Positions 1 through 64,000 of a stretch of DNA of 64,000 bases are shown here, one piece after another. Position 1 is the first letter of the stretch. The number at the start of each line of letters is the position of its first letter. Made by a program: the position numbers and the translations under genes. Origin of the DNA: Brevibacillus sp. DP1.3A (GTDB taxonomy: Bacteria; Bacillota; Bacilli; Brevibacillales; Brevibacillaceae). A model generated the notes under the pieces. That model had not been told where the DNA came from, did no database searches, and was given only the letters and a program-made list of their open reading frames with translations. The stretch spans positions 3,827,001-3,891,000 of the forward strand of contig NZ_CP085876.1 of the NCBI RefSeq assembly GCF_013284245.2, in the 5' to 3' direction.

Positions 1-543
1 GTAAACGGCTCCTCCCGCACACGGACCGAGGATGACAGAGATTTGCGGAATTACACCAGAGTAAATAGCATTGCGGTAAAAAATCGTGCCGTAGCCATCC
101 AGCGAGCTTACCCCTTCTTGAATGCGTGCGCCGCCAGAGTCGTTCAGACCGATAAAGGGAGCGCCGTTTTTCGCTGCCAGGTCCATCACCTTGGCGATTT
201 TCATCGCGTGCATCTCACCCAGAGCACCGCCAAATACCGTGAAATCCTGCGCGAACAAATAGACGGGACGACCGTTGATTTTTCCGTAGCCCGTCACGAC
301 ACCTTCGCCCGGTGCCTCCATCTGGTCGAGACCAAAATGTGTTGCACGATGCTCAACAAACGGGTTCAGCTCCATAAAGGTGTCTGGGTCAAGCAGAAGC
401 TCGATCCGCTCACGTGCAGTCAACTTGCCGCGGTTATGTTGTGCATCGATACGAGCATCTCCGCCACCAAGCTGGATTTTATATTTACGTTCCATCAATT
501 CATCAATTTTTTTGTACATATTGTTGCTCATAAGGGCCACCAT
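1..543 (-). CDS. Acyl-CoA (propionyl/methylmalonyl-CoA) carboxylase carboxyltransferase beta subunit, 5' part only
   Basis: N-terminal 181 residues of a biotin-dependent carboxyltransferase beta subunit that leaves the window at its left edge. The reverse strand shows family signatures: an N-terminal [14 protein letters not shown] stretch, [13 protein letters not shown], the GGALGEMHA segment and GPCAGGAVY just before the edge. Two in-frame ATGs are possible, at 543 (AAAGGA eight bases upstream) and 531. It starts 4 bp after the meaB stop, so it belongs to the methylmalonyl-CoA operon. The family moves CO2 from carboxybiotin to propionyl-CoA (or the reverse, in decarboxylases). Substrate choice cannot be read from this fragment; the mutase neighbours make propionyl/methylmalonyl-CoA the likely substrate. 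Confidence 0.9.
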
Positions 544-547
544 CTCT

Positions 548-1600
548 CTATTCCTTTTTCATGATCGCATTCTCATAGATCGCCACTAATTGCTGTACGG
601 CGCTTGTCGGTGAAATCTCGCCACTCGCAACGGCCCCCTCAATGGCAGGAAGCAGCTCGGCTACTTGCTGATTGCCAAAAAAGGTTGCGCGCAAGTAGTC
701 CTGAGCCATACTGTGCATCCAATCGAGTAGCTGCGCTTTGCGTCTTGACTCGAAGCCGCCTGATTGGATGGTGGTTTCACGAAATTGACCGATGACCTCC
801 CAAATATCTTCAATGCCTTCCCCTGTCAGCGAAGAACACATGTATGCCTTCGTCTCCCAGCCAGTGGTTGCCGGCTGCAAATAATGTAGAACACGATTGT
901 ATTCACCTTTGGCGATCAAGGCACGCGTGCGGTTTTCACCATCGGCTTTGTTGATCAGAAGCGCATCCGCAATTTCCATGATGCCTTTTTTGATTCCTTG
1001 CAGTTCATCGCCCGCTCCTGTCAGCATCAGCAGTAAAAAGAAATCGACCATGGACCTGACTGTCGTCTCACTCTGTCCGACTCCAACCGTCTCGACCAAA
1101 ATCACATCATAGCCTGCTGCCTCACAGATCAGCATCGTTTCCCGCGTCTTCCGATTGACTCCGCCTAGTGTGCCACCCGTGGCAGAAGGTCGGATGAACG
1201 CCTGTGGATTGCGTGACAAGAGCTCCATCCGCGTCTTATCGCCGAGAATGCTCCCGCGAGTAACCGTACTACTCGGATCAACGGCCAAAACAGCGACTCG
1301 ATGACCTTTTTCACAAAGCATACTGCCGAATGCTTCAATGAACGTGCTCTTGCCCGCACCTGGCACACCGGATATCCCTATGCGTACGGATTGACCTGTA
1401 TGAGGAAGAAGCTGTTTGATCACCTCTTGAGCCATATCCATATGAGCGGGAGCATTGCTCTCGACCAGCGTGATTGCCTGCGCCAAAACGGTTCGGTTAT
1501 TTTCCCGTACACCTGTGATGTATTGCTCCACCGATAAGCGTGGGAGGCGCGCCTTGGAGGAAACGTTCAAGAAATTCTTGTCAGCCTTGCCCCCGGTCAT
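548..1600 (-). CDS. meaB: Methylmalonyl-CoA mutase-associated GTPase MeaB
   Basis: A 350-residue G3E-type GTPase of the MeaB/ArgK family, which loads and protects the adenosylcobalamin cofactor of methylmalonyl-CoA mutase. Visible motifs are the P-loop GVPGAGKST (about residues 80-88), the switch-like [28 protein letters not shown] (a Walker B region) and the guanine-specificity NKAD. Length is normal for the family. Its ATG overlaps the mutB stop by 4 nt (ATGA), which implies translational coupling, and the carboxyltransferase gene follows 4 bp later. Cytoplasmic. The assignment is secure because of both motifs and context. Confidence 0.95.
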
Positions 1601-3768
1601 TGTCCAGCAGCCTCCAGGCGATACACGATCTCTTGCAGAACGTGCTGGGCTGCTACAGGAATGACTGTTCCTGGCCCAAAGATAGCTGCGGCACCATGCT
1701 CTCGCAAAAAGGCGTAATCCTGCGCCGGTATCACACCACCTATGACGACGACAATATCCTCGCGTCCCAGCTTCTTGAGCTCTTCCACCAGTTGTGGCAG
1801 CAATGTTTTATGTCCTGCCGCAAGCGAGCTGAAGCCGATCACGTGCACGTCATTTTCTATTGCTTGTTTCGCTGTTTCCTCAGGTGTCTGGAACAATGGA
1901 CCGATATCGACGTCAAATCCCAAATCGGCAAAAGCGGTGGCAATCACTTTCGCGCCCCTGTCATGTCCGTCTTGACCCATTTTCGCGATCATAATACGGG
2001 GACGTCTGCCTTCCCACTGCTCGAATTCGTCTGCCATCTTGCGCACAGCCGCTACCTCATCCGCATCTGCGTATTCGGAACTGTAGACGCCGCTAATGGA
2101 GCGAATGACTGCCTTGTGTCTACCCACAACCTTTTCATAGGCATCCGATATTTCGCCCAAAGAAGCTCTTGCTCGCGCCGCTTCAATGGCCAGCTCCAAC
2201 AGATTGCCTTCGCCCGTTTTCGCGCATTCCGTAATGGCTTGTAGCGTTGCTTGCACTCTCGCCTCATCCCGGTTATTGCGCAGCTCCTGCAAACGTCTGA
2301 TTTGCGCTTCGCGGACAACTGTGTTGTCGACTTCGAGGATTTCCAGCGGATCTTCCTTATCCAGACGGTATTTATTCACGCCAATAATGGCTTCCTTCGC
2401 CGAATCGATATGTGCCTGACGGCGTGCAGCCGCTTCCTCGATCTTCATTTTCGGCAATCCTGTCTCAATTGCTTTTGCCATACCGCCAAGTGCTTCGACC
2501 TCTTCGATGTGCGCCCACGCTTTTTCCACGAGCTGCGCAGTCAAGGACTCGACGTAATAAGAGCCTGCCCACGGATCGACGACCTTGGTTATCTCTGTTT
2601 CGTCCTGTAAAAACAACTGCGTATTTCGCGCGATTCTGGCAGAAAAATCGGTCGGCAACGCAATCGCTTCATCCAGTGCGTTCGTATGAAGAGATTGGGT
2701 ATGCCCCAGAGCCGCGGCCATGGCCTCGATGCACGTCCGCACCACGTTGTTATACGGGTCCTGCTCCGTCAAACTCCATCCGGACGTTTGCGAATGCGTC
2801 CGCAGTGCCATCGACTTTTCGTTTTTCGGATGGAACTGCTTGATCAGATTGGCCCAAATCAGGCGGCCTGCACGCATTTTCGCCACTTCCATGAAGTAAT
2901 TCATGCCAATCGCCCAGAAAAACGACAGTCGTGGCGCAAACGCATCGATGTCGATGCCAGCTGCAAGGCCAGTACGAACGTATTCCAAGCCATCTGCCAA
3001 CGTGTAGGCCAATTCAATATCCGCGGTCGCACCCGCTTCTTGCAAGTGGTAGCCTGAAATACTGATACTGTTGAATTTGGGCATGTGCTTGGAGGTGTAG
3101 GCAAAAATATCGGAAATGATCTTCATCGACGCTTCTGGCGGATAAATGTAAGTATTCCGAACCATGTATTCCTTCAAAATGTCATTTTGGATCGTTCCGG
3201 TAAGCTCCGACTGCGATACCCCTTGCTCTTCGGCTGCCACGATATAGAACGCCATAATAGGCAAAACGGCTCCGTTCATCGTCATGGAGACAGACATTTT
3301 ATCGAGAGGGATACCATCGAACAAAATTTTCATATCGAGAATGGAGTCAACTGCCACGCCTGCTTTCCCGACATCACCGACTACCCGGGGATGATCCGAG
3401 TCATAGCCGCGATGCGTCGCGAGGTCGAAGGCAATCGACAGCCCTTTTTGTCCCGCAGCCAAATTCCGTCGGTAAAAAGCGTTACTCTCTTCCGCCGTAG
3501 AAAATCCGGCATATTGGCGAACCGTCCACGGCTGTGTCACGTACATCGTCGGATACGGTCCGCGCGTATACGGGGGCAAACCAGGCATGTAGCCGAGGTG
3601 ATCCATGCCCTCCACATCTTCCATTGTGTAAAGAGGTTTTACAGGGATCTGCTCCAGCGTCTGCCACATTTGCTCCTTTCCTTGTGGGTTTGCACCCAGT
3701 TGGGGAAACAAATCAGACACATCTCTTTTGGACTGATAAGCCATTTTTGAAAAATCAGGTCGCTTCAT
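1597..3768 (-). CDS. mutB: Methylmalonyl-CoA mutase large (catalytic) subunit
   Basis: Adenosylcobalamin enzyme that interconverts succinyl-CoA and (R)-methylmalonyl-CoA; 723 residues. The N-terminal part carries the TIM-barrel signatures [20 protein letters not shown] and [16 protein letters not shown]. The C-terminal B12 domain has the base-off motif DGHDRGAKV (DxHxxG) that the partner subunit lacks, so this is the catalytic chain. An upstream reading to 3840 exists, but the ATG at 3768 overlaps the mutA TAA by one base and has a GGAGTGAG site, so I chose it. Works as a heterodimer with the neighbouring mutA product. No cobalamin riboswitch was seen ahead of the operon. Confidence 0.96.
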
Positions 3769-5891
3769 TATGAGCTCACTCCTATCCGCTCCTGAAGTTC
3801 TCGTAGCATCTCGTAGCAATTGGAACGCATGTGGATGCAATCATCTACACCTGCCGCCTTATAAGTCGCCATCTGCTCTGCGTCAGGCAAGCCAGCCAAC
3901 AGAACCGTCATCTGAGGTACACGTTGCTTGATTGCTTGCGCCAAAGGTGGAACATGCTCTGGATAACTAGCATCGTCTGAACAAATGACCGTGATCAACG
4001 CACCCGATGCGACCGCAGCTTCAGCCGCCTCTACGGTAGTAGAGAATGCTTGCTTGCGCCATACATCAAAGCCGCCAACTGCAAAAAACTCTGACGCGAA
4101 ATCTGCTCGGGCCTTATGCTTTGCCACTGGCCCCATCGTCGCCAAGAACACGGTCGGTCTTTTGCCTGTTGTTTTCAAAAAATCATCAGCCTGTATTCTC
4201 AAGGTTTCAAAGCGTTCGGATGCCCGGTGAATACGGAGTGGCTGGATGATTGTCTCCACTGAATCTTCACGTTTCATGGCTTTGGCGATATCCCCCACAG
4301 TCGCTCCATGAAGCACTGCTTTTACTGCATGTGGCACGAACTCATCAGTATGTTTCGCCAACTCATCGAGCGATACGGAGACGAGAGTCGCGTTTTGTTT
4401 CAATCGAAGGGATCGTGCTTCCGCTGCTCGCTCTTCGTGAATGCTCGGAAGACTCTCGGCCTGCAGTGGCTGTTCAGCCGTATTGGGATACATGTTGGTC
4501 CCAACCAAACGGTTTTTACGCGTATCGATGCTCGTTGCTTTTTGTTCCGCGATCTGGGCGATCAAGCCTTGTGGGAAGCCTGCTTCTAATGCGCTCAGTA
4601 TGCCACCTTGCGCTTCTACCTGCTGGAACAATTCCCATGCTTTTTTCGCTAATGCATCTGTGAGCCATTCTACGTACCAAGAACCTCCCGCAGGATCGAT
4701 CACTTTTGCCAAATGCGCTTCTTCTTGCAAAATAATTTGCGTATTTCTGGCAATTCTTCTTGAAAACTCATTGGCAGGGCGGATCGCTTCGTCAAATGCG
4801 GATACATGCAGACTGTCTGCACCACCAATAACGGCTGAGAACGCTTCTGTCGTGGAACGCAGCATGTTGACATACGGATCGTAAATCGTCTTCGTCCAGG
4901 CCGAAGTTCTGGCGTGAATCGTCATCTTTTGGGCTTCCGTTGATCCGCCGTAGGCCGCCACGATGTTTGACCAGAGCATTCTTGCAGCACGCAGCTTCGC
5001 GATTTCCATGAAGACATCTGAGCCAATCGAGTATGAGAACTGCATTCGTGGTGCGATATCCTCTATGGACAGCCCCCGCTCAAGCATCGCTTGCAAATAG
5101 TCGACCCCTGTGGCCAGTGAAAAAGCCAGCTCCGTTACGGCATTTCCGCCGCCATCCTGATAAGGATTGCTTTGAACCAGGATCGTTTTCAGCGCTGGCG
5201 CATGATCTTTTGCCCATTTCGTCATGCTTGCCATGGCGTTATAAGCTGTCTGCAAGGAACAAGGGAGCTTGCCCTCTGTGAGCAGAACCGCTACAGGGTC
5301 TTGCCCGATGCAACCGTGAAGTTCGGAGACTTGCTGGCCTGTCGCTTCAACATGTGCCAAGATGAGTGAAAGAATGGGCAAGCCTAGCGCTCCTGTGTTC
5401 ACGTAAAGAGGGACCTCTGAAAGCTTTACCCCTTGGAATGCCTGCTCTACATCCTCTCGGCAAAAAACAGATACGCCTTTGTGACCAATCGTATCTGGCA
5501 ATGCCTCGTCCGGATCAAGTCCAGCCAATGCCGCTTGATCCACCAGCAGATGCAGCATCGTTTGCCCGCGCTCTAAATCGTCTACGGCTGCCTGATTGAA
5601 AGCCTTGGCACTCGTTGCGATGATTTCCTGACAGACATGCCATTTGTGTTCCTTTTGCTCGTCAGGTTGCTGATTCCCTCTATGAAAAGGCGCCTCTCCT
5701 GGTAGCGCTTCCAGATGCGGCAATGTTTCGACATCTTCGTGCCGATAGATTGGCTGGCGAACAATCCCCTCGTACGAATACGTCAGTAGCTTGGCATCAA
5801 AGGATGCACCCTTTAGCGATTTTTCTGCCGCTTCCCGCCATTGCTCGTACGTGGGAACGGAGAATTCCTTGAACCATGTATGTTTGCTCAC
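3768..5891 (-). CDS. mutA: Methylmalonyl-CoA mutase small (non-catalytic) subunit
   Basis: A 707-residue homologue of MutB that forms the mutase heterodimer. It keeps the barrel-type segments ([28 protein letters not shown], with the partner's equivalent residues) but its C-terminal domain has [13 protein letters not shown] where the catalytic chain has DGHDRG, so it cannot bind B12 in the base-off mode. That is the normal state of the small subunit. The start is a GTG at 5891 with GGAGG nine bases upstream. It lies 31 bp after the biotin carrier gene, and its stop overlaps the mutB start. Confidence 0.95.
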
Positions 5892-5922
5892 TCTTCCAGT
5901 CCTCCCCTTAAAAGCTGCTCCA

Positions 5923-6438
5923 TTACGCTTGCTTCACCAGGAATAACGGCTGTCCATGCTCGACTAACTGACCGTTTTCCACCAAGACTTGGACAATCTC
6001 TCCTTTTACTTCTGCTTCAATCTCGTTAAACAGCTTCATGGCCTCGACAATACAGACAATGGTAGTTGGCTCTACCCGATCGTTTACGGATACGTATGGT
6101 GCTGCGTCAACTGCCGGTGCTGCATAGAAGGTTCCGACCATGGGTGAAGAGATTTTGTACAAGTTTTGCGTCACTTCCCCCGATTTCTGAGGGACTTCCA
6201 CAGGGACTTTTTCGACTGGACGCTCAATCGTTTCTTTTTTAGGCAAAGGAATAACGGGTGCCGCCGTCACGATTGGTGCGCTTTTGCTTTGTACGGGGGT
6301 CTGATGTACGGCTGTGACTTGATTCCCATTTCTTCGTTTGATACGCAAAGAAGAATCTTCATCATTTACCTCAAAAGATTCTATGTCCGTCTGCTCCAAT
6401 AGCTTCACAAGTTCTCGTAATTCGTAAATGGTAAGCAC
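5923..6438 (-). CDS. Biotin carboxyl carrier protein of the acyl-CoA carboxylase
   Basis: AccB-like biotin carrier of about 171 residues. The N-terminal helix (TIYELRELVKLLEQTDIESFEV) resembles AccB. A variable Pro/Lys/Val-rich linker follows at roughly residues 45-85. The C-terminal biotinyl domain has SPMVGTFY and the biotinylation site VEAMKLFNE, whose Lys is modified. The start chosen is the GTG at 6438 with GGGGAGG seven bases upstream; an upstream in-frame ATG at 6474 has no good site. It is the first gene of the operon. Together with the carboxyltransferase gene it suggests a dedicated propionyl-CoA carboxylase or decarboxylase; a biotin carboxylase gene is not in the window and may lie further left. 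Confidence 0.9.
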   Translation of the reverse strand: MLTIYELRELVKLLEQTDIESFEVNDEDSSLRIKRRNGNQVTAVHQTPVQSKSAPIVTAAPVIPLPKKETIERPVEKVPVEVPQKSGEVTQNLYKISSPMVGTFYAAPAVDAAPYVSVNDRVEPTTIVCIVEAMKLFNEIEAEVKGEIVQVLVENGQLVEHGQPLFLVKQA

Positions 6439-6481
6439 GACTATTCCTCCCCAATTCCCGAATCTGACTGGCACAACCTCA

Positions 6482-6501
6482 CGAACCGACTAGTTGGTCT
6501 T
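6482..6501. promoter_or_regulatory. Imperfect operator palindrome 1 of the methylmalonyl operon
   Basis: The sequence CGAACCGACTAGTTGGTCTT matches 16 of 20 positions of the perfect palindrome at 6567-6586. The right half, ACTAGTTGGTCT, is identical. It lies downstream of the putative start of transcription, about 44 bp before the biotin carrier start codon, where a bound repressor would block elongation. TetR binding is inferred from palindrome type and the adjacent tetR gene. Confidence 0.65.
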
Positions 6502-6513
6502 AAGTGATTGCGC

Positions 6514-6533
6514 AAGACCGACCAGTTGGTCTT
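6514..6533. promoter_or_regulatory. Operator palindrome 2 of the methylmalonyl operon
   Basis: AAGACCGACCAGTTGGTCTT is a near-perfect inverted repeat and matches 16 of 20 positions of the perfect site at 6567-6586. It sits immediately downstream of the -10 element, over the expected transcription start. Presumed TetR-family operator. Confidence 0.7.
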
Positions 6534-6539
6534 TTCGAT

Positions 6540-6568
6540 ATTATAACAAATGTCAGAATACTAGTACA
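6540..6568 (-). promoter_or_regulatory. Promoter of the methylmalonyl-CoA operon (extended -10)
   Basis: On the minus strand TGTTATAAT (a perfect TATAAT at 6545-6540 with an upstream TG) forms an extended -10 element. The region 17 bp upstream reads TGTACT, only 3 of 6 to the -35 consensus, as is common for extended -10 promoters. Operators lie on both sides. The call rests on sequence only. Confidence 0.6.
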
Positions 6569-6586
6569 GACCAACTAGTTGGTCTG
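6567..6586. promoter_or_regulatory. Perfect 20-bp operator palindrome 3
   Basis: CAGACCAACTAGTTGGTCTG is identical to its reverse complement over all 20 bases. It overlaps the -35 region of the operon promoter. This is the typical size and symmetry of TetR-family operators, and the tetR-type gene lies about 90 bp upstream on the same strand. Confidence 0.8.
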
Positions 6587-6678
6587 ATCAAGGTATTTAA
6601 TAAGGGACCATCAAGCGACTATGCCCCTGTCTCCTATCGAAAAGCTTGAGTGTAGCCGCATGATCCTTGTTAGCACCC

Positions 6679-7326
6679 CTACAATGGCTTGAAGGGATTT
6701 TCTTGTGATTGCAGGAAAAAACGTTGAAATGCCGGGTTTTCCATCGATCCTGATTTCAAAACGGAATGAAGAACCATATCTGCATAAATATCCGCGATTT
6801 GCTCGATCGAGTACGTCCCTGACTTTTGATACCATTTGTAAATCCAGTTCACCATGCCAAAGATAGCCATGGACACAATCGGCACAGGCAGCTCCGGGCG
6901 GAACTCATCCGATTCGATCCCGTCCGAAATGACGGTGAACATGATTTTTTTATAGCGATCCCGTTTCGTTTCAATATCCGTGTAGTACTCCGGAGCTAAA
7001 AACAAACTCTCCTGATAAAAAATCGTAACCTGCGAGCGGTACAGATCAATCATCATAACAAAGGATTTTACGATTGCTTGCAGACGTTCTGTCGGGGTAT
7101 CCCACTTCTCGTAAGCTTCCTCCGCTTTTTCCAGCACATACGTAATAAATTGATCATGAATGATGTAGAGGAGTTCATCTTTTGATTTGAAGTTGTGATA
7201 AAATCCTCCCTTCGACGTTCCGCTTTCTTTCACAATTTGATCCACAGTCACTTTGTGGTAGCCATTTGCTTCAAACAAGCGCATGGATGTTTCAATAATA
7301 CGTTCTCTGATTGATTTTTCGACCAT
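6679..7326 (-). CDS. TetR family transcriptional regulator of the propionyl/methylmalonyl-CoA operon
   Basis: A 215-residue TetR-type regulator. The N-terminal HTH is clear (IIETSMRLFEANGYHKVTV, then SGTSKGGFYHNFKSKDELLY, the recognition-helix region), followed by an all-helical ligand domain rich in aromatic residues (TIFYQESLF, NWIYKWYQKSG). The start chosen is the ATG at 7326 with GGGTGA upstream; an in-frame GTG at 7335 has no site. It lies upstream of, and in the same direction as, the biotin carrier-mutase operon. Three palindromes between the two are its likely targets. By analogy with fatty-acid and CoA-responsive TetR proteins the ligand may be an acyl-CoA, but this is inference. Confidence 0.9.
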   Translation of the reverse strand: MVEKSIRERIIETSMRLFEANGYHKVTVDQIVKESGTSKGGFYHNFKSKDELLYIIHDQFITYVLEKAEEAYEKWDTPTERLQAIVKSFVMMIDLYRSQVTIFYQESLFLAPEYYTDIETKRDRYKKIMFTVISDGIESDEFRPELPVPIVSMAIFGMVNWIYKWYQKSGTYSIEQIADIYADMVLHSVLKSGSMENPAFQRFFLQSQENPFKPL

Positions 7327-7343
7327 TATCTTCACCCGTGAAC

Positions 7344-7349
7344 ATTATA
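7344..7349 (-). promoter_or_regulatory. -10 element of the tetR promoter
   Basis: The minus strand reads TGCTATAAT, another extended -10. The TATAAT lies only about 17 bp before the ATG at 7326, so the leader would be very short. No -35 consensus at 17 bp (GCGTTT). Confidence 0.45.
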
Positions 7350-7365
7350 GCATAACTACATAGCA

Positions 7366-7401
7366 AAAACGCCGATTCTCTTCGGTGAGAGATCGGCGTT
7401 T
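7366..7401 (-). terminator. Terminator of the VanY-like gene
   Basis: Inverted repeat AAACGCCGAT/ATCGGCGTTT with an inner TCTC/GAGA pairing and a short loop. On the minus strand it ends in a T-run. It directly follows the stop of the carboxypeptidase gene. Confidence 0.8.
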
Positions 7402-7406
7402 CTTCC

Positions 7407-8309
7407 TTAATTCGTTGGTGTGGAAACAGGAACGGCACCTGAATATTCTTCGAGCGTAATCCCTTTTTCTCCGATTTCTTGTGCGATCTCGGCCCCTACA
7501 TAACGCAAATGCCACGGCTCATAAATATAGCCAGTAATCGCGTCTTTTCCCTCTGGGTAGCGAATGATAAATCCAAACTTCTCGACGTTTTCATCCAGCC
7601 ACTTCGCTTCTTTGGTTCCGGCAAAGCAACTCGTTGCTGCGCATTTGCCATCCTTACCGGAGACGTCAATCGCGAGTCCCGTCTCATGCTCACTCGTCCC
7701 AGGAACGGCACTGTAAGTCCGTGCCTTCTCTACGCCGTCTTTTTTTACATAGCGATTAAACAGCGCTTTCTGGTAGGCGTGGGAGCGATAGGCAGATACG
7801 CCAGCTAACTGGACACCGTCAGCCTGAGCTGCCGCAAATAACTGCTCAAGCGCACCAGCTGCTTCTTTGCGCATTTTGCGTTTCTCGCTCTTTTCCGGGA
7901 GCAAGTAAGGAACGTTTGGAAACACTAGATCATTTGGCTGATAGTTCTCTGGAAGCTTGCGTTGTTTGTTCACCAGTACAGCAACACTCTCAGGCTCACC
8001 CACGACCTCGATGTCCGGGAACGACAGCTCAGGTGGCTGACCCGCTGGTGGCTTTTCTGCCGGCTTCGTTTCCGTTGGCTTCGCTTTCTGGGGTTGCTCC
8101 GGTTGTTCTTGCTTTGGTGTTTCAGCCGGTGGAGGCGTGTTCTCCTCCTTTGGCTTCTCTTCTTCTTTCTTTGGAGGAGTTGGCGTCTCCACGGATGATG
8201 GTGTCTGTGGTTCTTGTGGAGCAGCTGTACTGTTACATCCAGACAACACAAATGTCATTGCCGTTACGAGTACAAGCGGATGCAAAAGTCGGTGTCGAAA
8301 ACTTCTCAT
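7407..8309 (-). CDS. D-alanyl-D-alanine carboxypeptidase lipoprotein, VanY/M15B type
   Basis: Zinc peptidase of about 300 residues that trims the terminal D-Ala from peptidoglycan stem peptides. The start at 8309 has AAAGGA eight bases upstream; an earlier in-frame start at 8342 lacks one. The N-terminus is a lipoprotein signal (VLVTAMTFVLSGC, lipobox Cys about residue 25). A low-complexity linker of about 70 residues rich in Pro, Glu and Lys follows. The catalytic domain shows the zinc motif SEHETGLAIDVSG (SxHxxGxAxD) and EPWHLRYVG. Likely anchored on the outer face of the membrane, with the linker reaching into the wall. Resembles B. subtilis YodJ. Confidence 0.9.
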   Translation of the reverse strand: MRSFRHRLLHPLVLVTAMTFVLSGCNSTAAPQEPQTPSSVETPTPPKKEEEKPKEENTPPPAETPKQEQPEQPQKAKPTETKPAEKPPAGQPPELSFPDIEVVGEPESVAVLVNKQRKLPENYQPNDLVFPNVPYLLPEKSEKRKMRKEAAGALEQLFAAAQADGVQLAGVSAYRSHAYQKALFNRYVKKDGVEKARTYSAVPGTSEHETGLAIDVSGKDGKCAATSCFAGTKEAKWLDENVEKFGFIIRYPEGKDAITGYIYEPWHLRYVGAEIAQEIGEKGITLEEYSGAVPVSTPTN

Positions 8310-8405
8310 TGTAACGTTCCTTTCGTTTTGGAGCTGATCCAATTATGTAGGTAATAAAAGTACGTACCTATTATGACATAATTGACCGGCGTTTCGTTAC
8401 ATGAT

Positions 8406-9983
8406 TTATCGAGAAATCACGACCTGTTCGATATTTAAGTAACCCGCTGGACTGATGGAGAAGCCCTGAATATGGTTGCTAATCACAGCCAAATTCTCCA
8501 GATTGCGAATCGGCACGACCAAAGCATCTTGCAGCTCCACTTCTTGTGCTTTTGCGTAGATAGAAAGTCTTTTGGCAGGATCTGTTTCGATACGACCAGC
8601 CTCGATGAGACGATCCAGCTCGGGATTGCTGTATTGAAAACTGTTGCCAGCCCCGCCACCCGATGTATGAAATAAATTGTATTGATTGTAGTCGGCATCC
8701 CCGGTTGCATTTGCCCAGCCACTGACAAAAATCTCATGATCCTTCGTTTTCTCAATGGTTCGGACAAACTCATCGTAGCTGACGACTTTTAGCTCCGCGT
8801 CGATGCCGATCCCTTTTAATTGCGACCGTATCACTTGGGCAACCAAGATTCGATCCCGTCTGTTGTAGGTAATCATTTGAATAGGAAAACCATCTGGATA
8901 GCCCGCCTCTGCGAGCAACCGACGCGCTTGGTTGATGTCGTACGGGTAGCTTTTCACAGTCGGACTGTAGCCGAACACATGTGGTCCAATAGGTGAGTTC
9001 GCCTTCGTTCCCACGTTGTTATACACCCCTTTAATGATCGCTCCCGTCTCGATCGCCATACTGATGGCTTTCCTCACACGGATATCATTCAGTGGTGGAC
9101 GTGATACATTAAACCCGATAAACTCCGTCCCGAGCGCATCACTGCGGTACACACGCATCTGGTTGGAGGCTTGAATTCGATCCAGCTCCATGACAGGGAT
9201 GGACTCGGCAATATGTGCTTCTCCATTCTCGACCATCGCAATGCGAGCCGCATCATCTGGAACAACCTTGAAGACGACTTGATCAAGCGTAGCAGCCTCG
9301 CCCCAATAGGACTGGTTTTTGCTCAAGGTAATTCGACTGCCAGGCTCCCATGATTGGAACTGATAAGGGCCAGTACCAACCGGGTGATGCGATAATTCCC
9401 GCCCGTATTTATCGATCGCAGTGGGGCTGATGATGCTCCCCTCGTGACTGGCCAAAATAGAAAGCAAAGGAGCAAATGGCTTATGAAGAATGAATTGTAC
9501 TCTGTACGGGTCGATGACCCTTACCTGTTTTACTTTTTCGAACATGGCTGCCCGTGGAGAAGCCACCGCTGGATCTAATACACGATCAAATGTTTTCTTG
9601 ACCGCCTGTGCATGAAAGGGAGTCCCATCGTGAAAAACAACACCTTGTCGGAGAGTAAACTCCCAAGTAAGATCGTCGATTTGTTTCCATGCCGTTGCCA
9701 GCTGTGGCTGAATGTTCATGTTCCTATCTCGTTTAACGAGCCCTTCATACACTTTTCCTTGGACGACACTCGCCTCATTAATCGTCAAAATAAAATGGGG
9801 ATCGAGATTTGCGGCATCCGACATACGCGCAATGATTAACGTCCCACCCTCAGCAACGTTTTGGGGTGTCGGTACGATTTGATTGTTGTGGGGCGGCTCC
9901 TGACCGAAAGAACAGGCTGATATGGCGATGATTGCTGCGAGTAACAGTCCAATTAGTCTGTGAAAGGATTTCTGCGTGTACAT
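8406..9983 (-). CDS. ABC transporter solute-binding lipoprotein, family 5 (peptide/nickel type), orphan
   Basis: A 525-residue extracellular solute-binding protein of the DppA/OppA class. It has a lipoprotein signal (LLAAIIAISAC), the early segment LDPHFILTINEASVVQGKVYEGLVKRD split as in the family, and WEFTLRQGVVFHDGTPF, the conserved family-5 signature. GGGAGG stands five bases before the ATG. No permease or ATPase genes adjoin it, so it may feed the Opp system at 22-26 kb or another transporter elsewhere. The substrate (peptide, nickel or other) cannot be told from sequence. Confidence 0.88.
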   Translation of the reverse strand: MYTQKSFHRLIGLLLAAIIAISACSFGQEPPHNNQIVPTPQNVAEGGTLIIARMSDAANLDPHFILTINEASVVQGKVYEGLVKRDRNMNIQPQLATAWKQIDDLTWEFTLRQGVVFHDGTPFHAQAVKKTFDRVLDPAVASPRAAMFEKVKQVRVIDPYRVQFILHKPFAPLLSILASHEGSIISPTAIDKYGRELSHHPVGTGPYQFQSWEPGSRITLSKNQSYWGEAATLDQVVFKVVPDDAARIAMVENGEAHIAESIPVMELDRIQASNQMRVYRSDALGTEFIGFNVSRPPLNDIRVRKAISMAIETGAIIKGVYNNVGTKANSPIGPHVFGYSPTVKSYPYDINQARRLLAEAGYPDGFPIQMITYNRRDRILVAQVIRSQLKGIGIDAELKVVSYDEFVRTIEKTKDHEIFVSGWANATGDADYNQYNLFHTSGGGAGNSFQYSNPELDRLIEAGRIETDPAKRLSIYAKAQEVELQDALVVPIRNLENLAVISNHIQGFSISPAGYLNIEQVVISR

Positions 9984-10030
9984 TGGACCCTCCCTGCATG
10001 CTCTTCTGTTTACCTAGTTGTATGTTTAGC

Positions 10031-10073
10031 AAAAAGACCGCCCTTCTCCCATGTTTCCCGGAGAGTAGCGGTC
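10031..10073 (-). terminator. Terminator of msrAB
   Basis: Inverted repeat GACCGC...GCGGTC with inner TCTCC/GGAGA pairing. On the minus strand it is followed by TTTTTG. It begins 7 bp after the msrAB stop. Confidence 0.85.
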
Positions 10074-10079
10074 CACACT

Positions 10080-11051
10080 CTATTCTTTTTCAAATAATCG
10101 TTTATACTCCCCGAAGCCTTCTTCCTCCAAACGACCTTTCGGAATGAAGCGCAATGCGGCTGAATTGATGCAGTAGCGCAATCCATTTTCTCCAGGACCG
10201 TCCTCGAAAACGTGGCCGAGATGAGAATCTGCTTCTTTGCTACGAACCTCTGTACGAATCATATTATGTGTCAAATCCACATGCTCGGTTACGGTTTCCT
10301 CTTGCAATGGCTTGGTAAAGGATGGCCACCCGCAGCCGGAATCGAACTTGTCCAAGGAACTGAACAAAGGCTCGTTGGAGACGATGTCTACGTAGATGCC
10401 CTCTTCCTTGTGATCCCAGAATTCGTTCGTAAATGGACGTTCTGTCCCGTTATTTTGCGTCACCTCGTACTGGAGCGGGGTCAAGATTTTTTTCAATTCT
10501 TCTTGCTTCGTACGGTCGCGCCATGCTTCCTTGGTGAATTTCGCTCTGCCTGATGCCGCCCGGTAGTATTGGTAGCGAACCGAATTTTTCTTATAGTAGT
10601 CCTGATGATATTCCTCTGCCGGATAGAACGGCTTGGCTGGCAAAATCAGCGTTGCAATGGGCTTTTGGAAACGACCGCTCGCATCTAGCTCTTGCTTGGA
10701 TTTCAGCGCAAGACTTTCTTGCTCTTCATTATGATAGAAGATCGCGGGCGCATACGATTGACCTCGATCACCGAATTGACCACCTGCGTCAGTCGGGTCG
10801 ATTTGTCTCCAGAACATTTGCAGCAATTCCTCGTAGGAGATGAGAGACGGATCATATGTGATTTGGATGGCTTCATAATGCCCCGTCGTATCAGAGCATA
10901 CCTGTTCATAGGTTGGGTTTTCGACATGACCGCCTGTATAGCCGGAGACGACTTTTTCAATGCCTGGCATCTTGTCAAACGGACTGACCATGCACCAGAA
11001 GCATCCGCCTGCAAAGGTTGCGATTTCGAATGGATGTGTATCGCTGTTCAC
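10080..11051 (-). CDS. msrAB: Bifunctional peptide methionine sulfoxide reductase MsrA/MsrB
   Basis: Fusion enzyme of about 323 residues that repairs both S- and R-methionine sulfoxide in proteins. The N-terminal MsrA domain has the catalytic GGCFWCM. The C-terminal MsrB domain has the SGCGWPSF stretch, [17 protein letters not shown] and the catalytic Cys in LRYCINS. The start is best placed at the GTG at 11051, because AGGAGG lies eight bases upstream; the longer frame from the ATG at 11081 includes this ribosome-binding site. An A-then-B domain order is usual in fused forms. Cytoplasmic: no signal peptide is seen. Confidence 0.93.
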
Positions 11052-11147
11052 GCATTTCGCCTCCTGTAAAAGTATGTACACTATCTTTTACGATTGTACA
11101 TGGTTTACAAAAGCAAAGTCCACTCTGGAAGTGCTGCGAGAGGGTTC

Positions 11148-11188
11148 CAAAAAGGAAAGGAGACCTTTTTACACGAAAGGTCCCCCTT
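11148..11188 (-). terminator. Terminator of the M20 dipeptidase gene
   Basis: Hairpin GGGGACCTTT/AAAGGTCTCC on the minus strand followed by TTTCCTTTTTG. It lies between the dipeptidase stop and the msrAB start. Confidence 0.7.
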
Positions 11189-11226
11189 TTCGCTATCGAA
11201 TTGCCTGATCCTTCATTCGTATGTTG

Positions 11227-12606
11227 CTACTCTGACAGCGCTTTGGCAAATCCAGAGAGCATGACAACCATATGGGCAATTCCTTCCTCGAAGTCTTTCA
11301 AACGGATGGATTCGTTCGGCGCATGTACTTTGCAGCCAACCCAGCCTACCCCTGTACTGACAACCGGAAGCTTCAGCTGCTCACCGAAAATATACATCGG
11401 ACCCGTGCCTGCCGCGTTTGGAGAAAGCACTGGCTCATGATCGTAAATGACGCGTGCTGAATCCAGTACGTGAGCAACAAATGGATGGTGGAAATCGGAG
11501 CGATACGCTTTTTGCCCGTTGATCATGGTGACGGTAATATCCGTAAAACCATGCTTCTCCAAATGATTCTCGATGCAATTCATGATGTGCTGTGGATCTT
11601 GTCCTGGGACAAGGCGGCAATCCAACTTGGCCTTCGCGCTTTTCGGCAGAACAGTCTTCGCGCCCTCTCCTGTATAGCCGCTATCCAGACCACAAATGGT
11701 CATGGTCGGATGAAAAACCATGGCTTCTCGTGGGTCCACATTGTTTGCCGCGGTAATCAGTGGGCGTTTCAAACCGTATAGCGCTACTGTCGCCTCTTCA
11801 CTGAACGGCAATTCAGAAACGACTTTCTTTTCATCCGCTGTTGGTTCCTCGATCCCCTTGAAGAAGCCTTCGACCAAAATCTCGTTTTGCTGATTTTTCA
11901 TCGTCGCTAATGCCTGTACCAAGCGCCACGCTGCATTGTCTACATACGCACCGACAGAGGAGTGCATGTCGATATCTGCCCCAACGCATGTCAGCTCTAG
12001 GTACGCCATTCCTTTGATCCCGGCAACCATGCTGATTCGCTCATTTTCGTCCTTTCCACCGAATTCCCAAATGCAGGCATCCGCTTGGAAAAGATCCTTG
12101 TACTCTCGAAGATATGGCTCCAGATTCGGGCTGCCGATCTCTTCTTCTCCTTCGATCAGGAACTTGATGTTGCAAGGCAAACCGCCTGCTTGCTGCTGCA
12201 AAATGTGAATCGCCGTCAGACGCGCTACGAGGTCACCTTTATTGTCGGCAGCACCACGGGCATACAGCTTTCCATCGATTATCGTCGGGTCAAACGGCTC
12301 CGTGTTCCACTCATGAAACGGCTCAGGTGGTTGAACATCATAGTGATCGTAAAACAGGATCGTTTTGCTGGCGTCTCCTTCACTGCCTGCAGCAAAAAAC
12401 GCATACACGACTGGATTGCCGCCAAGATTGTCGAGTACCTTTGTCTCTCCGCCAACCTCATGAATCATCTTGACCACGTATTCAACCGTCTCTGGGATGG
12501 CTTTATGCTGTGCGGATACGGTAGGAAATCTCAAATATTGCTTCAGCTTCTCGATTGCTTGTGGCAAGTTTTCTTGCACAATGCCTACGACTTGTTCTTT
12601 GTTCAT
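11227..12606 (-). CDS. M20 family dipeptidase
   Basis: Metallo-dipeptidase of about 459 residues in the ArgE/DapE/ACY1/CPG2 group. Metal and catalytic motifs are YDHYDVQPPEP (first metal His and catalytic Asp), RGAADNKGD (bridging Asp) and IEGEEEIGSP (catalytic and metal Glu). The dimerisation domain lies between. Start at 12606 with AGGAGGAGCG upstream; a longer frame to 12630 has no good site. It is transcribed alone. Similar Bacillales proteins hydrolyse small dipeptides in the cytoplasm; the exact substrate is unknown. Confidence 0.92.
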   Translation of the reverse strand: MNKEQVVGIVQENLPQAIEKLKQYLRFPTVSAQHKAIPETVEYVVKMIHEVGGETKVLDNLGGNPVVYAFFAAGSEGDASKTILFYDHYDVQPPEPFHEWNTEPFDPTIIDGKLYARGAADNKGDLVARLTAIHILQQQAGGLPCNIKFLIEGEEEIGSPNLEPYLREYKDLFQADACIWEFGGKDENERISMVAGIKGMAYLELTCVGADIDMHSSVGAYVDNAAWRLVQALATMKNQQNEILVEGFFKGIEEPTADEKKVVSELPFSEEATVALYGLKRPLITAANNVDPREAMVFHPTMTICGLDSGYTGEGAKTVLPKSAKAKLDCRLVPGQDPQHIMNCIENHLEKHGFTDITVTMINGQKAYRSDFHHPFVAHVLDSARVIYDHEPVLSPNAAGTGPMYIFGEQLKLPVVSTGVGWVGCKVHAPNESIRLKDFEEGIAHMVVMLSGFAKALSE

Positions 12607-12856
12607 TATTGCGCTCCTCCTACTGACCATTTTTCCAATTGATGATGGAATCCGAACATTTGTAGCTCTCCATGCATTACCTTTTTCGATATCGCAGAGA
12701 AATCGTTATCCGATTAAAGCGAGATGATTGGAACTTCCTGATTCCAAATCTTCTGTAAAGAGTGATAAATCTCCTTCCTTTTATCTGAATTTGGCTCCGC
12801 TTTTCCTTTTAGGATCAAAGAATACGTTTCGAATTATTTCGATAATCCATGATTTT

Positions 12857-12896
12857 TTACAAAACCTCGATTTTCTGTTTCAATCAAGGTTTTGTA
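12857..12896 (-). terminator. Hairpin after the first ger operon
   Basis: Arms ACAAAACCTCGATT and AATCAAGGTTTTGT pair over 14 bp with one G-U. The T-rich 3' arm on the minus strand is followed by A-rich sequence, so termination is likely but not textbook. The rest of the 12607-12905 gap holds only the upstream region of the dipeptidase gene. Confidence 0.6.
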
Positions 12897-12905
12897 TGCC
12901 ACTCA

Positions 12906-13991
12906 TCATTTAATGATTCCCGTGCTTTCAATCTCCAAATCAACTGTAATGTTAAACCTCATTTTAGAGTATATTTCCTGCCACAACTCCCACTCCTTCT
13001 TGCCATAATGATTTCTAGCCATATAATGTAGTCCGAATCCAATCGGATCAATTTGATGCTTCTGTATACTCTCCAACAGGTTCTTGTACCGATTTTCAAT
13101 ATTCTTCTCCGCAATCCTTTCTAATTCTCCCCAATTCTTATCAAATAAAGCTTGATTAGCTTCCTGAATTCGCCCTCTTACTTTAATGTCCATTTGCAGA
13201 ATTGGCGGTTGCTGTTTGGGGGTCTGAATCTGATAGCGATATGTAAAGCTTTGAATCAATAGTGAGTATCGAAGATGATCTTTTTTTACGCTGACTACAA
13301 AATTAGATGGTTTTCGAACAAGCTGGCTAAACAATTCTGTTTGCCCTGGTTGAATGACCATCTTTAATTCTTTCTTGTTGAACAAAGCCACTTGATTCAC
13401 TTCGAATGACTTTCCTTTTTTTGAAACAATAGGCAAAAAAGGGTCTTTTCCCAACTCGAACATTCTATTGTAAAAGTCATATAAATACTCTGTTACAGCT
13501 AAAGACGATCCTATTTTCTCATGTCCAAAGCTTAGAATAAGAGAGTCTGCTGGAACACGTTCAGATCTGGGACTTGCTTCTAATATCTCTTCTGCTGACG
13601 GATTCGCAAGTGCCATATACTCAATTCTCTGCACTTCACTCCCTCTAAATATCCAATCTGTTGTTGTGAGGATCTCATCATTCGCTAGATTCCTTCCGAT
13701 AATAAAAATCTTTGAATGCCCCAAATCAAGTTCTTTGTCCACGTTGGAATTCATGAGTTCTAACGCCTCAGAAATGGTGTCAGCTTCCTGTGAAATGATT
13801 TGAAACGCAGCATGCCCCGGCTCTATTCGATGTGTGGGAATCGCCAGTTTTAATGAGACCTTGTACAGCTTTTCTTTACCTTGATCGATTCCTATCGCTA
13901 CTACAAAAAATCGTTTATCTATATCTTTGAATCCACATCCACTCAGCCCAAACAAAAGCAAAACGAAAAGCACACCTAGCCTTCTAAGCAT
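12906..13991 (-). CDS. Spore germination receptor subunit C, Ger(x)C lipoprotein (first operon)
   Basis: A 361-residue GerC-type lipoprotein of a nutrient germinant receptor. The signal peptide ends in LFGLSGC (lipobox) and is followed by DIDKRFFVVAIGID, the usual Ger(x)C opening. The C-terminus (KHQIDPIGFGLHYMARNHYGKKEWELW) is the conserved end domain. GGAGG lies just upstream, inside the end of the gerB gene; the gap between the two is 1 bp. Expected in the forespore inner membrane facing outward. Germinant specificity cannot be inferred. Confidence 0.92.
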   Translation of the reverse strand: MLRRLGVLFVLLLFGLSGCGFKDIDKRFFVVAIGIDQGKEKLYKVSLKLAIPTHRIEPGHAAFQIISQEADTISEALELMNSNVDKELDLGHSKIFIIGRNLANDEILTTTDWIFRGSEVQRIEYMALANPSAEEILEASPRSERVPADSLILSFGHEKIGSSLAVTEYLYDFYNRMFELGKDPFLPIVSKKGKSFEVNQVALFNKKELKMVIQPGQTELFSQLVRKPSNFVVSVKKDHLRYSLLIQSFTYRYQIQTPKQQPPILQMDIKVRGRIQEANQALFDKNWGELERIAEKNIENRYKNLLESIQKHQIDPIGFGLHYMARNHYGKKEWELWQEIYSKMRFNITVDLEIESTGIIK

Positions 13992-13992
13992 G

Positions 13993-15063
13993 TTACTGTT
14001 TCCTCCTTCCTATCAAAAGCATCAGAAGAACCAACAAGAGCTCCATCATAAACCGAACCATAAACCACTGCTCCGCTACCATAATCAGCTGCTTTTCATT
14101 TGTCAAACGCCCATACCACCAAGTTGCGATACCCACGACTCCAACAATGATCCATCGATATCGTTTGGATTGGTCACGAAAAATACTACCGACTAACTCT
14201 GTACCAATATGCCAGCTCATCGAGATAAACAAGAGAGTAACCGCAACGTAAACCATTAAATAATAGAAGACGACTCGTTCAATAAATCCAAATTCCATTC
14301 GAAGCGAGTCAACTGTATTCACCCAAAGGTAAAGGTAATTTTCTACAGCCTGCGTACCATGAATACCAATCGGAATAAGGAAGGTGCTCACCAATGTGAT
14401 CGCCCCTGTAACCGGTACTAACCAAAAATGGGTTAGTGATATTCTCCAAGTAAAAAACCTGTTTAACACAATCAGTGTCATATATCCTGTAAAGCAAAAC
14501 ATCGCTGTTGCTAGTGTATTCCAAGAAGGGATCTCGAAGATGTACTCCGTCGTGACCATAATCGCATTCCACTCAAACGTTTCACTTTGGAGTGCTTTAA
14601 ATAAGATGAAAACGACGATTGGAAGAATGAATATCAGAATAATCTCGGATAAATAATTGATCGCTGCCGTCGAGCGAGTAGCTGCATAACAGCTCACGAT
14701 AATTAAACAGAAAAGGAGCTGTTCAATGGGAATAGATGGATTCAGAAACATTTTGGCAATATATGAAAATGCAATTAGAACCACCCCTCCAGCCACTATC
14801 CAAAGGAGTCCCAGAGTGAAGCTAATTACGGAGCTTAGCATCACAGGTAATCGTTGTTCAAAAATTTCAGGTAACCCCTGACCTGGGAACTGACGCATTG
14901 TCCTGGTAAACAAATAAGCCAGTGTCGATCCAAACACAATCGCGAAGAGGATCGCTAGCCATGCACCTTGAAATCGATACTCCACTAACATTACAGGTAC
15001 ATAAAAAATGGTATTTACCAGCATACATAAAATAAATGGATAAAAATAGTAACGATTCATCAT
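13993..15063 (-). CDS. Spore germination receptor subunit B, permease-like (first operon)
   Basis: A 356-residue GerB-type membrane protein of the amino acid/polyamine permease superfamily, with about ten hydrophobic segments spread over the whole length. It probably binds the germinant. The ATG at 15063 overlaps the end of the upstream gerA gene by 4 nt and has GAGG eight bases upstream. It ends in Arg/Lys-rich residues. The order A-B-C is the canonical one. Confidence 0.92.
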   Translation of the reverse strand: MMNRYYFYPFILCMLVNTIFYVPVMLVEYRFQGAWLAILFAIVFGSTLAYLFTRTMRQFPGQGLPEIFEQRLPVMLSSVISFTLGLLWIVAGGVVLIAFSYIAKMFLNPSIPIEQLLFCLIIVSCYAATRSTAAINYLSEIILIFILPIVVFILFKALQSETFEWNAIMVTTEYIFEIPSWNTLATAMFCFTGYMTLIVLNRFFTWRISLTHFWLVPVTGAITLVSTFLIPIGIHGTQAVENYLYLWVNTVDSLRMEFGFIERVVFYYLMVYVAVTLLFISMSWHIGTELVGSIFRDQSKRYRWIIVGVVGIATWWYGRLTNEKQLIMVAEQWFMVRFMMELLLVLLMLLIGRRKQ

Positions 15064-16409
15064 CCAGAGATCCTCTTTTTCGAATTGGTTGATGCATGCT
15101 TACCGAATTGGAGTCGAAAAAAGGGTTCACCATAGCTTCTCAGATTGACTAAATACACCAAGAAACAAAAAGCACCTGAAATGAGTCCCAGGATACCGAA
15201 TAAAGTAGCAAACACGATTAATGGATACTTTACCAGCCTGATTGCAAAGCTCATCTCGTTGATCGGCACGACAAAATTAGCAATCGCGACAGTTGATGTA
15301 ATAATGATCATGACAGAGCTGACCAGTCCTGCTTCCTGCGCTGCTTGTCCTAAAATTAATCCACCCACCGTTGTAGCCGTTGAACCAATATACTTTGGCA
15401 AACGAATACTGGCTTCGATTAGCACCTCAATCAGGAAAAGCATAAATAGAACTTCGACGAATGAGGAATATGGGACTGGAGCGCGGCTCCCTGCGATTGA
15501 CAATGCGAATTGTACTTGGAAGATCTCTGGATTATGAGAAATGACTGCTATGTAAATCGCAGGGAGACATATGGTGAGGAATAATGAAATATAGCGAAGG
15601 ATGACCAGACCTATCCCTATCCAATACGTTTGATACCGATCGTCCATCGCAGACATAAAATCGTAAAATACAGCGGGAGCTATTAACGCAAAAGGTGATC
15701 CATTGACCAAAATGACAATCTTTCCTTGTGAGAGACTGAAGACAATTCGATCGGGTCTTTCTGAGACGAGCATCAAAGGTACAAAGTTAAATTTCTTTTG
15801 AGACAATAAATTCTCAAGCTGTCCAGAAGCTTGAATAAACTCATCTTGAATATCGTCAATCTTTTGTAACAGCTCCTGCAAAACTGTTTCTTTCACGACA
15901 TGCTTGTCATACAAAACATACAATTTTGTTTTTGGTTTTTTTCCAACCTCTTTTTCCTTCACCATTAGATTGGAGGAAGCATAACGTCTTCGTATTAGGT
16001 TGATGTTTGCATAGCTATCTTCTGTTAACGCAAATGGTGGCCCTTGTACAGAAGCTTCATTTTTAGCGTAATCTACTTTGTCGTTGATGACCTTGGACGA
16101 GTAAAAGGAATAAAACGTATCATTTATAGTGATTAAAGAATAACCCTCTAGAAGCTTCGGTATCACTTCCTTTTCGTCTAGAACCTGCTCACAAAAAAGC
16201 TCCGCATCTAAGATGTTTTTCATTTCACTATACGAATGACAAGTCGAGAAAGGTTCCGAAATACGTTCCTGAATCAGCTTCGAATTAATCAAAGATGAAT
16301 AAAAGTATAATGCTATGGAAAGGTCACCATTAGTAAGATGCTGTATTTCAAAATCTTGTGTTTCACTCAGTTCTCGGAGTTGTCTGTCAATCTCCTCTAG
16401 TTGAATCAA
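15060..16409 (-). CDS. Spore germination receptor subunit A, GerA family (first operon)
   Basis: GerA-type subunit of about 449 residues. It has a long hydrophilic N-terminal domain (to about residue 240), then roughly five membrane segments, with the characteristic PVPYSSFVEVLFMLFLIEVL and RLPKYIGSTATTVGGLILGQAAQEAGLVS. The start is probably the TTG at 16409, since AGGAG lies eight bases upstream; the in-frame GTG at 16418 overlaps that site. First gene of the gerABC operon on the minus strand. Expression is likely under sigma-G, but I could not identify a clear sigma-G promoter. Confidence 0.92.
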   Translation of the reverse strand: MIQLEEIDRQLRELSETQDFEIQHLTNGDLSIALYFYSSLINSKLIQERISEPFSTCHSYSEMKNILDAELFCEQVLDEKEVIPKLLEGYSLITINDTFYSFYSSKVINDKVDYAKNEASVQGPPFALTEDSYANINLIRRRYASSNLMVKEKEVGKKPKTKLYVLYDKHVVKETVLQELLQKIDDIQDEFIQASGQLENLLSQKKFNFVPLMLVSERPDRIVFSLSQGKIVILVNGSPFALIAPAVFYDFMSAMDDRYQTYWIGIGLVILRYISLFLTICLPAIYIAVISHNPEIFQVQFALSIAGSRAPVPYSSFVEVLFMLFLIEVLIEASIRLPKYIGSTATTVGGLILGQAAQEAGLVSSVMIIITSTVAIANFVVPINEMSFAIRLVKYPLIVFATLFGILGLISGAFCFLVYLVNLRSYGEPFFRLQFGKHASTNSKKRISG

Positions 16410-16502
16410 AGGAAACACTCCTTTGTGGTTTCTTTTTCCATATTATGCTCGCTTGTTATTTATATCATTCAAGTAATCCCTTTCTAAAATGGACATAGAA
16501 AT

Positions 16503-16540
16503 AACCAGTCAAAACACAGAATAACGTGTTTGACTGGTTT
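16503..16540 (-). terminator. Hairpin downstream of the S9 peptidase genes
   Basis: Long inverted repeat AACCAGTCAAA/TTTGACTGGTT with extended inner pairing. On the minus strand only a short T-stretch (TTATTTC) follows. It lies between the S9 stop and the ger operon start, and probably ends the opp-peptidase transcript. Confidence 0.6.
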
Positions 16541-16544
16541 ACGA

Positions 16545-18563
16545 TTATTCCGCTATTTTTACTTTCTTGTCTAAAGTCAAATAGCTGTCAAACCAATCCG
16601 TCGTATATTGCAGTCTCAACACGCGTTGCCGAGGATCACCACTGCGGGATAGTTCATGACTGGCACCCGGGAAACGGACAAATGACACCGGGGCCTTACC
16701 TTGATGCTTCAATGTTACATAAAGCTGCTCGGCCTGTTCGATCGGGCAACGGTAGTCATGTTCTCCATGCATGATCAGCAGGGGCGTCTCGATGTTCTCT
16801 ACCAAGCGAATTGGTGAATGCTGCCACATTTTTTCCGGATTCGTGAATGGATTTGCCTGAATCTCTTCGGCAGTAAAGAAATAACCGATATCACTGACAC
16901 CGTAAAAGCTTACCCAGTTGCAAATACTCCGATCTGTTACACCCGCTTTGAATCGATTGGTTTTACCGACGATCCAGTTCGTCATAAAGCCACCGTAGCT
17001 GCCGCCTGCGACACCCAAGCGATCCTCATCGACAAAATCGAATTGATCGCATGCATATTGCACGGCCGTCATCAAATCGCTATAATCGTTTCCTCCATAG
17101 TCACCGCAGCAAGCCTGAACAAAACGCTCTCCGTAGCCAAAGCTCCCTCTCGGATTTGTATAGAGTACGGCGTAGCCTTTTGCAGCGAGCAGCTGGAACT
17201 CGTGGAAAAACGTATTTCCGTACATAGAGTGAGGCCCGCCATGAATTTGCAGAACCATCGGATATTTTTTTCCTTCTTCAAAACCGACAGGCTTGAGCAT
17301 CCAACCGTGCAGCTTCCAGCCATCCTTCGCGACAAACTCCATTTCTTCTGGAACAGGGAGCTCAATGCCAGCAAATAGCTCTTCGTTCAGCGATGTTAGA
17401 CGTTTTTCTCCTCTGTCTTTCAGGCACACTTGATACAAGTCGCCCGGCGTAAACGGGTCACTGATGGCAACAACCACCGTTTGTTCGTTTTCATGCAGCG
17501 AAAAGCCGTAAATATTCCGATTGCCCGCTACAACATTCGTGACTTGTCCGTCCAGCGTTACGTGATAAATGCCGGAATTTCCTCTCTCACTTGCAATGAA
17601 ATACATACCTCTTCCATCTGCTGTCCATACAGCGCCTGGATTCGGGTGACCTGGCGAGCGCATGTCCCCGATGGTGGAATCGCCCACCTGAACGTCCCAA
17701 TCATCTGTGATGCAAGTATAGTTGCCCTTTTCAAAATCATATACCCAGATGCGCTTCTGTGCTGCGTACAAATGCGTGTCCAATTCACTTCCGATATACG
17801 CTAGCTTCTTACCGTCGTGTGACCAGGTTGGATAGGCAAAAATCCCTTTGCTGTTGGTCAGCTTTTTCCATTCTCCCCCTTCAGAAGGGATGAGAAAAAC
17901 GTCAACACTATGCTGAAAATCAGGGTCTTCTGCTCGGTTCGCAGTAACGGCGAGCCATTTTCCGTCCGGCGACCAGGACCCAATTGTATGATTGTACGGG
18001 CCATCGCTGAGTGGAGTAACCTCGCCTGTTTCTACATGAACAATGGCCAGCTGCTTGTTTTTCTCGTAAATGAACCCAAGATCATCGGATTTGTACTTCA
18101 TTCTTCCGACTTGAATGGCTTTGGGATTTTCTTTCTCCTCAGTTCCCTCGAGGTCTGCGAATGTTTCACCCTCATCCAAGATCGACGAGAAGACAATGTA
18201 TTGGCCGTCAGGTGACCAAGTCGGATTGCTGACGCCGTTTTTGCAACGTGTGAGCTGCCTTGCTTCGCCTCCGTTTGCATCGATCAGCCAAATCTGTGGT
18301 TTTCCAGATCGATTCGAAACAAAGCTAATCTTTGAACCATCCGGTGACCAGCGCGGAAAGGTGTCGCGGGAGCCAGACGTCAATGGCTGTGGATCATCCG
18401 CATCCAATCTGCGTAAAAATAAGTGATTTTGGTATGCGTGGGACTCATCGATTTGATTTTCCACATAGGCAAGCGTTTTTCCGTCTGGTGATAGCTGTGG
18501 ATCGCTCGCGTACCGCATTTGATACAAATCTTCAGCCGTTATGCCTCTTTTTGCTTGCGTCAT
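16545..18563 (-). CDS. S9 family prolyl oligopeptidase-type peptidase
   Basis: A 672-residue serine peptidase. An N-terminal WD/TolB-like beta-propeller (repeats such as PQLSPDGKTLAYV, PRWSPDGSKISFVSN, GSWSPDGKWLAV) precedes a C-terminal alpha/beta hydrolase with GGSYGG (nucleophile Ser), HGEHDYRCP (Asp) and GASHELS (His). The start is the ATG at 18563, eight bases after GAGGAG; an in-frame GTG at 18572 would overlap the preceding gene. No signal peptide, so cytoplasmic. It follows another S9 gene and the opp genes, which suggests it degrades imported peptides. Confidence 0.93.
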   Translation of the reverse strand: MTQAKRGITAEDLYQMRYASDPQLSPDGKTLAYVENQIDESHAYQNHLFLRRLDADDPQPLTSGSRDTFPRWSPDGSKISFVSNRSGKPQIWLIDANGGEARQLTRCKNGVSNPTWSPDGQYIVFSSILDEGETFADLEGTEEKENPKAIQVGRMKYKSDDLGFIYEKNKQLAIVHVETGEVTPLSDGPYNHTIGSWSPDGKWLAVTANRAEDPDFQHSVDVFLIPSEGGEWKKLTNSKGIFAYPTWSHDGKKLAYIGSELDTHLYAAQKRIWVYDFEKGNYTCITDDWDVQVGDSTIGDMRSPGHPNPGAVWTADGRGMYFIASERGNSGIYHVTLDGQVTNVVAGNRNIYGFSLHENEQTVVVAISDPFTPGDLYQVCLKDRGEKRLTSLNEELFAGIELPVPEEMEFVAKDGWKLHGWMLKPVGFEEGKKYPMVLQIHGGPHSMYGNTFFHEFQLLAAKGYAVLYTNPRGSFGYGERFVQACCGDYGGNDYSDLMTAVQYACDQFDFVDEDRLGVAGGSYGGFMTNWIVGKTNRFKAGVTDRSICNWVSFYGVSDIGYFFTAEEIQANPFTNPEKMWQHSPIRLVENIETPLLIMHGEHDYRCPIEQAEQLYVTLKHQGKAPVSFVRFPGASHELSRSGDPRQRVLRLQYTTDWFDSYLTLDKKVKIAE

Positions 18564-18568
18564 CCTAA

Positions 18569-20371
18569 TCACTCCTCGATTTTATTGGTGGATGCAAGTT
18601 GCTCCAAAAAGAACTGGGAAATCTTTTGATTCAACGTGATGTGATTGTCCAGCTTTTCGGTAAAGTGACCTTCATCCTCAAAAATGTGCAAATCGACTTC
18701 TTGCCCCCTGCCTTGCATGTCCGCTACGAGCTGTTCTGCTTCGCTGACAGGAACACGCGTATCATTGCGCCCGTGGAATACGAGAAGCGGAGCCGTGATC
18801 TTATGGGAATGATTCAAAGGAGCAATTTCTTCAAAAAAGTCATCGTCTTCGCCGAGGAACCCATACTCCACCTCACGCAATCTCCGTCTCCATGCCCCGG
18901 TGTTCTCTAGAAAGGTTTTGAAGTGGGAAATCCCCACAATATCAACACCTGCGGCCCACAGGTCAGGGTAATGCGTAAGCGCAGCCAATGTCATGAATCC
19001 TCCGTAGCTGCGGCCCATGATACCGATCGCATTCGGGTCAACGCTTGGACGGTTGCCTAAATCTTTGACCAGCCAAGCCAAATCTGCTACAGAATCCATA
19101 CGCTTGCGTCGATCATCGAGCTGGACATATTCCCGACCGTAGCCCATGCTGCCGCGAACATTCGGTGCTACCACCGTAAAGCCTTCGTTCGCCAAAAACT
19201 GAAAAACAGGATGATACTCCGGTCGAATTTGGCTCTCTGGCCCGCCATGGACGTAGACGACGACTGGTTTTTTCTCGGCATTCTCGGATGTATCTTTGGC
19301 ATAGAGGAAATACGGCACTTCCAAGCCATCAAAAGAGCGAAACGTGCACAATTCCGGCTCGATGAGTTTATCTTCGAGAGCATCGGATTGACCAATGTTC
19401 GTCATACGTCGGCTGGTTTGCTCCGAAATGGTATATGTCCAGATGTCTCCTGGAAGTGTAGGGCTTTTCAGCGTAAAAGCGAGCTGATCATCACTCACCC
19501 AGGCCAAGGAAGAGATCACTCCACGTGGTGCTTCCTCCACCCGCTCCCAGCGTTGCTCTGTCAAGGAATAGAGAGCAAGAACGGAATAGCCTCCTTCATT
19601 GATCGTGAAGGCAAGAAGCGTCTCGTCGGGAGATAATTTGGCCTCCTCGATGTCCCATTTTGGGTCGTGCACCAGTTTGTCCAGCTCTCCTGTACGCAGT
19701 GAAAAGCGGCACAACGCTTTCGTGTTCTCATCGCGGTCGGTTACGAGATATCCCGTTTGGCCGTCTTTAGACAGTACCAAGGAATGGTAGCGCGCATGTT
19801 TGCTGCAAATGGCGAGCTTTTGTGCTTCCTTCGTTTGTAGATTCAACATATACAGGCAATTGTCAATGTTGGTCTCCTGCACGCTGAAAATGAGTCCTGT
19901 CCCGTCTGGCAGCCAACCGATTGGATCTGTGCGCCCATCATAGCGGAAGACTTCCTCATACGCACCACTCTCGACATCCTGCACAAAAATATCAAAGCTG
20001 CGCGGATTGCGACGATTGCTGGACCACGCGATCTTTTGCCCACACAAAGACCAGCCTCCCAAATAGTGAAAATAATCAGGAGCATCTGTCAGCGGCTTCA
20101 CAACTGCACCTTTTTCCGTTAGCAAAAAGAACTGCTGCCGCTCGTCTCCCTTGTTGTCCATACCGACAATCGTTTTCGTTCCGCACGGGGAATGGTCAAC
20201 TGCTACCACACGATCAGGCAAAAAGGTCACTTGCTCCGAGCGGTTGGAATCTTCATTCCAGCGCCACAACTGCGCGATACCTGTCAGCTTCGTTAAAAAG
20301 GTAATCTCTCTACGCTGCGGTACCACCTTCAATTGATACGCGGATTTCACTTGCAGATAGTCCAAAATCAC
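18569..20371 (-). CDS. S9 family peptidase / alpha-beta hydrolase with propeller domain
   Basis: A 600-residue paralogue of the next gene. The N-terminal propeller region has repeats such as AKLSPDETLLAFTI and the C-terminal hydrolase shows GRSYGGFM (Ser), HGRNDTRVP (Asp) and DEGHFTEK (His). The start is GTG at 20371 with AAAGGA upstream. It sits between oppA and the second S9 gene on the same strand, separated from the latter by 5 bp, so the two peptidases are co-transcribed. An oppA terminator does not lie between them and oppA in the usual strict sense: a hairpin at 20424-20450 may reduce read-through from opp. Confidence 0.92.
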   Translation of the reverse strand: MILDYLQVKSAYQLKVVPQRREITFLTKLTGIAQLWRWNEDSNRSEQVTFLPDRVVAVDHSPCGTKTIVGMDNKGDERQQFFLLTEKGAVVKPLTDAPDYFHYLGGWSLCGQKIAWSSNRRNPRSFDIFVQDVESGAYEEVFRYDGRTDPIGWLPDGTGLIFSVQETNIDNCLYMLNLQTKEAQKLAICSKHARYHSLVLSKDGQTGYLVTDRDENTKALCRFSLRTGELDKLVHDPKWDIEEAKLSPDETLLAFTINEGGYSVLALYSLTEQRWERVEEAPRGVISSLAWVSDDQLAFTLKSPTLPGDIWTYTISEQTSRRMTNIGQSDALEDKLIEPELCTFRSFDGLEVPYFLYAKDTSENAEKKPVVVYVHGGPESQIRPEYHPVFQFLANEGFTVVAPNVRGSMGYGREYVQLDDRRKRMDSVADLAWLVKDLGNRPSVDPNAIGIMGRSYGGFMTLAALTHYPDLWAAGVDIVGISHFKTFLENTGAWRRRLREVEYGFLGEDDDFFEEIAPLNHSHKITAPLLVFHGRNDTRVPVSEAEQLVADMQGRGQEVDLHIFEDEGHFTEKLDNHITLNQKISQFFLEQLASTNKIEE

Positions 20372-20423
20372 GAGAAATCATCCTTTCCTGCTTTGCTAGA
20401 TGTTCCTTGGAGTATGTAAAGAG

Positions 20424-20450
20424 AAAAAAGAGGAGAAGCTCCTCTTTTTT
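20424..20450. terminator. Terminator after oppA
   Basis: Perfect 12-bp arms AAAAAAGAGGAG/CTCCTCTTTTTT with a 3-base loop. Symmetric, so it can act in both directions. It separates oppA from the two S9 peptidase genes and would tune their relative expression. Confidence 0.8.
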
Positions 20451-20451
20451 T

Positions 20452-22080
20452 CTATTTTTTGGTTGCCCAGCGAGCGCTTGGGAACGCGTTGACTGGGAAA
20501 TTGAGACCTTCCAGATTCGGTTTCACCAAATAGTTTTGCTGGTAGTGGTAAACTGGAATGAACGGCATTTCATCCATCAAAATGGCTTCTGCCTGGTGAA
20601 GCAGTTCCATACGCTTGTTCGGGTCTTGCTCAACTTTTGCCGCCATATTCAACTGATCATACTCTTTGTTCACCCAACCAGTACGGTTGTTCGGGCTTTC
20701 ACCCAAATAGTAGTCAAGGTTAAACGCAGGGTCGTTGATTTGACCTACCCAGCCCATACGGCCCATTTGATAGTTCTTTTGTTTCGTTGTATCCAGATAC
20801 ACTTTCCACTCTTGGTTTGTCATTTTCACTTCTACGCCCAAGTTTTTCTTGAGCATTTCTTGGATCGCTTGCGCTATTTTCTTGTGGCTTTCATCGGTGT
20901 TGTACATGAGTGTAACATCTGGCAGTGTGGACCAGCCTTCTTCTTGCATACCTTCAGCCAGCAACTTCTTCGCCGCTTCGTAGTCTTCTTTGAAGTAGTC
21001 TCCGCCCTCTTCGCGGAAGTCTTTTCCGTTTGGTTGTACCGCTCCGCGAGGTACCATGGAGTAGGCTGGTGTCTCTCCGCCTTGGCTTACCATTTCGGAC
21101 AGCGCTTTACGGTCGAGCGACATTGCGAAAGCTTTACGGACCTTTTTATTCGTAAACGGTTCTTTCGTTACGTTAAACATGTACATGTACGTACCATAGT
21201 AAGGAACAGATTTGAAATCTGGGCTCGATTTTTCTTGCGCGAGGATGTCAGACGGCATCTCTTTGTTAAAGTCGAGCTCGCCACTCTTGTACATCTGATA
21301 GGCAGTCGTGGCGTCATTCACCATTTTCCATGTGATCTTATCCATTTTTACGTCAGCTTTGTTCCAATAATGCTCGTTCTTTTCAATTACGAGCTCGGAG
21401 TCATGCTTCCAGGAAACGAGCTTGTAAGCGCCGTTGGAGATGTAGCTGTCTGCATCTGCTGCCCATTTTGGATTCGCTTCTGCTTGCTTCTTGTTGATTG
21501 GGTGCCAGTAACGGGTAGCCAGCATTTTGTCAAAGTACGAGGTAGGTGCGACCAGCTCGATTTCGAGCGTTTTTGCATCGACTGCCTTGATGCCTACATC
21601 TTCTGCTTTTCCAGTACCCTTATTGTACGCTTCTCCACCTTTGATGTAGTAGAGCAGATAAGCAGAGGTCGAAGCTGTTGCCGGATCAAGATGCTTCATA
21701 TACGTGTAGGCAAAATCCTCTGCGGTAACCGGCTCACCATTGGTCCACTTCGCATCATCGCGCAAAATGAACGTATACTTCAGCTTGTCATCCGACAGCT
21801 TCACTTCCTTCGCTACTCCCAAGATTGGATTGCCATCCTTGTCCTTGGTGTACAGACCTTCCCCCAAGTGATCCATGATCCAGAAGGACGTCGTATCCGT
21901 TGACGTGAGTGGGTTCAAATCTGGTGGCTCGGACTTGGAATTGAACACAACTTCTTGTTTGGCAGCAGCGCCTGGGGTAGTGGTACCTCCAGTCGATGTT
22001 GACTCGCCACTACCGCCGCAACCAGCTAGAGCCGGAATGACGAGCGAGAGCGACAGGGCAAAGGCAGCTAATTTCTTCAC
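20452..22080 (-). CDS. oppA: Oligopeptide ABC transporter, peptide-binding lipoprotein
   Basis: A 542-residue family-5 solute-binding protein. The lipoprotein signal is LVIPALAGC; a Ser/Thr/Gly/Ala linker follows. The early segment (FNSKSEPPDLNPLTSTDTTS) and the domain LKYTFILRDDAKWTNGEPVTAEDFAYTYMKHLDP, given here in part, are typical of OppA. GTG start with GGGGGAAACAAC upstream. Last gene of an oppBCDFA operon. Binds peptides outside and delivers them to OppBC. A long open frame antisense to it (20407-21903) is a shadow. Confidence 0.93.
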   Translation of the reverse strand: MKKLAAFALSLSLVIPALAGCGGSGESTSTGGTTTPGAAAKQEVVFNSKSEPPDLNPLTSTDTTSFWIMDHLGEGLYTKDKDGNPILGVAKEVKLSDDKLKYTFILRDDAKWTNGEPVTAEDFAYTYMKHLDPATASTSAYLLYYIKGGEAYNKGTGKAEDVGIKAVDAKTLEIELVAPTSYFDKMLATRYWHPINKKQAEANPKWAADADSYISNGAYKLVSWKHDSELVIEKNEHYWNKADVKMDKITWKMVNDATTAYQMYKSGELDFNKEMPSDILAQEKSSPDFKSVPYYGTYMYMFNVTKEPFTNKKVRKAFAMSLDRKALSEMVSQGGETPAYSMVPRGAVQPNGKDFREEGGDYFKEDYEAAKKLLAEGMQEEGWSTLPDVTLMYNTDESHKKIAQAIQEMLKKNLGVEVKMTNQEWKVYLDTTKQKNYQMGRMGWVGQINDPAFNLDYYLGESPNNRTGWVNKEYDQLNMAAKVEQDPNKRMELLHQAEAILMDEMPFIPVYHYQQNYLVKPNLEGLNFPVNAFPSARWATKK

Positions 22081-22116
22081 GTTGTTTCCCCCTATATTTT
22101 AAGATAAAAAATCGAA

Positions 22117-23064
22117 CTACTGATAGAGATGACAAGCGACCCAATGGTTTGGTGCGGCTTCCTGCCATTCAGGAATCTGTGCCGCGCATTGCTCCATGGC
22201 CTTTGGGCATCTTGTTCGGAACACACAACCGCTCGGAGCGTTGGCAGGACTCGGCAAATCGCCCTGCAAAATGATGCGCTCCCGCTTGATTGTCGGATCA
22301 GGAATCGGAATGGAGGACAGCAACGCTTGTGTATATGGATGAAGTGGCTTTGCGTATAGCTCGAAGCTGTTTGCCATTTCTACCATTTTGCCGAGGTACA
22401 TCACTCCGATTCGAGTGGAAATATGCTTCACCATGGACAGATCGTGGGCAATAAACAAGTAAGTCAGCCCCCTGTCCTGCTGTAAGTCTTCTAATAGATT
22501 CACGACCTGCGCTTGAATCGACACATCAAGCGCTGAAATCGGTTCATCCGCGATGATAAATTCCGGTTCGACCGCAAGTGCCCGGGCAATCCCGATCCGC
22601 TGCCTTTGGCCTCCGCTGAATTCATGAGGGAATCGGTTCGCATGTTCCTTAGACAAACCAACGAGCTCAAGCAATTCTTTGACCCGATCCGCTCTTGCAC
22701 CACGAGACAAGCCATGAATATCCAAGCCCTCCGCAATAATGTCCATGACTGTCATGCGCGGATTCAGACTTGCTTGCGGGTCTTGAAAAATCATTTGGAC
22801 GTCGCGGTGGAACTGCTCTGCATCTTTCCCTTTTAAGCGGTGTGCATTTTTTCCCTTGAACAAAACTTCTCCATCTGTATTTTCGTAGAGGCGAATCATC
22901 GTTCTGCCCAACGTCGACTTTCCGCAGCCGCTCTCGCCTACTAGTCCGAGCGTCTCGCCGCGATTAATCGTGAAGGTCACGCCGTCGACTGCCTTAAGCG
23001 TAATCCCATTACCGATCTCAAAATGCTTTTTTAGATTTTTGACTTCAACCAACGCTTGGCTCAT
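22117..23064 (-). CDS. oppF: Oligopeptide ABC transporter ATP-binding protein OppF
   Basis: A 315-residue ATPase. It has Walker [11 protein letters not shown]-loop [16 protein letters not shown], signature [15 protein letters not shown] and Walker [13 protein letters not shown]. The C-terminal oligopeptide extension has [14 protein letters not shown], the Cys-rich segment that binds an iron-sulfur cluster in some OppD/DppD/DppF proteins. Its ATG directly follows the oppD TAG. Pairs with OppD. Confidence 0.95.
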
Positions 23065-24084
23065 CTACGTCTGCCTCCCTGCTGCCACCAATTCTTCCAG
23101 CTTCGGTGCCCGTGGATCGTGTAGCCAGCATGCCGCTTGGTGACCCTCGGTGAATGTGGAAGCGTCCGGCATTTGCTGCTCGCATATTTCCATCGCAAAC
23201 TGACAACGCGGAGCGAACGGACAACCTTTTGGCGGGTGGAATAAATCTGGCGGCGTTCCTTCAATCGGTACCAGTCGTTCCTTTTCCACACCATCGATCC
23301 GCGGCAGAGAGCGCATCAAGCCCCATGTGTACGGATGCTTCGGATTTGCGAAAATGTCCTCTACCTTGCCTGTTTCCACCACAATTCCTGCATACATAAC
23401 CACGGCCCGGTGCGCGATTTCGGCTACGACACCCAAGTCATGCGTAATCATCACGATGGAGAGTTGCTGCTTTTCCTGTAATTCTCGGAGCAAGTCCAAG
23501 ATTTGTGCTTGAATCGTTACATCCAATGCTGTCGTCGGTTCATCTGCAATGACGAGCTTTGGATTATTGGCGAGTGCAATCGCGATGACGACACGTTGCC
23601 GCATTCCCCCGGAAAACTCATGCGGGTATTGATCGACCCGTTTTTCCGGATCGGGGATACCGACCAGTCGAAGCATCTCCATCGCTTTTTTACGCGCCTC
23701 TTCTTTGCTGACCTGATGGGTACGAACAAATCCCTCGACGATCTGGGCGCCGACCTTCATCGTCGGGTTCAGTGCCGTCATCGGGTCCTGGAAGACCATC
23801 CCGATCTCAGCTCCACGAACCGAAAGCAATTCCTTCTTGCTCATCCCCGTGATAACTTTTCCGTCAAAACGAATCTGACCATCCACGATTCTTCCCGGCG
23901 GGTTCGGGATCAAGCCCATGATCGCTTGGGCGGTTACACTCTTCCCACAGCCGCTCTCTCCCACTACCGCAAGCGTCTCGCCACGATCAACATGAAAGGT
24001 AACTCCCCGTACAGCCTGTACCTCTCCACCGTACGTTTTGAAATGTACGCGGAGGTTTTCTACTTGTAGCAAATGATCCGCCAT
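23065..24084 (-). CDS. oppD: Oligopeptide ABC transporter ATP-binding protein OppD
   Basis: A 339-residue ATPase from the ATG at 24084, which AGGAGG precedes by 7 bases; the frame is open to 24174 but that extension overlaps oppC and has no site. Walker [10 protein letters not shown], signature FSGGMRQRVVIAIAL, Walker B LVIADEPTTALD, and the C-terminal Cys-rich CPFAPRCQFAMEIC. Heterodimer partner of OppF. Confidence 0.95.
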   Translation of the reverse strand: MADHLLQVENLRVHFKTYGGEVQAVRGVTFHVDRGETLAVVGESGCGKSVTAQAIMGLIPNPPGRIVDGQIRFDGKVITGMSKKELLSVRGAEIGMVFQDPMTALNPTMKVGAQIVEGFVRTHQVSKEEARKKAMEMLRLVGIPDPEKRVDQYPHEFSGGMRQRVVIAIALANNPKLVIADEPTTALDVTIQAQILDLLRELQEKQQLSIVMITHDLGVVAEIAHRAVVMYAGIVVETGKVEDIFANPKHPYTWGLMRSLPRIDGVEKERLVPIEGTPPDLFHPPKGCPFAPRCQFAMEICEQQMPDASTFTEGHQAACWLHDPRAPKLEELVAAGRQT

Positions 24085-24112
24085 GTCTGATCCTCCTATC
24101 TTCGTGGCGAGG

Positions 24113-25057
24113 TTACTCGCGAATTCTTGGGTCCAATGCGTCCTGCAAGCCATCACCGAAGACGTTGAAGGCAAACATCGTCAAAGAAATCATCAAGGCC
24201 GGGAAGAAAAGTCTCCACCAATCCCCTGTCAAAATGACGCCGAGTGCATCGTTAGTCATCGTGCCCCAGCTAGCGATTGGCGCTTGCACACCCAGCCCCA
24301 AGAAACTGAGGAAAGATTCTGCAAATATCGCCGACGGAATGGTAAACGTCAAGTTCACGATGATGACTCCGATTGTGTTCGGAATCAGGTGGCGTAACAA
24401 AATGCGAGGGAATTTGGCACCCAGCACTTGCGCAGCCATGATGAACTCCTGGTTTTTCAATTGCAGGATTTGTCCCCGAACGAGACGAGCCATCCCTACC
24501 CAACCGGTTGCGGACAACGCGATAATGATGGTAACAATTCCAGGCTCCATGACAACCATCAGCATGATCACCACGAGCAGATACGGCAGTCCATACAATA
24601 CCTCTATCAATCGCATGATGATGGTATCGATTCGGTCTCCCTTTTTGCCTCGACCGGCCATGTATCCGGCAATACCGCCGACGGTCACTCCGATGACCAA
24701 GTCAATTAACGCTGCCGATATTCCGATAATGAGTGAAATCCGCGCTCCGTACCATGTCCGTGAAAACATATCGCGACCCAGCTCATCTGTTCCGAACCAA
24801 TGCTCGCTCGAAATTTCCTGATTCGCATTCAAGAGACTCTGATCGGAATAGCTGTACGAAACGAGATGTGGACCAATTATTGCCATGGCCATCAGCAAAA
24901 CAATCAGGGTCAAACCCACCATTGCCAGCTTGTTTCTGACGAGCTTTCTCGTTACTTGTTGAAAATGAGTCAGGCTCGGTCGCATCTGGGCGATCTGTCC
25001 ATCTGCTTTTTGAGCTCGAGGTCGAAACAACTCATTTACTGATTGATCTACCGCCAT
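24113..25057 (-). CDS. oppC: Oligopeptide ABC transporter permease OppC
   Basis: A 314-residue inner-membrane permease. A short cytoplasmic N-terminus leads into TM1 (LAMVGLTLIVLLMAMAII). The HWFGTDELGRDMFSR motif is specific to the OppC/DppC group, and the EAA loop is near AAQVLGAKFPRILLRHLIPNT. GGGGGAGG precedes the ATG. Gap to oppB is 3 bp. Confidence 0.94.
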   Translation of the reverse strand: MAVDQSVNELFRPRAQKADGQIAQMRPSLTHFQQVTRKLVRNKLAMVGLTLIVLLMAMAIIGPHLVSYSYSDQSLLNANQEISSEHWFGTDELGRDMFSRTWYGARISLIIGISAALIDLVIGVTVGGIAGYMAGRGKKGDRIDTIIMRLIEVLYGLPYLLVVIMLMVVMEPGIVTIIIALSATGWVGMARLVRGQILQLKNQEFIMAAQVLGAKFPRILLRHLIPNTIGVIIVNLTFTIPSAIFAESFLSFLGLGVQAPIASWGTMTNDALGVILTGDWWRLFFPALMISLTMFAFNVFGDGLQDALDPRIRE

Positions 25058-25060
25058 TGG

Positions 25061-25993
25061 CTACCTCCCCCTGCTCGATAGTTTGATTCGTGGATCGATG
25101 AACATATAGGCCAGATCAATCAAGAAGATAATGAGCACCAAGATGGCACTGTAGAAAACTGTCGTTCCCAGAATAACGGGATAATCTCGATTGAAAATGC
25201 CATCAACGAAGTACTTGCCGATCCCTGGTACCGCAAAAATCTTTTCGACGACGAACGTTCCGGTTAACAACCCCGCGATAAGCGGTCCCATAAACGTGAC
25301 GATCGGCAAAATAGCGTTACGGATTCCATGCTTGATCACTATCAGAAAAGTCGGAATTCCTTTTGCCTCAGCAGTCCGTATGTAATTCTGGTTCATCACG
25401 TCGATCATGCTCGTACGCATATAGCGTGTAATGATGGCTAATGGTCCAAAAGCAAGTGCGAGTGAAGGAAGAACCGAGTGTTTCCAGCTGGTAAGCGTCG
25501 CTACTGGGAATAACGGCAATTTGATTGCCAAGTAATTAATGAGCAATGGTGCCATGATGAAGCTGGGTACAGCAATTCCTAATACGGCCAGGACCATTGC
25601 CGCATAATCAATCCAGGTATTTCGGTTTAATGCCGCAATTGTTCCGAATAAAAGTCCGAAAAAAAGGGCAAACGCTATCGCTTGCAAACCGATCAGTGCA
25701 GATGCTCCGAAGCCATCTTTGATCATATCATTGACACCGCGTGTCTCCGACTTAATAGAAGGTCCTAAATCGAGCATGACCAAACTTTTTAGATAAAGTA
25801 AATACTGCATGGGCAGCGGTTCATCTAGATTGTATTTGGCACGCAGATTCAGCAAAATTTGCTCGGGCAACTGATCTGACTCTGACGCGAATGGATCACC
25901 AGGAATCATATGCATCAGGCTAAAAGTCAACGTTACAATGATCCACAAGGTGAGTACCATCATCAGAATTCTTTTAAGTAAATAACGTGACAT
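25061..25993 (-). CDS. oppB: Oligopeptide ABC transporter permease OppB
   Basis: A 310-residue permease that opens the operon. TM1 is ILMMVLTLWIIVTLTFSLMHMIPGDPF in part, typical of OppB/DppB, and the EAA loop lies near RTAEAKGIPTFLIVIKHGIRN. The ATG has AGGGGG upstream. The long divergent intergenic region before it must hold the opp promoter; TTGACA-like sequence is present on the minus strand near 26180-26190, but no convincing -10 was found. Confidence 0.94.
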   Translation of the reverse strand: MSRYLLKRILMMVLTLWIIVTLTFSLMHMIPGDPFASESDQLPEQILLNLRAKYNLDEPLPMQYLLYLKSLVMLDLGPSIKSETRGVNDMIKDGFGASALIGLQAIAFALFFGLLFGTIAALNRNTWIDYAAMVLAVLGIAVPSFIMAPLLINYLAIKLPLFPVATLTSWKHSVLPSLALAFGPLAIITRYMRTSMIDVMNQNYIRTAEAKGIPTFLIVIKHGIRNAILPIVTFMGPLIAGLLTGTFVVEKIFAVPGIGKYFVDGIFNRDYPVILGTTVFYSAILVLIIFLIDLAYMFIDPRIKLSSRGR

Positions 25994-26390
25994 CTTATAA
26001 GAGCCCCCTAGTCCAGACTTGCAAAAAGATTAAGAAAATTCTACGTACCCTCCTTTTGAGAAACCTTTAACGGAAATTGACCTAAAACATTCCTTAATTC
26101 AACAATATAGTGCCGTAATTATTTAATGTCAATTCTGATTTTTTTATTTTTTACATCGATTCATAAAGGAATTTGCTGAAAGTTGTCAAATATACAACTA
26201 TTAATACGGAAATTTTCCCTAAACCATCCCTATTTAAAACTTCGTGGTCGCTACAGCTCCCATGCCCAATTGATGGGTTATATTCTATCTATATAAGAAA
26301 GACTGGCATACTAGAATGCCGAAAAAAGGATGGATCTCCTTCCTGACGAATTGATTATCCCGTAGTTTAACTTTTTTGGAGGACATTTTG
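25994..26390. promoter_or_regulatory. Divergent control region between oppB and the regulator gene
   Basis: AT-rich, 397 bp, no gene. It holds an imperfect direct repeat of about 30 bp (at 26070 and 26206, 22 of 30 identical, both starting ACGGAAATT). On the plus strand, TTGATG (26270-26275) and TATAAG (26292-26297), 16 bp apart, may be the promoter of the regulator gene. The ribosome-binding site GGAGG is at 26378-26382. Confidence 0.5.
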
Positions 26391-27701
26391 ATGATAAAAG
26401 TTAGCATAGTCGGTCCAAAAGATTCAGTAGATGCAATGGTAGCTGTGGGACGTGAGTTTTCCGATCACATCCTGCTCACCTCCTTCATTTATCAAGGAGT
26501 GGAACAAGTACCTGCCTATGTAGCCGAAAATGATATGGAAACAGACATCTGGTTCTTCTCTGGAGTCGCCCCCTACTCGATGGCAAAAGCGCATATTGGC
26601 AAGAAAAAAGCCTTTTATCCGCAAGTCAATTCAAGTGTCCTGACCAAAGCATTACTCGAATTGGTATACCGCGATGGTTTTTCTTTAGATCGCGTGAGCT
26701 TCGATACCATTTCGGAAGCGCATTTTCGTGAGACTTTAGAGGAATTGGGCCTGCACTGTGAGAATCCATACCTAAAGCCATATAAAGAATTCAGAAAGAG
26801 ATCTGAATTGGTAGCCTATCACACCCGCCTTATCCAGGAAGGCAAGGTAGACGCTTGTGTCACGGGAACGCTTTTCGTCACCGAAGAATTAAAGCGACAA
26901 GGAATCAGCGTATACCGAATGGGCTTCACCCGCTTTATATTTCGAGAGATTTTCAAGCAAATTCTGCAAGAGGGTGAAACGCTCCACTTCAAGCGCTCCC
27001 AAATTGCTGTTCAATTGATTGAGGTATCCGACATGGAAAAGCTCGTAAATGAACCTGCAAACGCGTACGAGCTACGGCGCCTCGACTTGAAGCTGCAAGA
27101 GCTCGTACTCGATTACACAGAGTCGATTTCCGGTAGCTTCGTCGCGGTCGGCAATTCCAAGTTCATTATTTTTTCCACCCGCGGATCGTATGAAGACAAC
27201 CCAGAATTTCATCCCACGCTCCTTTTGGAAAAAATCAAGCTGCTCACCCATTCGCATGCGAATATGGGAATCGGTTTTGGTGTCACAGCATTGTCTGCAG
27301 AGCGCAATGCACAGCTCGCTCTCGGTCACGCCAAAAACCATAAGGATGCAGTGATCCTCGTTGACCATGACGGTTCGATTGAAGGACCACTGCGTCAAAC
27401 GAACAGCATCAGCTACGAATATTGGACACAGGACAAAGAAATCAGCGAAAATCTGAAAAAAGCCGGTGTCAGCATTACGACGTTTAACAAAATCATTTCT
27501 GTCCAAAAAGCGCTGGGGCAAAAATATATCAGCGCTTCGATGATCGCAGAATGGATGGGCATGACCCCTCGCAATGCGCGAAGAATTTTAAGTGATCTTG
27601 CAGAGCACAACATCATTGAGCTCATTGGGGAAGAAACGCCAACGAACCGGGGGCGCCCACGGAAGATTTATCGCATACTCCCCTCCCCACAAACTACTTA
27701 A
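26391..27701 (+). CDS. Putative transcriptional regulator: sensor-like N-terminus, degenerate GGDEF-like domain, C-terminal winged helix
   Basis: A 436-residue protein I cannot assign to a named family. Residues about 1-190 alternate hydrophobic strands and helices (MIKVSIVGP; TDIWFFSGVAPY; VDACVTGTLFVTEELKRQGI in part), reminiscent of a PrpR-N or periplasmic-binding-like sensor. Residues about 225-340 resemble a nucleotide-cyclase/GGDEF fold without the GGDEF motif (MGIGFGVTALSAERNAQLAL). The C-terminus (about 370-430) is a winged HTH: YISASMIAEWMGMTPRNARR, then RGRPRKIYRI. ATG chosen eight bases after GGAGG. It diverges from the opp operon and probably controls it; ligand unknown. Confidence 0.7.
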   Translation: MIKVSIVGPKDSVDAMVAVGREFSDHILLTSFIYQGVEQVPAYVAENDMETDIWFFSGVAPYSMAKAHIGKKKAFYPQVNSSVLTKALLELVYRDGFSLDRVSFDTISEAHFRETLEELGLHCENPYLKPYKEFRKRSELVAYHTRLIQEGKVDACVTGTLFVTEELKRQGISVYRMGFTRFIFREIFKQILQEGETLHFKRSQIAVQLIEVSDMEKLVNEPANAYELRRLDLKLQELVLDYTESISGSFVAVGNSKFIIFSTRGSYEDNPEFHPTLLLEKIKLLTHSHANMGIGFGVTALSAERNAQLALGHAKNHKDAVILVDHDGSIEGPLRQTNSISYEYWTQDKEISENLKKAGVSITTFNKIISVQKALGQKYISASMIAEWMGMTPRNARRILSDLAEHNIIELIGEETPTNRGRPRKIYRILPSPQTT

Positions 27702-27716
27702 TTGTTTCTCCATGAG

Positions 27717-27777
27717 AAAGGCGTAAGCTTGTGATTTCCAGAAAACTTCTTTTGTGGATCATTGCTTGCGCTTTTTT
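27717..27777 (+). terminator. Terminator-like palindrome after the regulator gene
   Basis: AAAGGCGTAAGC and GCTTGCGCTTTTTT form a stem with one bulge and a G-T pair, separated by about 36 bases. The T-run suits a plus-strand terminator. The arms closely resemble those at 28776-28840. Confidence 0.6.
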
Positions 27778-27820
27778 CATGTAAGCTATCCAAATATTAT
27801 ACGAATAGGGGGTCATACAC

Positions 27821-28759
27821 ATGCCCGTTCATCCGCAGATTCAACAAATATTAGACGTCTTCAACCGTTCACGCCATGATGTTGATTTCAACCAATTGAC
27901 ACCACAGATTATGCGAATGGCGACTGATCAAAACCGAGCTTCAGGCGAGGAACGTGAACAGGTAAAAAAGGTAGAGGATCTATCGCTTCCCTTAGAAGGT
28001 CGTTCTATTCCGATTCGCATATACACACCAGAAGGACATGCACCCTTCCCTGCACTCGTGTACTATCATGGAGGCGGATTCGTGATCGGCAATCTCGAAA
28101 CGGTAGACTCGGTATGTCGCAACTTCGCAAATAACGCAAAATGCGTGGTCATTTCTATCGATTATCGGCTCGCTCCTGAACATCCTTTTCCTGCAGGATT
28201 GGAAGATGCCTATGATTCTCTCCTATTTATTTCTGACCATGCTGATCAGTTTGGGATTGACCCATCGCGGATAGCAGTAGGCGGAGACAGCGCCGGAGGT
28301 AATTTTGCCACAGTCGTGAGTCTCATGGCTAAAGAGCGTCAGCGCCCGCCTATCGTTTTTCAATTATTAATCTATCCAGCCGTAGGAATTGTGGACACCG
28401 CTCCCTATCCATCCATGCAGGAAAATGCGAGTGGCTATTTGATGGATGTGGAATTGCTGAATTGGTTCCTCTCTCATTATCTACCACCTGCCGATCTCCA
28501 AAATCCATATCTTGATCCGATCAACGGAACCGATCTCACTGGTCTTCCTCCTGCCATGGTGATTACAGCCGAATACGACCCTTTGCGAGATGGCGGAAAA
28601 AATTATGCAGACAAGCTACGCGATAGCGATGTCGATGTCGTCTATCGAAATGAACAAGGCTTGATCCATTCCTTCATCGGATTCCATACCTCCATCAAGC
28701 AAGCGCAAGAATCGTTGGATGAGATGTCGGCACAATTACGAAAAGCATTCAAAATGTAG
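27821..28759 (+). CDS. Alpha/beta hydrolase, HSL-type esterase/lipase
   Basis: A 312-residue esterase of the hormone-sensitive lipase family. The oxyanion motif is HGGGF (about residue 79), the nucleophile elbow GDSAGGN (about 153), the acid AEYDPLRD and the base LIHSF. Length is typical. ATAGGGGGTC precedes the ATG. No signal peptide, so intracellular. Acts on short-chain esters in characterised relatives; natural substrate unknown. Flanked by two similar terminator-like palindromes, so monocistronic. Confidence 0.92.
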   Translation: MPVHPQIQQILDVFNRSRHDVDFNQLTPQIMRMATDQNRASGEEREQVKKVEDLSLPLEGRSIPIRIYTPEGHAPFPALVYYHGGGFVIGNLETVDSVCRNFANNAKCVVISIDYRLAPEHPFPAGLEDAYDSLLFISDHADQFGIDPSRIAVGGDSAGGNFATVVSLMAKERQRPPIVFQLLIYPAVGIVDTAPYPSMQENASGYLMDVELLNWFLSHYLPPADLQNPYLDPINGTDLTGLPPAMVITAEYDPLRDGGKNYADKLRDSDVDVVYRNEQGLIHSFIGFHTSIKQAQESLDEMSAQLRKAFKM

Positions 28760-28775
28760 GCCTTATTGGATAAAC

Positions 28776-28840
28776 AAAGCGTAAGCCTGCGAACAGGGGA
28801 TGTTCCTCTCCTTTCTCGACTGCTTGCGCTTCCTTTTTTT
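28776..28840 (+). terminator. Terminator-like palindrome after the esterase gene
   Basis: AAAGCGTAAGC and GCTTGCGCTT pair, with about 35 bases between, then CCTTTTTTT. It shares its outer arms with the element at 27717-27777. Confidence 0.65.
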
Positions 28841-28878
28841 CCAGAGCGCCATGTTCCATGGAAAGAAGGGGATTTTCT

Positions 28879-29424
28879 TTGGGAAGGGTGAAATCATTGA
28901 CTAGACATACAGACGACCAAGTGACCATTCGCTTCGTTCGTATCGAGGATGCGGCAGCCATTTTATCTTTGCAGCGTGATGTGGTTTATGAAGGGGAATA
29001 TTTTATTGCTGTTTCCGAAGAATTCGACAAAACCATGGAGCAGCAGCTTGAGTGGATACAAAACATCATCGACAATGACAGGGGAACCATGTTCGTAGCA
29101 GAAATAAACGGTGAATTGGCTGGCATGGTCGTGTTCGTTTCTCCGGCTCGCAAACGTTTGTCTCATACAGGTTCGATCACGATGATGATCCAGAAAGCTC
29201 ACAGAAATAAGGGCATCGGCAAGGTTTTATTGAAGGAGTTGTTAGCTTGGGCTGAGCAACATCCGCTCATTGAAAAAGTGAGCTTAGGGGTGTTCTCCAA
29301 CAATCTGAGAGCGATTGCTTTATACAAAAGCCTTGGATTTGTGGAAGAAGGACGAAAAGTGAAAGAATTCAAGCTGGCTGAGAATGAATACGCAGATGAT
29401 GTCCTGATGTACAAATTCGTATAG
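28879..29424 (+). CDS. GNAT family N-acetyltransferase
   Basis: Acetyl-CoA-dependent transferase of about 181 residues. The core starts at VTIRFVRIEDAAAI, and the acetyl-CoA site is QKAHRNKGIGKVLLKELLAW (Q/RxxGxG/A). The C-terminal ALYKSLGFVEEGR is the usual motif. The start is uncertain: TTG at 28879 (AAGGGG seven bases upstream), TTG at 28897 (GGAAGGGTG upstream) or ATG at 28858, which overlaps the preceding terminator region. Similar proteins acetylate amines, amino acids or ribosomal proteins; the substrate is not inferable. Confidence 0.88.
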   Translation: MGRVKSLTRHTDDQVTIRFVRIEDAAAILSLQRDVVYEGEYFIAVSEEFDKTMEQQLEWIQNIIDNDRGTMFVAEINGELAGMVVFVSPARKRLSHTGSITMMIQKAHRNKGIGKVLLKELLAWAEQHPLIEKVSLGVFSNNLRAIALYKSLGFVEEGRKVKEFKLAENEYADDVLMYKFV

Positions 29425-29448
29425 CGTCCATTCGTATTCCTTCCATGC

Positions 29449-29480
29449 AAAAAAGGACCTGCGCAACAGGTCCTTTTCTT
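29449..29480. terminator. Bidirectional terminator between the GNAT and EamA genes
   Basis: AAAAAAGGACCTG and CAGGTCCTTTTCTT around a 5-base loop. It serves the convergent genes on both sides. Confidence 0.85.
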
Positions 29481-29495
29481 ATGAGCACGTAAGCT

Positions 29496-30383
29496 CTATA
29501 CCGATTTAGATGGCTGAACAGATTGTTTCTTTTGAACACTGGCAACAATCACACCCACGACGATCAACAAGGAGCCTCCCACTTGAATCGACGTCACCTG
29601 CGAACCAAGCAGTAAAAACCCGACCAGCATCGCTACAAAGGGCTGCAAGTTAAGAAAAATAGCTGCTTTGCCCGTCCCTACCACTTTTAATTGTTGATTC
29701 CAGACGATTCCACAGATTCCTTGCATGAGAATCGCGGTCAAAATGAGCATCGCCCATGCCCACACTTCATGACTGATCTGCGCCCCTGGCTCAATCGTCA
29801 GCAGCGCCGCAGGAGTCAAAAACAACGTACCAACCGTCGTCGAGTACACGGTGGCAATAAAAGGCTGCACAGTTTGCGTCAGTTTGCGAATGATGATCAT
29901 AGAAGACGAGAATGTGACCATAGCAATCACAATGAGAAAGACTCCCTTGGAAATGGAGAGTCCTGCCCCAATACCGACTACGAAGAATGTTCCCAAGAGA
30001 GCCAAGCCAGACCCAATCTTCATACGCAAGGTAAACTGCTCCTTCAAAAACAAAGAGGCCAACACTGCGGTGACGATCGGCGCCAAGGAAAGAATCAACG
30101 ATGCCGTTGTCGCGTCTGTCGTCAAGAGCCCGTTGAAATAAGCCGTTTGATTCGCCAGCGTCCCAATCAATCCGAGCAATACAAGAAGTCCTAGCTCACG
30201 AGCGGTGATTTTTACGAATTTTTTGGTCAGCCACGCGTAAGTGATCAGAAACATAGATGTGAAAAGCAAGCGTACATCTGCCAAAAATAGCGGAGGAAAC
30301 TCTTTGACCAACATGCTTCCAAAAACAAAATTACTGCCCCACAGCGTCACACAAAAAAGCAACAGCAAGTACGACCGAATCAT
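29496..30383 (-). CDS. EamA/DMT family transporter
   Basis: A 295-residue membrane protein with ten predicted hydrophobic segments in two EamA repeats. The first begins LLLLFCVTLWGSNFVFGSML, given in part; the second is near VFLIVIAMVTFSSSMIII. The start at 30383 has AGAAGGAAC upstream; an earlier in-frame ATG (30410) lacks a site. Relatives export amino acids or other metabolites. Monocistronic; substrate unknown. Confidence 0.9.
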   Translation of the reverse strand: MIRSYLLLLFCVTLWGSNFVFGSMLVKEFPPLFLADVRLLFTSMFLITYAWLTKKFVKITARELGLLVLLGLIGTLANQTAYFNGLLTTDATTASLILSLAPIVTAVLASLFLKEQFTLRMKIGSGLALLGTFFVVGIGAGLSISKGVFLIVIAMVTFSSSMIIIRKLTQTVQPFIATVYSTTVGTLFLTPAALLTIEPGAQISHEVWAWAMLILTAILMQGICGIVWNQQLKVVGTGKAAIFLNLQPFVAMLVGFLLLGSQVTSIQVGGSLLIVVGVIVASVQKKQSVQPSKSV

Positions 30384-30512
30384 GAATGTTCCTTCTTTCA
30401 CCCGATGCATTATTCTTCCGTTAGCTATCGTACAGGAGAGTGCGAAAAAAGTCCATGAGCTGATCTGCTATAGTTTGATGGAAATTATGTTTGGTTGTAC
30501 GCACTGTCACAT

Positions 30513-30549
30513 AAAAAAGACCAGCGAACGAGTTGGTTCACTGGTCTTC
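30513..30549 (-). terminator. Terminator of the OatA-like gene
   Basis: Arms AAAAAAGACCAGCGAAC and GGTTCACTGGTCTT, with T-run on the minus strand. Begins 8 bp after the stop. Confidence 0.8.
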
Positions 30550-30556
30550 CCTTGTT

Positions 30557-32626
30557 TTATTGTACCATTTCTTCCAAAGGGGGTTCCTCAGTTGCCTCTA
30601 GTGCCCCTTCCATCTGCCCTGCCTCTTCTACTGCCGTCTCTGCCGCTTTCTCTTCCTCTTTCACTTCCGGCTTCTTCTCTGGCTCCGTCGGCGCGATTGC
30701 ACTCGCCACGAGTGCCGCGTATTTTTGCGAGCCTTCCTTATTCGGGTGAACACCGTCTTTGTAAAAGTAAGAGCTTTGCCCTTCACTTGCCGTATACCAA
30801 TCCACAAGAACGACATGCGGATGGGCTGCAGCAGTTTCCGCCAGCATCTTATTCACGACGCTTTCCCACGGTTTAGGTACGCGAGAGTTGACGAGAATGA
30901 TTTGCTCGACGCCATCTAGCGATTGCAGCAGCTTATTGAGCTGCCCTTTACTAAATGCGCCATTTGAGCCCAATTCAATCACGACGCGATTTCCCAATTG
31001 CCCTTTTGCCTTGAGCTGGGCAATCAAGTCAGGAGCCTGCGACATTTGTCTTCCGATTTTGGCATCCACGACGATTCCTGGCAATAGCTTCTCCAGGTGA
31101 GGAGCCACATCAAGCATGACAGAGTCACCAATCACCGTGATTCCTTTACCGGAGCCTATCGCTTTTAGCGGTTCCTGTTTTTGGTCAGGCTGTTTGGAAG
31201 CATTCGAATCTTTCTGCTTCTCCACAGGCTTCTGCTTTTGTGCGTTGTTATTTGGCTTCTGCTCGTTTTTCGGCTTTGTAGGTGGAGTAGCTGGTTTTTG
31301 AACCGTTTCCGGCTTCTTCTCTACGATTGGCACCTCAGGACCATGTGGCTTGTCGGGGACCTTTGTCTCAGTGACCGTCTGCGTTGGCTGCGTCACATTT
31401 CCAGCGGTCGCATCTGACGTGAGCGAAGCGATCCCATAATACGTGACACAAAGAGCAATCGCGCAACCAGTAGCCAATACACGGTTTAACCGTTTTGTTT
31501 TCTGTCCGGCCTTATTGGAACGATGCCAGATTCTGCCTAAGGCACCGTAGCGAATAGGCTCTTCGAGATATTTCCATGACAACGATGCCAGCAAAATGCT
31601 CGCGAGGAGCTGCAAAACCGCTCCAGGTACCGCCATCCACTCCCTTTCCGCTAAAAACGGATTCGTCCAAACGATAACAGGGTAGTGCCACAAATAAATC
31701 CCGTAAGAACGAACGCCGATCCAACGCAATGGCTTGCAGCCCATCCACTTTGCCAAGCTGCTTGCAGGATGTGCGAGTACTGCGACCAGCACGGCACTGA
31801 CAACCGACAAGAGGACTAGCCCGCCCTCGTACAAATAATCATCATATTGATTCGTGTTCCAAATGCTGTACAAAAGAATCCCTAAGCTCAAGAGACCGCT
31901 TAGATCAAGCGTAATCCGCGCTTTTTGTGAAATGTTCGTCGTAAGCAAGCGACTCGGCCACATCATGGCGAGTGCGGCACCGATCAACAACCCGAATACC
32001 CGTGTGTCCGTTCCGTAATAAACACGACTCGGATCAAGACCTGGCTCATACATAACGGCCATGGAGATGGCGGATAGTGCAGCCAGCGCCAAAGTAATGA
32101 TCATGATTGGCCCCCTGCGCTTCAGGAAGCCTAGTCCCAGAGCGAGTACCAGCGGCCAAATGACATAAAATTGTTCTTCTACTGCCAATGACCACAGATG
32201 ACCTAATGGTGAAGGTGGACCGAATTTTTCAAAATAAGAAACGTCATGAAAAACAAGCCACCAGTTACTCACGTACAGAACGGCTGCTCCAACATCTCCG
32301 CGGATGGTATCCAACTGGTCTGGCGAAAAGATAGCCACCCCTGCCACTACCACAAACAGCATGAGGAAAAGCGCTGGGAGCAATCTTCTGGCACGGCGCA
32401 ACCAAAAGTCTTTCATGTCGAGTCTGCCATTCCGATTCCATTCTGCAATTAATAAGTCTGTAATTAAATATCCCGATAAAACGAAGAAAATACCGACACC
32501 CAGCAATCCCCCAGGTGCCCAGTCGTAATTCAAGTGATAAATAATGACTGCGAGTACCGCCAGTGCACGAAGCCCGTCGATCCCAGCCATGTATCGGCTG
32601 CTGGAGCCTTTGATCGATTCAGGCAT
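30557..32626 (-). CDS. Membrane O-acyltransferase with extracellular SGNH domain (OatA-like)
   Basis: A 689-residue two-domain enzyme. Residues about 1-390 form an acyltransferase-3 membrane domain of about ten or eleven segments (GIDGLRALAVLAVIIYHL at the start; the SLAVEEQFYVIWP motif). A Pro/Lys/Gln-rich linker of about 80 residues follows. The C-terminal SGNH domain has block I GDSVMLD, a SNGAF region and the catalytic DGVHPNKEG. The last 40 residues are an unusual acidic tail rich in Glu and Ala. OatA-type enzymes O-acetylate peptidoglycan and confer lysozyme resistance; that role is inferred from architecture. Other glycan substrates are possible. Confidence 0.88.
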   Translation of the reverse strand: MPESIKGSSSRYMAGIDGLRALAVLAVIIYHLNYDWAPGGLLGVGIFFVLSGYLITDLLIAEWNRNGRLDMKDFWLRRARRLLPALFLMLFVVVAGVAIFSPDQLDTIRGDVGAAVLYVSNWWLVFHDVSYFEKFGPPSPLGHLWSLAVEEQFYVIWPLVLALGLGFLKRRGPIMIITLALAALSAISMAVMYEPGLDPSRVYYGTDTRVFGLLIGAALAMMWPSRLLTTNISQKARITLDLSGLLSLGILLYSIWNTNQYDDYLYEGGLVLLSVVSAVLVAVLAHPASSLAKWMGCKPLRWIGVRSYGIYLWHYPVIVWTNPFLAEREWMAVPGAVLQLLASILLASLSWKYLEEPIRYGALGRIWHRSNKAGQKTKRLNRVLATGCAIALCVTYYGIASLTSDATAGNVTQPTQTVTETKVPDKPHGPEVPIVEKKPETVQKPATPPTKPKNEQKPNNNAQKQKPVEKQKDSNASKQPDQKQEPLKAIGSGKGITVIGDSVMLDVAPHLEKLLPGIVVDAKIGRQMSQAPDLIAQLKAKGQLGNRVVIELGSNGAFSKGQLNKLLQSLDGVEQIILVNSRVPKPWESVVNKMLAETAAAHPHVVLVDWYTASEGQSSYFYKDGVHPNKEGSQKYAALVASAIAPTEPEKKPEVKEEEKAAETAVEEAGQMEGALEATEEPPLEEMVQ

Positions 32627-32840
32627 GCTGGTGGCCTCCTATCGTTGCATGTTGGCGAGTGATTAATTCGTTCTGATTATTGATTCTTTTCGTACCCATC
32701 GTCCTTTTCATTTTTTTATGGTGATTCTTCGTGCTCGCCATGCAAAACATCTGCATTCTCCCCTTTTACTTCCGTTCTGTTTTCATCATTTGTTGTTGGG
32801 GGCAGTCATTACACATCGGGAATTGCGTGCTCTATGAATG

Positions 32841-32879
32841 CAAAAACCCCTGTTTCTGGAATCGTGCGAAAACGGGGTT
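32841..32879 (-). terminator. Terminator-like hairpin without an assigned gene
   Basis: Arms AACCCCTGTTT and AAAACGGGGTT; on the minus strand it ends GGGGTTTTTGC. No gene ends at it, so either an unannotated transcript stops here or it is a relic. Confidence 0.55.
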
Positions 32880-33170
32880 GGTCTCGTTCATTATCTTTAT
32901 GGAAAATGAATTCTTCCCATCATCGTTGCCCGTATTCAGGATGTGATGAACTACTCACTATCTCGTTGTTTTCTGGTCACTTACTCCCTTATATATGCAC
33001 CACACCTTCCTTATATTGGATGGTCTCACAAGGAAATTACCCGGTACTTGTCTTACGTTAGACTCTTGCTGAATAGTTGTTTGTAACCTGATTATATGAC
33101 GGTTTCGGGGGATAACTCGTTACAAACTGTTTACATTCTGAACATGTTTTTTCCCGGTAAAAACGTGGGA

Positions 33171-33211
33171 CAAAAAAAGAAGCTGCTGGTATACTTTCCC
33201 CCATCAGCTTC
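33171..33211 (-). terminator. Terminator-like hairpin downstream of small minus-strand ORFs
   Basis: GAAGCTGCTGG and CCATCAGCTTC with a T7 run on the minus strand. It would terminate a transcript through the ORFs at 33289-33893. Confidence 0.65.
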
Positions 33212-33288
33212 ACGAATGTAGATCATCGCAGACCACCACTGTCAGATGCAAAATGCAACGTGTTTACTTGTCACAAAAGATTTACGGA

Positions 33289-33582
33289 TCAATAGCCTGC
33301 ATCCGTTTTAATTTTTTGAGAGTTGTATTGACATTCCTGATTGTCATTAGTTGATAAACCTTTGAGCCAATAAGTTTCTGCTTGATGTAATGCCAAATCC
33401 AAAAGCTTGTATGTATCGTCTCTTCCAATTTGTGAGGAATTGCTTTGGAATCGGTATCCCCCGAAGTAAAGCACATCAACCACGGTCATTCCCCTATCAC
33501 TACCATTTTCGCCAATCGAATCGGGAAACACAAGACAAAAATAAAATCCCCATCGATTACCAGCACCGACGAGGATTTTCAC
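33289..33582 (-). CDS. Hypothetical protein, low confidence
   Basis: A possible 97-residue protein from a GTG at 33582 with a weak GGGAT site. I recognise no domain. The sequence contains plausible protein-like stretches (VKILVGAGNRWGFYFCLVFP; TYKLLDLALHQAETYWLKGL), and a good terminator lies about 80 bp downstream, which argues for a transcript. A second frame (33282-33479) overlaps it, so the reading frame is not certain. It could also be a decayed gene. Confidence 0.35.
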   Translation of the reverse strand: MKILVGAGNRWGFYFCLVFPDSIGENGSDRGMTVVDVLYFGGYRFQSNSSQIGRDDTYKLLDLALHQAETYWLKGLSTNDNQECQYNSQKIKTDAGY

Positions 33583-33596
33583 TTGATTATCCCAAG

Positions 33597-33893
33597 TTAA
33601 ATATGATGAGTAAACAAATAATTCAAGAAAAAACCACCGCTGACAACCGCAATCACCATGCATACGATGCCACTTTTCACCCGTTCGGAAAGCAACCGCA
33701 TAAATCCAAGACAGAAAAAGACTCCTGTGACCAAAAAGTAAGCGACTCCAACCCAAAAAACATGCCAAGGCAAGCTCGCAAAATCTACGTTACCCAAACG
33801 TGAACACCATCCCTGTCCGATTCTACTGATTACTTGTATGTACGATACTCCATTATAGCATTTGTTCACGCTTACTTTCCCATTTTTGCACAA
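33597..33893 (-). CDS. Small hydrophobic protein, low confidence
   Basis: Up to 98 residues, with a true start probably further in, near position 33805. The C-terminal 65 residues hold two strong hydrophobic segments (HVFWVGVAYFLVTGVFFCLG and GIVCMVIAVVSGGFFLNYLF) separated by MRLLSERVKS, the pattern of a small two-helix membrane protein. No good ribosome-binding site is seen. It could form a small operon with the ORF at 33289-33582, ending at the hairpin at 33171-33211. Confidence 0.4.
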   Translation of the reverse strand: MCKNGKVSVNKCYNGVSYIQVISRIGQGWCSRLGNVDFASLPWHVFWVGVAYFLVTGVFFCLGFMRLLSERVKSGIVCMVIAVVSGGFFLNYLFTHHI

Positions 33894-33986
33894 TGCGTAA
33901 CAGAAGTGTCATACATCCCGTCTTCATGTTTTCTACACAATCGTTTGGTACGCTTTCTCCAACAGCTCAAAGGAGGAAAAGTGCAC

Positions 33987-35603
33987 ATGAACAAACGGAA
34001 AATACGCCCATGGGCTTATCCCTTGGTTCTAGGTGGCGTTTTGCTGTTATCCGCATGCTCCACTGCCACTGACAATAACACGATGGATCATAACGGACAC
34101 AACATGAGTTCTTCCCCACAAACAACAACAGAAACGCAACCGCAACAAATGTCTGCATCCAGCGACTCGTCGATGGAGGTGCTTACAGGCAATACATTTA
34201 CCCTTACGGCAAAAGAAAATATGCTCCACCTCGATGACAAGACCATGAAAAACGCATGGACGTACAATGGCACCGTTCCAGGTCCACAGCTTCGTGTCAA
34301 ACAAGGGGAAACTATCAGTGTAACGTTGAAAAACGAATTGCCCGAGCCGGTCACCATTCACTGGCATGGCTTACCCGTCCCGAATAACATGGACGGAATC
34401 CCTGGCGTGACCCAAAATGCCGTAAAACCAAACGAAAGCTTCACCTACAAATTCAAGGTGGACGTTGCCGGGACATACTGGTACCACTCGCATCAAAACA
34501 GCGCCAAGCAGGTAGACAAAGGCTTGTATGGTTCACTAGTGGTAGAACCGACTACCCCCGAGCCAGCTGATAAGGACTTTACCCTCGTTCTGGATGAATG
34601 GATGCAGGACGATAGCATGGCGGAAATGCACGGAAGTGGTATGAGCCACGGCACGAGCGCCCCTTCTTCCGATAGCTCGTCCTCTGGTGGTCACAACATG
34701 GCCGGTATGCAGATGCCTATGAGTGACGCTGAGATGATGCCGTTGATGTATACGATCTTTTCAGTGAACGGAAAAACAGGCCCGGCAATCCAGCCTCTAT
34801 CTGTTAAAGAAGGAGAGAAGGTCAGAATCCGCCTGATCAATGCCGGATACTTGAACCACAAGCTGAACCTGCAAGGTCATGAATTTAAAATCGTAGCAAC
34901 AGACGGGCAACCCATCAATAATCCACCCCTCGTAGGAGGCCAGCTCCTCAATATAGGGCCAGGAGAACGATATGATCTCGAATTTGTCGCAAACAATCCT
35001 GGTAAATGGTTATTAGAGGAGCGCAGCACAAATCCAGGCGCCAAGTCGCTTGTCGTACCCATCGTCTACGAAGGCTCGGAAACAAAAACTGCCAAATCTG
35101 AAGCTGGTGACATGCCAACGATAGACATTACCAAATACGGCGAGGCGGCAAAAAGCAGCTTCACACTAGAGCAAAAGTATGACATCACGTATCAAATGGA
35201 TTTGAACACAGAGACGGCAGATGGAAGAATGGCCTTTACCATCAATGGAAAAACGTTCCCGGATGTCCCTCCACTCAACGTCAAAAAAGGCAATCTGGTC
35301 AAAGTCACGATGGTGAACAAATCACCAAAAGATATCCACCCGATGCATTTGCACGGACATTTCTTCCAAGTATTAAGCAAAAACGGACAGCCTATCACAG
35401 GCTCCCCTCTGGTCAAAGATACACTGAACATTTTGCCGGGTGAATCTTATGTAGTCGCCTTTGAAGCTGACAATCCAGGAGACTGGATGTTCCACTGCCA
35501 CGATTTGGGCCATGCTGCCCAAGGAATGGTATCCGAAGTAAAATATGAAGGCTTCAAGCCAGATTTCGTCGTTGACCCTACTGTCGGCAACATGCCTGAA
35601 TAA
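33987..35603 (+). CDS. Multicopper oxidase lipoprotein
   Basis: A 538-residue three-cupredoxin oxidase. The lipoprotein signal is PLVLGGVLLLSAC. All copper-site motifs are present: TIHWHGLPVP, YWYHSHQ, HPMHLHGHFF and WMFHCHDLGHAAQGM with the type 1 His/Cys/His/Met ligands. Between domains 1 and 2 (about residues 210-255) is a Met/His/Ser-rich insertion (many Met-X-Met and GHNMAGMQMPM). Such inserts bind Cu(I) in CueO/CopA-type oxidases. Start at the ATG at 33987 after AGGAGG. Likely oxidises Cu(I) or phenolics outside the cell; exact role is inferred. No copper sensor adjoins it. Confidence 0.93.
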   Translation: MNKRKIRPWAYPLVLGGVLLLSACSTATDNNTMDHNGHNMSSSPQTTTETQPQQMSASSDSSMEVLTGNTFTLTAKENMLHLDDKTMKNAWTYNGTVPGPQLRVKQGETISVTLKNELPEPVTIHWHGLPVPNNMDGIPGVTQNAVKPNESFTYKFKVDVAGTYWYHSHQNSAKQVDKGLYGSLVVEPTTPEPADKDFTLVLDEWMQDDSMAEMHGSGMSHGTSAPSSDSSSSGGHNMAGMQMPMSDAEMMPLMYTIFSVNGKTGPAIQPLSVKEGEKVRIRLINAGYLNHKLNLQGHEFKIVATDGQPINNPPLVGGQLLNIGPGERYDLEFVANNPGKWLLEERSTNPGAKSLVVPIVYEGSETKTAKSEAGDMPTIDITKYGEAAKSSFTLEQKYDITYQMDLNTETADGRMAFTINGKTFPDVPPLNVKKGNLVKVTMVNKSPKDIHPMHLHGHFFQVLSKNGQPITGSPLVKDTLNILPGESYVVAFEADNPGDWMFHCHDLGHAAQGMVSEVKYEGFKPDFVVDPTVGNMPE

Positions 35604-35607
35604 CCAT

Positions 35608-35645
35608 AAAAAAAGCAGGAAGCCACCCAGGCTCCTGCTTTTTTA
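35608..35645. terminator. Bidirectional terminator between the oxidase and helicase genes
   Basis: Arms AAAAAAAGCAGGA and TCCTGCTTTTTTT around an inner partial pairing. Serves the convergent multicopper oxidase and DinG-like genes. Confidence 0.85.
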
Positions 35646-37610
35646 TTACGCCAATACACCGTTCAAAGACGTTTTCCACTCTACGCCAGTCGGAAAAACA
35701 TCCTGAACTTGCTGTCTCAGCTGGTCATTTTGGCTCAATTGCGGACTCAAGATCGATACCAAACCGCTGTCCTCTCTCGAACGGATCAAACGCCCGATGC
35801 CTTGACGCAGTCTCAGCAGCATGTAAGGCATATCTACCTCGTCGAAAGGATTCGCTGCACTTTTTCGTTTTGCTGTAAACACCGGATCATTCGGCGGGAA
35901 TGGCAGTGACCAAATGATCACATTGGACAGCGATGGCCCCGGAACATCTAGCCCTTCCCACAGACTCACCGCACAGAGACTGCTTTTCTCGTCGTTTTGG
36001 AACTGAGAGATCAGATGGCTGATTTCCGCATCTCCTTCAAACAAGAATCGCAGATCCGTACAGGAAGGCTCGTTTTTGATTGCCGCCTTGAATTGCTGTA
36101 ATTCCTCCATGGAGGAAAACAACAACAGCGCACTACCCGCTGATTTTTGTAGCAATTGGGTAGCCTGGCTCATTTTTTCCGCAAATGAGTCGGTCGCAGA
36201 GAGTGTCGGTACGTAAACCTCCATTTGCTTGTCGTACTCGTACGGAGAAGCCACCGAGAACGACAGGTATTGCTCAATGCCCAAGCTGTCCGCCACATAC
36301 TTGAATGTTCCATCAACTGATAGAGTCGCTGACGAAAAGACAATCGGCATCTTTTGAGAGAATACGCGCTCTTCCAGTACTTCCTGCACCTTTTTTGGCA
36401 TGACGACCAAGGTTGGCCCTGTAATCTCTTCACTCATCCAGGAAATGACGTGATCGGGGTCTTGGAAAAGTCCCAGTGCTAGCTGCATCATTTCCAGATG
36501 CTCTTCGACAATTCGCAGCTGGAACTCGTCCAATGTATACAGACCACCCTCTAACGCCAGCTCTTCTTCAATCCAACTGACGAGATTTGTAAAACGGTGG
36601 ATGGTTGCAATGAGTTCCGGATGAAAGTGAATTTCTTTGCGGTTGGAGCCCATCACAGCCTTGCTCTCTTCGTTCAATCGGGAGAACATCTCCTCGCTCT
36701 GAGCAATGGCTTCTTCAATGGCAATAGCGAGCTCTTCCCTGATCTCACCCTTCAATACACGTGTAATCGTTTCTTCGAACACGGAGTGATTCAGCTTGTA
36801 CGTCAGTGCTTTTTGGGCAGCAGGCTCCAGCAGATGACCCTCGTCAAAAATGACCGAGCTATGCGGTGGCAGCAATGGTAGCTGACCTCCGCGCTTGCGG
36901 ATCTCATAGGTCCACACGTGCTCCATATAGAAGTCATGGGAGCAAATGATCAAATCGGCTGATTGCCGGTAATGATTTCTGGAAAGAGTCTGCCCACAGC
37001 GGTGCTGTCTGTCGCACACAAAGCAATCCTGAAAAGTATCCCAGTTCATCTGCGCCCATTCTTGGTCATCCAGGTCAGGATAGGTGCTTCGATCCCCGTA
37101 CGGGTAAAACGACTGCAAGGCCTCATGTGTATGAACAAATGATGGCAGCTCTTGATAAATATGCTGGAAAGCTTCCCCTGTCTCAGGTTGGAATCTCGCC
37201 TCATCCAGCTTGCGCAAACAGACATATTGGTCCGGAGATTTTCCGAGTCTCGCGTCAATCGTCAGGTTGAGATGGCGAGCCAGTTTGGCAATATCGCCTT
37301 CCGGTTTTACGAGCTGCTCAATCAGCGACTCATTCGCACAGGCAATGATGGCGGGCTTTCTCGTATATCGTGCATAGCAGATGGCGTACAGCAAGTAAGC
37401 CAATGTTTTTCCCGTGCCTACTCCCGCCTCTGCAAAAATCGTTTGCTTTTCTATAAAAGCCCGTTCAAGCTGAAAGGCCATGTAGATTTGCTCATCACGC
37501 ACCTCGAATCCAGCCTCAGGCAATACTTCATAAAAAACGTCCGCTACCCAATCACTCACCTGAGAGATGAACGGCTGGGACGGATCGTAGGCAAAAGGAT
37601 AACGTTCCAA
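35646..37610 (-). CDS. ATP-dependent DNA helicase, DinG/XPD family
   Basis: A 654-residue superfamily 2 helicase. Motifs: Q-like IYMAFQLERAF, Walker A EAGVGTGKTLAY, DEAH-type IFDEGHLLE, motif III-like VFSSATLS and motif VI QGIGRLIRSRED. Four Cys (YVCLRKL and CFVCDRQHRCGQ) between Walker A and DEGH are placed like the 4Fe-4S ligands of XPD/DinG. The start is taken as the TTG at 37610, ten bases after GGAGG; the upstream frame to 37778 is hydrophobic and antisense to the next gene's promoter. Unwinds 5' to 3' in the family, in repair or R-loop removal. Monocistronic. Confidence 0.9.
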   Translation of the reverse strand: MERYPFAYDPSQPFISQVSDWVADVFYEVLPEAGFEVRDEQIYMAFQLERAFIEKQTIFAEAGVGTGKTLAYLLYAICYARYTRKPAIIACANESLIEQLVKPEGDIAKLARHLNLTIDARLGKSPDQYVCLRKLDEARFQPETGEAFQHIYQELPSFVHTHEALQSFYPYGDRSTYPDLDDQEWAQMNWDTFQDCFVCDRQHRCGQTLSRNHYRQSADLIICSHDFYMEHVWTYEIRKRGGQLPLLPPHSSVIFDEGHLLEPAAQKALTYKLNHSVFEETITRVLKGEIREELAIAIEEAIAQSEEMFSRLNEESKAVMGSNRKEIHFHPELIATIHRFTNLVSWIEEELALEGGLYTLDEFQLRIVEEHLEMMQLALGLFQDPDHVISWMSEEITGPTLVVMPKKVQEVLEERVFSQKMPIVFSSATLSVDGTFKYVADSLGIEQYLSFSVASPYEYDKQMEVYVPTLSATDSFAEKMSQATQLLQKSAGSALLLFSSMEELQQFKAAIKNEPSCTDLRFLFEGDAEISHLISQFQNDEKSSLCAVSLWEGLDVPGPSLSNVIIWSLPFPPNDPVFTAKRKSAANPFDEVDMPYMLLRLRQGIGRLIRSREDSGLVSILSPQLSQNDQLRQQVQDVFPTGVEWKTSLNGVLA

Positions 37611-37777
37611 TTGTGACCGGCCTCCAATAATGAAAAGAATCGTCAAGCATAGATGCCAACATGTTATGATGACATGTCTTGACGATAAACACAATACAGA
37701 TGAGAGAAAAAACCATTCCTTTTCGTGGTAAGATAAGGATGGTAGAAAAGTAGAATGAAACAGGAGTGAACAAGCCA

Positions 37778-38137
37778 ATGGAAAAAGTAATGTTTATTGA
37801 AATAGGAATGGGTATCGACATGCATGGACAAAACGTCACCAAAGCCGCAGTCCGCGCTGTTCAAAATGCCATCCATCATAATTCGATGCCTGGACTGCGT
37901 TCTGTCCTGCCAGGAAACGATATCCATAACATGAAAGTAAATGTGAGACTGGCCGTTCCTGCTGACAAGGACAAGCTCGACTTGGAAACGGTTCGTAAAG
38001 CACTGCCTTACGGGGAAGTCTCCTTCGAAATCGTCGATGGCGGCATGCTGACGAGCAGTGGCGTCGTGATCGCTGAAAAAGAGGACAAGAACGACCTTGC
38101 CTATATCGTCATTGCTTCCGTAGAGGTAGGATACTAG
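37778..38137 (+). CDS. Lin0512 family protein of unknown function
   Basis: A 119-residue protein that matches the Lin0512 family (about 110-120 residues, uncharacterised). It begins MEKVMFIEIGMGIDMHGQN and contains AVRAVQNAIHHNSMPGL and VVIAEKEDKNDLAYIVIASVEVGY, given here in part. No catalytic motif known. AGGAG lies 11 bases before the ATG; an in-frame GTG at 37766 overlaps that site. Its C-terminal stop overlaps the convergent alkyltransferase-like gene by 4 bp. Cytoplasmic. Confidence 0.85.
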   Translation: MEKVMFIEIGMGIDMHGQNVTKAAVRAVQNAIHHNSMPGLRSVLPGNDIHNMKVNVRLAVPADKDKLDLETVRKALPYGEVSFEIVDGGMLTSSGVVIAEKEDKNDLAYIVIASVEVGY

Positions 38138-38463
38138 AATACCGGCTCATCCACTACATGTGGGTGAAACTGATAACACTCCAACTCTATTTCTCCTGCT
38201 GCTGACACGACTATCCCTTCACTTTCCAACGCCATTTTTTGCAGCGTGAACGAATCCAAATCTTGCAATCCGATCTTTCCTTGGGCGTTGATGACCCGAT
38301 GCCAAGGAAGCTTGTGCTTTTGGGACATGGAATGAAGGATGCGAACGATTTGTCTGGCAGCTCTCGGACTCCCGGACAACGCAGCAATTTGCCCATACGT
38401 CATGACATGGCCCGCTGGAATCCCGGCAATGATTTTTAGTGCGCGCTGCGTAAATTCGGTCAT
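38134..38463 (-). CDS. Alkyltransferase-like (MGMT-like) protein
   Basis: A 109-residue protein related to the DNA-binding domain of O6-alkylguanine-DNA alkyltransferase. HTH region TYGQIAALSGSPRAARQIVR and the active-site segment PWHRVINAQGKIG. The reactive Cys of PCHR is replaced by Trp, which defines the ATL family. ATL proteins bind O6-alkylguanine and recruit nucleotide excision repair rather than removing the alkyl group. Start at 38463 with AAGGAG upstream. No N-terminal domain, so a classic ATL length. Confidence 0.92.
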   Translation of the reverse strand: MTEFTQRALKIIAGIPAGHVMTYGQIAALSGSPRAARQIVRILHSMSQKHKLPWHRVINAQGKIGLQDLDSFTLQKMALESEGIVVSAAGEIELECYQFHPHVVDEPVF

Positions 38464-38493
38464 GATGACTACTCCTTCTTGCTTGATCAAATC

Positions 38494-38536
38494 AAAAGGC
38501 TTGTGATTCCTCTCGATCACAAGCCTTTTCTTCTTT
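38494..38536. terminator. Terminator after pepF
   Basis: Perfect arms AAAAGGCTTGTGAT/ATCACAAGCCTTTT with an 8-base loop. Lies just after the pepF stop on the minus strand and upstream of the ATL gene. Confidence 0.85.
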
Positions 38537-38543
38537 TATCAGG

Positions 38544-40343
38544 TTAAAACAGTCTTTCCAGCTCGTCAACCAGACTGCCGACATATGCGACAGCCTCGCG
38601 GATTGGCTGCGGATCTGCCATATCCACGCCAGCTTTTTTCATTAGCTCCAGCGGCGTTAGTGTTCCCCCGGCTTTAAGCACCTCGATCCAACGATCAACG
38701 GCAGGCTGTCCCTCTTGCTTGATGCTCGCTGCCATTGCTGTAGAAGCGGTCAAACCAGCTGCGTAAGTGTACGGATACAGCCCCATGTAATAATGCGGTT
38801 GGCGCATCCATGTAAGACTCGCGGCAGCGTCCAGATCAACGGCATCACCCCAGAAGTCTGCGAGCACTTGCCCTTTCCATTCGGAGAGCTGTTTGGCAGT
38901 CAATGGCACGTCTTTTTGCGCTGCTTCGTACACTTTTCGTTGCATTCTCGCTTCTAGCAGATGCGTGACAAAGTTGTGGTAATACGTGTTCATCAATTGC
39001 AAAATGACCCAACGCTTCAGACGAGGATCGTCGGATTGCTCCACGATGTGCTGCGCGAGCAAGAGCTCATTGAGTGTAGAAGGCGCTTCGATAAAGTACA
39101 GCGATGGACGAGAGTTCGTAAAGCTTTGCTCCCTTGTCGCCAGCATAAAATGTCCGCAATGCCCCAGCTCATGAGCCAGCGTGAAAGCACTACGCATATT
39201 TCCTGACCACGTAATGAGAATGTAAGAGTGCTTGCTGTATGTCGTTGAGCAGAAAGCACCTGTCGATTTGCCCACGTTGTCTACATAGTCGATCCAGCGT
39301 TCATTCAGTGCTTTTTCCATAATCGCTGTGTACTCTGGTCCCATCACTTGCAAGGATGCCAATATCTTTTGCCCAGCTTCTTCAATCGTAATCGGCGGGC
39401 TGAATTCTGGATCAAGCGGTGCCTTCAAATCGCAAAAGGCAAGTTTTTCGAGGCCGAGCTCTTTTGCTTTGAGCTTCGCATAGCGTCGCATGTGCGGAGC
39501 GAGTTCATTCCCGATGATATCCAGGATGTTGTGGTACATATCCAGTGTAACTTGCTGTGGCTTAAGCAGCATGTCCGTTACGGTCTCATAGCCACGCAGA
39601 CGAGACATGACGGTTTGTTTTTTCACCTCTGTCGCGTATACCGCAGCGAAGGAGTTTTGGTATGAAGCGAGTGTCTTCGAGAAAGATTCGTACGAAGCAC
39701 GGCGCAGCGCTGTATCGGACGACATTTCATAATCGGTCTCAAATAGCGCGAAGGATACTGGACGTTCATTTCCCTCGCCATCATGGACGGGTGCAAATGA
39801 CATGTCCGAAAGCTTTCCGCGTGCATATATGTTGTATGGTGCCGAGAAAACCTCGCCCATCGCCGCAAACGCTTCTTCCGTCTCGGCAGACAGTCGGTAC
39901 GGCTTTGTTTCCAGCAAATCATTCAAGCTTTTGCGGAAAATTTCGAGTCCTGGTTCTACCTTCAAGAAGCTCTCGATTTTTCCTTCAGGCAAAGCCAAAA
40001 TCTCGGAAGGTATAAAAGAAAGCGCAGCGTTCAGCTGGGACAATACATCCCCTACCCGTGCAGAGTTCGCTTGGTTTTGTGGATTCGTCCCGTCTTCAGA
40101 CGACCGCAGTCTGGCATACGTCGCTGCGATATTCGCCCGAACATTGATCGCCTCGTTTGCCTCCAAACATGCCAACAACGTCTCTCCACTCGTATGCAGC
40201 TGACCTTTGAATGCAGTGACGACAGGCAGATGCTGTATAATTTCTACTAATTCTTGCTCCCACGCTTCCTGGCTCTCAAACAGATCGTTCAGGTTCCACG
40301 TATAATCGACAGCGACTTGATCACGTGTCTGTCTTGTCTTCAC
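38544..40343 (-). CDS. pepF: Oligoendopeptidase F
   Basis: A 599-residue M3B zinc metallopeptidase that cleaves short peptides in the cytoplasm. Zinc motif FTLAHELGHCGHF (HExxH) at about residue 385, with downstream PSTLNELLLAQ giving the third ligand Glu. The N-terminal TYTWNLNDLFESQEAWEQ is typical. The GTG at 40343 has AGGAGG eight bases upstream, so it is preferred over an upstream in-frame start at 40439. Monocistronic with a strong terminator. Confidence 0.95.
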   Translation of the reverse strand: MKTRQTRDQVAVDYTWNLNDLFESQEAWEQELVEIIQHLPVVTAFKGQLHTSGETLLACLEANEAINVRANIAATYARLRSSEDGTNPQNQANSARVGDVLSQLNAALSFIPSEILALPEGKIESFLKVEPGLEIFRKSLNDLLETKPYRLSAETEEAFAAMGEVFSAPYNIYARGKLSDMSFAPVHDGEGNERPVSFALFETDYEMSSDTALRRASYESFSKTLASYQNSFAAVYATEVKKQTVMSRLRGYETVTDMLLKPQQVTLDMYHNILDIIGNELAPHMRRYAKLKAKELGLEKLAFCDLKAPLDPEFSPPITIEEAGQKILASLQVMGPEYTAIMEKALNERWIDYVDNVGKSTGAFCSTTYSKHSYILITWSGNMRSAFTLAHELGHCGHFMLATREQSFTNSRPSLYFIEAPSTLNELLLAQHIVEQSDDPRLKRWVILQLMNTYYHNFVTHLLEARMQRKVYEAAQKDVPLTAKQLSEWKGQVLADFWGDAVDLDAAASLTWMRQPHYYMGLYPYTYAAGLTASTAMAASIKQEGQPAVDRWIEVLKAGGTLTPLELMKKAGVDMADPQPIREAVAYVGSLVDELERLF

Positions 40344-40590
40344 TCTGACTGCCTCCTTTAGTTCGGTCAATAAAATATTTTTTATGTAATAAAATTGCCT
40401 TTTCATTTGAATTTTCCTACAATTAACCAAAATAAACAAGTGGATAACTTGCTCGAATTAGGCCGTAATCTGTCTTTTTCTGCGCTTTCCTAGGAAATTC
40501 TTTCAAATCATAAGCAGGTGATTTCGGAGGGGAAGGTAAAATAGATAGAGTGCAAGTAAGCCTTTTGTTCTTAAAAGGAGGAAATGAACC

Positions 40591-41817
40591 ATGTCTTTTG
40601 AGTCCTTGTTTGACCGTTACGCTGATCTCGCTGTAAAAGTCGGCGTGAACGTACAACCTATGCAAACGTTAGTAGTAACAGCTCCGCTATCTACTGCTCC
40701 TTTTGTGAGAAAGGTAGCCAAAAAAGCGTATGAAGCGGGTGCCAAGCACGTACATATTGAGTGGACCGACGATGAACTCACACGGATGAAATATGATTTG
40801 GCTCCTGAAGAAGCGTTTCGTGAATACCCGCAATGGAAGGTACAGGGATTAGAGGAAATGGCGGAAAATGGCGCGGCATTTCTTTACATTTCTGCAGCGA
40901 ATCCCGATTTGCTGAAGGGTGTAAGTCTTGACCGCATTTCTACTGCCAACAAAACAGCTGGTCAAGCTCTCCATAAATTCCGCAGCTATACCATGTCCGA
41001 TAAAGTGAGCTGGTGCGTGCTTGCAGTTCCATCACCTGCATGGGCCGCTATGGTCTTCCCGCATTTGCCACAAGAGGAACAGGAGCTTGCCCTGTGGGAT
41101 GCGATCTTCCGCGCCACTCGCGCAGATATGGATGACCCTGTCCAAGCTTGGCATGACCATCATGCGACACTGAACAGCAAGGTGGATCAGCTCAATGCCA
41201 AACAGTACCGCTACCTTCATTACGAAGCTCCTGGTACCAGCCTGACGATTGAGCTTCCTTCCAATCACATTTGGATTGGCGGCGGAAGCGTAAATAAAGA
41301 CGGTGCCTCCTTCATGGCCAATATGCCGACAGAAGAAGTATTCACCGCGCCATTAAAAGAAGGCGTCAACGGAACCGTTCGCAGCACCAAGCCTTTGAGC
41401 TATCATGGGAATTTGATCGAGAATTTTACGCTGACTTTTGAAAAAGGAAGAATTGTCTCGGCAACTGCTGAAAAGGGAGAAGAATCCCTAAAGCAATTAA
41501 TTGAAACAGATGAAGGCTCGCATTATTTGGGGGAAGTGGCATTGGTTCCTCATCTGTCCCCTATCTCACAATCAGATATCATTTTCTATAACACCCTCTT
41601 TGATGAGAATGCGTCCAACCACTTGGCGATCGGTAACGCTTATAGTGTGAATATTGAAGGTGGCGCTGACATGAGCAATGAAGAACTAGCTAGCCGCGGT
41701 ATCAATATCAGCCTCACTCACGTCGATTTCATGATTGGTTCCGCCGAGATGAACATTGATGGAGAAACAGCTGACGGCAAGCGTGAACCACTCTTCCGCA
41801 ACGGAAATTGGGCTTGA
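40591..41817 (+). CDS. Aminopeptidase, M29 family (AmpS/PepS type)
   Basis: A 408-residue dinuclear metal aminopeptidase. Family features include NVQPMQTLVVTAPLSTAPFVRKV in the N-terminal domain, given in part; the metal-binding stretch GSHYLGEVALVPHLSPIS and HLAIGNAY; and HVDFMIGSAEMNIDG at the end. AGGAGG nine bases before ATG. Removes N-terminal residues from peptides; cytoplasmic. Monocistronic, with its own terminator. Confidence 0.94.
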   Translation: MSFESLFDRYADLAVKVGVNVQPMQTLVVTAPLSTAPFVRKVAKKAYEAGAKHVHIEWTDDELTRMKYDLAPEEAFREYPQWKVQGLEEMAENGAAFLYISAANPDLLKGVSLDRISTANKTAGQALHKFRSYTMSDKVSWCVLAVPSPAWAAMVFPHLPQEEQELALWDAIFRATRADMDDPVQAWHDHHATLNSKVDQLNAKQYRYLHYEAPGTSLTIELPSNHIWIGGGSVNKDGASFMANMPTEEVFTAPLKEGVNGTVRSTKPLSYHGNLIENFTLTFEKGRIVSATAEKGEESLKQLIETDEGSHYLGEVALVPHLSPISQSDIIFYNTLFDENASNHLAIGNAYSVNIEGGADMSNEELASRGINISLTHVDFMIGSAEMNIDGETADGKREPLFRNGNWA

Positions 41818-41841
41818 ATCTAACGTGAGAAAGGCATAGCG

Positions 41842-41889
41842 AGAGGCTGGATTTGTGTCATCACCATGACAAATCCAGCCTCTTTTTTT
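41842..41889 (+). terminator. Terminator of the M29 aminopeptidase gene
   Basis: AGAGGCTGGATTTGT and complementary AAATCCAGCCTCT with inner TCAT/ATGA pairing and a T7 run. Strong rho-independent terminator. Confidence 0.9.
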
Positions 41890-41920
41890 CTCGGATACAA
41901 CGGATTTTCGCGGAGCGCTT

Positions 41921-42535
41921 TCATGAAGGGGAAATAATCGGATACAAGTGTCCCTGCATGGCAAAGGACGCTTTCCCTGTTTCCTCAGAGACCACAACGA
42001 TCAGCGCATCGCTTTTCTCACTCAAGCCCAAAGCAGCACGATGTCTGGTTCCCAGTTTTTTTTCCCCGACCACAACCTGTGACAATGGCAGTACATTGGC
42101 TGCGGAAACGATATGATTTTCCCGAATCAGGACGGCCCCATCATGCAAAGGGCTGCCAGGATAAAAGATCGATTCCAGCAAGGAATGGCTCATCGTGGCC
42201 CCAATCGGTATGCCTGCTTGCAACAGCAGATCAAGCGGGTCCTCACGCTCAACGACAATCAATGCTCCTTGGCGCCTTTTGGCCAAGTGCTGCACAGCCT
42301 TGGATAAATCCAGATATTTTTCCGTATAGGGTGAGAGATAGCATTGTAAATAAAAGGAGGCTGCTACTGTTTCGAGTCGGCTAAACTTCGTCCGTATTTG
42401 ATCAAACGTCCCGAGCACACATTCGTTTTCATCTTTTAACGCATGTATGCTCTCATCCAACGTAACGGATATTCCCCTCAGCTCTTGCAGCAATTCAGCC
42501 TTCAGCGATGATGTATCACAATTAACTTCCAGCAT
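41921..42535 (-). CDS. cdaS: Diadenylate cyclase, CdaS type
   Basis: A 204-residue c-di-AMP synthase. An N-terminal two-helix region (about 1-60) resembles the autoinhibitory segment of B. subtilis CdaS. The DAC (DisA_N) domain has the DGA motif (SPLHDGAVLI) and RHR motif (LGTRHRAALGLSE). No membrane segment or DNA-binding domain, so neither CdaA nor DisA. Length agrees with CdaS. In B. subtilis CdaS is made in the forespore and affects germination. Here it diverges from a ger operon 86 bp away. GAGGGG precedes the ATG. Confidence 0.92.
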   Translation of the reverse strand: MLEVNCDTSSLKAELLQELRGISVTLDESIHALKDENECVLGTFDQIRTKFSRLETVAASFYLQCYLSPYTEKYLDLSKAVQHLAKRRQGALIVVEREDPLDLLLQAGIPIGATMSHSLLESIFYPGSPLHDGAVLIRENHIVSAANVLPLSQVVVGEKKLGTRHRAALGLSEKSDALIVVVSEETGKASFAMQGHLYPIISPS

Positions 42536-42598
42536 ATGAACCCCTCAATTTCAATTTCTCTTCACGCTTCGTTCTTTGTTTGATTGTTCCCCTCCCAA

Positions 42599-42620
42599 TA
42601 GGAAATCATTCTATTTCCTA
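42599..42620. promoter_or_regulatory. Hairpin directly upstream of the second gerA gene
   Basis: TAGGAAAT and ATTTCCTA with a 6-base spacer form perfect 8-bp arms ending one base before the ATG at 42622. It may be an operator shared by the divergent genes or an RNA hairpin. Its only Shine-Dalgarno-like bases (AGGAAA) are inside the stem. Confidence 0.45.
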
Positions 42621-42621
42621 G

Positions 42622-44166
42622 ATGATAATTCCACTGCAAACCGGACATAGTAAAACACAAATGATCAACAGCTTATGGAGCGAAACCGACATGATAACGG
42701 AATGGAATGAGTTTCTTTCCATCGCACAAGACTCGAATGATTTTAAGTATTATCCCCTGCTGAACGAGGAATGTCCTTTTATTATTTCGTACTATCAAAC
42801 CTTAATAAAAACAGAGCTACTGCAAAAAAATCTCTTGCGCCCCCTTCAAGAACGTATGGATGCAAATGAATGGATCACGGACCTGCGCCACTTTTCCCGC
42901 TTTATCTATGTGGAGGATATTGTTTATACAGACGACATACAGACAGTCGTCTCCAAAATCATGACGGGTTACGCTGCCATCCAATCGAAAGACAATCTAC
43001 AGTTCTTCGCCCTCATCAATCTGTCCAATCCGACCGAAGGACTGCGAACTGACAATGACACGGAAAACGAGTTTAGTGTCGTTGGACCAAAGGTAGGCTT
43101 TGTTGAAAACATTGATATCAACCTGCATCTCATCCGTCAACAAATCAGCACACCCAAATTAATCATTCGAGAGTTAACCTTAGGGACGCTCTCTCATACG
43201 CGCATCGCCGTTGTCTATTTGTCTGGTATTACGAATCCTCAGCACATTGAAACCGTTGAGCAAAGACTACAGACGATCGACTTCGATATTATTTTTGATT
43301 CATCACAGCTCGATCAAATCATGAGTGATAATTCGAATACTCCTTTCCCATTGTTTCTGTCTACAGAAAGGATTGACCGGGTCATCTATGCGTTAACTCT
43401 CGGACAAATCGTGATTATTTCCGATGCATCTCCGTATGTCATTACAGGTCCAACTACTATTTTTGATTTCTTCATTTCTCCCGAGGATTATTATTTACCG
43501 TGGATCTTATCGTCCCTGTTTCGGTTGATTCGCATTTTTGGTGTTCTTTTTTCTATTTTGATGACACCTGCCTATACGGCGGTTCTCACTTTCCATTTGG
43601 AAATGATTCCACAAGACATGCTTGCTCCGATTATTTTATCGAGGAAATACGTCCCGTTTCCCCCCGTTTTAGAGGTGCTTTTCTTGGAGCTGACGATCGA
43701 GTTCTTGCGAGAAGCAGGTGCCCGGCTCCCGACAAAGGTCGGGCAGACTCTTGGAATCGTAGGTGGAATCGTCATTGGTCAAGCATCTGTAGAAGCAGCC
43801 TTGACCAGTAATATATTGCTGATCATCGTTGCTCTGTCGGCGCTCGCCTCTTTCACCACCCCCATTTACAAAATGTCAAATACGATCCGTTTCCTGCGCT
43901 TCCCGCTCATTATTTTGTCTGGAATTTGGGGCGGGCTTGGGATTGCCATCGGTCTCATGTTCATGCTGACTCATCTTCTTCAGCTTAAATCGTTAGGAAC
44001 ACCTTACCTGGCTCCGCTTTTCCCTTTTCGCAGACGTAGTTTCGCGGACAGCTTTATTCGCTCTTCCTACAGCAGAACGGCCAGAAGGTCTGCTGTTATG
44101 CGCGTCATCTCACAGTGGAGATACGATCCTGACAAGGCCACTCAGAAAAGAGACATTGATGAATAG
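42622..44166 (+). CDS. Spore germination receptor subunit A, GerA family (second operon)
   Basis: A GerA-type protein of up to 514 residues. The hydrophilic N-terminal domain is followed by about five membrane segments from residue 290. Family landmarks: STERIDRVIYALTLGQIVII in part, PPVLEVLFLELTIEFLREAG and RLPTKVGQTLGIVGGIVIGQ. The C-terminal tail is Arg/Ser-rich and longer than in the first operon's copy. The start is unsettled: ATG 42622 has no site, ATG 42691 has GGAG ten bases upstream and would fit GerA N-termini well. First gene of a gerA-gerC-gerB operon. Confidence 0.9.
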   Translation: MIIPLQTGHSKTQMINSLWSETDMITEWNEFLSIAQDSNDFKYYPLLNEECPFIISYYQTLIKTELLQKNLLRPLQERMDANEWITDLRHFSRFIYVEDIVYTDDIQTVVSKIMTGYAAIQSKDNLQFFALINLSNPTEGLRTDNDTENEFSVVGPKVGFVENIDINLHLIRQQISTPKLIIRELTLGTLSHTRIAVVYLSGITNPQHIETVEQRLQTIDFDIIFDSSQLDQIMSDNSNTPFPLFLSTERIDRVIYALTLGQIVIISDASPYVITGPTTIFDFFISPEDYYLPWILSSLFRLIRIFGVLFSILMTPAYTAVLTFHLEMIPQDMLAPIILSRKYVPFPPVLEVLFLELTIEFLREAGARLPTKVGQTLGIVGGIVIGQASVEAALTSNILLIIVALSALASFTTPIYKMSNTIRFLRFPLIILSGIWGGLGIAIGLMFMLTHLLQLKSLGTPYLAPLFPFRRRSFADSFIRSSYSRTARRSAVMRVISQWRYDPDKATQKRDIDE

Positions 44167-44189
44167 ATGAAGGAGCCATCGAGGAAACC

Positions 44190-45260
44190 ATGATTGCAAA
44201 GAGGAAATGGATACTGGTGTTATTGATATGGATCGTGGCTGGCTGCTCTTCGACTCGAATCGTCAGCGAAGTACAACTAATTCATTCACTGGGGCTCGAT
44301 ATCGAAGATCAAAAGATTAAAGGTGCGGCCATCACTCACGTGTACGGAAAGGAAAAGACACAGGTAGAGCTGCTGGAAACAAAAAGCTCGAATTTATTTA
44401 CGATCCTCCCTGATTTTAATGCCATCACGCCTTCTCAAGTAGAGCTAGGACAATTGCGCTCCGTCATTGTCGGGACAAAATATGCTGAAAACGGAGTGGA
44501 AACGCTGGTACATACACTTTGCCGCGATCCCTCTATTGGTTTTCGCCTTCAACTCGGTGTGGCGGAACCAAAGGCATTGACGATTTTGAAGGGCATCCGT
44601 CATATGCAAGTCCCTTTTTTCATCTCTGATAGTGTCGCTCAAAACATCAAAACGCTGAATTTGCCCAAGACCAACCTGCATATTTTCTTGTTCAATTTAT
44701 ACGGCGAGGGCCGTGATCCTTACCTTCCCTATTTCGTGATGCATAATGACAGAGTGAAGCTGGATGGTCTCGCGCTTTTTCGCGATGACAAATTCGTGCA
44801 TCGCATCGATTCGAAAGAGAGCTTTTTGTTAAAAATCATGGTCGAAAAAGCCAAGAGTGGTCAAATTCCATTTGAAGTGACGATAAACAATCGAAAAGAA
44901 TCCGGACTGTTGAAAAATCTTCATTCCCATGCCGCATTCGCTATCAAGACGTCAGAGCCTGTCCCAAGTATTATGGTAAAGCTCACGGTAAATGGGCAAA
45001 TCAAAGATTATTCGAAGTGGCTGCAATTATCCAATCCACAAGTCCTAGATCAAATGGAAAAAGAACTTTCCTGGTACCTGCAAAAGGAGGCGACGAGCTT
45101 TGTGAAGCATTTACAGAAGCTTGAAGTTGACCCGGTTGGATTTGGTGATTTGGTTCGTAGTCGAAGCGCTTCGTGGAACTACTCGCACTTCAAAAAGATT
45201 TATCCAGAGATGAAAATCGCAGTGACAGCTTCGGTTAAGCTGGAGCAAACAGGTGAGTAA
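44190..45260 (+). CDS. Spore germination receptor subunit C, Ger(x)C lipoprotein (second operon)
   Basis: A 356-residue lipoprotein. The signal is VLLIWIVAGC with the lipobox Cys at about residue 19. The C-terminal domain (LQKLEVDPVGFGDLVRSRSA, then KKIYPEMKIAVTASVKLEQTG in part) is the Ger(x)C end region. GAGG lies a few bases before the ATG. Placed second in the operon, between A and B, unlike the first ger operon. Divergent in sequence from the first copy apart from the family motifs. Confidence 0.91.
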   Translation: MIAKRKWILVLLIWIVAGCSSTRIVSEVQLIHSLGLDIEDQKIKGAAITHVYGKEKTQVELLETKSSNLFTILPDFNAITPSQVELGQLRSVIVGTKYAENGVETLVHTLCRDPSIGFRLQLGVAEPKALTILKGIRHMQVPFFISDSVAQNIKTLNLPKTNLHIFLFNLYGEGRDPYLPYFVMHNDRVKLDGLALFRDDKFVHRIDSKESFLLKIMVEKAKSGQIPFEVTINNRKESGLLKNLHSHAAFAIKTSEPVPSIMVKLTVNGQIKDYSKWLQLSNPQVLDQMEKELSWYLQKEATSFVKHLQKLEVDPVGFGDLVRSRSASWNYSHFKKIYPEMKIAVTASVKLEQTGE

Positions 45261-45281
45261 TGAATAACCAGGAGGGATCAG

Positions 45282-46415
45282 GTGAGTACTTCCATTCGGG
45301 AAAGCGCTATGGTTTCACCTTTTTTTGTATTCTTTCTCGTGCATGCCAATATCGTGGGGGTCGGGATACTAGGGTTTCAACGGACAATCGTAGCCCATGC
45401 CGGATACGATGCCTGGATCTCCCTTCTACTTGCCGGAGCAAGCATCCATCTCATTGTTTGGATGCTCTATTCCATGTTGAATGCGGGCAGCCATGATTTG
45501 TTCTCCCTTCACGAGCTCTGCTTTGGAAAATGGCTAGGCAAGTTGATGAGCTTAGTCGTATTGATCTACGTCTGGATGGCTGCTTTTCTCATCTTGCGTT
45601 CTTACGTCAGTATTGTGAAGCAATTTATTTTCCCTCTCATGCATACCTGGAGCACGACGCTGATTATCTTGGTCCTCATTCTGTACATTGTCGCTGGTGG
45701 TTTTCGCACGGTTACGGGCGTCTGCTTTTTCGGTGTGGTGATTCCGGCGATTTTGATGCTTCCTTTGTTTTTATTCCCATTCGAGTACGCTCACCCGAAT
45801 AACTTGTTCCCGATGTTTTCGCATAACCTCCCCTCCTTATTCGCGTCTGCCAAAGACGCTGTCATCAATTATATGGGCTTTGAATTACTGTTCTTCTACT
45901 ACCCATTTATCAAACGAGCAGCTCACTCGCAAAAATGGGCCCACGCTGGCGTTCTTTTCAGCACGCTCCTGTATGTAGCCGTCGCTATCGTGACATTCCT
46001 CATGTTTAGCCATGGTGAACTGGATAAGATTATTTGGCCGACCTTGACCATGCTCAAAATCGTAGAAATTCCGATTTTGCAGCGATTGGAGTTCATTGTG
46101 ATATCTCTTTGGCTCTTCGTGATTTTGCCAAACATTTGTCTCAATCTATGGGGGGTTACCCGAGGAATGAAACAGATATTTGGCATCAGTCAAATCCGGG
46201 CCCTTTTGCTTATCCTAGTATCATTGGCAATGGGTTCCTATCTGCTCGAAGGTACCACTCCTTTGCTCTTGGCACTCGATTTTTATGGGAAAGTTAGTCT
46301 CGTTTTCATTTATGGCTATATTCCGCTGTTGTTCTTGCTCTTCCTCCTCTGGGGAAAAAAACGAAGTACCGCACGATACCAGACTCCTGGGGCGGAAACA
46401 GAAAAAGCCCGATAG
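45282..46415 (+). CDS. Spore germination receptor subunit B, permease-like (second operon)
   Basis: A 377-residue membrane protein with about ten hydrophobic segments. It opens with VSPFFVFFLVHANIVGVGIL, given in part, typical for GerB-type germination permeases. GTG start at 45282 with AGGAGGG upstream. Its 3' end overlaps the hairpin that probably terminates the convergent pxpA gene; the two stops are only 4 bp apart. Confidence 0.91.
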   Translation: MSTSIRESAMVSPFFVFFLVHANIVGVGILGFQRTIVAHAGYDAWISLLLAGASIHLIVWMLYSMLNAGSHDLFSLHELCFGKWLGKLMSLVVLIYVWMAAFLILRSYVSIVKQFIFPLMHTWSTTLIILVLILYIVAGGFRTVTGVCFFGVVIPAILMLPLFLFPFEYAHPNNLFPMFSHNLPSLFASAKDAVINYMGFELLFFYYPFIKRAAHSQKWAHAGVLFSTLLYVAVAIVTFLMFSHGELDKIIWPTLTMLKIVEIPILQRLEFIVISLWLFVILPNICLNLWGVTRGMKQIFGISQIRALLLILVSLAMGSYLLEGTTPLLLALDFYGKVSLVFIYGYIPLLFLLFLLWGKKRSTARYQTPGAETEKAR

Positions 46416-46428
46416 ATGTCTATCGAGC
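46402..46428 (-). terminator. Compact terminator for the pxp operon
   Basis: GCCCGATAGA and TCTATCGAGC pair around TG/CA; on the minus strand the hairpin is followed by TTTTTC. It lies inside the end of the convergent gerB gene. Confidence 0.6.
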
Positions 46429-47184
46429 AAATCGTGCTGCGATTGTAATGCCTGCTCCTGCCAAAGCTTCTCGGATGCTCTGCGCGAATTCCAACGCATG
46501 AGCACCGTCGCCGTGAATACAAATCGAATCTGCCTGAATCGGGATATCCACGCCTTTCTGGGTCAGGACGAGTCCCTCGCTTACCATACGAATGACTTGC
46601 TGTTGGGATTGCTGTTGGTCCGTAATCATCGCATTCAGCTGACTGCGCGGTGTCAGCGTACCATCCTGCTGATACGTACGGTCGGCAAACACTTCGTGCG
46701 CCGTAGCAAGACCGATTTTTTCCCCTGCACGTGTCAACTCACTTCCCGCCAAGCCATACAACACCAGTTCCGGATTTACTTTGTAGATGGCCAATGCGAT
46801 AGACTCGGCCAGAGCGGGTCTTGTGGCTGCCATATTGTACAAGGCTCCATGAGGCTTCACATGATGCATGACGCCCCCTTCTGCCCGTACAAACGCTTGC
46901 AGGGCGCCGATTTGGTACACGACTAAATCGTACGCCTCTTCAGGGGAAATCTCCATGTTGCGGCGACCGAAGCCGACCAAATCGGCGAATCCGGGATGGG
47001 CACCGATTGCCACACCTGCCTCCAAAGCCATTTGCACCGTTTTCCTCATCGTTCCTGGGTCACCAGCATGGAAACCACAAGCGACATTTGCCGAGCTGAC
47101 ATAGCGAAGGATGGCTTGGTCATTTCCAATCCGGTAAGCGCCAAAGCTCTCTCCCATATCACAGTTTAGATCTACGCTCTTCAT
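46420..47184 (-). CDS. pxpA: 5-oxoprolinase subunit A (LamB/YcsF family)
   Basis: A 254-residue protein. The N-terminus [12 protein letters not shown] is the family hallmark, then [12 protein letters not shown]-like [27 protein letters not shown] and [19 protein letters not shown] in part. PxpABC hydrolyses 5-oxoproline to glutamate with ATP. Last gene of the iclR-pcp-pxpB-pxpC-pxpA cluster. GGAGG before the ATG; 3 bp after pxpC. Confidence 0.95.
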
Positions 47185-47187
47185 GTT

Positions 47188-48195
47188 TTACCTCCTCCCT
47201 ACAGTCAGTTCCATTCCCAACTTGATCTCATTCATGGTTCGTTCTCGTTCGTACAGCGCCCGCTGCGCATCATGTAGAGAAATTTCCTGAAAACGCATCG
47301 TTTCTCCCGGTCGCAACTGAGCGATGATCGGCAAATCGACAGTCGCCACATAACCGATCTTGGGATATCCGCCGATTGTTTGTCTGTCTGCCATCAGGAT
47401 GATCGGCTGACCGTCTGGGGGAACCTGAATTGTTCCCATCGTAACAGCAGCAGAAATCAGCTCAAGTGGAGATGTGAGGGCAAGAGTCGGTCCCGTCAAG
47501 CGATACCCCATCCGATCTGATTGAGGAGATACTTGAAAAGCCTGTTCGAAAAAGCTTTGACGGCTTTCTGATGTAAAATCATCGAACTGATCGCCACGAA
47601 TGACCCGGACTATCGCTTCCCGACTTTTTGTCACGTAACCGAAAGGAATAAACCAATTCGTATTGGAAAAAGCAGCGCCTCGTGCTTTTTGTTCCAATTG
47701 CTTTGCGAGATACAAACTGAACGAGCTTTGTGGGTTGTGTTCGAGTCTATCACCTGCTTGCAGCATTCTACCTGCCAATCCCCCGAATCCCGCTCGCAGA
47801 TTCGTGCTGCGACTTCCCATCACGATCGGCACATCCCATCCACCAGCAACGGCGAGATAGGCACGACAGCCTTGTTTCGCGTGGCCAAACTGCAACATGC
47901 TTCCACTCTTTACCCAGACCGCTCGATTGGACTTGATTGGATTCTTGTTGATAGTCGGACTGAGATCGCCACCACAGATCGCAACCAGCATGTCCTTTTG
48001 AAACAAGAGTGTCGGTCCCTTCATGGTCAACTCTAGTACTGCCTCATCGCGATGATTGCCGACCAGCATATTAGCCATCTGTAAGGCGAGCGTGTCCATC
48101 GCACCACCTACATTGACTCCGTGTCGTTGATACCCGTACCTGCCCCTATCTTGCACGGTTGTACAAAGCCCTGGCGAAACAACCTCTATGCTCAT
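47188..48195 (-). CDS. pxpC: 5-oxoprolinase subunit C (biotin-dependent carboxylase-like, KipA family)
   Basis: A 335-residue KipA/AHS2-domain protein. It begins IEVVSPGLCTTVQDRGRYGYQ with the family pattern GYQRHGVNVGGAMD. RYLDCGS-type segments are replaced by GGWDVPIVMGSRSTNLRAGFGG, and the C-terminus has LMADRQTIGGYPKIG. The ATG overlaps the pxpB stop by 4 nt. Works with PxpA and PxpB. Confidence 0.94.
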   Translation of the reverse strand: MSIEVVSPGLCTTVQDRGRYGYQRHGVNVGGAMDTLALQMANMLVGNHRDEAVLELTMKGPTLLFQKDMLVAICGGDLSPTINKNPIKSNRAVWVKSGSMLQFGHAKQGCRAYLAVAGGWDVPIVMGSRSTNLRAGFGGLAGRMLQAGDRLEHNPQSSFSLYLAKQLEQKARGAAFSNTNWFIPFGYVTKSREAIVRVIRGDQFDDFTSESRQSFFEQAFQVSPQSDRMGYRLTGPTLALTSPLELISAAVTMGTIQVPPDGQPIILMADRQTIGGYPKIGYVATVDLPIIAQLRPGETMRFQEISLHDAQRALYERERTMNEIKLGMELTVGRR

Positions 48196-48908
48196 GGAAA
48201 CACCTTCTTCCCAGCCTCATACTCCTGCTCGGAGATTGGATGAAAACGAACTTTGTCTCCAGCACGCAAAAGACTCGGCTGACTCTCGTTTGGTTGAAAT
48301 AAGCTGAGTGGTGTTCTTCCGATAATTTGCCATCCGCCTGGTGTCTCGACTGAGTATATACCCGTTTGCGATCCGCCAATTCCTACGCTGCCTTTCGGAA
48401 TCGAGAGGCGCGGTGAGGAGCGACGTGGGGTCGCCAACCGTTCATCCATTCCACCGAGATACGGAAAACCGGGAGCAAATCCGATCATATAGACCAAATA
48501 TTCGGCAGAGGAATGAATCGCAATGACTTCCTCTCGTGTGAGACTGTTCTGTTGCGCGACGATGTCCAAATCTGGTCCAAAGCTTCCGCCATAGCAAACC
48601 GGAATCTCAACAAGCCTAGACTCTGCCTTGCATGTGACAGTGAGCGTTTGGAACATTTGGTCAAGGATTGCGAGAACACTCTCATAAGGCATCAGGTCGT
48701 GGGGAGACTGCTGTGCAAGAATGATCGGATCATAATAGACCGTAACAGTGGTAAAACCGGGGACGATCTCCAGCATTCCCGGAAAAGGATTCTCCTGAAG
48801 ATAATCCGTGAACATAACGACAATCTCATGCGTCCTTTGATCAATCACATCCCCTAGCTTGACAATCACACCCGAATCGCTAAGTGGAGAAAATTCATAG
48901 TTCTTCAT
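48192..48908 (-). CDS. pxpB: 5-oxoprolinase subunit B (KipI family)
   Basis: A 238-residue AHS1/KipI-domain protein. Motifs: PLSDSGVIVKLGD at the N-terminus, EIVPGFTTVTVYYDP, IPVCYGGSFGPDLD and YLVYMIGFAPGFPYLGGMD with TPRRSSPRLSIPKGSVGIGG, each given in part. The start at 48908 has AAGAGGGG upstream; an earlier open frame (to 48989) runs into the pcp gene. In B. subtilis the KipI homologue also inhibits kinase KinA, but the enzyme role is better supported here by the neighbours. Confidence 0.94.
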   Translation of the reverse strand: MKNYEFSPLSDSGVIVKLGDVIDQRTHEIVVMFTDYLQENPFPGMLEIVPGFTTVTVYYDPIILAQQSPHDLMPYESVLAILDQMFQTLTVTCKAESRLVEIPVCYGGSFGPDLDIVAQQNSLTREEVIAIHSSAEYLVYMIGFAPGFPYLGGMDERLATPRRSSPRLSIPKGSVGIGGSQTGIYSVETPGGWQIIGRTPLSLFQPNESQPSLLRAGDKVRFHPISEQEYEAGKKVFP

Positions 48909-48924
48909 TCGTTTCCCCTCTTGA

Positions 48925-49572
48925 TCAACTGATTTGTCCGCCACCCACAACCATATCCTGCTCATGCGCAATCGTTGCCTCGATCGCAATTTGCAACCCT
49001 TTCACAATCGTTTCCAGCGCCATGCTTGGCTGTTCTGCCTGCTTTGCAGCCTGCTCGGGCAAGTATGGAATATGGATGAATCCCCCGCGTGTTGATGCGT
49101 GATTTTCGGCTAGATAGTGCATCAATCCATAAAAAAGATGATTGCACACATATGTTCCGGCCGTTTGTGACACGGATGCAGGTACCCCTTGCGTTCTTAA
49201 TTCATGGACGATGGCCTTGATAGGCAAGGTAGACCAGTACGCAACAGGTCCATTTTCCCGAATCGGCGTGTCAATGGGTTGATTTCCTTCATTGTCTGGA
49301 ATACGAGCATCGTTCACATTAATTGCGACGCGCTCCACCGCAATATCGACACGTCCGCCTGCTTGTCCAATGCAAATCACGATGTCCGGCTTGGTTTCCT
49401 CAATCGCTGAATAAAGCTGTTCGATCGACTTATCAAAAACAGTAGGGATTTGACGTAATTCCACTTGATAATGCGCAGACTCGATCTTTCCTAGCTTTTT
49501 TACGGACTCCCATGCTGGATTGACAGACTCACCCCCAAAAGGATCAAAACCTGTTACAAGAATCGTTTTCAT
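48925..49572 (-). CDS. pcp: Pyroglutamyl-peptidase I
   Basis: A 215-residue C15 cysteine peptidase that removes N-terminal pyroglutamate from peptides. N-terminal [15 protein letters not shown]; catalytic Glu in [14 protein letters not shown]; catalytic Cys in [14 protein letters not shown]; catalytic His in [12 protein letters not shown]. Length is exact for the family. AGGAGG precedes the ATG. It supplies 5-oxoproline that PxpABC, encoded next, converts to glutamate. Confidence 0.97.
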
Positions 49573-49584
49573 GTCGTACTCCTC

Positions 49585-50367
49585 CTATTTGCCTGTGATT
49601 GCTTCCGTATATCCCAGCTGGCTCATGATGCTTTTCGCCGCCGCTTTCGTCTCCTGGATCAAATATCCCAATCGCTCCTCCGTAAAACGTGAAGTGGCGC
49701 CAGCTAAGCTCAAGCCAGCAATAACTTGTCCCGTAAAATCACGAATGGGGACTGCCAAAGCCGCAGAATCCGGTTCCAGTTCACCGTAGCTCACGGTGTA
49801 ACCCCTCTCACGCGCATCGTGTATCCATTTCCACAACAGTTGCTCATCTGTATTGGTACCTGGAGCGATCTTCTTCCATTCAACCCGCTTCAAGAAAGCG
49901 GTAATTTCCTCATCTGGCATGAATGATAACAAAATCCGCGGGCACGCTCCGGCATACAGCGGCGCCCTTCGCCCTACCTGGGTATATACCCGCACGTAGC
50001 CACGTGTATCAACTTTTTCAATGTAAACTCCTTCATCTTGATCCCGAATAATCAAATTAACGGCTTCCTCGACGTTATCACGTAATTGCAGCATGTACGG
50101 AAGCGCAATTTTTCTGATCTCCAATCGCTGTGCCACGATGTTTCCAAATTCGAGCAGCTTCAAGCCCAATTGGTACTTGGGTGGTTGATGGTTCGCTGTT
50201 TTGGAGATGAAACCACGCATTTCAAGGGTCTGGATGATCCGAAATACCGTGCTTTTCGGCATTTGCGACAATTCCACGAGTTCCGCCAGACTCAATTCAG
50301 TGTTGTCGATGAAGTACTCTAAAAACTCCAGTGTTTTCAACACACTTCGGTTTGCTGTTTTTTCCAT
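49585..50367 (-). CDS. IclR family regulator of the pcp-pxp operon
   Basis: A 260-residue regulator. N-terminal winged HTH: SVLKTLEFLEYFIDN, then LAELVELSQMPKSTVFRIIQ. C-terminal IclR effector domain: VEAVNLIIRDQDEGVYIEKVDTRG and DSAALAVPIRDFTGQVIAGLSLAG in part. It is 12 bp upstream of pcp on the same strand, so it is probably co-transcribed and autoregulates. The likely effector is 5-oxoproline or a pyroglutamyl peptide, by context only. Confidence 0.92.
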   Translation of the reverse strand: MEKTANRSVLKTLEFLEYFIDNTELSLAELVELSQMPKSTVFRIIQTLEMRGFISKTANHQPPKYQLGLKLLEFGNIVAQRLEIRKIALPYMLQLRDNVEEAVNLIIRDQDEGVYIEKVDTRGYVRVYTQVGRRAPLYAGACPRILLSFMPDEEITAFLKRVEWKKIAPGTNTDEQLLWKWIHDARERGYTVSYGELEPDSAALAVPIRDFTGQVIAGLSLAGATSRFTEERLGYLIQETKAAAKSIMSQLGYTEAITGK

Positions 50368-50389
50368 TTTTCATCACCACTTTGTCGTC

Positions 50390-50420
50390 CCAAAATACGG
50401 AATGGTATTTTGTATTTTGG
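50390..50420. promoter_or_regulatory. Putative IclR operator upstream of the iclR-pcp-pxp operon
   Basis: CAAAATAC (50391-50398) and GTATTTTG (50405-50412) form a perfect 8-bp inverted repeat with a 6-base centre. A third half-site TATTTTGG follows immediately (50413-50420), pairing with CCAAAATA at 50390-50397. It lies 23 bp before the iclR start codon. Confidence 0.6.
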
Positions 50421-50470
50421 TATAAAGTAATCGTAAAATAATTCTGTCATCGTGGTCAATACATTTTTAA

Positions 50471-50506
50471 CCCCCTTCTCGCCGTTCAACTTACGGGAAA
50501 AGGGGG
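50471..50506. terminator. Hairpin between the yitT-like and iclR genes
   Basis: CCCCCTT...AAGGGGG with inner CCGT/ACGG. GC-rich stem, but only TT then A-rich sequence follows on the minus strand, so termination efficiency is uncertain. It lies 13 bp past the yitT-like stop. Confidence 0.55.
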
Positions 50507-50519
50507 CTCAGCTCGTTGG

Positions 50520-51404
50520 CTAATGAATATTCTTTTTCTTAAACCGTCCACCAGAAACATCATGAATATGACCGATTGCCAAAAATGCAGAGGAATCGAT
50601 TTCCTCCACGATGGATTTCAGCTTCGCTTCTTCCAATCGGGTGATGACACAGAAGATGACTTTTTTGACATCTCCGGAGTAGCCACCTTCTCCATTCAAA
50701 TAGGTAATCCCCCGCCCCAGTCTCGCGGTTAACGCATCGCCAATTTCGACTGGATAATCACTGATGATCCATACTGATCTTGATTGCTCGAGTCCGACCA
50801 TGGTAATATCGATCATTTTATAAGCGATGTAGTAAGCAATTAACGAGTACATGGCCCGGTCCCACCCAAAAATGAAGCCGGCACTGCCTAAAATAAAAAT
50901 GTTAAAAAACATGACCATTTCGCCGACCGAAAACGGACTTTTCCTCGTCATCAGGATCGCAACAATTTCCGTTCCATCCAAGGAACCGCCCGCGCGAATG
51001 ACGAGTCCCACTCCGATTCCGATGATAATCCCACCAAAAACCGCCGAGAGAAGCAAATCGTCCGTCAAGCTAGGGACATGATGGAGGTAGCTCGTTCCCA
51101 ACGACATCACGACGACACCGAACAGCGTAGAGATGGCAAATGTCTTGCCAATTTGCTTGTAGCCAATAAGTAAAAAGGGCAGGTTCAGCAGGAATAAAAA
51201 TAATCCGAGTGGGCCTCCTGTCAGCTTTGAGGCCATAATGGAAACACCGGTTACACCGCCGTCAATGATGTTGTTTGGGACCAGAAAGATTTCCAGTCCG
51301 ACTGCCACCAACAAAGCTCCAATGATGATTACGAGAGCTCTTATTACGATCCTTCTTTTTTTCGTCCGCTTATGAGTGATCGGAGCAATTGCTTTTGCAT
51401 CCAT
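50520..51404 (-). CDS. YitT family membrane protein
   Basis: A 294-residue protein with five or six hydrophobic segments (about residues 20-180) followed by a C-terminal cytoplasmic DUF2179 domain (VWIISDYPVEIGDALTARLG; GVTYLNGEGGYSG-like TYLNGEGGYSGDVKKVIFCV). Typical for the YitT group in Bacillales. The start is ATG 51404 with AAGGA eight bases upstream; ATG 51413 overlaps that site. Function not established in the family. Confidence 0.9.
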   Translation of the reverse strand: MDAKAIAPITHKRTKKRRIVIRALVIIIGALLVAVGLEIFLVPNNIIDGGVTGVSIMASKLTGGPLGLFLFLLNLPFLLIGYKQIGKTFAISTLFGVVVMSLGTSYLHHVPSLTDDLLLSAVFGGIIIGIGVGLVIRAGGSLDGTEIVAILMTRKSPFSVGEMVMFFNIFILGSAGFIFGWDRAMYSLIAYYIAYKMIDITMVGLEQSRSVWIISDYPVEIGDALTARLGRGITYLNGEGGYSGDVKKVIFCVITRLEEAKLKSIVEEIDSSAFLAIGHIHDVSGGRFKKKNIH

Positions 51405-51455
51405 TTTGATCATCCTTAGCCGTTTTTTCTTACCACTTCATCATTCCCTGGTAGC

Positions 51456-51492
51456 AAAAAAAATAGCCAGCCAGGATTTCTCCCAGCCGACT
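51456..51492 (-). terminator. Terminator of the second EamA gene
   Basis: On the minus strand a continuous 12-bp stem (with several G-U pairs) is capped by a GAAA tetraloop and followed by a T8 run. It begins about 12 bp after the stop. Confidence 0.85.
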
Positions 51493-51504
51493 CTTCATCA
51501 TCCT

Positions 51505-52359
51505 TTAGCCCCAAACGGCAATGGAAATAATGCCAATCGTGATCATCAAAGACATGGACAGACGCCATACGCGTTGTCGCTCCTTTAACAAGAAGACCCC
51601 GAGCAGCGTACCAAAAACCGTACTTACCTCACGAATGGGCGCAATAGCTGCCAGTGGTGCCAATGTCATGGCAAACAAAAACAACAAATACGAGCCTGGT
51701 GAAAGGACGGCACCGAGTACAATCGTTCGCCAGTTTTTTTGCCACTCACGGCGGATGAGTCCCTTCTTCCAAACAAAGCCCCCCGCGACAATCAGACAGG
51801 CAAAGTTCGTTATTTCCAATAAAGCGAATGGAGATAATTGTTGTACGATTTGCTTGTCGGTTAACGTGTACCCTGTAATGCATAGTCCAACAGCAAAAGC
51901 GTATCGCAGGGCAAGCGGATTCACTGGTTGAGCCTGACGATCTGTGCCAATCATTCCACTAATGGCGAAGACTCCGATCACGATGCAAATGACCCCTAGC
52001 CATCCCGGTACAGATAAATACTCTTGAAAGAAAATCGCGCTAAAAAACGGAATGAGAAGCGTCCCCGTCCCCCTCATGATGGGGTAAACCTGCGAGATAT
52101 CCCCGTATGTATACGCCTTTGAAATCAATAAGGTATAGCATCCTTGAAAGAAAAAGGACATAAACAGAAAAAGAACCAAAGACCATGTCAGTTGTACGTG
52201 CATCAATTCCCAAATGAGAACAGGCAACAGGATCACGGTTGTCGGCAATGTAATCAACCAAAGAAACGCCATTTTGTTCTCACTTTTTTTCGTGAACAGG
52301 TTCCAGACTGCGTGCGCAAGGCCAGACGATAGTACGAGCAGAATCGAAATCGATAGCAT
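51505..52359 (-). CDS. EamA/DMT family transporter
   Basis: A 284-residue membrane protein with about ten hydrophobic segments in two EamA halves (SSGLAHAVWNLFTKK at the start; the second half near FAVGLCITGYTLTDKQIV). Start at 52359 with GAAGGGG upstream; an in-frame start at 52404 has no site. Unlike the EamA protein at 29.5 kb, it opens with an H-x-x-W-N element common in the DMT group. Substrate unknown. Confidence 0.88.
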   Translation of the reverse strand: MLSISILLVLSSGLAHAVWNLFTKKSENKMAFLWLITLPTTVILLPVLIWELMHVQLTWSLVLFLFMSFFFQGCYTLLISKAYTYGDISQVYPIMRGTGTLLIPFFSAIFFQEYLSVPGWLGVICIVIGVFAISGMIGTDRQAQPVNPLALRYAFAVGLCITGYTLTDKQIVQQLSPFALLEITNFACLIVAGGFVWKKGLIRREWQKNWRTIVLGAVLSPGSYLLFLFAMTLAPLAAIAPIREVSTVFGTLLGVFLLKERQRVWRLSMSLMITIGIISIAVWG

Positions 52360-52532
52360 GTGTTCCCCTTCTCTCTCTTGTTGCACAAATACAACTAAAG
52401 ACAATAAAACACATTGCGTTTAGTTGCTTTTCATTCGACGTGTACAGTATACACCCAGTCCCCACAAAAATTAAGCATTGTTTCTGCTTATGGCCCAAAC
52501 CATTTTATTGATGCTGCGAACACACGCATCTT

Positions 52533-52561
52533 TTTCCATTCTCAGCATTTTGGGTTATAAT
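52533..52561 (+). promoter_or_regulatory. Promoter of the SWIM-SNF2 operon
   Basis: TTTCCA (4 of 6 to -35) and a perfect TATAAT at 52556-52561, 17 bp apart. Transcription would start about 52568, with GGAGG at about 52580 and the ATG at 52597. Confidence 0.65.
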
Positions 52562-52596
52562 GGAGGGATGACACTTCGTTCGGAGGATCTGACTAC

Positions 52597-54201
52597 ATGT
52601 TGCAAAGAGAGTTGACTCGGGAACAAGCGATACAGGTAGGCGAGCAAATCCTAATTGCCGTCGAAGGACACATCATTGAACGGGGCTATACGTACTTTTC
52701 TGATGGCGTCGTCTTCAATACACGCGTAGAACAAGGCCAATATTTGACGAGTGATGTTCAAGGTTCCGAGGTGTATCATGTTCGCCTCGATATGGAAACG
52801 GTTCAAAACAGTACCTGTACCTGCCCTTATTCGCGCATTTGTAAGCATATTGCGGCTACTTTTTTTCAGATGTACAGTGTGTTCGAGAATCCTCGTACAT
52901 TTTTGACCCGCTCCCAACAACCAAGACGAGCTACTTTTTCTCCTCATCTGCTGATTCCTGCTTATAAATATAGCCATACCGCTCTTTCTCAGCAGGATAC
53001 AGCGTCTGTTTCCTCTCCGCTTACCGCGAACAGCTCCGTCAAAGAATGGTGGGCATTTTTTGAGAGCTGGACACGCAACCTGTTTGCGGCCATGGAATCG
53101 TATCGAGCTTCCTCTGAGTTATTATCGAGCTATCAAAATGTGCTGAGTGTTGCTGCCTCGTGGCCGAAGGATCGGGCACAACTCTTTGTCATTCATGCTA
53201 ATCTGTTTCATCTCATGAAGCTTACACAATACGTCAAAACGTACCGCCAATCATACTGGTTCCTGGATTTGGTTCAGACAGCCGAGCGGCTATTGGATCA
53301 ATTAGAAGGGACGTTGTACTTCGCAGATATCCCTGCTCTCTTGACTCACCATCAGGATGCCATCGTAGATACACTTCAACTGACAAAGGAATTGAAAGAA
53401 AACGAAGCCACTTCCCTCTACTGGATATTCGCCTATCAAATGTTGTGGTGGATGCTATTGAAGAAGCCGGAGTGGATGCAAGAGGAGATCCATGTGCTGG
53501 ATCAGCTTATCAACGATGAAAACAGCTCTGCCGCCGAAAAGGAAAAAGGGCTGCTGCTCCGTGCCCACTTTCATGTGATGGAAAAGGAGGACGAAGCTGC
53601 TCTACAAATCTGGAAAAGAATGAGCCGTTTGAACCTCTCCTTCTACTTGTCCTATATGAAATCATTCGCTCGCGATGGAGACTGGCAGCGATTTCTCGAT
53701 TGGACTGCTGCGTTGACGTCCTTAATCGGTCAAGCCGAGACACAGCAATACCGACTCGTTATCTCCATTTGGCAGGAAGCGATGGAGCAAGTGGGACGAT
53801 CAGCCGAGTGCGGCGCCAAGTTGAAGCAGTTCTTACCGAGCAGTTATCACGAATATGCCGCCTATTTATATGAAGAACGACAGTTTCAGCAATGGATTGA
53901 TTTGCAAATGTCGTTTCAAGTGCCCATGGCAGATATTTCGATCGTGCAGGTGAAAGAAATCGAGGAAGCCGAGCCAACTCTGCTCTTCCCTTTTTATTTG
54001 CGTGAGGTGAACAGACTCATTGCGGAACGTAACCGAACGGCCTACAAAGAAGCGATCAAACTCATGAAAAAGGTAAGGACGATTTACAACAGAGCAAACC
54101 AAGATACGCGCTGGGAACGATACGTGGATCAATTATCTGCCAAACATAATCGATTACGTGCTTTTCAAGAAGAGCTAAGGAGAGGAAATTTCAACTTATG
54201 A
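52597..54201 (+). CDS. SWIM zinc-finger protein, partner of the SNF2 helicase
   Basis: A 534-residue protein. The SWIM zinc motif is CTCPYSRICKH (Cys74, Cys76, Cys82, His84). The rest is helical and without recognised catalytic residues. The stop overlaps the SNF2 gene start (ATGA), which indicates tight coupling. The arrangement resembles B. subtilis ywqB-ywqA. SWIM domains bind DNA or proteins. A joint role in DNA transactions is inferred only. Confidence 0.9.
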   Translation: MLQRELTREQAIQVGEQILIAVEGHIIERGYTYFSDGVVFNTRVEQGQYLTSDVQGSEVYHVRLDMETVQNSTCTCPYSRICKHIAATFFQMYSVFENPRTFLTRSQQPRRATFSPHLLIPAYKYSHTALSQQDTASVSSPLTANSSVKEWWAFFESWTRNLFAAMESYRASSELLSSYQNVLSVAASWPKDRAQLFVIHANLFHLMKLTQYVKTYRQSYWFLDLVQTAERLLDQLEGTLYFADIPALLTHHQDAIVDTLQLTKELKENEATSLYWIFAYQMLWWMLLKKPEWMQEEIHVLDQLINDENSSAAEKEKGLLLRAHFHVMEKEDEAALQIWKRMSRLNLSFYLSYMKSFARDGDWQRFLDWTAALTSLIGQAETQQYRLVISIWQEAMEQVGRSAECGAKLKQFLPSSYHEYAAYLYEERQFQQWIDLQMSFQVPMADISIVQVKEIEEAEPTLLFPFYLREVNRLIAERNRTAYKEAIKLMKKVRTIYNRANQDTRWERYVDQLSAKHNRLRAFQEELRRGNFNL

Positions 54202-57056
54202 ATACCGTCACTACATTGGTTCTAGACGGAGAGCTTTTGGCAGACGGACAATTCTTGATTACTGGCAAAGACACGCAAGGAGCAGTGGTCGATCCAGAAG
54301 AATTGGCAGGAACACTGTTTGCGTGGGATGAGTCATCCTATTACGGAACCTTCCTGGACAAAAACGAGCAAGGCGTACTGCTCAGTCCTGCCAAGGCCCT
54401 CTCCTTTTTCGTCTCCCCCCAGTGGCTTTTGCATCGGATCTATTCATCCAGCACGCCATTTGAACAATTTACGCATGTAGCGAAAATGATCCGGGATACG
54501 CTCGCACAAGGCTCTATTGCCCCTGATTTTTCTTCTTGGAAAAAAGGACAAATAGGCTGGAGAGCCCTGCATACTCCCGGCGATTTTCCGGAGTACGGAC
54601 ACAAGTGGCTTTCGCTCGTCGTGGAGGAATCCTCACAAGGCACTGGTGAGATTGGACGAAAGTGGGAGCAGCTATTGACGCAATACCCGGCTCTGTACGT
54701 CATGGGCGCCGAGCTTTCTCCACACCTTCAGGAACAGGAATGGTTGCAATCGATAGGCTGGCTGCCAGATACGACACCGTTTCGCACATGCTTGCAAATC
54801 GTCGAGGCCGAGGAGCATCCCAATGACTGGCAACTCCAAGTGTATTTGCAGAATCGTGAAGAGCCAGATCAGTTATTTCTCATTGAGCCACACCAGTTGA
54901 CGGCTGAGGGAGTAGCCACTGCTCGCATCCCAGCTGACTGGCGTGAGCACTGGAATCGTTTTCTCACGGACCTAGCGAAATGTAAAGAGATTCTCCCGTG
55001 GCAAAAAGACACTCGGGAGAATCAAAGCCGTTTTCTCACCCGATTGACGAACGAGCAAGCATGGATCTTTTTGACGTCGAGCAGTTTGCAGTTGGTGCAA
55101 GCCGGTATTCACGTCTTTCTGCCAGCATGGTGGGAACAAGTACGCCGGGTAAAACCGAAGCTAAAAGCCAAGATTACAACCTCTGTCGGGGCTAGCAGAC
55201 AGTCCTTCCTAGGTGTCTCCCAGCTCATGGATTTTGAATGGAAGCTCGCCTTGGGACCTGTGGAGCTCAGCGAAGAGGAATTTGAGGAACTCATTAAACA
55301 AAAGCAGCGTCTACTGAAAATTCGTGGGCATTGGGTACAATTGACGCCCGATCTATTCTTGCAGCTGCAGGAAGCGCTCAAGAAAAACCAAGCGAAAAAC
55401 GGCATGTCCCTACGTGACGTCATGAGAATGCACATCGCCCCTCCTGTGGAAGTTGAGGAGCTACCCGATGATGAGTTCGATTTCGACACTTCTCTAACGG
55501 TTGAAGTTCAGCTAAACCAACATTTGCGAGAGCTGTTGAATCAATTGCAAGAAACGAAGCGCATCCCGATTATGGAGCAGCCATCTCCTTTTCACGGGAC
55601 GTTGCGAAATTATCAGCTGGAGGGCAGTTCGTGGCTGTTCTTTTTACGCCGCTTTGGGTTGGGAGCTTGTCTGGCCGATGACATGGGATTGGGGAAAACG
55701 GTTCAATTTATTACGTACCTGCTTCATGTCAAACAACATGGCCCAGCCAGTACTCCTTCTCTATTAATCTGTCCGACCTCCGTCATAGGCAACTGGCAAA
55801 AAGAGCTGAAGCGCTTCGCCCCCTCTCTTCAAGTAATGATTCACTATGGCAATGATCGTCAAAAGAAGGAGGCGTTCTTGCCAGCGATCAAAGGAGCAGA
55901 TCTCGTGATTACCTCCTATGCCCTGTCGCATTTGGATGAGCAGGAGCTAGGAATGGTTACATGGGATACGATTTGTCTCGACGAGGCGCAAAATATTAAA
56001 AACGCCTATACAAAGCAAGCATCTGCTGTGCGCGATTTGAAAGCATGGCACCGGATCGCTCTTACAGGCACTCCGATCGAAAATCGTCTGAGTGAGCTCT
56101 GGTCCATTTTTGATTTCTTGAATCCTGGCTACCTGGGAAGTCTCGGGGAATTTACCCAGCGTTTTGTCCATCCCATCGAACGCGACCAAGACCAGCACCT
56201 CATCAATCAGGTGCAACGACTCATTCAGCCTTTCCTGCTCCGTCGCGTGAAAACCGATCCGAACATTCAGCTCGACTTGCCAGACAAGAATGAGAGCAAG
56301 GAATATGTACCGCTGACTACCGAGCAAGGCGCACTTTATGAGACAGCGATTCAAGATATGTTTGATCGAATGGAAAAAGCCTCTCCTATGGAGCGGCGCG
56401 GTCTGATTCTGACGACATTGACACGTCTCAAACAATTGTGTGACCACCCTGCCCTCATTTTGAATGAAATCTCAACAGCAGATGAAGCCAGTCGCTCGCA
56501 CAAATTGGAAAGGCTGCTGGAATTGGTGGAGGATATTCGCCAAAAGAAAGAGCGTTGTCTGATATTTACCCAATACATCGAAATGGGCAATTTGCTCCAA
56601 CGGGTGCTGACGCGAGAAGGCTATGGACCTGTCTACTTCCTAAATGGGTCCACGAAGAAAGAAAAACGCGATGAGATGATCGCTCGTTTTCAAGACTCTA
56701 CACTTCCAGATCATGAACGCGGGGCCGTCTTCATTCTTTCCTTGCGCGCGGGTGGAACCGGCTTGAACTTGACGGAAGCCAACCACGTCATTCACGTAGA
56801 TCGCTGGTGGAATCCTGCGGTAGAAAATCAGGCCACTGACCGTGCTCATCGCATAGGACAGCAGCGCAATGTTCACGTCTACAAATTCATCTCGCTCGGG
56901 ACAATTGAGGAACGCATTGATGAAATGATGGAGAGAAAGCTATCGTTGAGCCAGCAAATTGTCGGGACGGGCGAAAGCTGGATCACCGAGCTATCTACGG
57001 AAGAGCTGCGGGACTTGTTCACCCTGCGCCATGATTGGCTAGACACGAAAGGATAG
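54198..57056 (+). CDS. SNF2-family ATP-dependent DNA helicase/translocase
   Basis: A 952-residue SNF2 protein. The N-terminal ~440 residues are an SNF2-associated bacterial region; the ATPase core has YQLEGSSWLFFLRRFGLGAC, Walker A DDMGLGKTVQ, the DEAQ box ICLDEAQNIKN, TGTPIENRLSELWSIFDFLN and motif VI QATDRAHRIGQQRNVHVYKFI, each in part. Length and architecture match the bacterial YwqA-like group. ATG overlaps the SWIM gene stop. SNF2 enzymes translocate along DNA and remodel nucleoprotein; a repair or nucleoid role is likely but not shown. Confidence 0.92.
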   Translation: MNTVTTLVLDGELLADGQFLITGKDTQGAVVDPEELAGTLFAWDESSYYGTFLDKNEQGVLLSPAKALSFFVSPQWLLHRIYSSSTPFEQFTHVAKMIRDTLAQGSIAPDFSSWKKGQIGWRALHTPGDFPEYGHKWLSLVVEESSQGTGEIGRKWEQLLTQYPALYVMGAELSPHLQEQEWLQSIGWLPDTTPFRTCLQIVEAEEHPNDWQLQVYLQNREEPDQLFLIEPHQLTAEGVATARIPADWREHWNRFLTDLAKCKEILPWQKDTRENQSRFLTRLTNEQAWIFLTSSSLQLVQAGIHVFLPAWWEQVRRVKPKLKAKITTSVGASRQSFLGVSQLMDFEWKLALGPVELSEEEFEELIKQKQRLLKIRGHWVQLTPDLFLQLQEALKKNQAKNGMSLRDVMRMHIAPPVEVEELPDDEFDFDTSLTVEVQLNQHLRELLNQLQETKRIPIMEQPSPFHGTLRNYQLEGSSWLFFLRRFGLGACLADDMGLGKTVQFITYLLHVKQHGPASTPSLLICPTSVIGNWQKELKRFAPSLQVMIHYGNDRQKKEAFLPAIKGADLVITSYALSHLDEQELGMVTWDTICLDEAQNIKNAYTKQASAVRDLKAWHRIALTGTPIENRLSELWSIFDFLNPGYLGSLGEFTQRFVHPIERDQDQHLINQVQRLIQPFLLRRVKTDPNIQLDLPDKNESKEYVPLTTEQGALYETAIQDMFDRMEKASPMERRGLILTTLTRLKQLCDHPALILNEISTADEASRSHKLERLLELVEDIRQKKERCLIFTQYIEMGNLLQRVLTREGYGPVYFLNGSTKKEKRDEMIARFQDSTLPDHERGAVFILSLRAGGTGLNLTEANHVIHVDRWWNPAVENQATDRAHRIGQQRNVHVYKFISLGTIEERIDEMMERKLSLSQQIVGTGESWITELSTEELRDLFTLRHDWLDTKG

Positions 57057-57063
57057 ATGGAGA

Positions 57064-57201
57064 ATGGAGCCAGTGCAACAAAACGACAGCAATTCCACTA
57101 TGCGCCGCCCTACAGAAGAGCCCAAGCTGCCCGAGGCATGGCTGCGTTTTTTGGAAGCTGTTCAAGAACAATTTTCCGATAACCAACCAAAGAAAGAGTA
57201 A
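57064..57201 (+). CDS. Small acidic protein (45 aa) downstream of the SNF2 gene
   Basis: Not recognised. An ATG at 57064, 8 bp after the helicase stop, opens a 45-codon frame ending in TAA at 57199-57201. It has AAAGGA ten bases upstream. The predicted peptide begins MEPVQQNDSNSTMRRPTEEP and contains the helix-prone LPEAWLRFLEAVQEQFSD. It lies between the SNF2 gene and a terminator, so it would be the last cistron of that operon. Translation is not proved. Confidence 0.6.
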   Translation: MEPVQQNDSNSTMRRPTEEPKLPEAWLRFLEAVQEQFSDNQPKKE

Positions 57202-57207
57202 GTATGA

Positions 57208-57256
57208 AAAACCCAAGGCCTGATCACGTTATGGATCTAGCCTTGGGTTTGATTTT
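57208..57256. terminator. Bidirectional terminator after the SNF2 operon
   Basis: Arms AAACCCAAGGC and GCCTTGGGTTT with a 20-base loop; T-rich on both outer sides. It overlaps the end of the convergent kinase gene. Confidence 0.75.
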
Positions 57257-59493
57257 TCTAGTGGAAAGGAAACCTCCACTGTCGTCCCTTTATTCGGGGT
57301 ACTCGAAAAATGGATATACCCATCGTGTGCTTGAATGATTTTATAACAAATCATGAGTCCTAGCCCGGTCCCCTTCTCTTTCGTGCTATAAAAAGGCTCC
57401 CCTAATCGTTTCAACCGTTCTTCCGCCATACCGCAGCCTTGATCAATGATTCTTATCATCACTTGCTCGTTTTCTTTACGCCAAGCCACGATTTGAATCG
57501 TCCCACCATCTTGCATCGAGTCAACAGCGTTTGACAGAAGATTCATGAAAAGCTGCTGAATTTGATTCTGATCGCACAAAATCGTGGTCCCTTCCACTTC
57601 CTTGACATCCAGCACCAGATGATGACGCTCTAGCTTTACTTGCATCAATCGAGTAACCTCTCGCAGCAAATTCACTAGATTTTTTGGTTCGCACGGTTCT
57701 GTGCATTCTCTTGATAGAAAGACGTATTCTCGCAGGACACTCTCTAATTGATGAAATTCAGCCTGCATAATATCAAAGTATTCCCTCTTCCATTGGTCTC
57801 GACGGAGCAATTGTACGAAGCCTTTGATGGAAGTTACCGGGTTTCGTATTTCGTGCGCAACCCCGGCCGCCATTTGCCCAATGACGGATAGCTTGTCTAT
57901 CTTTTGTAAAAACTCTTCTGTTTTCACGTGCTTCGTGTGATTTCGAATGATAAATATGACTTGATTCGGCTCATGTTCTTCATGAATCACCGGGGTGCCT
58001 TTTGCCTCCAGCGTGATCTTTTTGCCATTCCGGTCCGGGCAAGTAAATGTAATGAGACGAGGCTGCTTCTCCACCGTGATCTGACGAATCGTTTGCATAA
58101 CAAGCCTACCCGTTTCCAGGGGCAGGACAGCTAGTAGGTGACGATTCACAACTTCATCAGGAGCGATCTCCAGAACGGATTGAACGGATGGTGAAATATA
58201 CGTAATGATCCCCTGACTATTGATGATCACGATAATATCAGACAAGTTTTCTGCAATCAATCGATAGGGCGATTCGCTCACACGTTCTGCTTCTTGTGCT
58301 TTTTTCAGCTCAGTAATGTCGACACAAGAAGCAATGACTTCTTTCACACGACCATCGGAAAAGATCGGACGAAAAGCAGCCAGATAGCGAATCCCATTGA
58401 CACTGCCTTCGTAAAACACGTTTTGCTCCCCGCTCCACGCTCGCTCATACGATTCCATTTTGCGTGGAATCTCTTCAGCCGGGATCATATTCAGCAAATC
58501 TTGTCCAATCACTTGTTCCGGTGTCATCCCCATGCGAAAAAGCATCTCTCCTTCGCACAGCGTATGAATGAATGCATCTCCCTGTTTCCGAAAAGCAAAT
58601 GTCATTCCTTGTTGCTTGCGAAGAACGTCCCCTCGCTCACTCTGATCCACTTCGTATGTATCAAAAGCTCGGTGCTGTTCACCATTGAGTAGTAAAAATG
58701 CACTGTTCCTAAACCTTTCCTCACGCTTCAACACACGAGCAAAATCATCGGCAGGCATGGGCTCACTAAACCAAAATCCTTGAGCAGAATCACAACCAAG
58801 CTGCCAAAGAAAATCCAATTGCTCTTGCGTCTCTACACCTTCTGCCGTTACTTGCACGCCCAGACTTCGTGCCATCGCCATGACGGTTTTGATGACGGTC
58901 GCCTGTGTGACATCGCTCATGCATTCCCTTACACAGGATTGATCGATTTTTAGTTTGTTCATAGCAAAGCGGGATAGATGTTGAATGCTGCTATAGCCCT
59001 TCCCAAAATCATCCAAGCTGATTTTTACCCCGATTCTTTTTAGTTCTGCTAAAATCTCGATGGTACGTTCCCCATCTCTGGCAGAATCCTCGGTAAATTC
59101 CAGCTCCAAATAGTGAGGCTGCAGGTTCGTTTCGTCTAAGATCGCTTGAATCCTGCTACCCAACTGGTCCGATTCCAAGGTATAGGATGACAGATTCACG
59201 CATGTCACAAGAGGTAGTAGTCCGGCGTCCTGCCAAGCTTTGTTCTGCTTGCAAGCCGTTCTGATCACCCATTCCTCTACCAAAAGAATCAAACCACTCA
59301 TTTCTGCTAACAAAAATATCCAATCCGGGGGCAGTAGCCCTCTTTGCTGATGGTTCCATCTTACCAGAGCTTCTGCTCCGATTATTTTGCCTGTTCTCAG
59401 GTCGTAGAGTGGTTGATAATACAGGCTAAGCTGTTGATTGACAACCGCTTGATGAAAATCTCGAACGTAGCGATCCAGTTCCTTTTGGTTCAT
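57229..59493 (-). CDS. Hybrid EAL - PAS - PAS - histidine kinase
   Basis: About 754 residues. An N-terminal EAL c-di-GMP phosphodiesterase domain (about 10-250) with AEALVRW, a CVNLS element, LELEFTE, SLDDFGKGYSS, LKID and TAEGVE, so catalytic ligands seem intact although the usual T/A of the DDFG-TGYSS loop is Lys. Two PAS domains follow (about 290-400 and 410-525), then HisKA with AAGVAHEIRNPVTSIKGFVQLL-type H-box (as in Spo0F kinases) and a HATPase with NAVDSM, DQGCGM and GTGLGL. No membrane segment, so cytoplasmic. Start is ATG 59493; an in-frame GTG at 59511 also exists. No response regulator adjoins. Confidence 0.93.
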   Translation of the reverse strand: MNQKELDRYVRDFHQAVVNQQLSLYYQPLYDLRTGKIIGAEALVRWNHQQRGLLPPDWIFLLAEMSGLILLVEEWVIRTACKQNKAWQDAGLLPLVTCVNLSSYTLESDQLGSRIQAILDETNLQPHYLELEFTEDSARDGERTIEILAELKRIGVKISLDDFGKGYSSIQHLSRFAMNKLKIDQSCVRECMSDVTQATVIKTVMAMARSLGVQVTAEGVETQEQLDFLWQLGCDSAQGFWFSEPMPADDFARVLKREERFRNSAFLLLNGEQHRAFDTYEVDQSERGDVLRKQQGMTFAFRKQGDAFIHTLCEGEMLFRMGMTPEQVIGQDLLNMIPAEEIPRKMESYERAWSGEQNVFYEGSVNGIRYLAAFRPIFSDGRVKEVIASCVDITELKKAQEAERVSESPYRLIAENLSDIIVIINSQGIITYISPSVQSVLEIAPDEVVNRHLLAVLPLETGRLVMQTIRQITVEKQPRLITFTCPDRNGKKITLEAKGTPVIHEEHEPNQVIFIIRNHTKHVKTEEFLQKIDKLSVIGQMAAGVAHEIRNPVTSIKGFVQLLRRDQWKREYFDIMQAEFHQLESVLREYVFLSRECTEPCEPKNLVNLLREVTRLMQVKLERHHLVLDVKEVEGTTILCDQNQIQQLFMNLLSNAVDSMQDGGTIQIVAWRKENEQVMIRIIDQGCGMAEERLKRLGEPFYSTKEKGTGLGLMICYKIIQAHDGYIHFSSTPNKGTTVEVSFPLEKSNPRLDP

Positions 59494-59604
59494 TGTCTGT
59501 ATACGAACCACGCCTTCCTGGAAATCATTCTGATTTTTCCAACTTTACCCCTGACTCTACTTTATAGGAAGAGGCTAGCACATGTCCATACGTCTACAGT
59601 GTAT

Positions 59605-59631
59605 AGAAAAAACCCTCCACAAAGGGAGGGT
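59605..59631 (-). terminator. Terminator of the exporter-FhuF operon
   Basis: ACCCTCCC and GGAGGGT around a 5-base loop, followed by a T6 run on the minus strand. Starts 4 bp after the fhuF-like stop. Confidence 0.85.
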
Positions 59632-59634
59632 CAG

Positions 59635-60420
59635 CTACGCGCGAATTCTCATCAGAGCGCGCTCTTCTTCTTTTATCCGCGGACAGGTATAGCAATACTT
59701 TTGCTCCCCCGTCTTATAGTACAAACAGCATTGATTCTTGATGCTCACTTTCGCTTGGGGATCACGCATATCCTCGATCCAGCGCACTTTGACACGAAAT
59801 GGATTTTTTTGCAATCCAAAGCTCTCGCCTTCCAGCTGATTACAGAGGACATCGTAATCAGCCTTCACTTGTTGCTTGATGCTATCCTGTTCTACCAACG
59901 CCACAAAAGCATCCGTATAGTAATTGAACTTGGTCGGGAACTGTCCCCAGAGCATCGCTTCGGGGTTTTCTGTTACCTTTGCAAGAGTCGTGAGCAATGG
60001 GTGCAGGAAGTCTTGGAAATACGCACGATAGCATTCCTTCAGCCAGATTGCGCGCTCTGCTTCGCTGGTAGGCGCTTCTACGATCTCATACGCTGGGATC
60101 ACAAAGACGAATTGCGGGTAATCATCCTCGTAAAACAATTCTATCGTCATATTATCCAGCGTCATGGTTAGTGCACGGTTCCAGACAGAAATCATGTACG
60201 AAAGACCGAGAGAAGGGCTCGTGAGCCAACTGCTGATGTAAGTACCAGCAGCAGTCAGCTCATGTGCCTTGATTAGCGGAGCATAGATTTGTACGAGCTC
60301 ATTCATATGTGTCGGGTCTACCAAATCTCTTGCCTTCATCGAAAATAAGGCATTGGGTCTCGGTTTTGAAGAAATATCAAACCGTTGTGCGATAAAATCG
60401 TCATCCCATTCTTGCATCAC
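59635..60420 (-). CDS. FhuF-like siderophore-iron reductase, 2Fe-2S
   Basis: A 261-residue protein of the FhuF/IucA-C-terminal-type group. The C-terminus has the signature CC-x10-C-x2-C (QCCLYYKTGEQKYCYTCPRI), which coordinates a [2Fe-2S] cluster in FhuF. Family members reduce ferric siderophore in the cytoplasm to release iron. GTG 60420 or ATG 60417 start with AGAGGTG upstream. It is 22 bp after the ABC exporter gene, both behind a Fur box. Confidence 0.88.
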   Translation of the reverse strand: MMQEWDDDFIAQRFDISSKPRPNALFSMKARDLVDPTHMNELVQIYAPLIKAHELTAAGTYISSWLTSPSLGLSYMISVWNRALTMTLDNMTIELFYEDDYPQFVFVIPAYEIVEAPTSEAERAIWLKECYRAYFQDFLHPLLTTLAKVTENPEAMLWGQFPTKFNYYTDAFVALVEQDSIKQQVKADYDVLCNQLEGESFGLQKNPFRVKVRWIEDMRDPQAKVSIKNQCCLYYKTGEQKYCYTCPRIKEEERALMRIRA

Positions 60421-60442
60421 GATCTCACCTCTCTACTCATTA

Positions 60443-62188
60443 TCAAGAAAAAACGCTGTTTGACTGGTCGAGGTACGTGCCAAACTGTGCTTTATGCAAT
60501 CTGCTATAGATGCCTTCACGAGCCAAGAGCTGATCATGACTACCTTGCTCCGTAATGCCTTGTTCCGTTACAACGATGATTCGATCTGCATTTTTAATGG
60601 TAGCCAATCTGTGGGCGATCACCAATGTCGTACGGCCTTTGGACAATTCCTGCAAGGACTGCTGGATTGCCGCCTCCGTTTCGGTATCGAGTGCAGAGGT
60701 AGCTTCATCCAAAATCAGGATCGGCGGGTTTTTCAAGAACATGCGCGCAATCGCCAGTCTTTGTTTTTGACCACCAGACAATTTGACTCCGCGTTCACCA
60801 ATGATCGTCTCCAGACCAGCAGGCTGAGAACGGATAAACTCTTCTAGTTTAGCCAGACGCGCTGCCTCCCAGATTTCTTCCTCAGAAGCGTTTAGTTTTC
60901 CGTACACGATATTTTCGCGAATCGTCCCTGAAAAGAGGAACACATCTTGCTGAACGATCCCGATTTGGCTGCGCAATGACGCTAACGTGATATCGCGAAT
61001 ATCCATTCCGTCAATGGTGATGCTGCCCCCGTCGATCTCATAAAATCTCGGCAAGAGGCTGCACAACGTGGTTTTTCCTGCTCCAGACGGGCCTACAAAC
61101 GCAATGGTCTCGCCCGCCCGGATGTTCAAATCAATGTTTTGCAAAACAGAAGACTCTTGGTCGTAGCTAAACGAAACATTCTTGTACGAGATATCGCCCT
61201 TCAACGACTCTACCTGGATCGCATCTGGAGCATCCGCAATATCCGGTGCTGTGTCCATGATTTCGATGTAGCGCTTGAAGCCAGCAATCCCTTTTGGATA
61301 GCTCTCAATAATCGCATTAATTTTCTCCAATGGACGGAAAAATACATTCGTTAACAGCAAGAAAGCGACAAATTCACCGTAAGTCAGTGCACCTTGAATA
61401 ACAAACCAGCTGCCGCAAATCAGGACAAACAAATTGACTAAACGCATCAGCACGTAACTGACGGAAATATTTTGGGCCATGATTTTGTAGGACAACAGCT
61501 TGGTAATCCGAAAACGCTGGTTGTTCTCTGCGAATCTTTTGTTTTCAAATTGCTCGTTGGCAAAAGCTTGTACGACACGCATTCCGCCTACGTTGTCCTC
61601 AACACGTGCGTTGAAATCCGCCATGTCGCCGTACAAACGATGGAACGCTCTCGTCATTTTACCGTTGAAGTGAACAACGAAGAATATCAAGATCGGAATC
61701 ACCAAGAACGTAAGTAGCGCCATTTCTTCATTAATATTGAACATCAAAAGAAAAGCACCGATCAGCGTCATCACTGCGATAAACAAATCTTCCGGACCGT
61801 GGTGAGCGACCTCCCCGATCTCCATCAAGTCATTCGTTAGGCGAGATAGCAGATGCCCTGTCTTGGTATTATCGAAAAAGCGGAAAGAGAGCTTTTGAAT
61901 ATGGTCGTACAGCTTCTTCCGCATATCTGTCTCGATATTAATTCCAAGCATATGTCCCCAGTACGTAACGACATAGTTCATACCGGAGTTAAGACCATAC
62001 AAAGCCAAAAGTCCAATGCACGCCCACACGATCATGTTCCAATCCTTGCTTGGAAGTAGTTGATCGACAACCATGTTCACTGCAAGCGGAAATCCCAACT
62101 CCAACAAGGCAACGAATACTGCACACGCGAAGTCGAGGATGAATAATCCACGATAAGGCCGATAGTAAGAAAAAAATCTGCGAAGCAT
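60443..62188 (-). CDS. ABC exporter, half-transporter with fused membrane and ATPase domains
   Basis: A 581-residue type IV ABC exporter subunit. Six membrane segments lie in residues 1-310 (starting RGLFILDFACAVFVALLELG), then the ATPase with Walker A GPSGAGKTTL, Q-loop VQQDVFLF, signature LSGGQKQRLAIARM and Walker B PILILDEATSALD. It probably forms a homodimer, as no partner gene adjoins. The Fur box upstream and the FhuF-like gene downstream suggest a siderophore or iron-linked export role; multidrug export is the alternative. Confidence 0.9.
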   Translation of the reverse strand: MLRRFFSYYRPYRGLFILDFACAVFVALLELGFPLAVNMVVDQLLPSKDWNMIVWACIGLLALYGLNSGMNYVVTYWGHMLGINIETDMRKKLYDHIQKLSFRFFDNTKTGHLLSRLTNDLMEIGEVAHHGPEDLFIAVMTLIGAFLLMFNINEEMALLTFLVIPILIFFVVHFNGKMTRAFHRLYGDMADFNARVEDNVGGMRVVQAFANEQFENKRFAENNQRFRITKLLSYKIMAQNISVSYVLMRLVNLFVLICGSWFVIQGALTYGEFVAFLLLTNVFFRPLEKINAIIESYPKGIAGFKRYIEIMDTAPDIADAPDAIQVESLKGDISYKNVSFSYDQESSVLQNIDLNIRAGETIAFVGPSGAGKTTLCSLLPRFYEIDGGSITIDGMDIRDITLASLRSQIGIVQQDVFLFSGTIRENIVYGKLNASEEEIWEAARLAKLEEFIRSQPAGLETIIGERGVKLSGGQKQRLAIARMFLKNPPILILDEATSALDTETEAAIQQSLQELSKGRTTLVIAHRLATIKNADRIIVVTEQGITEQGSHDQLLAREGIYSRLHKAQFGTYLDQSNSVFS

Positions 62189-62235
62189 TGAAGCAGCAAC
62201 TCCTCTCTCTCAAGAACAACATCAATCAAGTATTT

Positions 62236-62254
62236 GATTTTGAAAATCATTTTC
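62236..62254. promoter_or_regulatory. Fur box upstream of the exporter-fhuF operon
   Basis: GATTTTGAAAATCATTTTC matches 15 of 19 positions of the consensus GATAATGATAATCATTATC. It directly abuts a TATAAT -10 (minus strand, 62260-62255), so bound Fur would occlude the transcription start. Confidence 0.8.
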
Positions 62255-62260
62255 ATTATA
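62255..62260 (-). promoter_or_regulatory. -10 element of the exporter-fhuF promoter
   Basis: Perfect TATAAT on the minus strand immediately upstream of the Fur box and 67 bp before the exporter start codon. The -35 region (TCGATA at 17 bp) is weak. Confidence 0.6.
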
Positions 62261-62324
62261 TATGGATTTGTCTTTTATATCGATGATTTATTGGAATTTT
62301 TTTCTTCGCGGAGCACATTGGCAG

Positions 62325-62378
62325 AAAAAAAACGGTTCGAACCTCCTTATCCATCAAGGAATGAGAGGCTCGAACCGG
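62325..62378 (-). terminator. Terminator of the P1 peptidase gene
   Basis: CGGTTCGAACCTC and GAGAGGCTCGAACCG arms with a T8 run on the minus strand. Starts 9 bp after the stop. Confidence 0.85.
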
Positions 62379-62386
62379 AATTTCAC

Positions 62387-63568
62387 TCAGCGTAAATCTT
62401 GATAAGCAGGCACCCCACCCGCCCCTTTGGCAGAAAGGATCGCATTGACGACCGCTTCCGCCAGCACTTCTACACTCAGCGTCCCGACGAGATTAACCGA
62501 AGCATCCACGCCCCCTGTTGCAATGGCAAAAATCGTGTCTCCATCACTCATCGTGTGAACCGGATGAATCGTCTTTGCGAGTCCATTATGCGCCATTTGC
62601 GCGACTTTATTCGCCTGTACTTTATTCAAATTCGCGTTGCTCGCAACCACTGCGATGGTAGTGTTCGTCCCTGCTGGAACCGGGGGAGTTGCCGCATCGA
62701 TCATCCAGGACAGGCTATCGCGGATATTGCCATCCTCTCCCCTCGCTCCTGCCAAAATTTCTCCTGTGGAGGGTAACCGCACTTCTCCGACGGCATTCAC
62801 CGCTACGATTGCACCTACGACGAGACCATTTGGCAGGCGGCGAGATGCTGTTCCAAGCCCACCCTTCATCGCTCGCTTCATCCCTGCCATTTTTCCAACT
62901 GTCGCACCCGTCCCCGCCCCGACATTTCCTTGCTGGACTGGCAGTTTGCTGGCAAGTCGCGCAGCCTCGTAGCCCATTTGTTGATCCGGACGGATTTTGG
63001 CACTGCCAATTGATAAATCAAAAATAACCGCAGCTGGAATGATGGGGACGACGCCCACCCCGACATTGTAGCCTTGGCCCTGTTCTTCCATATAACGCAT
63101 GACACCACTTGCCGCATCCAAGCCATAGGCACTGCCCCCTGTTAAAACGATAGCATTGACCTCCTGGACAGAATTGATCGGATTCAACAAATCCGTTTCT
63201 CGCGTCCCAGGTGCAGAACCTCGTACATCTACCCCGCATGCTGATCCTTTTTCCAGCACAATGGCTGTACAGCCAGTCAAGGCTTCCTCATTTTGGACTT
63301 GTCCGACTTTGACCCCAGGAACATCGACGATTGTACCACTTGCGAGCTTTGGCATTCGGGGTGAACCGTTCTTTGACAAGCTTCCTGCTTCTCCAGCTGA
63401 CTCCTGTCCAATTGCAGTTCCAAGCGTCAGAAGAGAAGCAGGTACAGCTGCTGCCAATCCTAGCATGGCTGTTTTTTGGAGGAATTTTCGTCTGGTTACG
63501 GACGGTTTCACTAGCAGTTCTTCATGCTTCTCTTGTCCTTGCTTTGCATTCTTCCAATCCTTGGCCAT
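62387..63568 (-). CDS. P1 family (DmpA-like) peptidase with Tat signal
   Basis: About 393 residues. The N-terminus has a twin-arginine motif (TRRKFLQK) followed by a hydrophobic h-region (TAMLGLAAAVPASLLTLG), so it is probably exported folded by Tat. The body shows DmpA/S58-type features: VDVRGSAPGTRETDLL, IVLTGGSAYGLDAASGVM, PIIPAAVIFDL and NTTIAVVASN. Family members are self-cleaving N-terminal-nucleophile aminopeptidases or amidases acting on D-amino acid or beta-amino peptides. ATG 63568 has AAGGGTGG eight bases upstream; an in-frame GTG lies at 63580. Confidence 0.87.
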   Translation of the reverse strand: MAKDWKNAKQGQEKHEELLVKPSVTRRKFLQKTAMLGLAAAVPASLLTLGTAIGQESAGEAGSLSKNGSPRMPKLASGTIVDVPGVKVGQVQNEEALTGCTAIVLEKGSACGVDVRGSAPGTRETDLLNPINSVQEVNAIVLTGGSAYGLDAASGVMRYMEEQGQGYNVGVGVVPIIPAAVIFDLSIGSAKIRPDQQMGYEAARLASKLPVQQGNVGAGTGATVGKMAGMKRAMKGGLGTASRRLPNGLVVGAIVAVNAVGEVRLPSTGEILAGARGEDGNIRDSLSWMIDAATPPVPAGTNTTIAVVASNANLNKVQANKVAQMAHNGLAKTIHPVHTMSDGDTIFAIATGGVDASVNLVGTLSVEVLAEAVVNAILSAKGAGGVPAYQDLR

Positions 63569-63916
63569 CGTCGTATCCACCCTTCATCATAAAAGTTAAG
63601 ATGCATTTATTTTCGGAAATTTCAGACTTATTTTCATCATAACTTGTTTCACTGACCCACTCAATTCCCCCCTGCACTTTTGGTCGGAAAGTCGTATATC
63701 TTTTTGCCTTTTACATGGAAATCCCCTAACGGATACAAGATCTTCGTCTCTTGTCGTTAGGGGATTTTCTTTAGTCCGAATGAAGTCAAGGCTTCCTCTT
63801 ATTTCTTTTTTGCAATAGTCCGATCATATTTCCGAATTGGTCAGCAGTAAATTGCAGTGCTAGAATGATCAGTAACAATATTCCTGCTTTTTAACTGCAA
63901 AGGTTGTGACAGAAAG
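63569..63916. promoter_or_regulatory. Divergent upstream region with a free-standing terminator
   Basis: 348 bp with no gene. It holds a strong plus-strand terminator (63719-63772) about 145 bp before the right-hand gene and an inverted repeat TTGCAGT/ACTGCAA (63852-63858 and 63894-63900) just before its start. No ORF with a good ribosome-binding site was found in the leader. Promoters could not be set with confidence. Confidence 0.45.
63719..63772 (+). terminator. Strong terminator or attenuator upstream of the right-hand gene
   Basis: AAATCCCCTAACG and CGTTAGGGGATTTTCTTT form a long stem with inner partial pairing and a T-run in the plus direction. No plus-strand gene ends here. Confidence 0.7.
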
Positions 63917-64000
63917 ATGGAATTTTCATGGAAACGTAATTTGATTGTGTTATGGATTGGGGTATTTTTCTGTAGCACCGCCTACTCCATCTCCATCCCT
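63917..64000 (+). CDS. Membrane transporter, probably MFS, 5' end only
   Basis: The first 28 codons of a gene that runs off the right edge: MEFSWKRNLIVLWIGVFFCS, then TAYSISIP. A basic start, a hydrophobic first helix and a TAYSISIP ending are typical of MFS multidrug-type transporters, but identity rests on a short fragment. The Shine-Dalgarno sequence is weak (AAAGG 12 bases upstream). Confidence 0.6.
   Translation, partial: MEFSWKRNLIVLWIGVFFCSTAYSISIP

Follow-up and report, generated by a model that had tools for sequence, protein, structure and literature searches.

To our knowledge, none of the Bacillus subtilis sporulation kinases KinA to KinE carries an EAL domain. In the Pseudomonas proteins MucR and MorA, the EAL domain is found after a GGDEF domain. 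According to passages of Davidson (2018, PMC6136694), sporulation kinases are orphans, often with PAS domains, and in Table 1 of that paper their specificity residues are given as TAGFQL (KinA), TVGFQL (KinB), TSGFQI (KinC), TGGFQL (KinD) and TAGFQL (KinE), residues that are described there as partly degenerate. With regard to c-di-GMP, excerpts of PMC8653836 report that it inhibits early sporulation in C. difficile and, in the discussion, that deleting active GGDEF/EAL/HD-GYP genes one at a time left sporulation unchanged in two Bacillus species. No description of an EAL-fused sporulation kinase was found among the titles and abstract openings listed in a literature search limited to open-licence papers, and the EAL-PAS-kinase architecture was absent from passages of PMC8653836, PMC8846402, PMC9239204 and PMC12826061.

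The window investigated here, a 64,000-nucleotide stretch of the genome of the soil bacterium Brevibacillus sp. DP1.3A (NZ_CP085876.1, positions 3,827,001 to 3,891,000), encodes a protein that combines features of both kinds of system. It resembles KinA, KinC and KinE in being encoded by an orphan gene, in having PAS domains before HisKA-HATPase and in possessing specificity residues within one change of theirs, but differs from them by its N-terminal EAL domain. The EAL fold is like that of MucR and MorA (5m1t, 4rni) at 40–42 % identity and has the catalytic residues of MorA; whereas the EAL domain follows GGDEF in MorA, here it opens the protein, which ends in a histidine kinase. Fusions from Neobacillus, Peribacillus, Alkalihalobacillus and Bacillus likewise combine EAL, PAS and a kinase in a single frame, some of them with an additional GGDEF or with further PAS domains.

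Gene, domain organization and locus

The sequence-only reading had placed a gene for EAL, two PAS, HisKA and HATPase domains at 57229–59493. These coordinates were correct, with the gene on the minus strand and its reading frame intact in the window, and the combination of domains in a single protein was confirmed by Pfam matches that were each above the curated cut-off of the family: EAL (E 1.6e-65, 221.2 bits compared with a cut-off of 31.3), PAS, with a second PAS_4/PAS_9 stretch in addition, HisKA (5.4e-13) and HATPase_c (2.2e-28). The same organization, from EAL through two PAS-like parts to DHp helices and CA, was seen in an AlphaFold model from 24 sequences (mean pLDDT 78, pTM 0.40, at which domain packing is unreliable). 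Residues H547, N655, D684, G686, G688, G708, G710 and G712 were invariant in 24 aligned sequences; we take these to represent the H-box His, the N-box Asn and the G boxes. The sequence fits a soluble protein. The predicted start codon is ATG 59493, or perhaps GTG 59511, which would give a 760 aa product; in the eight of 15 orthologues that could be aligned through a shared VVRIQ start region, the GTG was present in all eight and the ATG in seven.

Table 1. Features of the EAL-PAS kinase locus and candidate phosphorelay genes (positions in the window unless prefixed C1)
Feature	Position	Strand	Details
SNF2-type helicase gene, convergent, downstream	54198..57056	+	Named by eye; in 14/14 other orthologous loci
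EAL-PAS-PAS-HisKA-HATPase_c orphan sensor kinase gene	57229..59493	-	754 aa from ATG
HATPase_c, residues 636–747	57253..57588	-	Pfam 641–746
DHp/HisKA, residues 533–600	57694..57897	-	H-box His547; TSGFQL; Pfam HisKA 539–595
PAS2, residues 407–525	57919..58275	-	Pfam PAS 410–520; model PAS-like elements 420–518
PAS1, residues 294–400	58294..58614	-	Alignment; PAS-like elements 297–392 in AlphaFold model
EAL domain, residues 11–245	58759..59463	-	Pfam PF00563; catalytic set complete
Promoter-like TGGACA...TATAAAGT, upstream of kinase gene	59559..59588	-	
Terminator-like stem-loop between FhuF-like gene and EAL-PAS kinase gene	59611..59632	-	
FhuF-like gene, upstream	59635..60420	-	Named by eye; matched in 9/14 other orthologous loci
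Spo0F candidate, 124 aa	C1:570122-570496		Just before aldolase-like gene; size, neighbour, QGILEVD by eye
Spo0B candidate, 197 aa	C1:4717201-4717794		Between L27 and Obg; SPOB_a match 73.7 bits

In addition to the neighbours listed in Table 1, the gene beside the SNF2-type gene (52597–54201) was found in 14/14 other orthologous loci, and an ABC transporter gene upstream (named by eye) in 13 of the 14. The EAL-PAS kinase gene is probably monocistronic. The TGGACA element was present in 8/8 aligned upstream regions and TATAAA in 7/8, whilst a scan of the single genome gave four promoter-like sites compared with 4.3 in shuffles, i.e. no excess. Six terminator-like sites were found in the region compared with 3.2 expected from shuffles, a difference that is weak when taken alone.

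Specificity residues and the putative phosphorelay target

The six specificity places in the DHp domain, located by their distance from the H-box His in the way that fits the KinA and KinD sequences, read TSGFQL in 15/15 Brevibacillus orthologues, one change from KinA, KinC and KinD. Residues of the class T-[ASVTG]-G-F-Q-[LIMFY] were found in 10 of the 59 HisKA kinases of the genome, counting as not matching six of the 59 that had no recognisable H-box pattern; for the last place, L, I, M and F come from the table in PMC6136694, and Y is our own widening, which admits one of the 10 kinases. All 10 kinases of this class lacked a receiver on their own strand within 2.7 kb, a limit chosen after the distances were known, compared with four of the 49 others (Fisher p 1.6e-8). 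By plain distance, three of the 10 had a receiver near, on the opposite strand at 1.7 and 2.9 kb and on the same strand at 4.1 kb.

The nearest receivers to the EAL-PAS kinase gene were 14.2 kb away on the same strand and 546 kb away on the other strand. A cognate response regulator with unrelated output had been named in the sequence-only reading as a finding that would speak against Spo0F; none was present on the strand of the gene within 14 kb. A partner regulator next door was also rejected, as the nearest same-strand receiver (G000:C1:3898913) adjoins its own kinase at 3897715. Three characters of sporulation kinases set out in PMC6136694 were found together in this gene, namely a location away from other two-component genes, an N-terminal PAS domain and KinA–E-like specificity residues.

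The genome contains candidates for each of the phosphorelay proteins Spo0F, Spo0B and Spo0A. There was one Spo0A_C match, and the Spo0F and Spo0B candidates are given in Table 1, their L27, Obg and aldolase-like neighbours being named by eye. When NCBIfam was used for naming, the 25 families listed for the Spo0F candidate were each below their cut-off, and no family was obtained at 1e-10 for the Spo0B candidate. The Spo0F candidate (L148:2123-2497) has KLF near the conserved lysine; KPF is found there in B. subtilis Spo0F.

The link to Spo0F had originally been drawn from the H-box. Taken alone this is weak evidence, as the NCBIfam models AtoS and ZraS matched the kinase strongly beside KinD; the link itself gained support from the orphan gene, the PAS domains, the TSGFQL residues and the presence of Spo0A and of Spo0F and Spo0B candidates. 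A kinase predicted to feed Spo0F is the best reading of these data.

Catalytic residues and constraint in the EAL domain

The closest solved structures to the EAL part were the EAL domains of MucR and MorA. Residues E41, N100, E132, D161, D162, K182, E218 and Q238 were all present in the alignment with MorA, as was E135; we take these positions to be catalytic (metal- or substrate-binding, or the loop-6 glutamate), an assignment checked by the MorA alignment. The description of the catalytic residues as ‘mostly present’ in the sequence-only reading was therefore an understatement, all eight checked residues being there. The lysine that it had picked out in DDFGKGYSS is real (K165), but as the 24 fusions compared have T, K, R or L at this site, it is not diagnostic and was dropped as a functional oddity.

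The catalytic set was complete in 18 of the 24 fusions (10/15 from Brevibacillus and 8/9 from Bacillaceae) and in 6/6 copies of the brevis group. It was broken in L010, L011, L015, L016, L017 and L167, of which L017 also had an in-frame TGA inside EAL, possibly a sequencing error. As the broken copies occupied three places on the kinase tree (L010-L011, L015-L016-L017 and L167), parsimony indicates that the catalytic residues were likely lost at least three separate times. The kinase was kept in these five Brevibacillus orthologues and one Bacillaceae fusion, which indicates that the conserved function can do without hydrolysis. Phosphodiesterase activity is thus plausible for the window copy but would not be essential to the EAL-PAS-kinase family.

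The most conserved parts of the protein are the kinase core and PAS1: mean identity among nine full-length orthologues was 78 % for DHp, 69 % for CA, 67 % for PAS1, 52 % for PAS2, 46 % for EAL and 21 % for the linker. Within the brevis group, four pairs of close relatives gave dN/dS values of ~0.08–0.14 for the EAL domain, indicative of purifying selection. For the broken-EAL pairs, values of ~0.16 (L010-L011) and ~0.31 (L015-L016) were obtained, both rough as dS was above 1; the value for another pair, L012-L013, was not computable.

Distribution of the fusion

Surveying genomes for the architecture, as had been proposed from the sequence alone, revealed orthologues in 15 of 26 Brevibacillus genomes (match at 1e-80, 47–95 % identity) and other fusions in Neobacillus, Peribacillus, Alkalihalobacillus and Bacillus. 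A chance open frame was refuted by these orthologues, together with synteny and low dN/dS. Ten of the 15 orthologues had the full architecture, one of them with an in-frame stop. The other five (L019–L023), close relatives that are 90–95 % identical, lacked PAS1 at the same in-frame place. Gain of PAS1 by the window strain was rejected, since PAS1 was present in nine other Brevibacillus orthologues, which makes its loss by the five relatives the simpler history; support in the brevis-group flank and gene trees was too low for this loss to be placed.

No match at 1e-80 was obtained in the remaining 11 of the 26 genomes, indicating that the gene is dispensable. Six of these 11 genomes were inspected. 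In G006, G014 and G019 (brevis-group loci L238, L239 and L240) the gene was deleted and its neighbours were kept, the match reaching only 28, 50 and 92 bases, respectively, into the 3′ end of the gene, so that the end points of the deletions differ. In G024, G008 and G020 the transporter match was a 71–72 % identical copy elsewhere and was uninformative on deletion.

A contig scan, from which 80 loci were kept of 426 relatives, revealed at least nine further EAL-PAS-kinase fusions outside Brevibacillus, in Neobacillus (four), Peribacillus kribbensis (two), Bacillus sp. V3B, Bacillus sp. EB600 and Alkalihalobacillus deserti; the specificity residues of these fusions are partly circular, as one scan pattern was NPVTSIKG. 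Two fusions (L158 and L174) add GGDEF and three (L165, L166 and L168) add further PAS domains. In addition, a sample of 398 Bacilli genomes was queried by whole-protein similarity with a cut-off of 1e-90, at which weaker fusions are missed and the counts are lower bounds. This resulted in 34 matches, of which 14 were Brevibacillus proteins with the fusion (one interrupted) and six were non-Brevibacillus proteins with EAL and kinase in one frame, five with T-x-G-F-Q-L and one with TSEFQL. Two matches were EAL-PAS-PAS proteins without a kinase (L247, ending in GGDEF, and L248), one (L246) had a sequence that was incomplete at its end and was unclassified, and of the remaining 11, the six that were read had no EAL in frame and the other five were left out, as were second matches in G216 and G304.

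The fusions share a 34-row group of the kinase tree (support 88/90), which also holds 10 rows without EAL. The tree is compatible with one origin of the fusion followed by losses, a history that it allows but does not establish. An arrangement resembling a split fusion occurs in Paenibacillus ferrarius and P. alba (L178:1909-5657 and L182:1909-5657): no more than ~30 bases after a kinase gene comes a second, separate gene, the end of which looks like EAL by eye.

Possible function of the EAL-PAS kinase

The reading that we put forward, with belief and doubt in roughly equal measure, is that of an accessory cytoplasmic orphan Kin-type sensor kinase feeding Spo0F, with the EAL domain as an input handling c-di-GMP. 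His547 would probably be autophosphorylated and its phosphate probably passed to Spo0F. The N-terminal EAL domain would bind, and probably hydrolyse, c-di-GMP, and together with PAS1 and PAS2 would form the input that sets kinase output, the state of EAL changing kinase activity, whilst the kinase would be the conserved output. This reading is helped by the inhibition of early sporulation by c-di-GMP in C. difficile and by the other EAL and GGDEF matches of the genome, and weakened by the dispensability of the gene and by the unchanged sporulation in the two Bacillus species. The coupling of c-di-GMP to sporulation or another phosphorelay in the sequence-only reading stays conjectural: the EAL domain looks catalytic here, but the residues are lost in a third of the Brevibacillus orthologues (5/15).

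Alternatively, the protein may have two outputs, with EAL as a regulated phosphodiesterase in its own right and the kinase feeding Spo0F; the PAS domains would control the two, and c-di-GMP would fall when sporulation starts. We consider this unlikely. In its favour, the window copy and three-quarters of the fusions (18/24) have all the catalytic residues, EAL appears to be under purifying selection within the brevis group, the closest structures to EAL are the phosphodiesterases MucR and MorA, and there are EAL-PAS-PAS relatives without kinase, one with GGDEF (L247) and one without (L248); against it, the catalytic residues are broken in three places on the kinase tree where the kinase is kept, and EAL lies ahead of the PAS domains, which is the usual place of an input. 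EAL might instead be a leftover, i.e. a decaying domain with no signalling role on a Spo0F kinase, in favour of which are the recurrent loss of catalytic residues, the in-frame stop that one genome has within EAL and a mean identity of 46 % compared with 78 % for DHp. This explanation appears improbable, given the low EAL dN/dS (~0.08–0.14, four pairs) and the catalytic set complete in 6/6 in the window’s own group, the dN/dS of ~0.16 even in the broken pair L010-L011 (rough, dS above 1) and the retention of the catalytic set in 8/9 Bacillaceae fusions.

Delivery of phosphate to a receiver other than Spo0F, such as a stand-alone CheY-like protein or a distant regulator, seems very unlikely. 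In favour of such a target are the 92 receiver matches in the genome, several of which stand alone, and the partial degeneracy of specificity residues described in PMC6136694; however, TSGFQL is one change from three of the sporulation kinases (KinA, KinC and KinD), there is no same-strand receiver within 14 kb, and the kinases of this residue class all lack a nearby receiver on their own strand.

For the family as a whole, we tentatively propose, with more doubt than confidence, that EAL-PAS kinases wire c-di-GMP directly into the Spo0 phosphorelay in several genera of Bacilli, and that EAL, at first an active phosphodiesterase, has on several occasions become a non-catalytic regulator or disappeared. 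If true, the family would exemplify the conversion of an enzyme into a sensor within a sporulation kinase. By uniting a c-di-GMP domain with a Spo0F-type kinase, the protein would constitute a physical link of two signalling systems that can be tested with a single protein and a single point mutant, and the natural variants at one conserved locus (without PAS1, with a broken EAL or with the gene gone) provide a ready comparison set.

Other genes of the genome

The genome also contained 10 EAL and 15 GGDEF matches over the cut-off. Another orphan TSGFQL kinase was found at L117:1516-2736 (G000:C1, about 5.300–5.304 Mb), with a GGDEF gene (L117:3085-4497, GAF part by eye) 348 bases downstream on the same strand; this pair is a possible second c-di-GMP/Spo0 neighbourhood. 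At L144 (G000:C1:6093940-6095113), two similar stand-alone CheY-like genes were located close together, beside a gene that resembled a sugar-nucleotide epimerase by eye.
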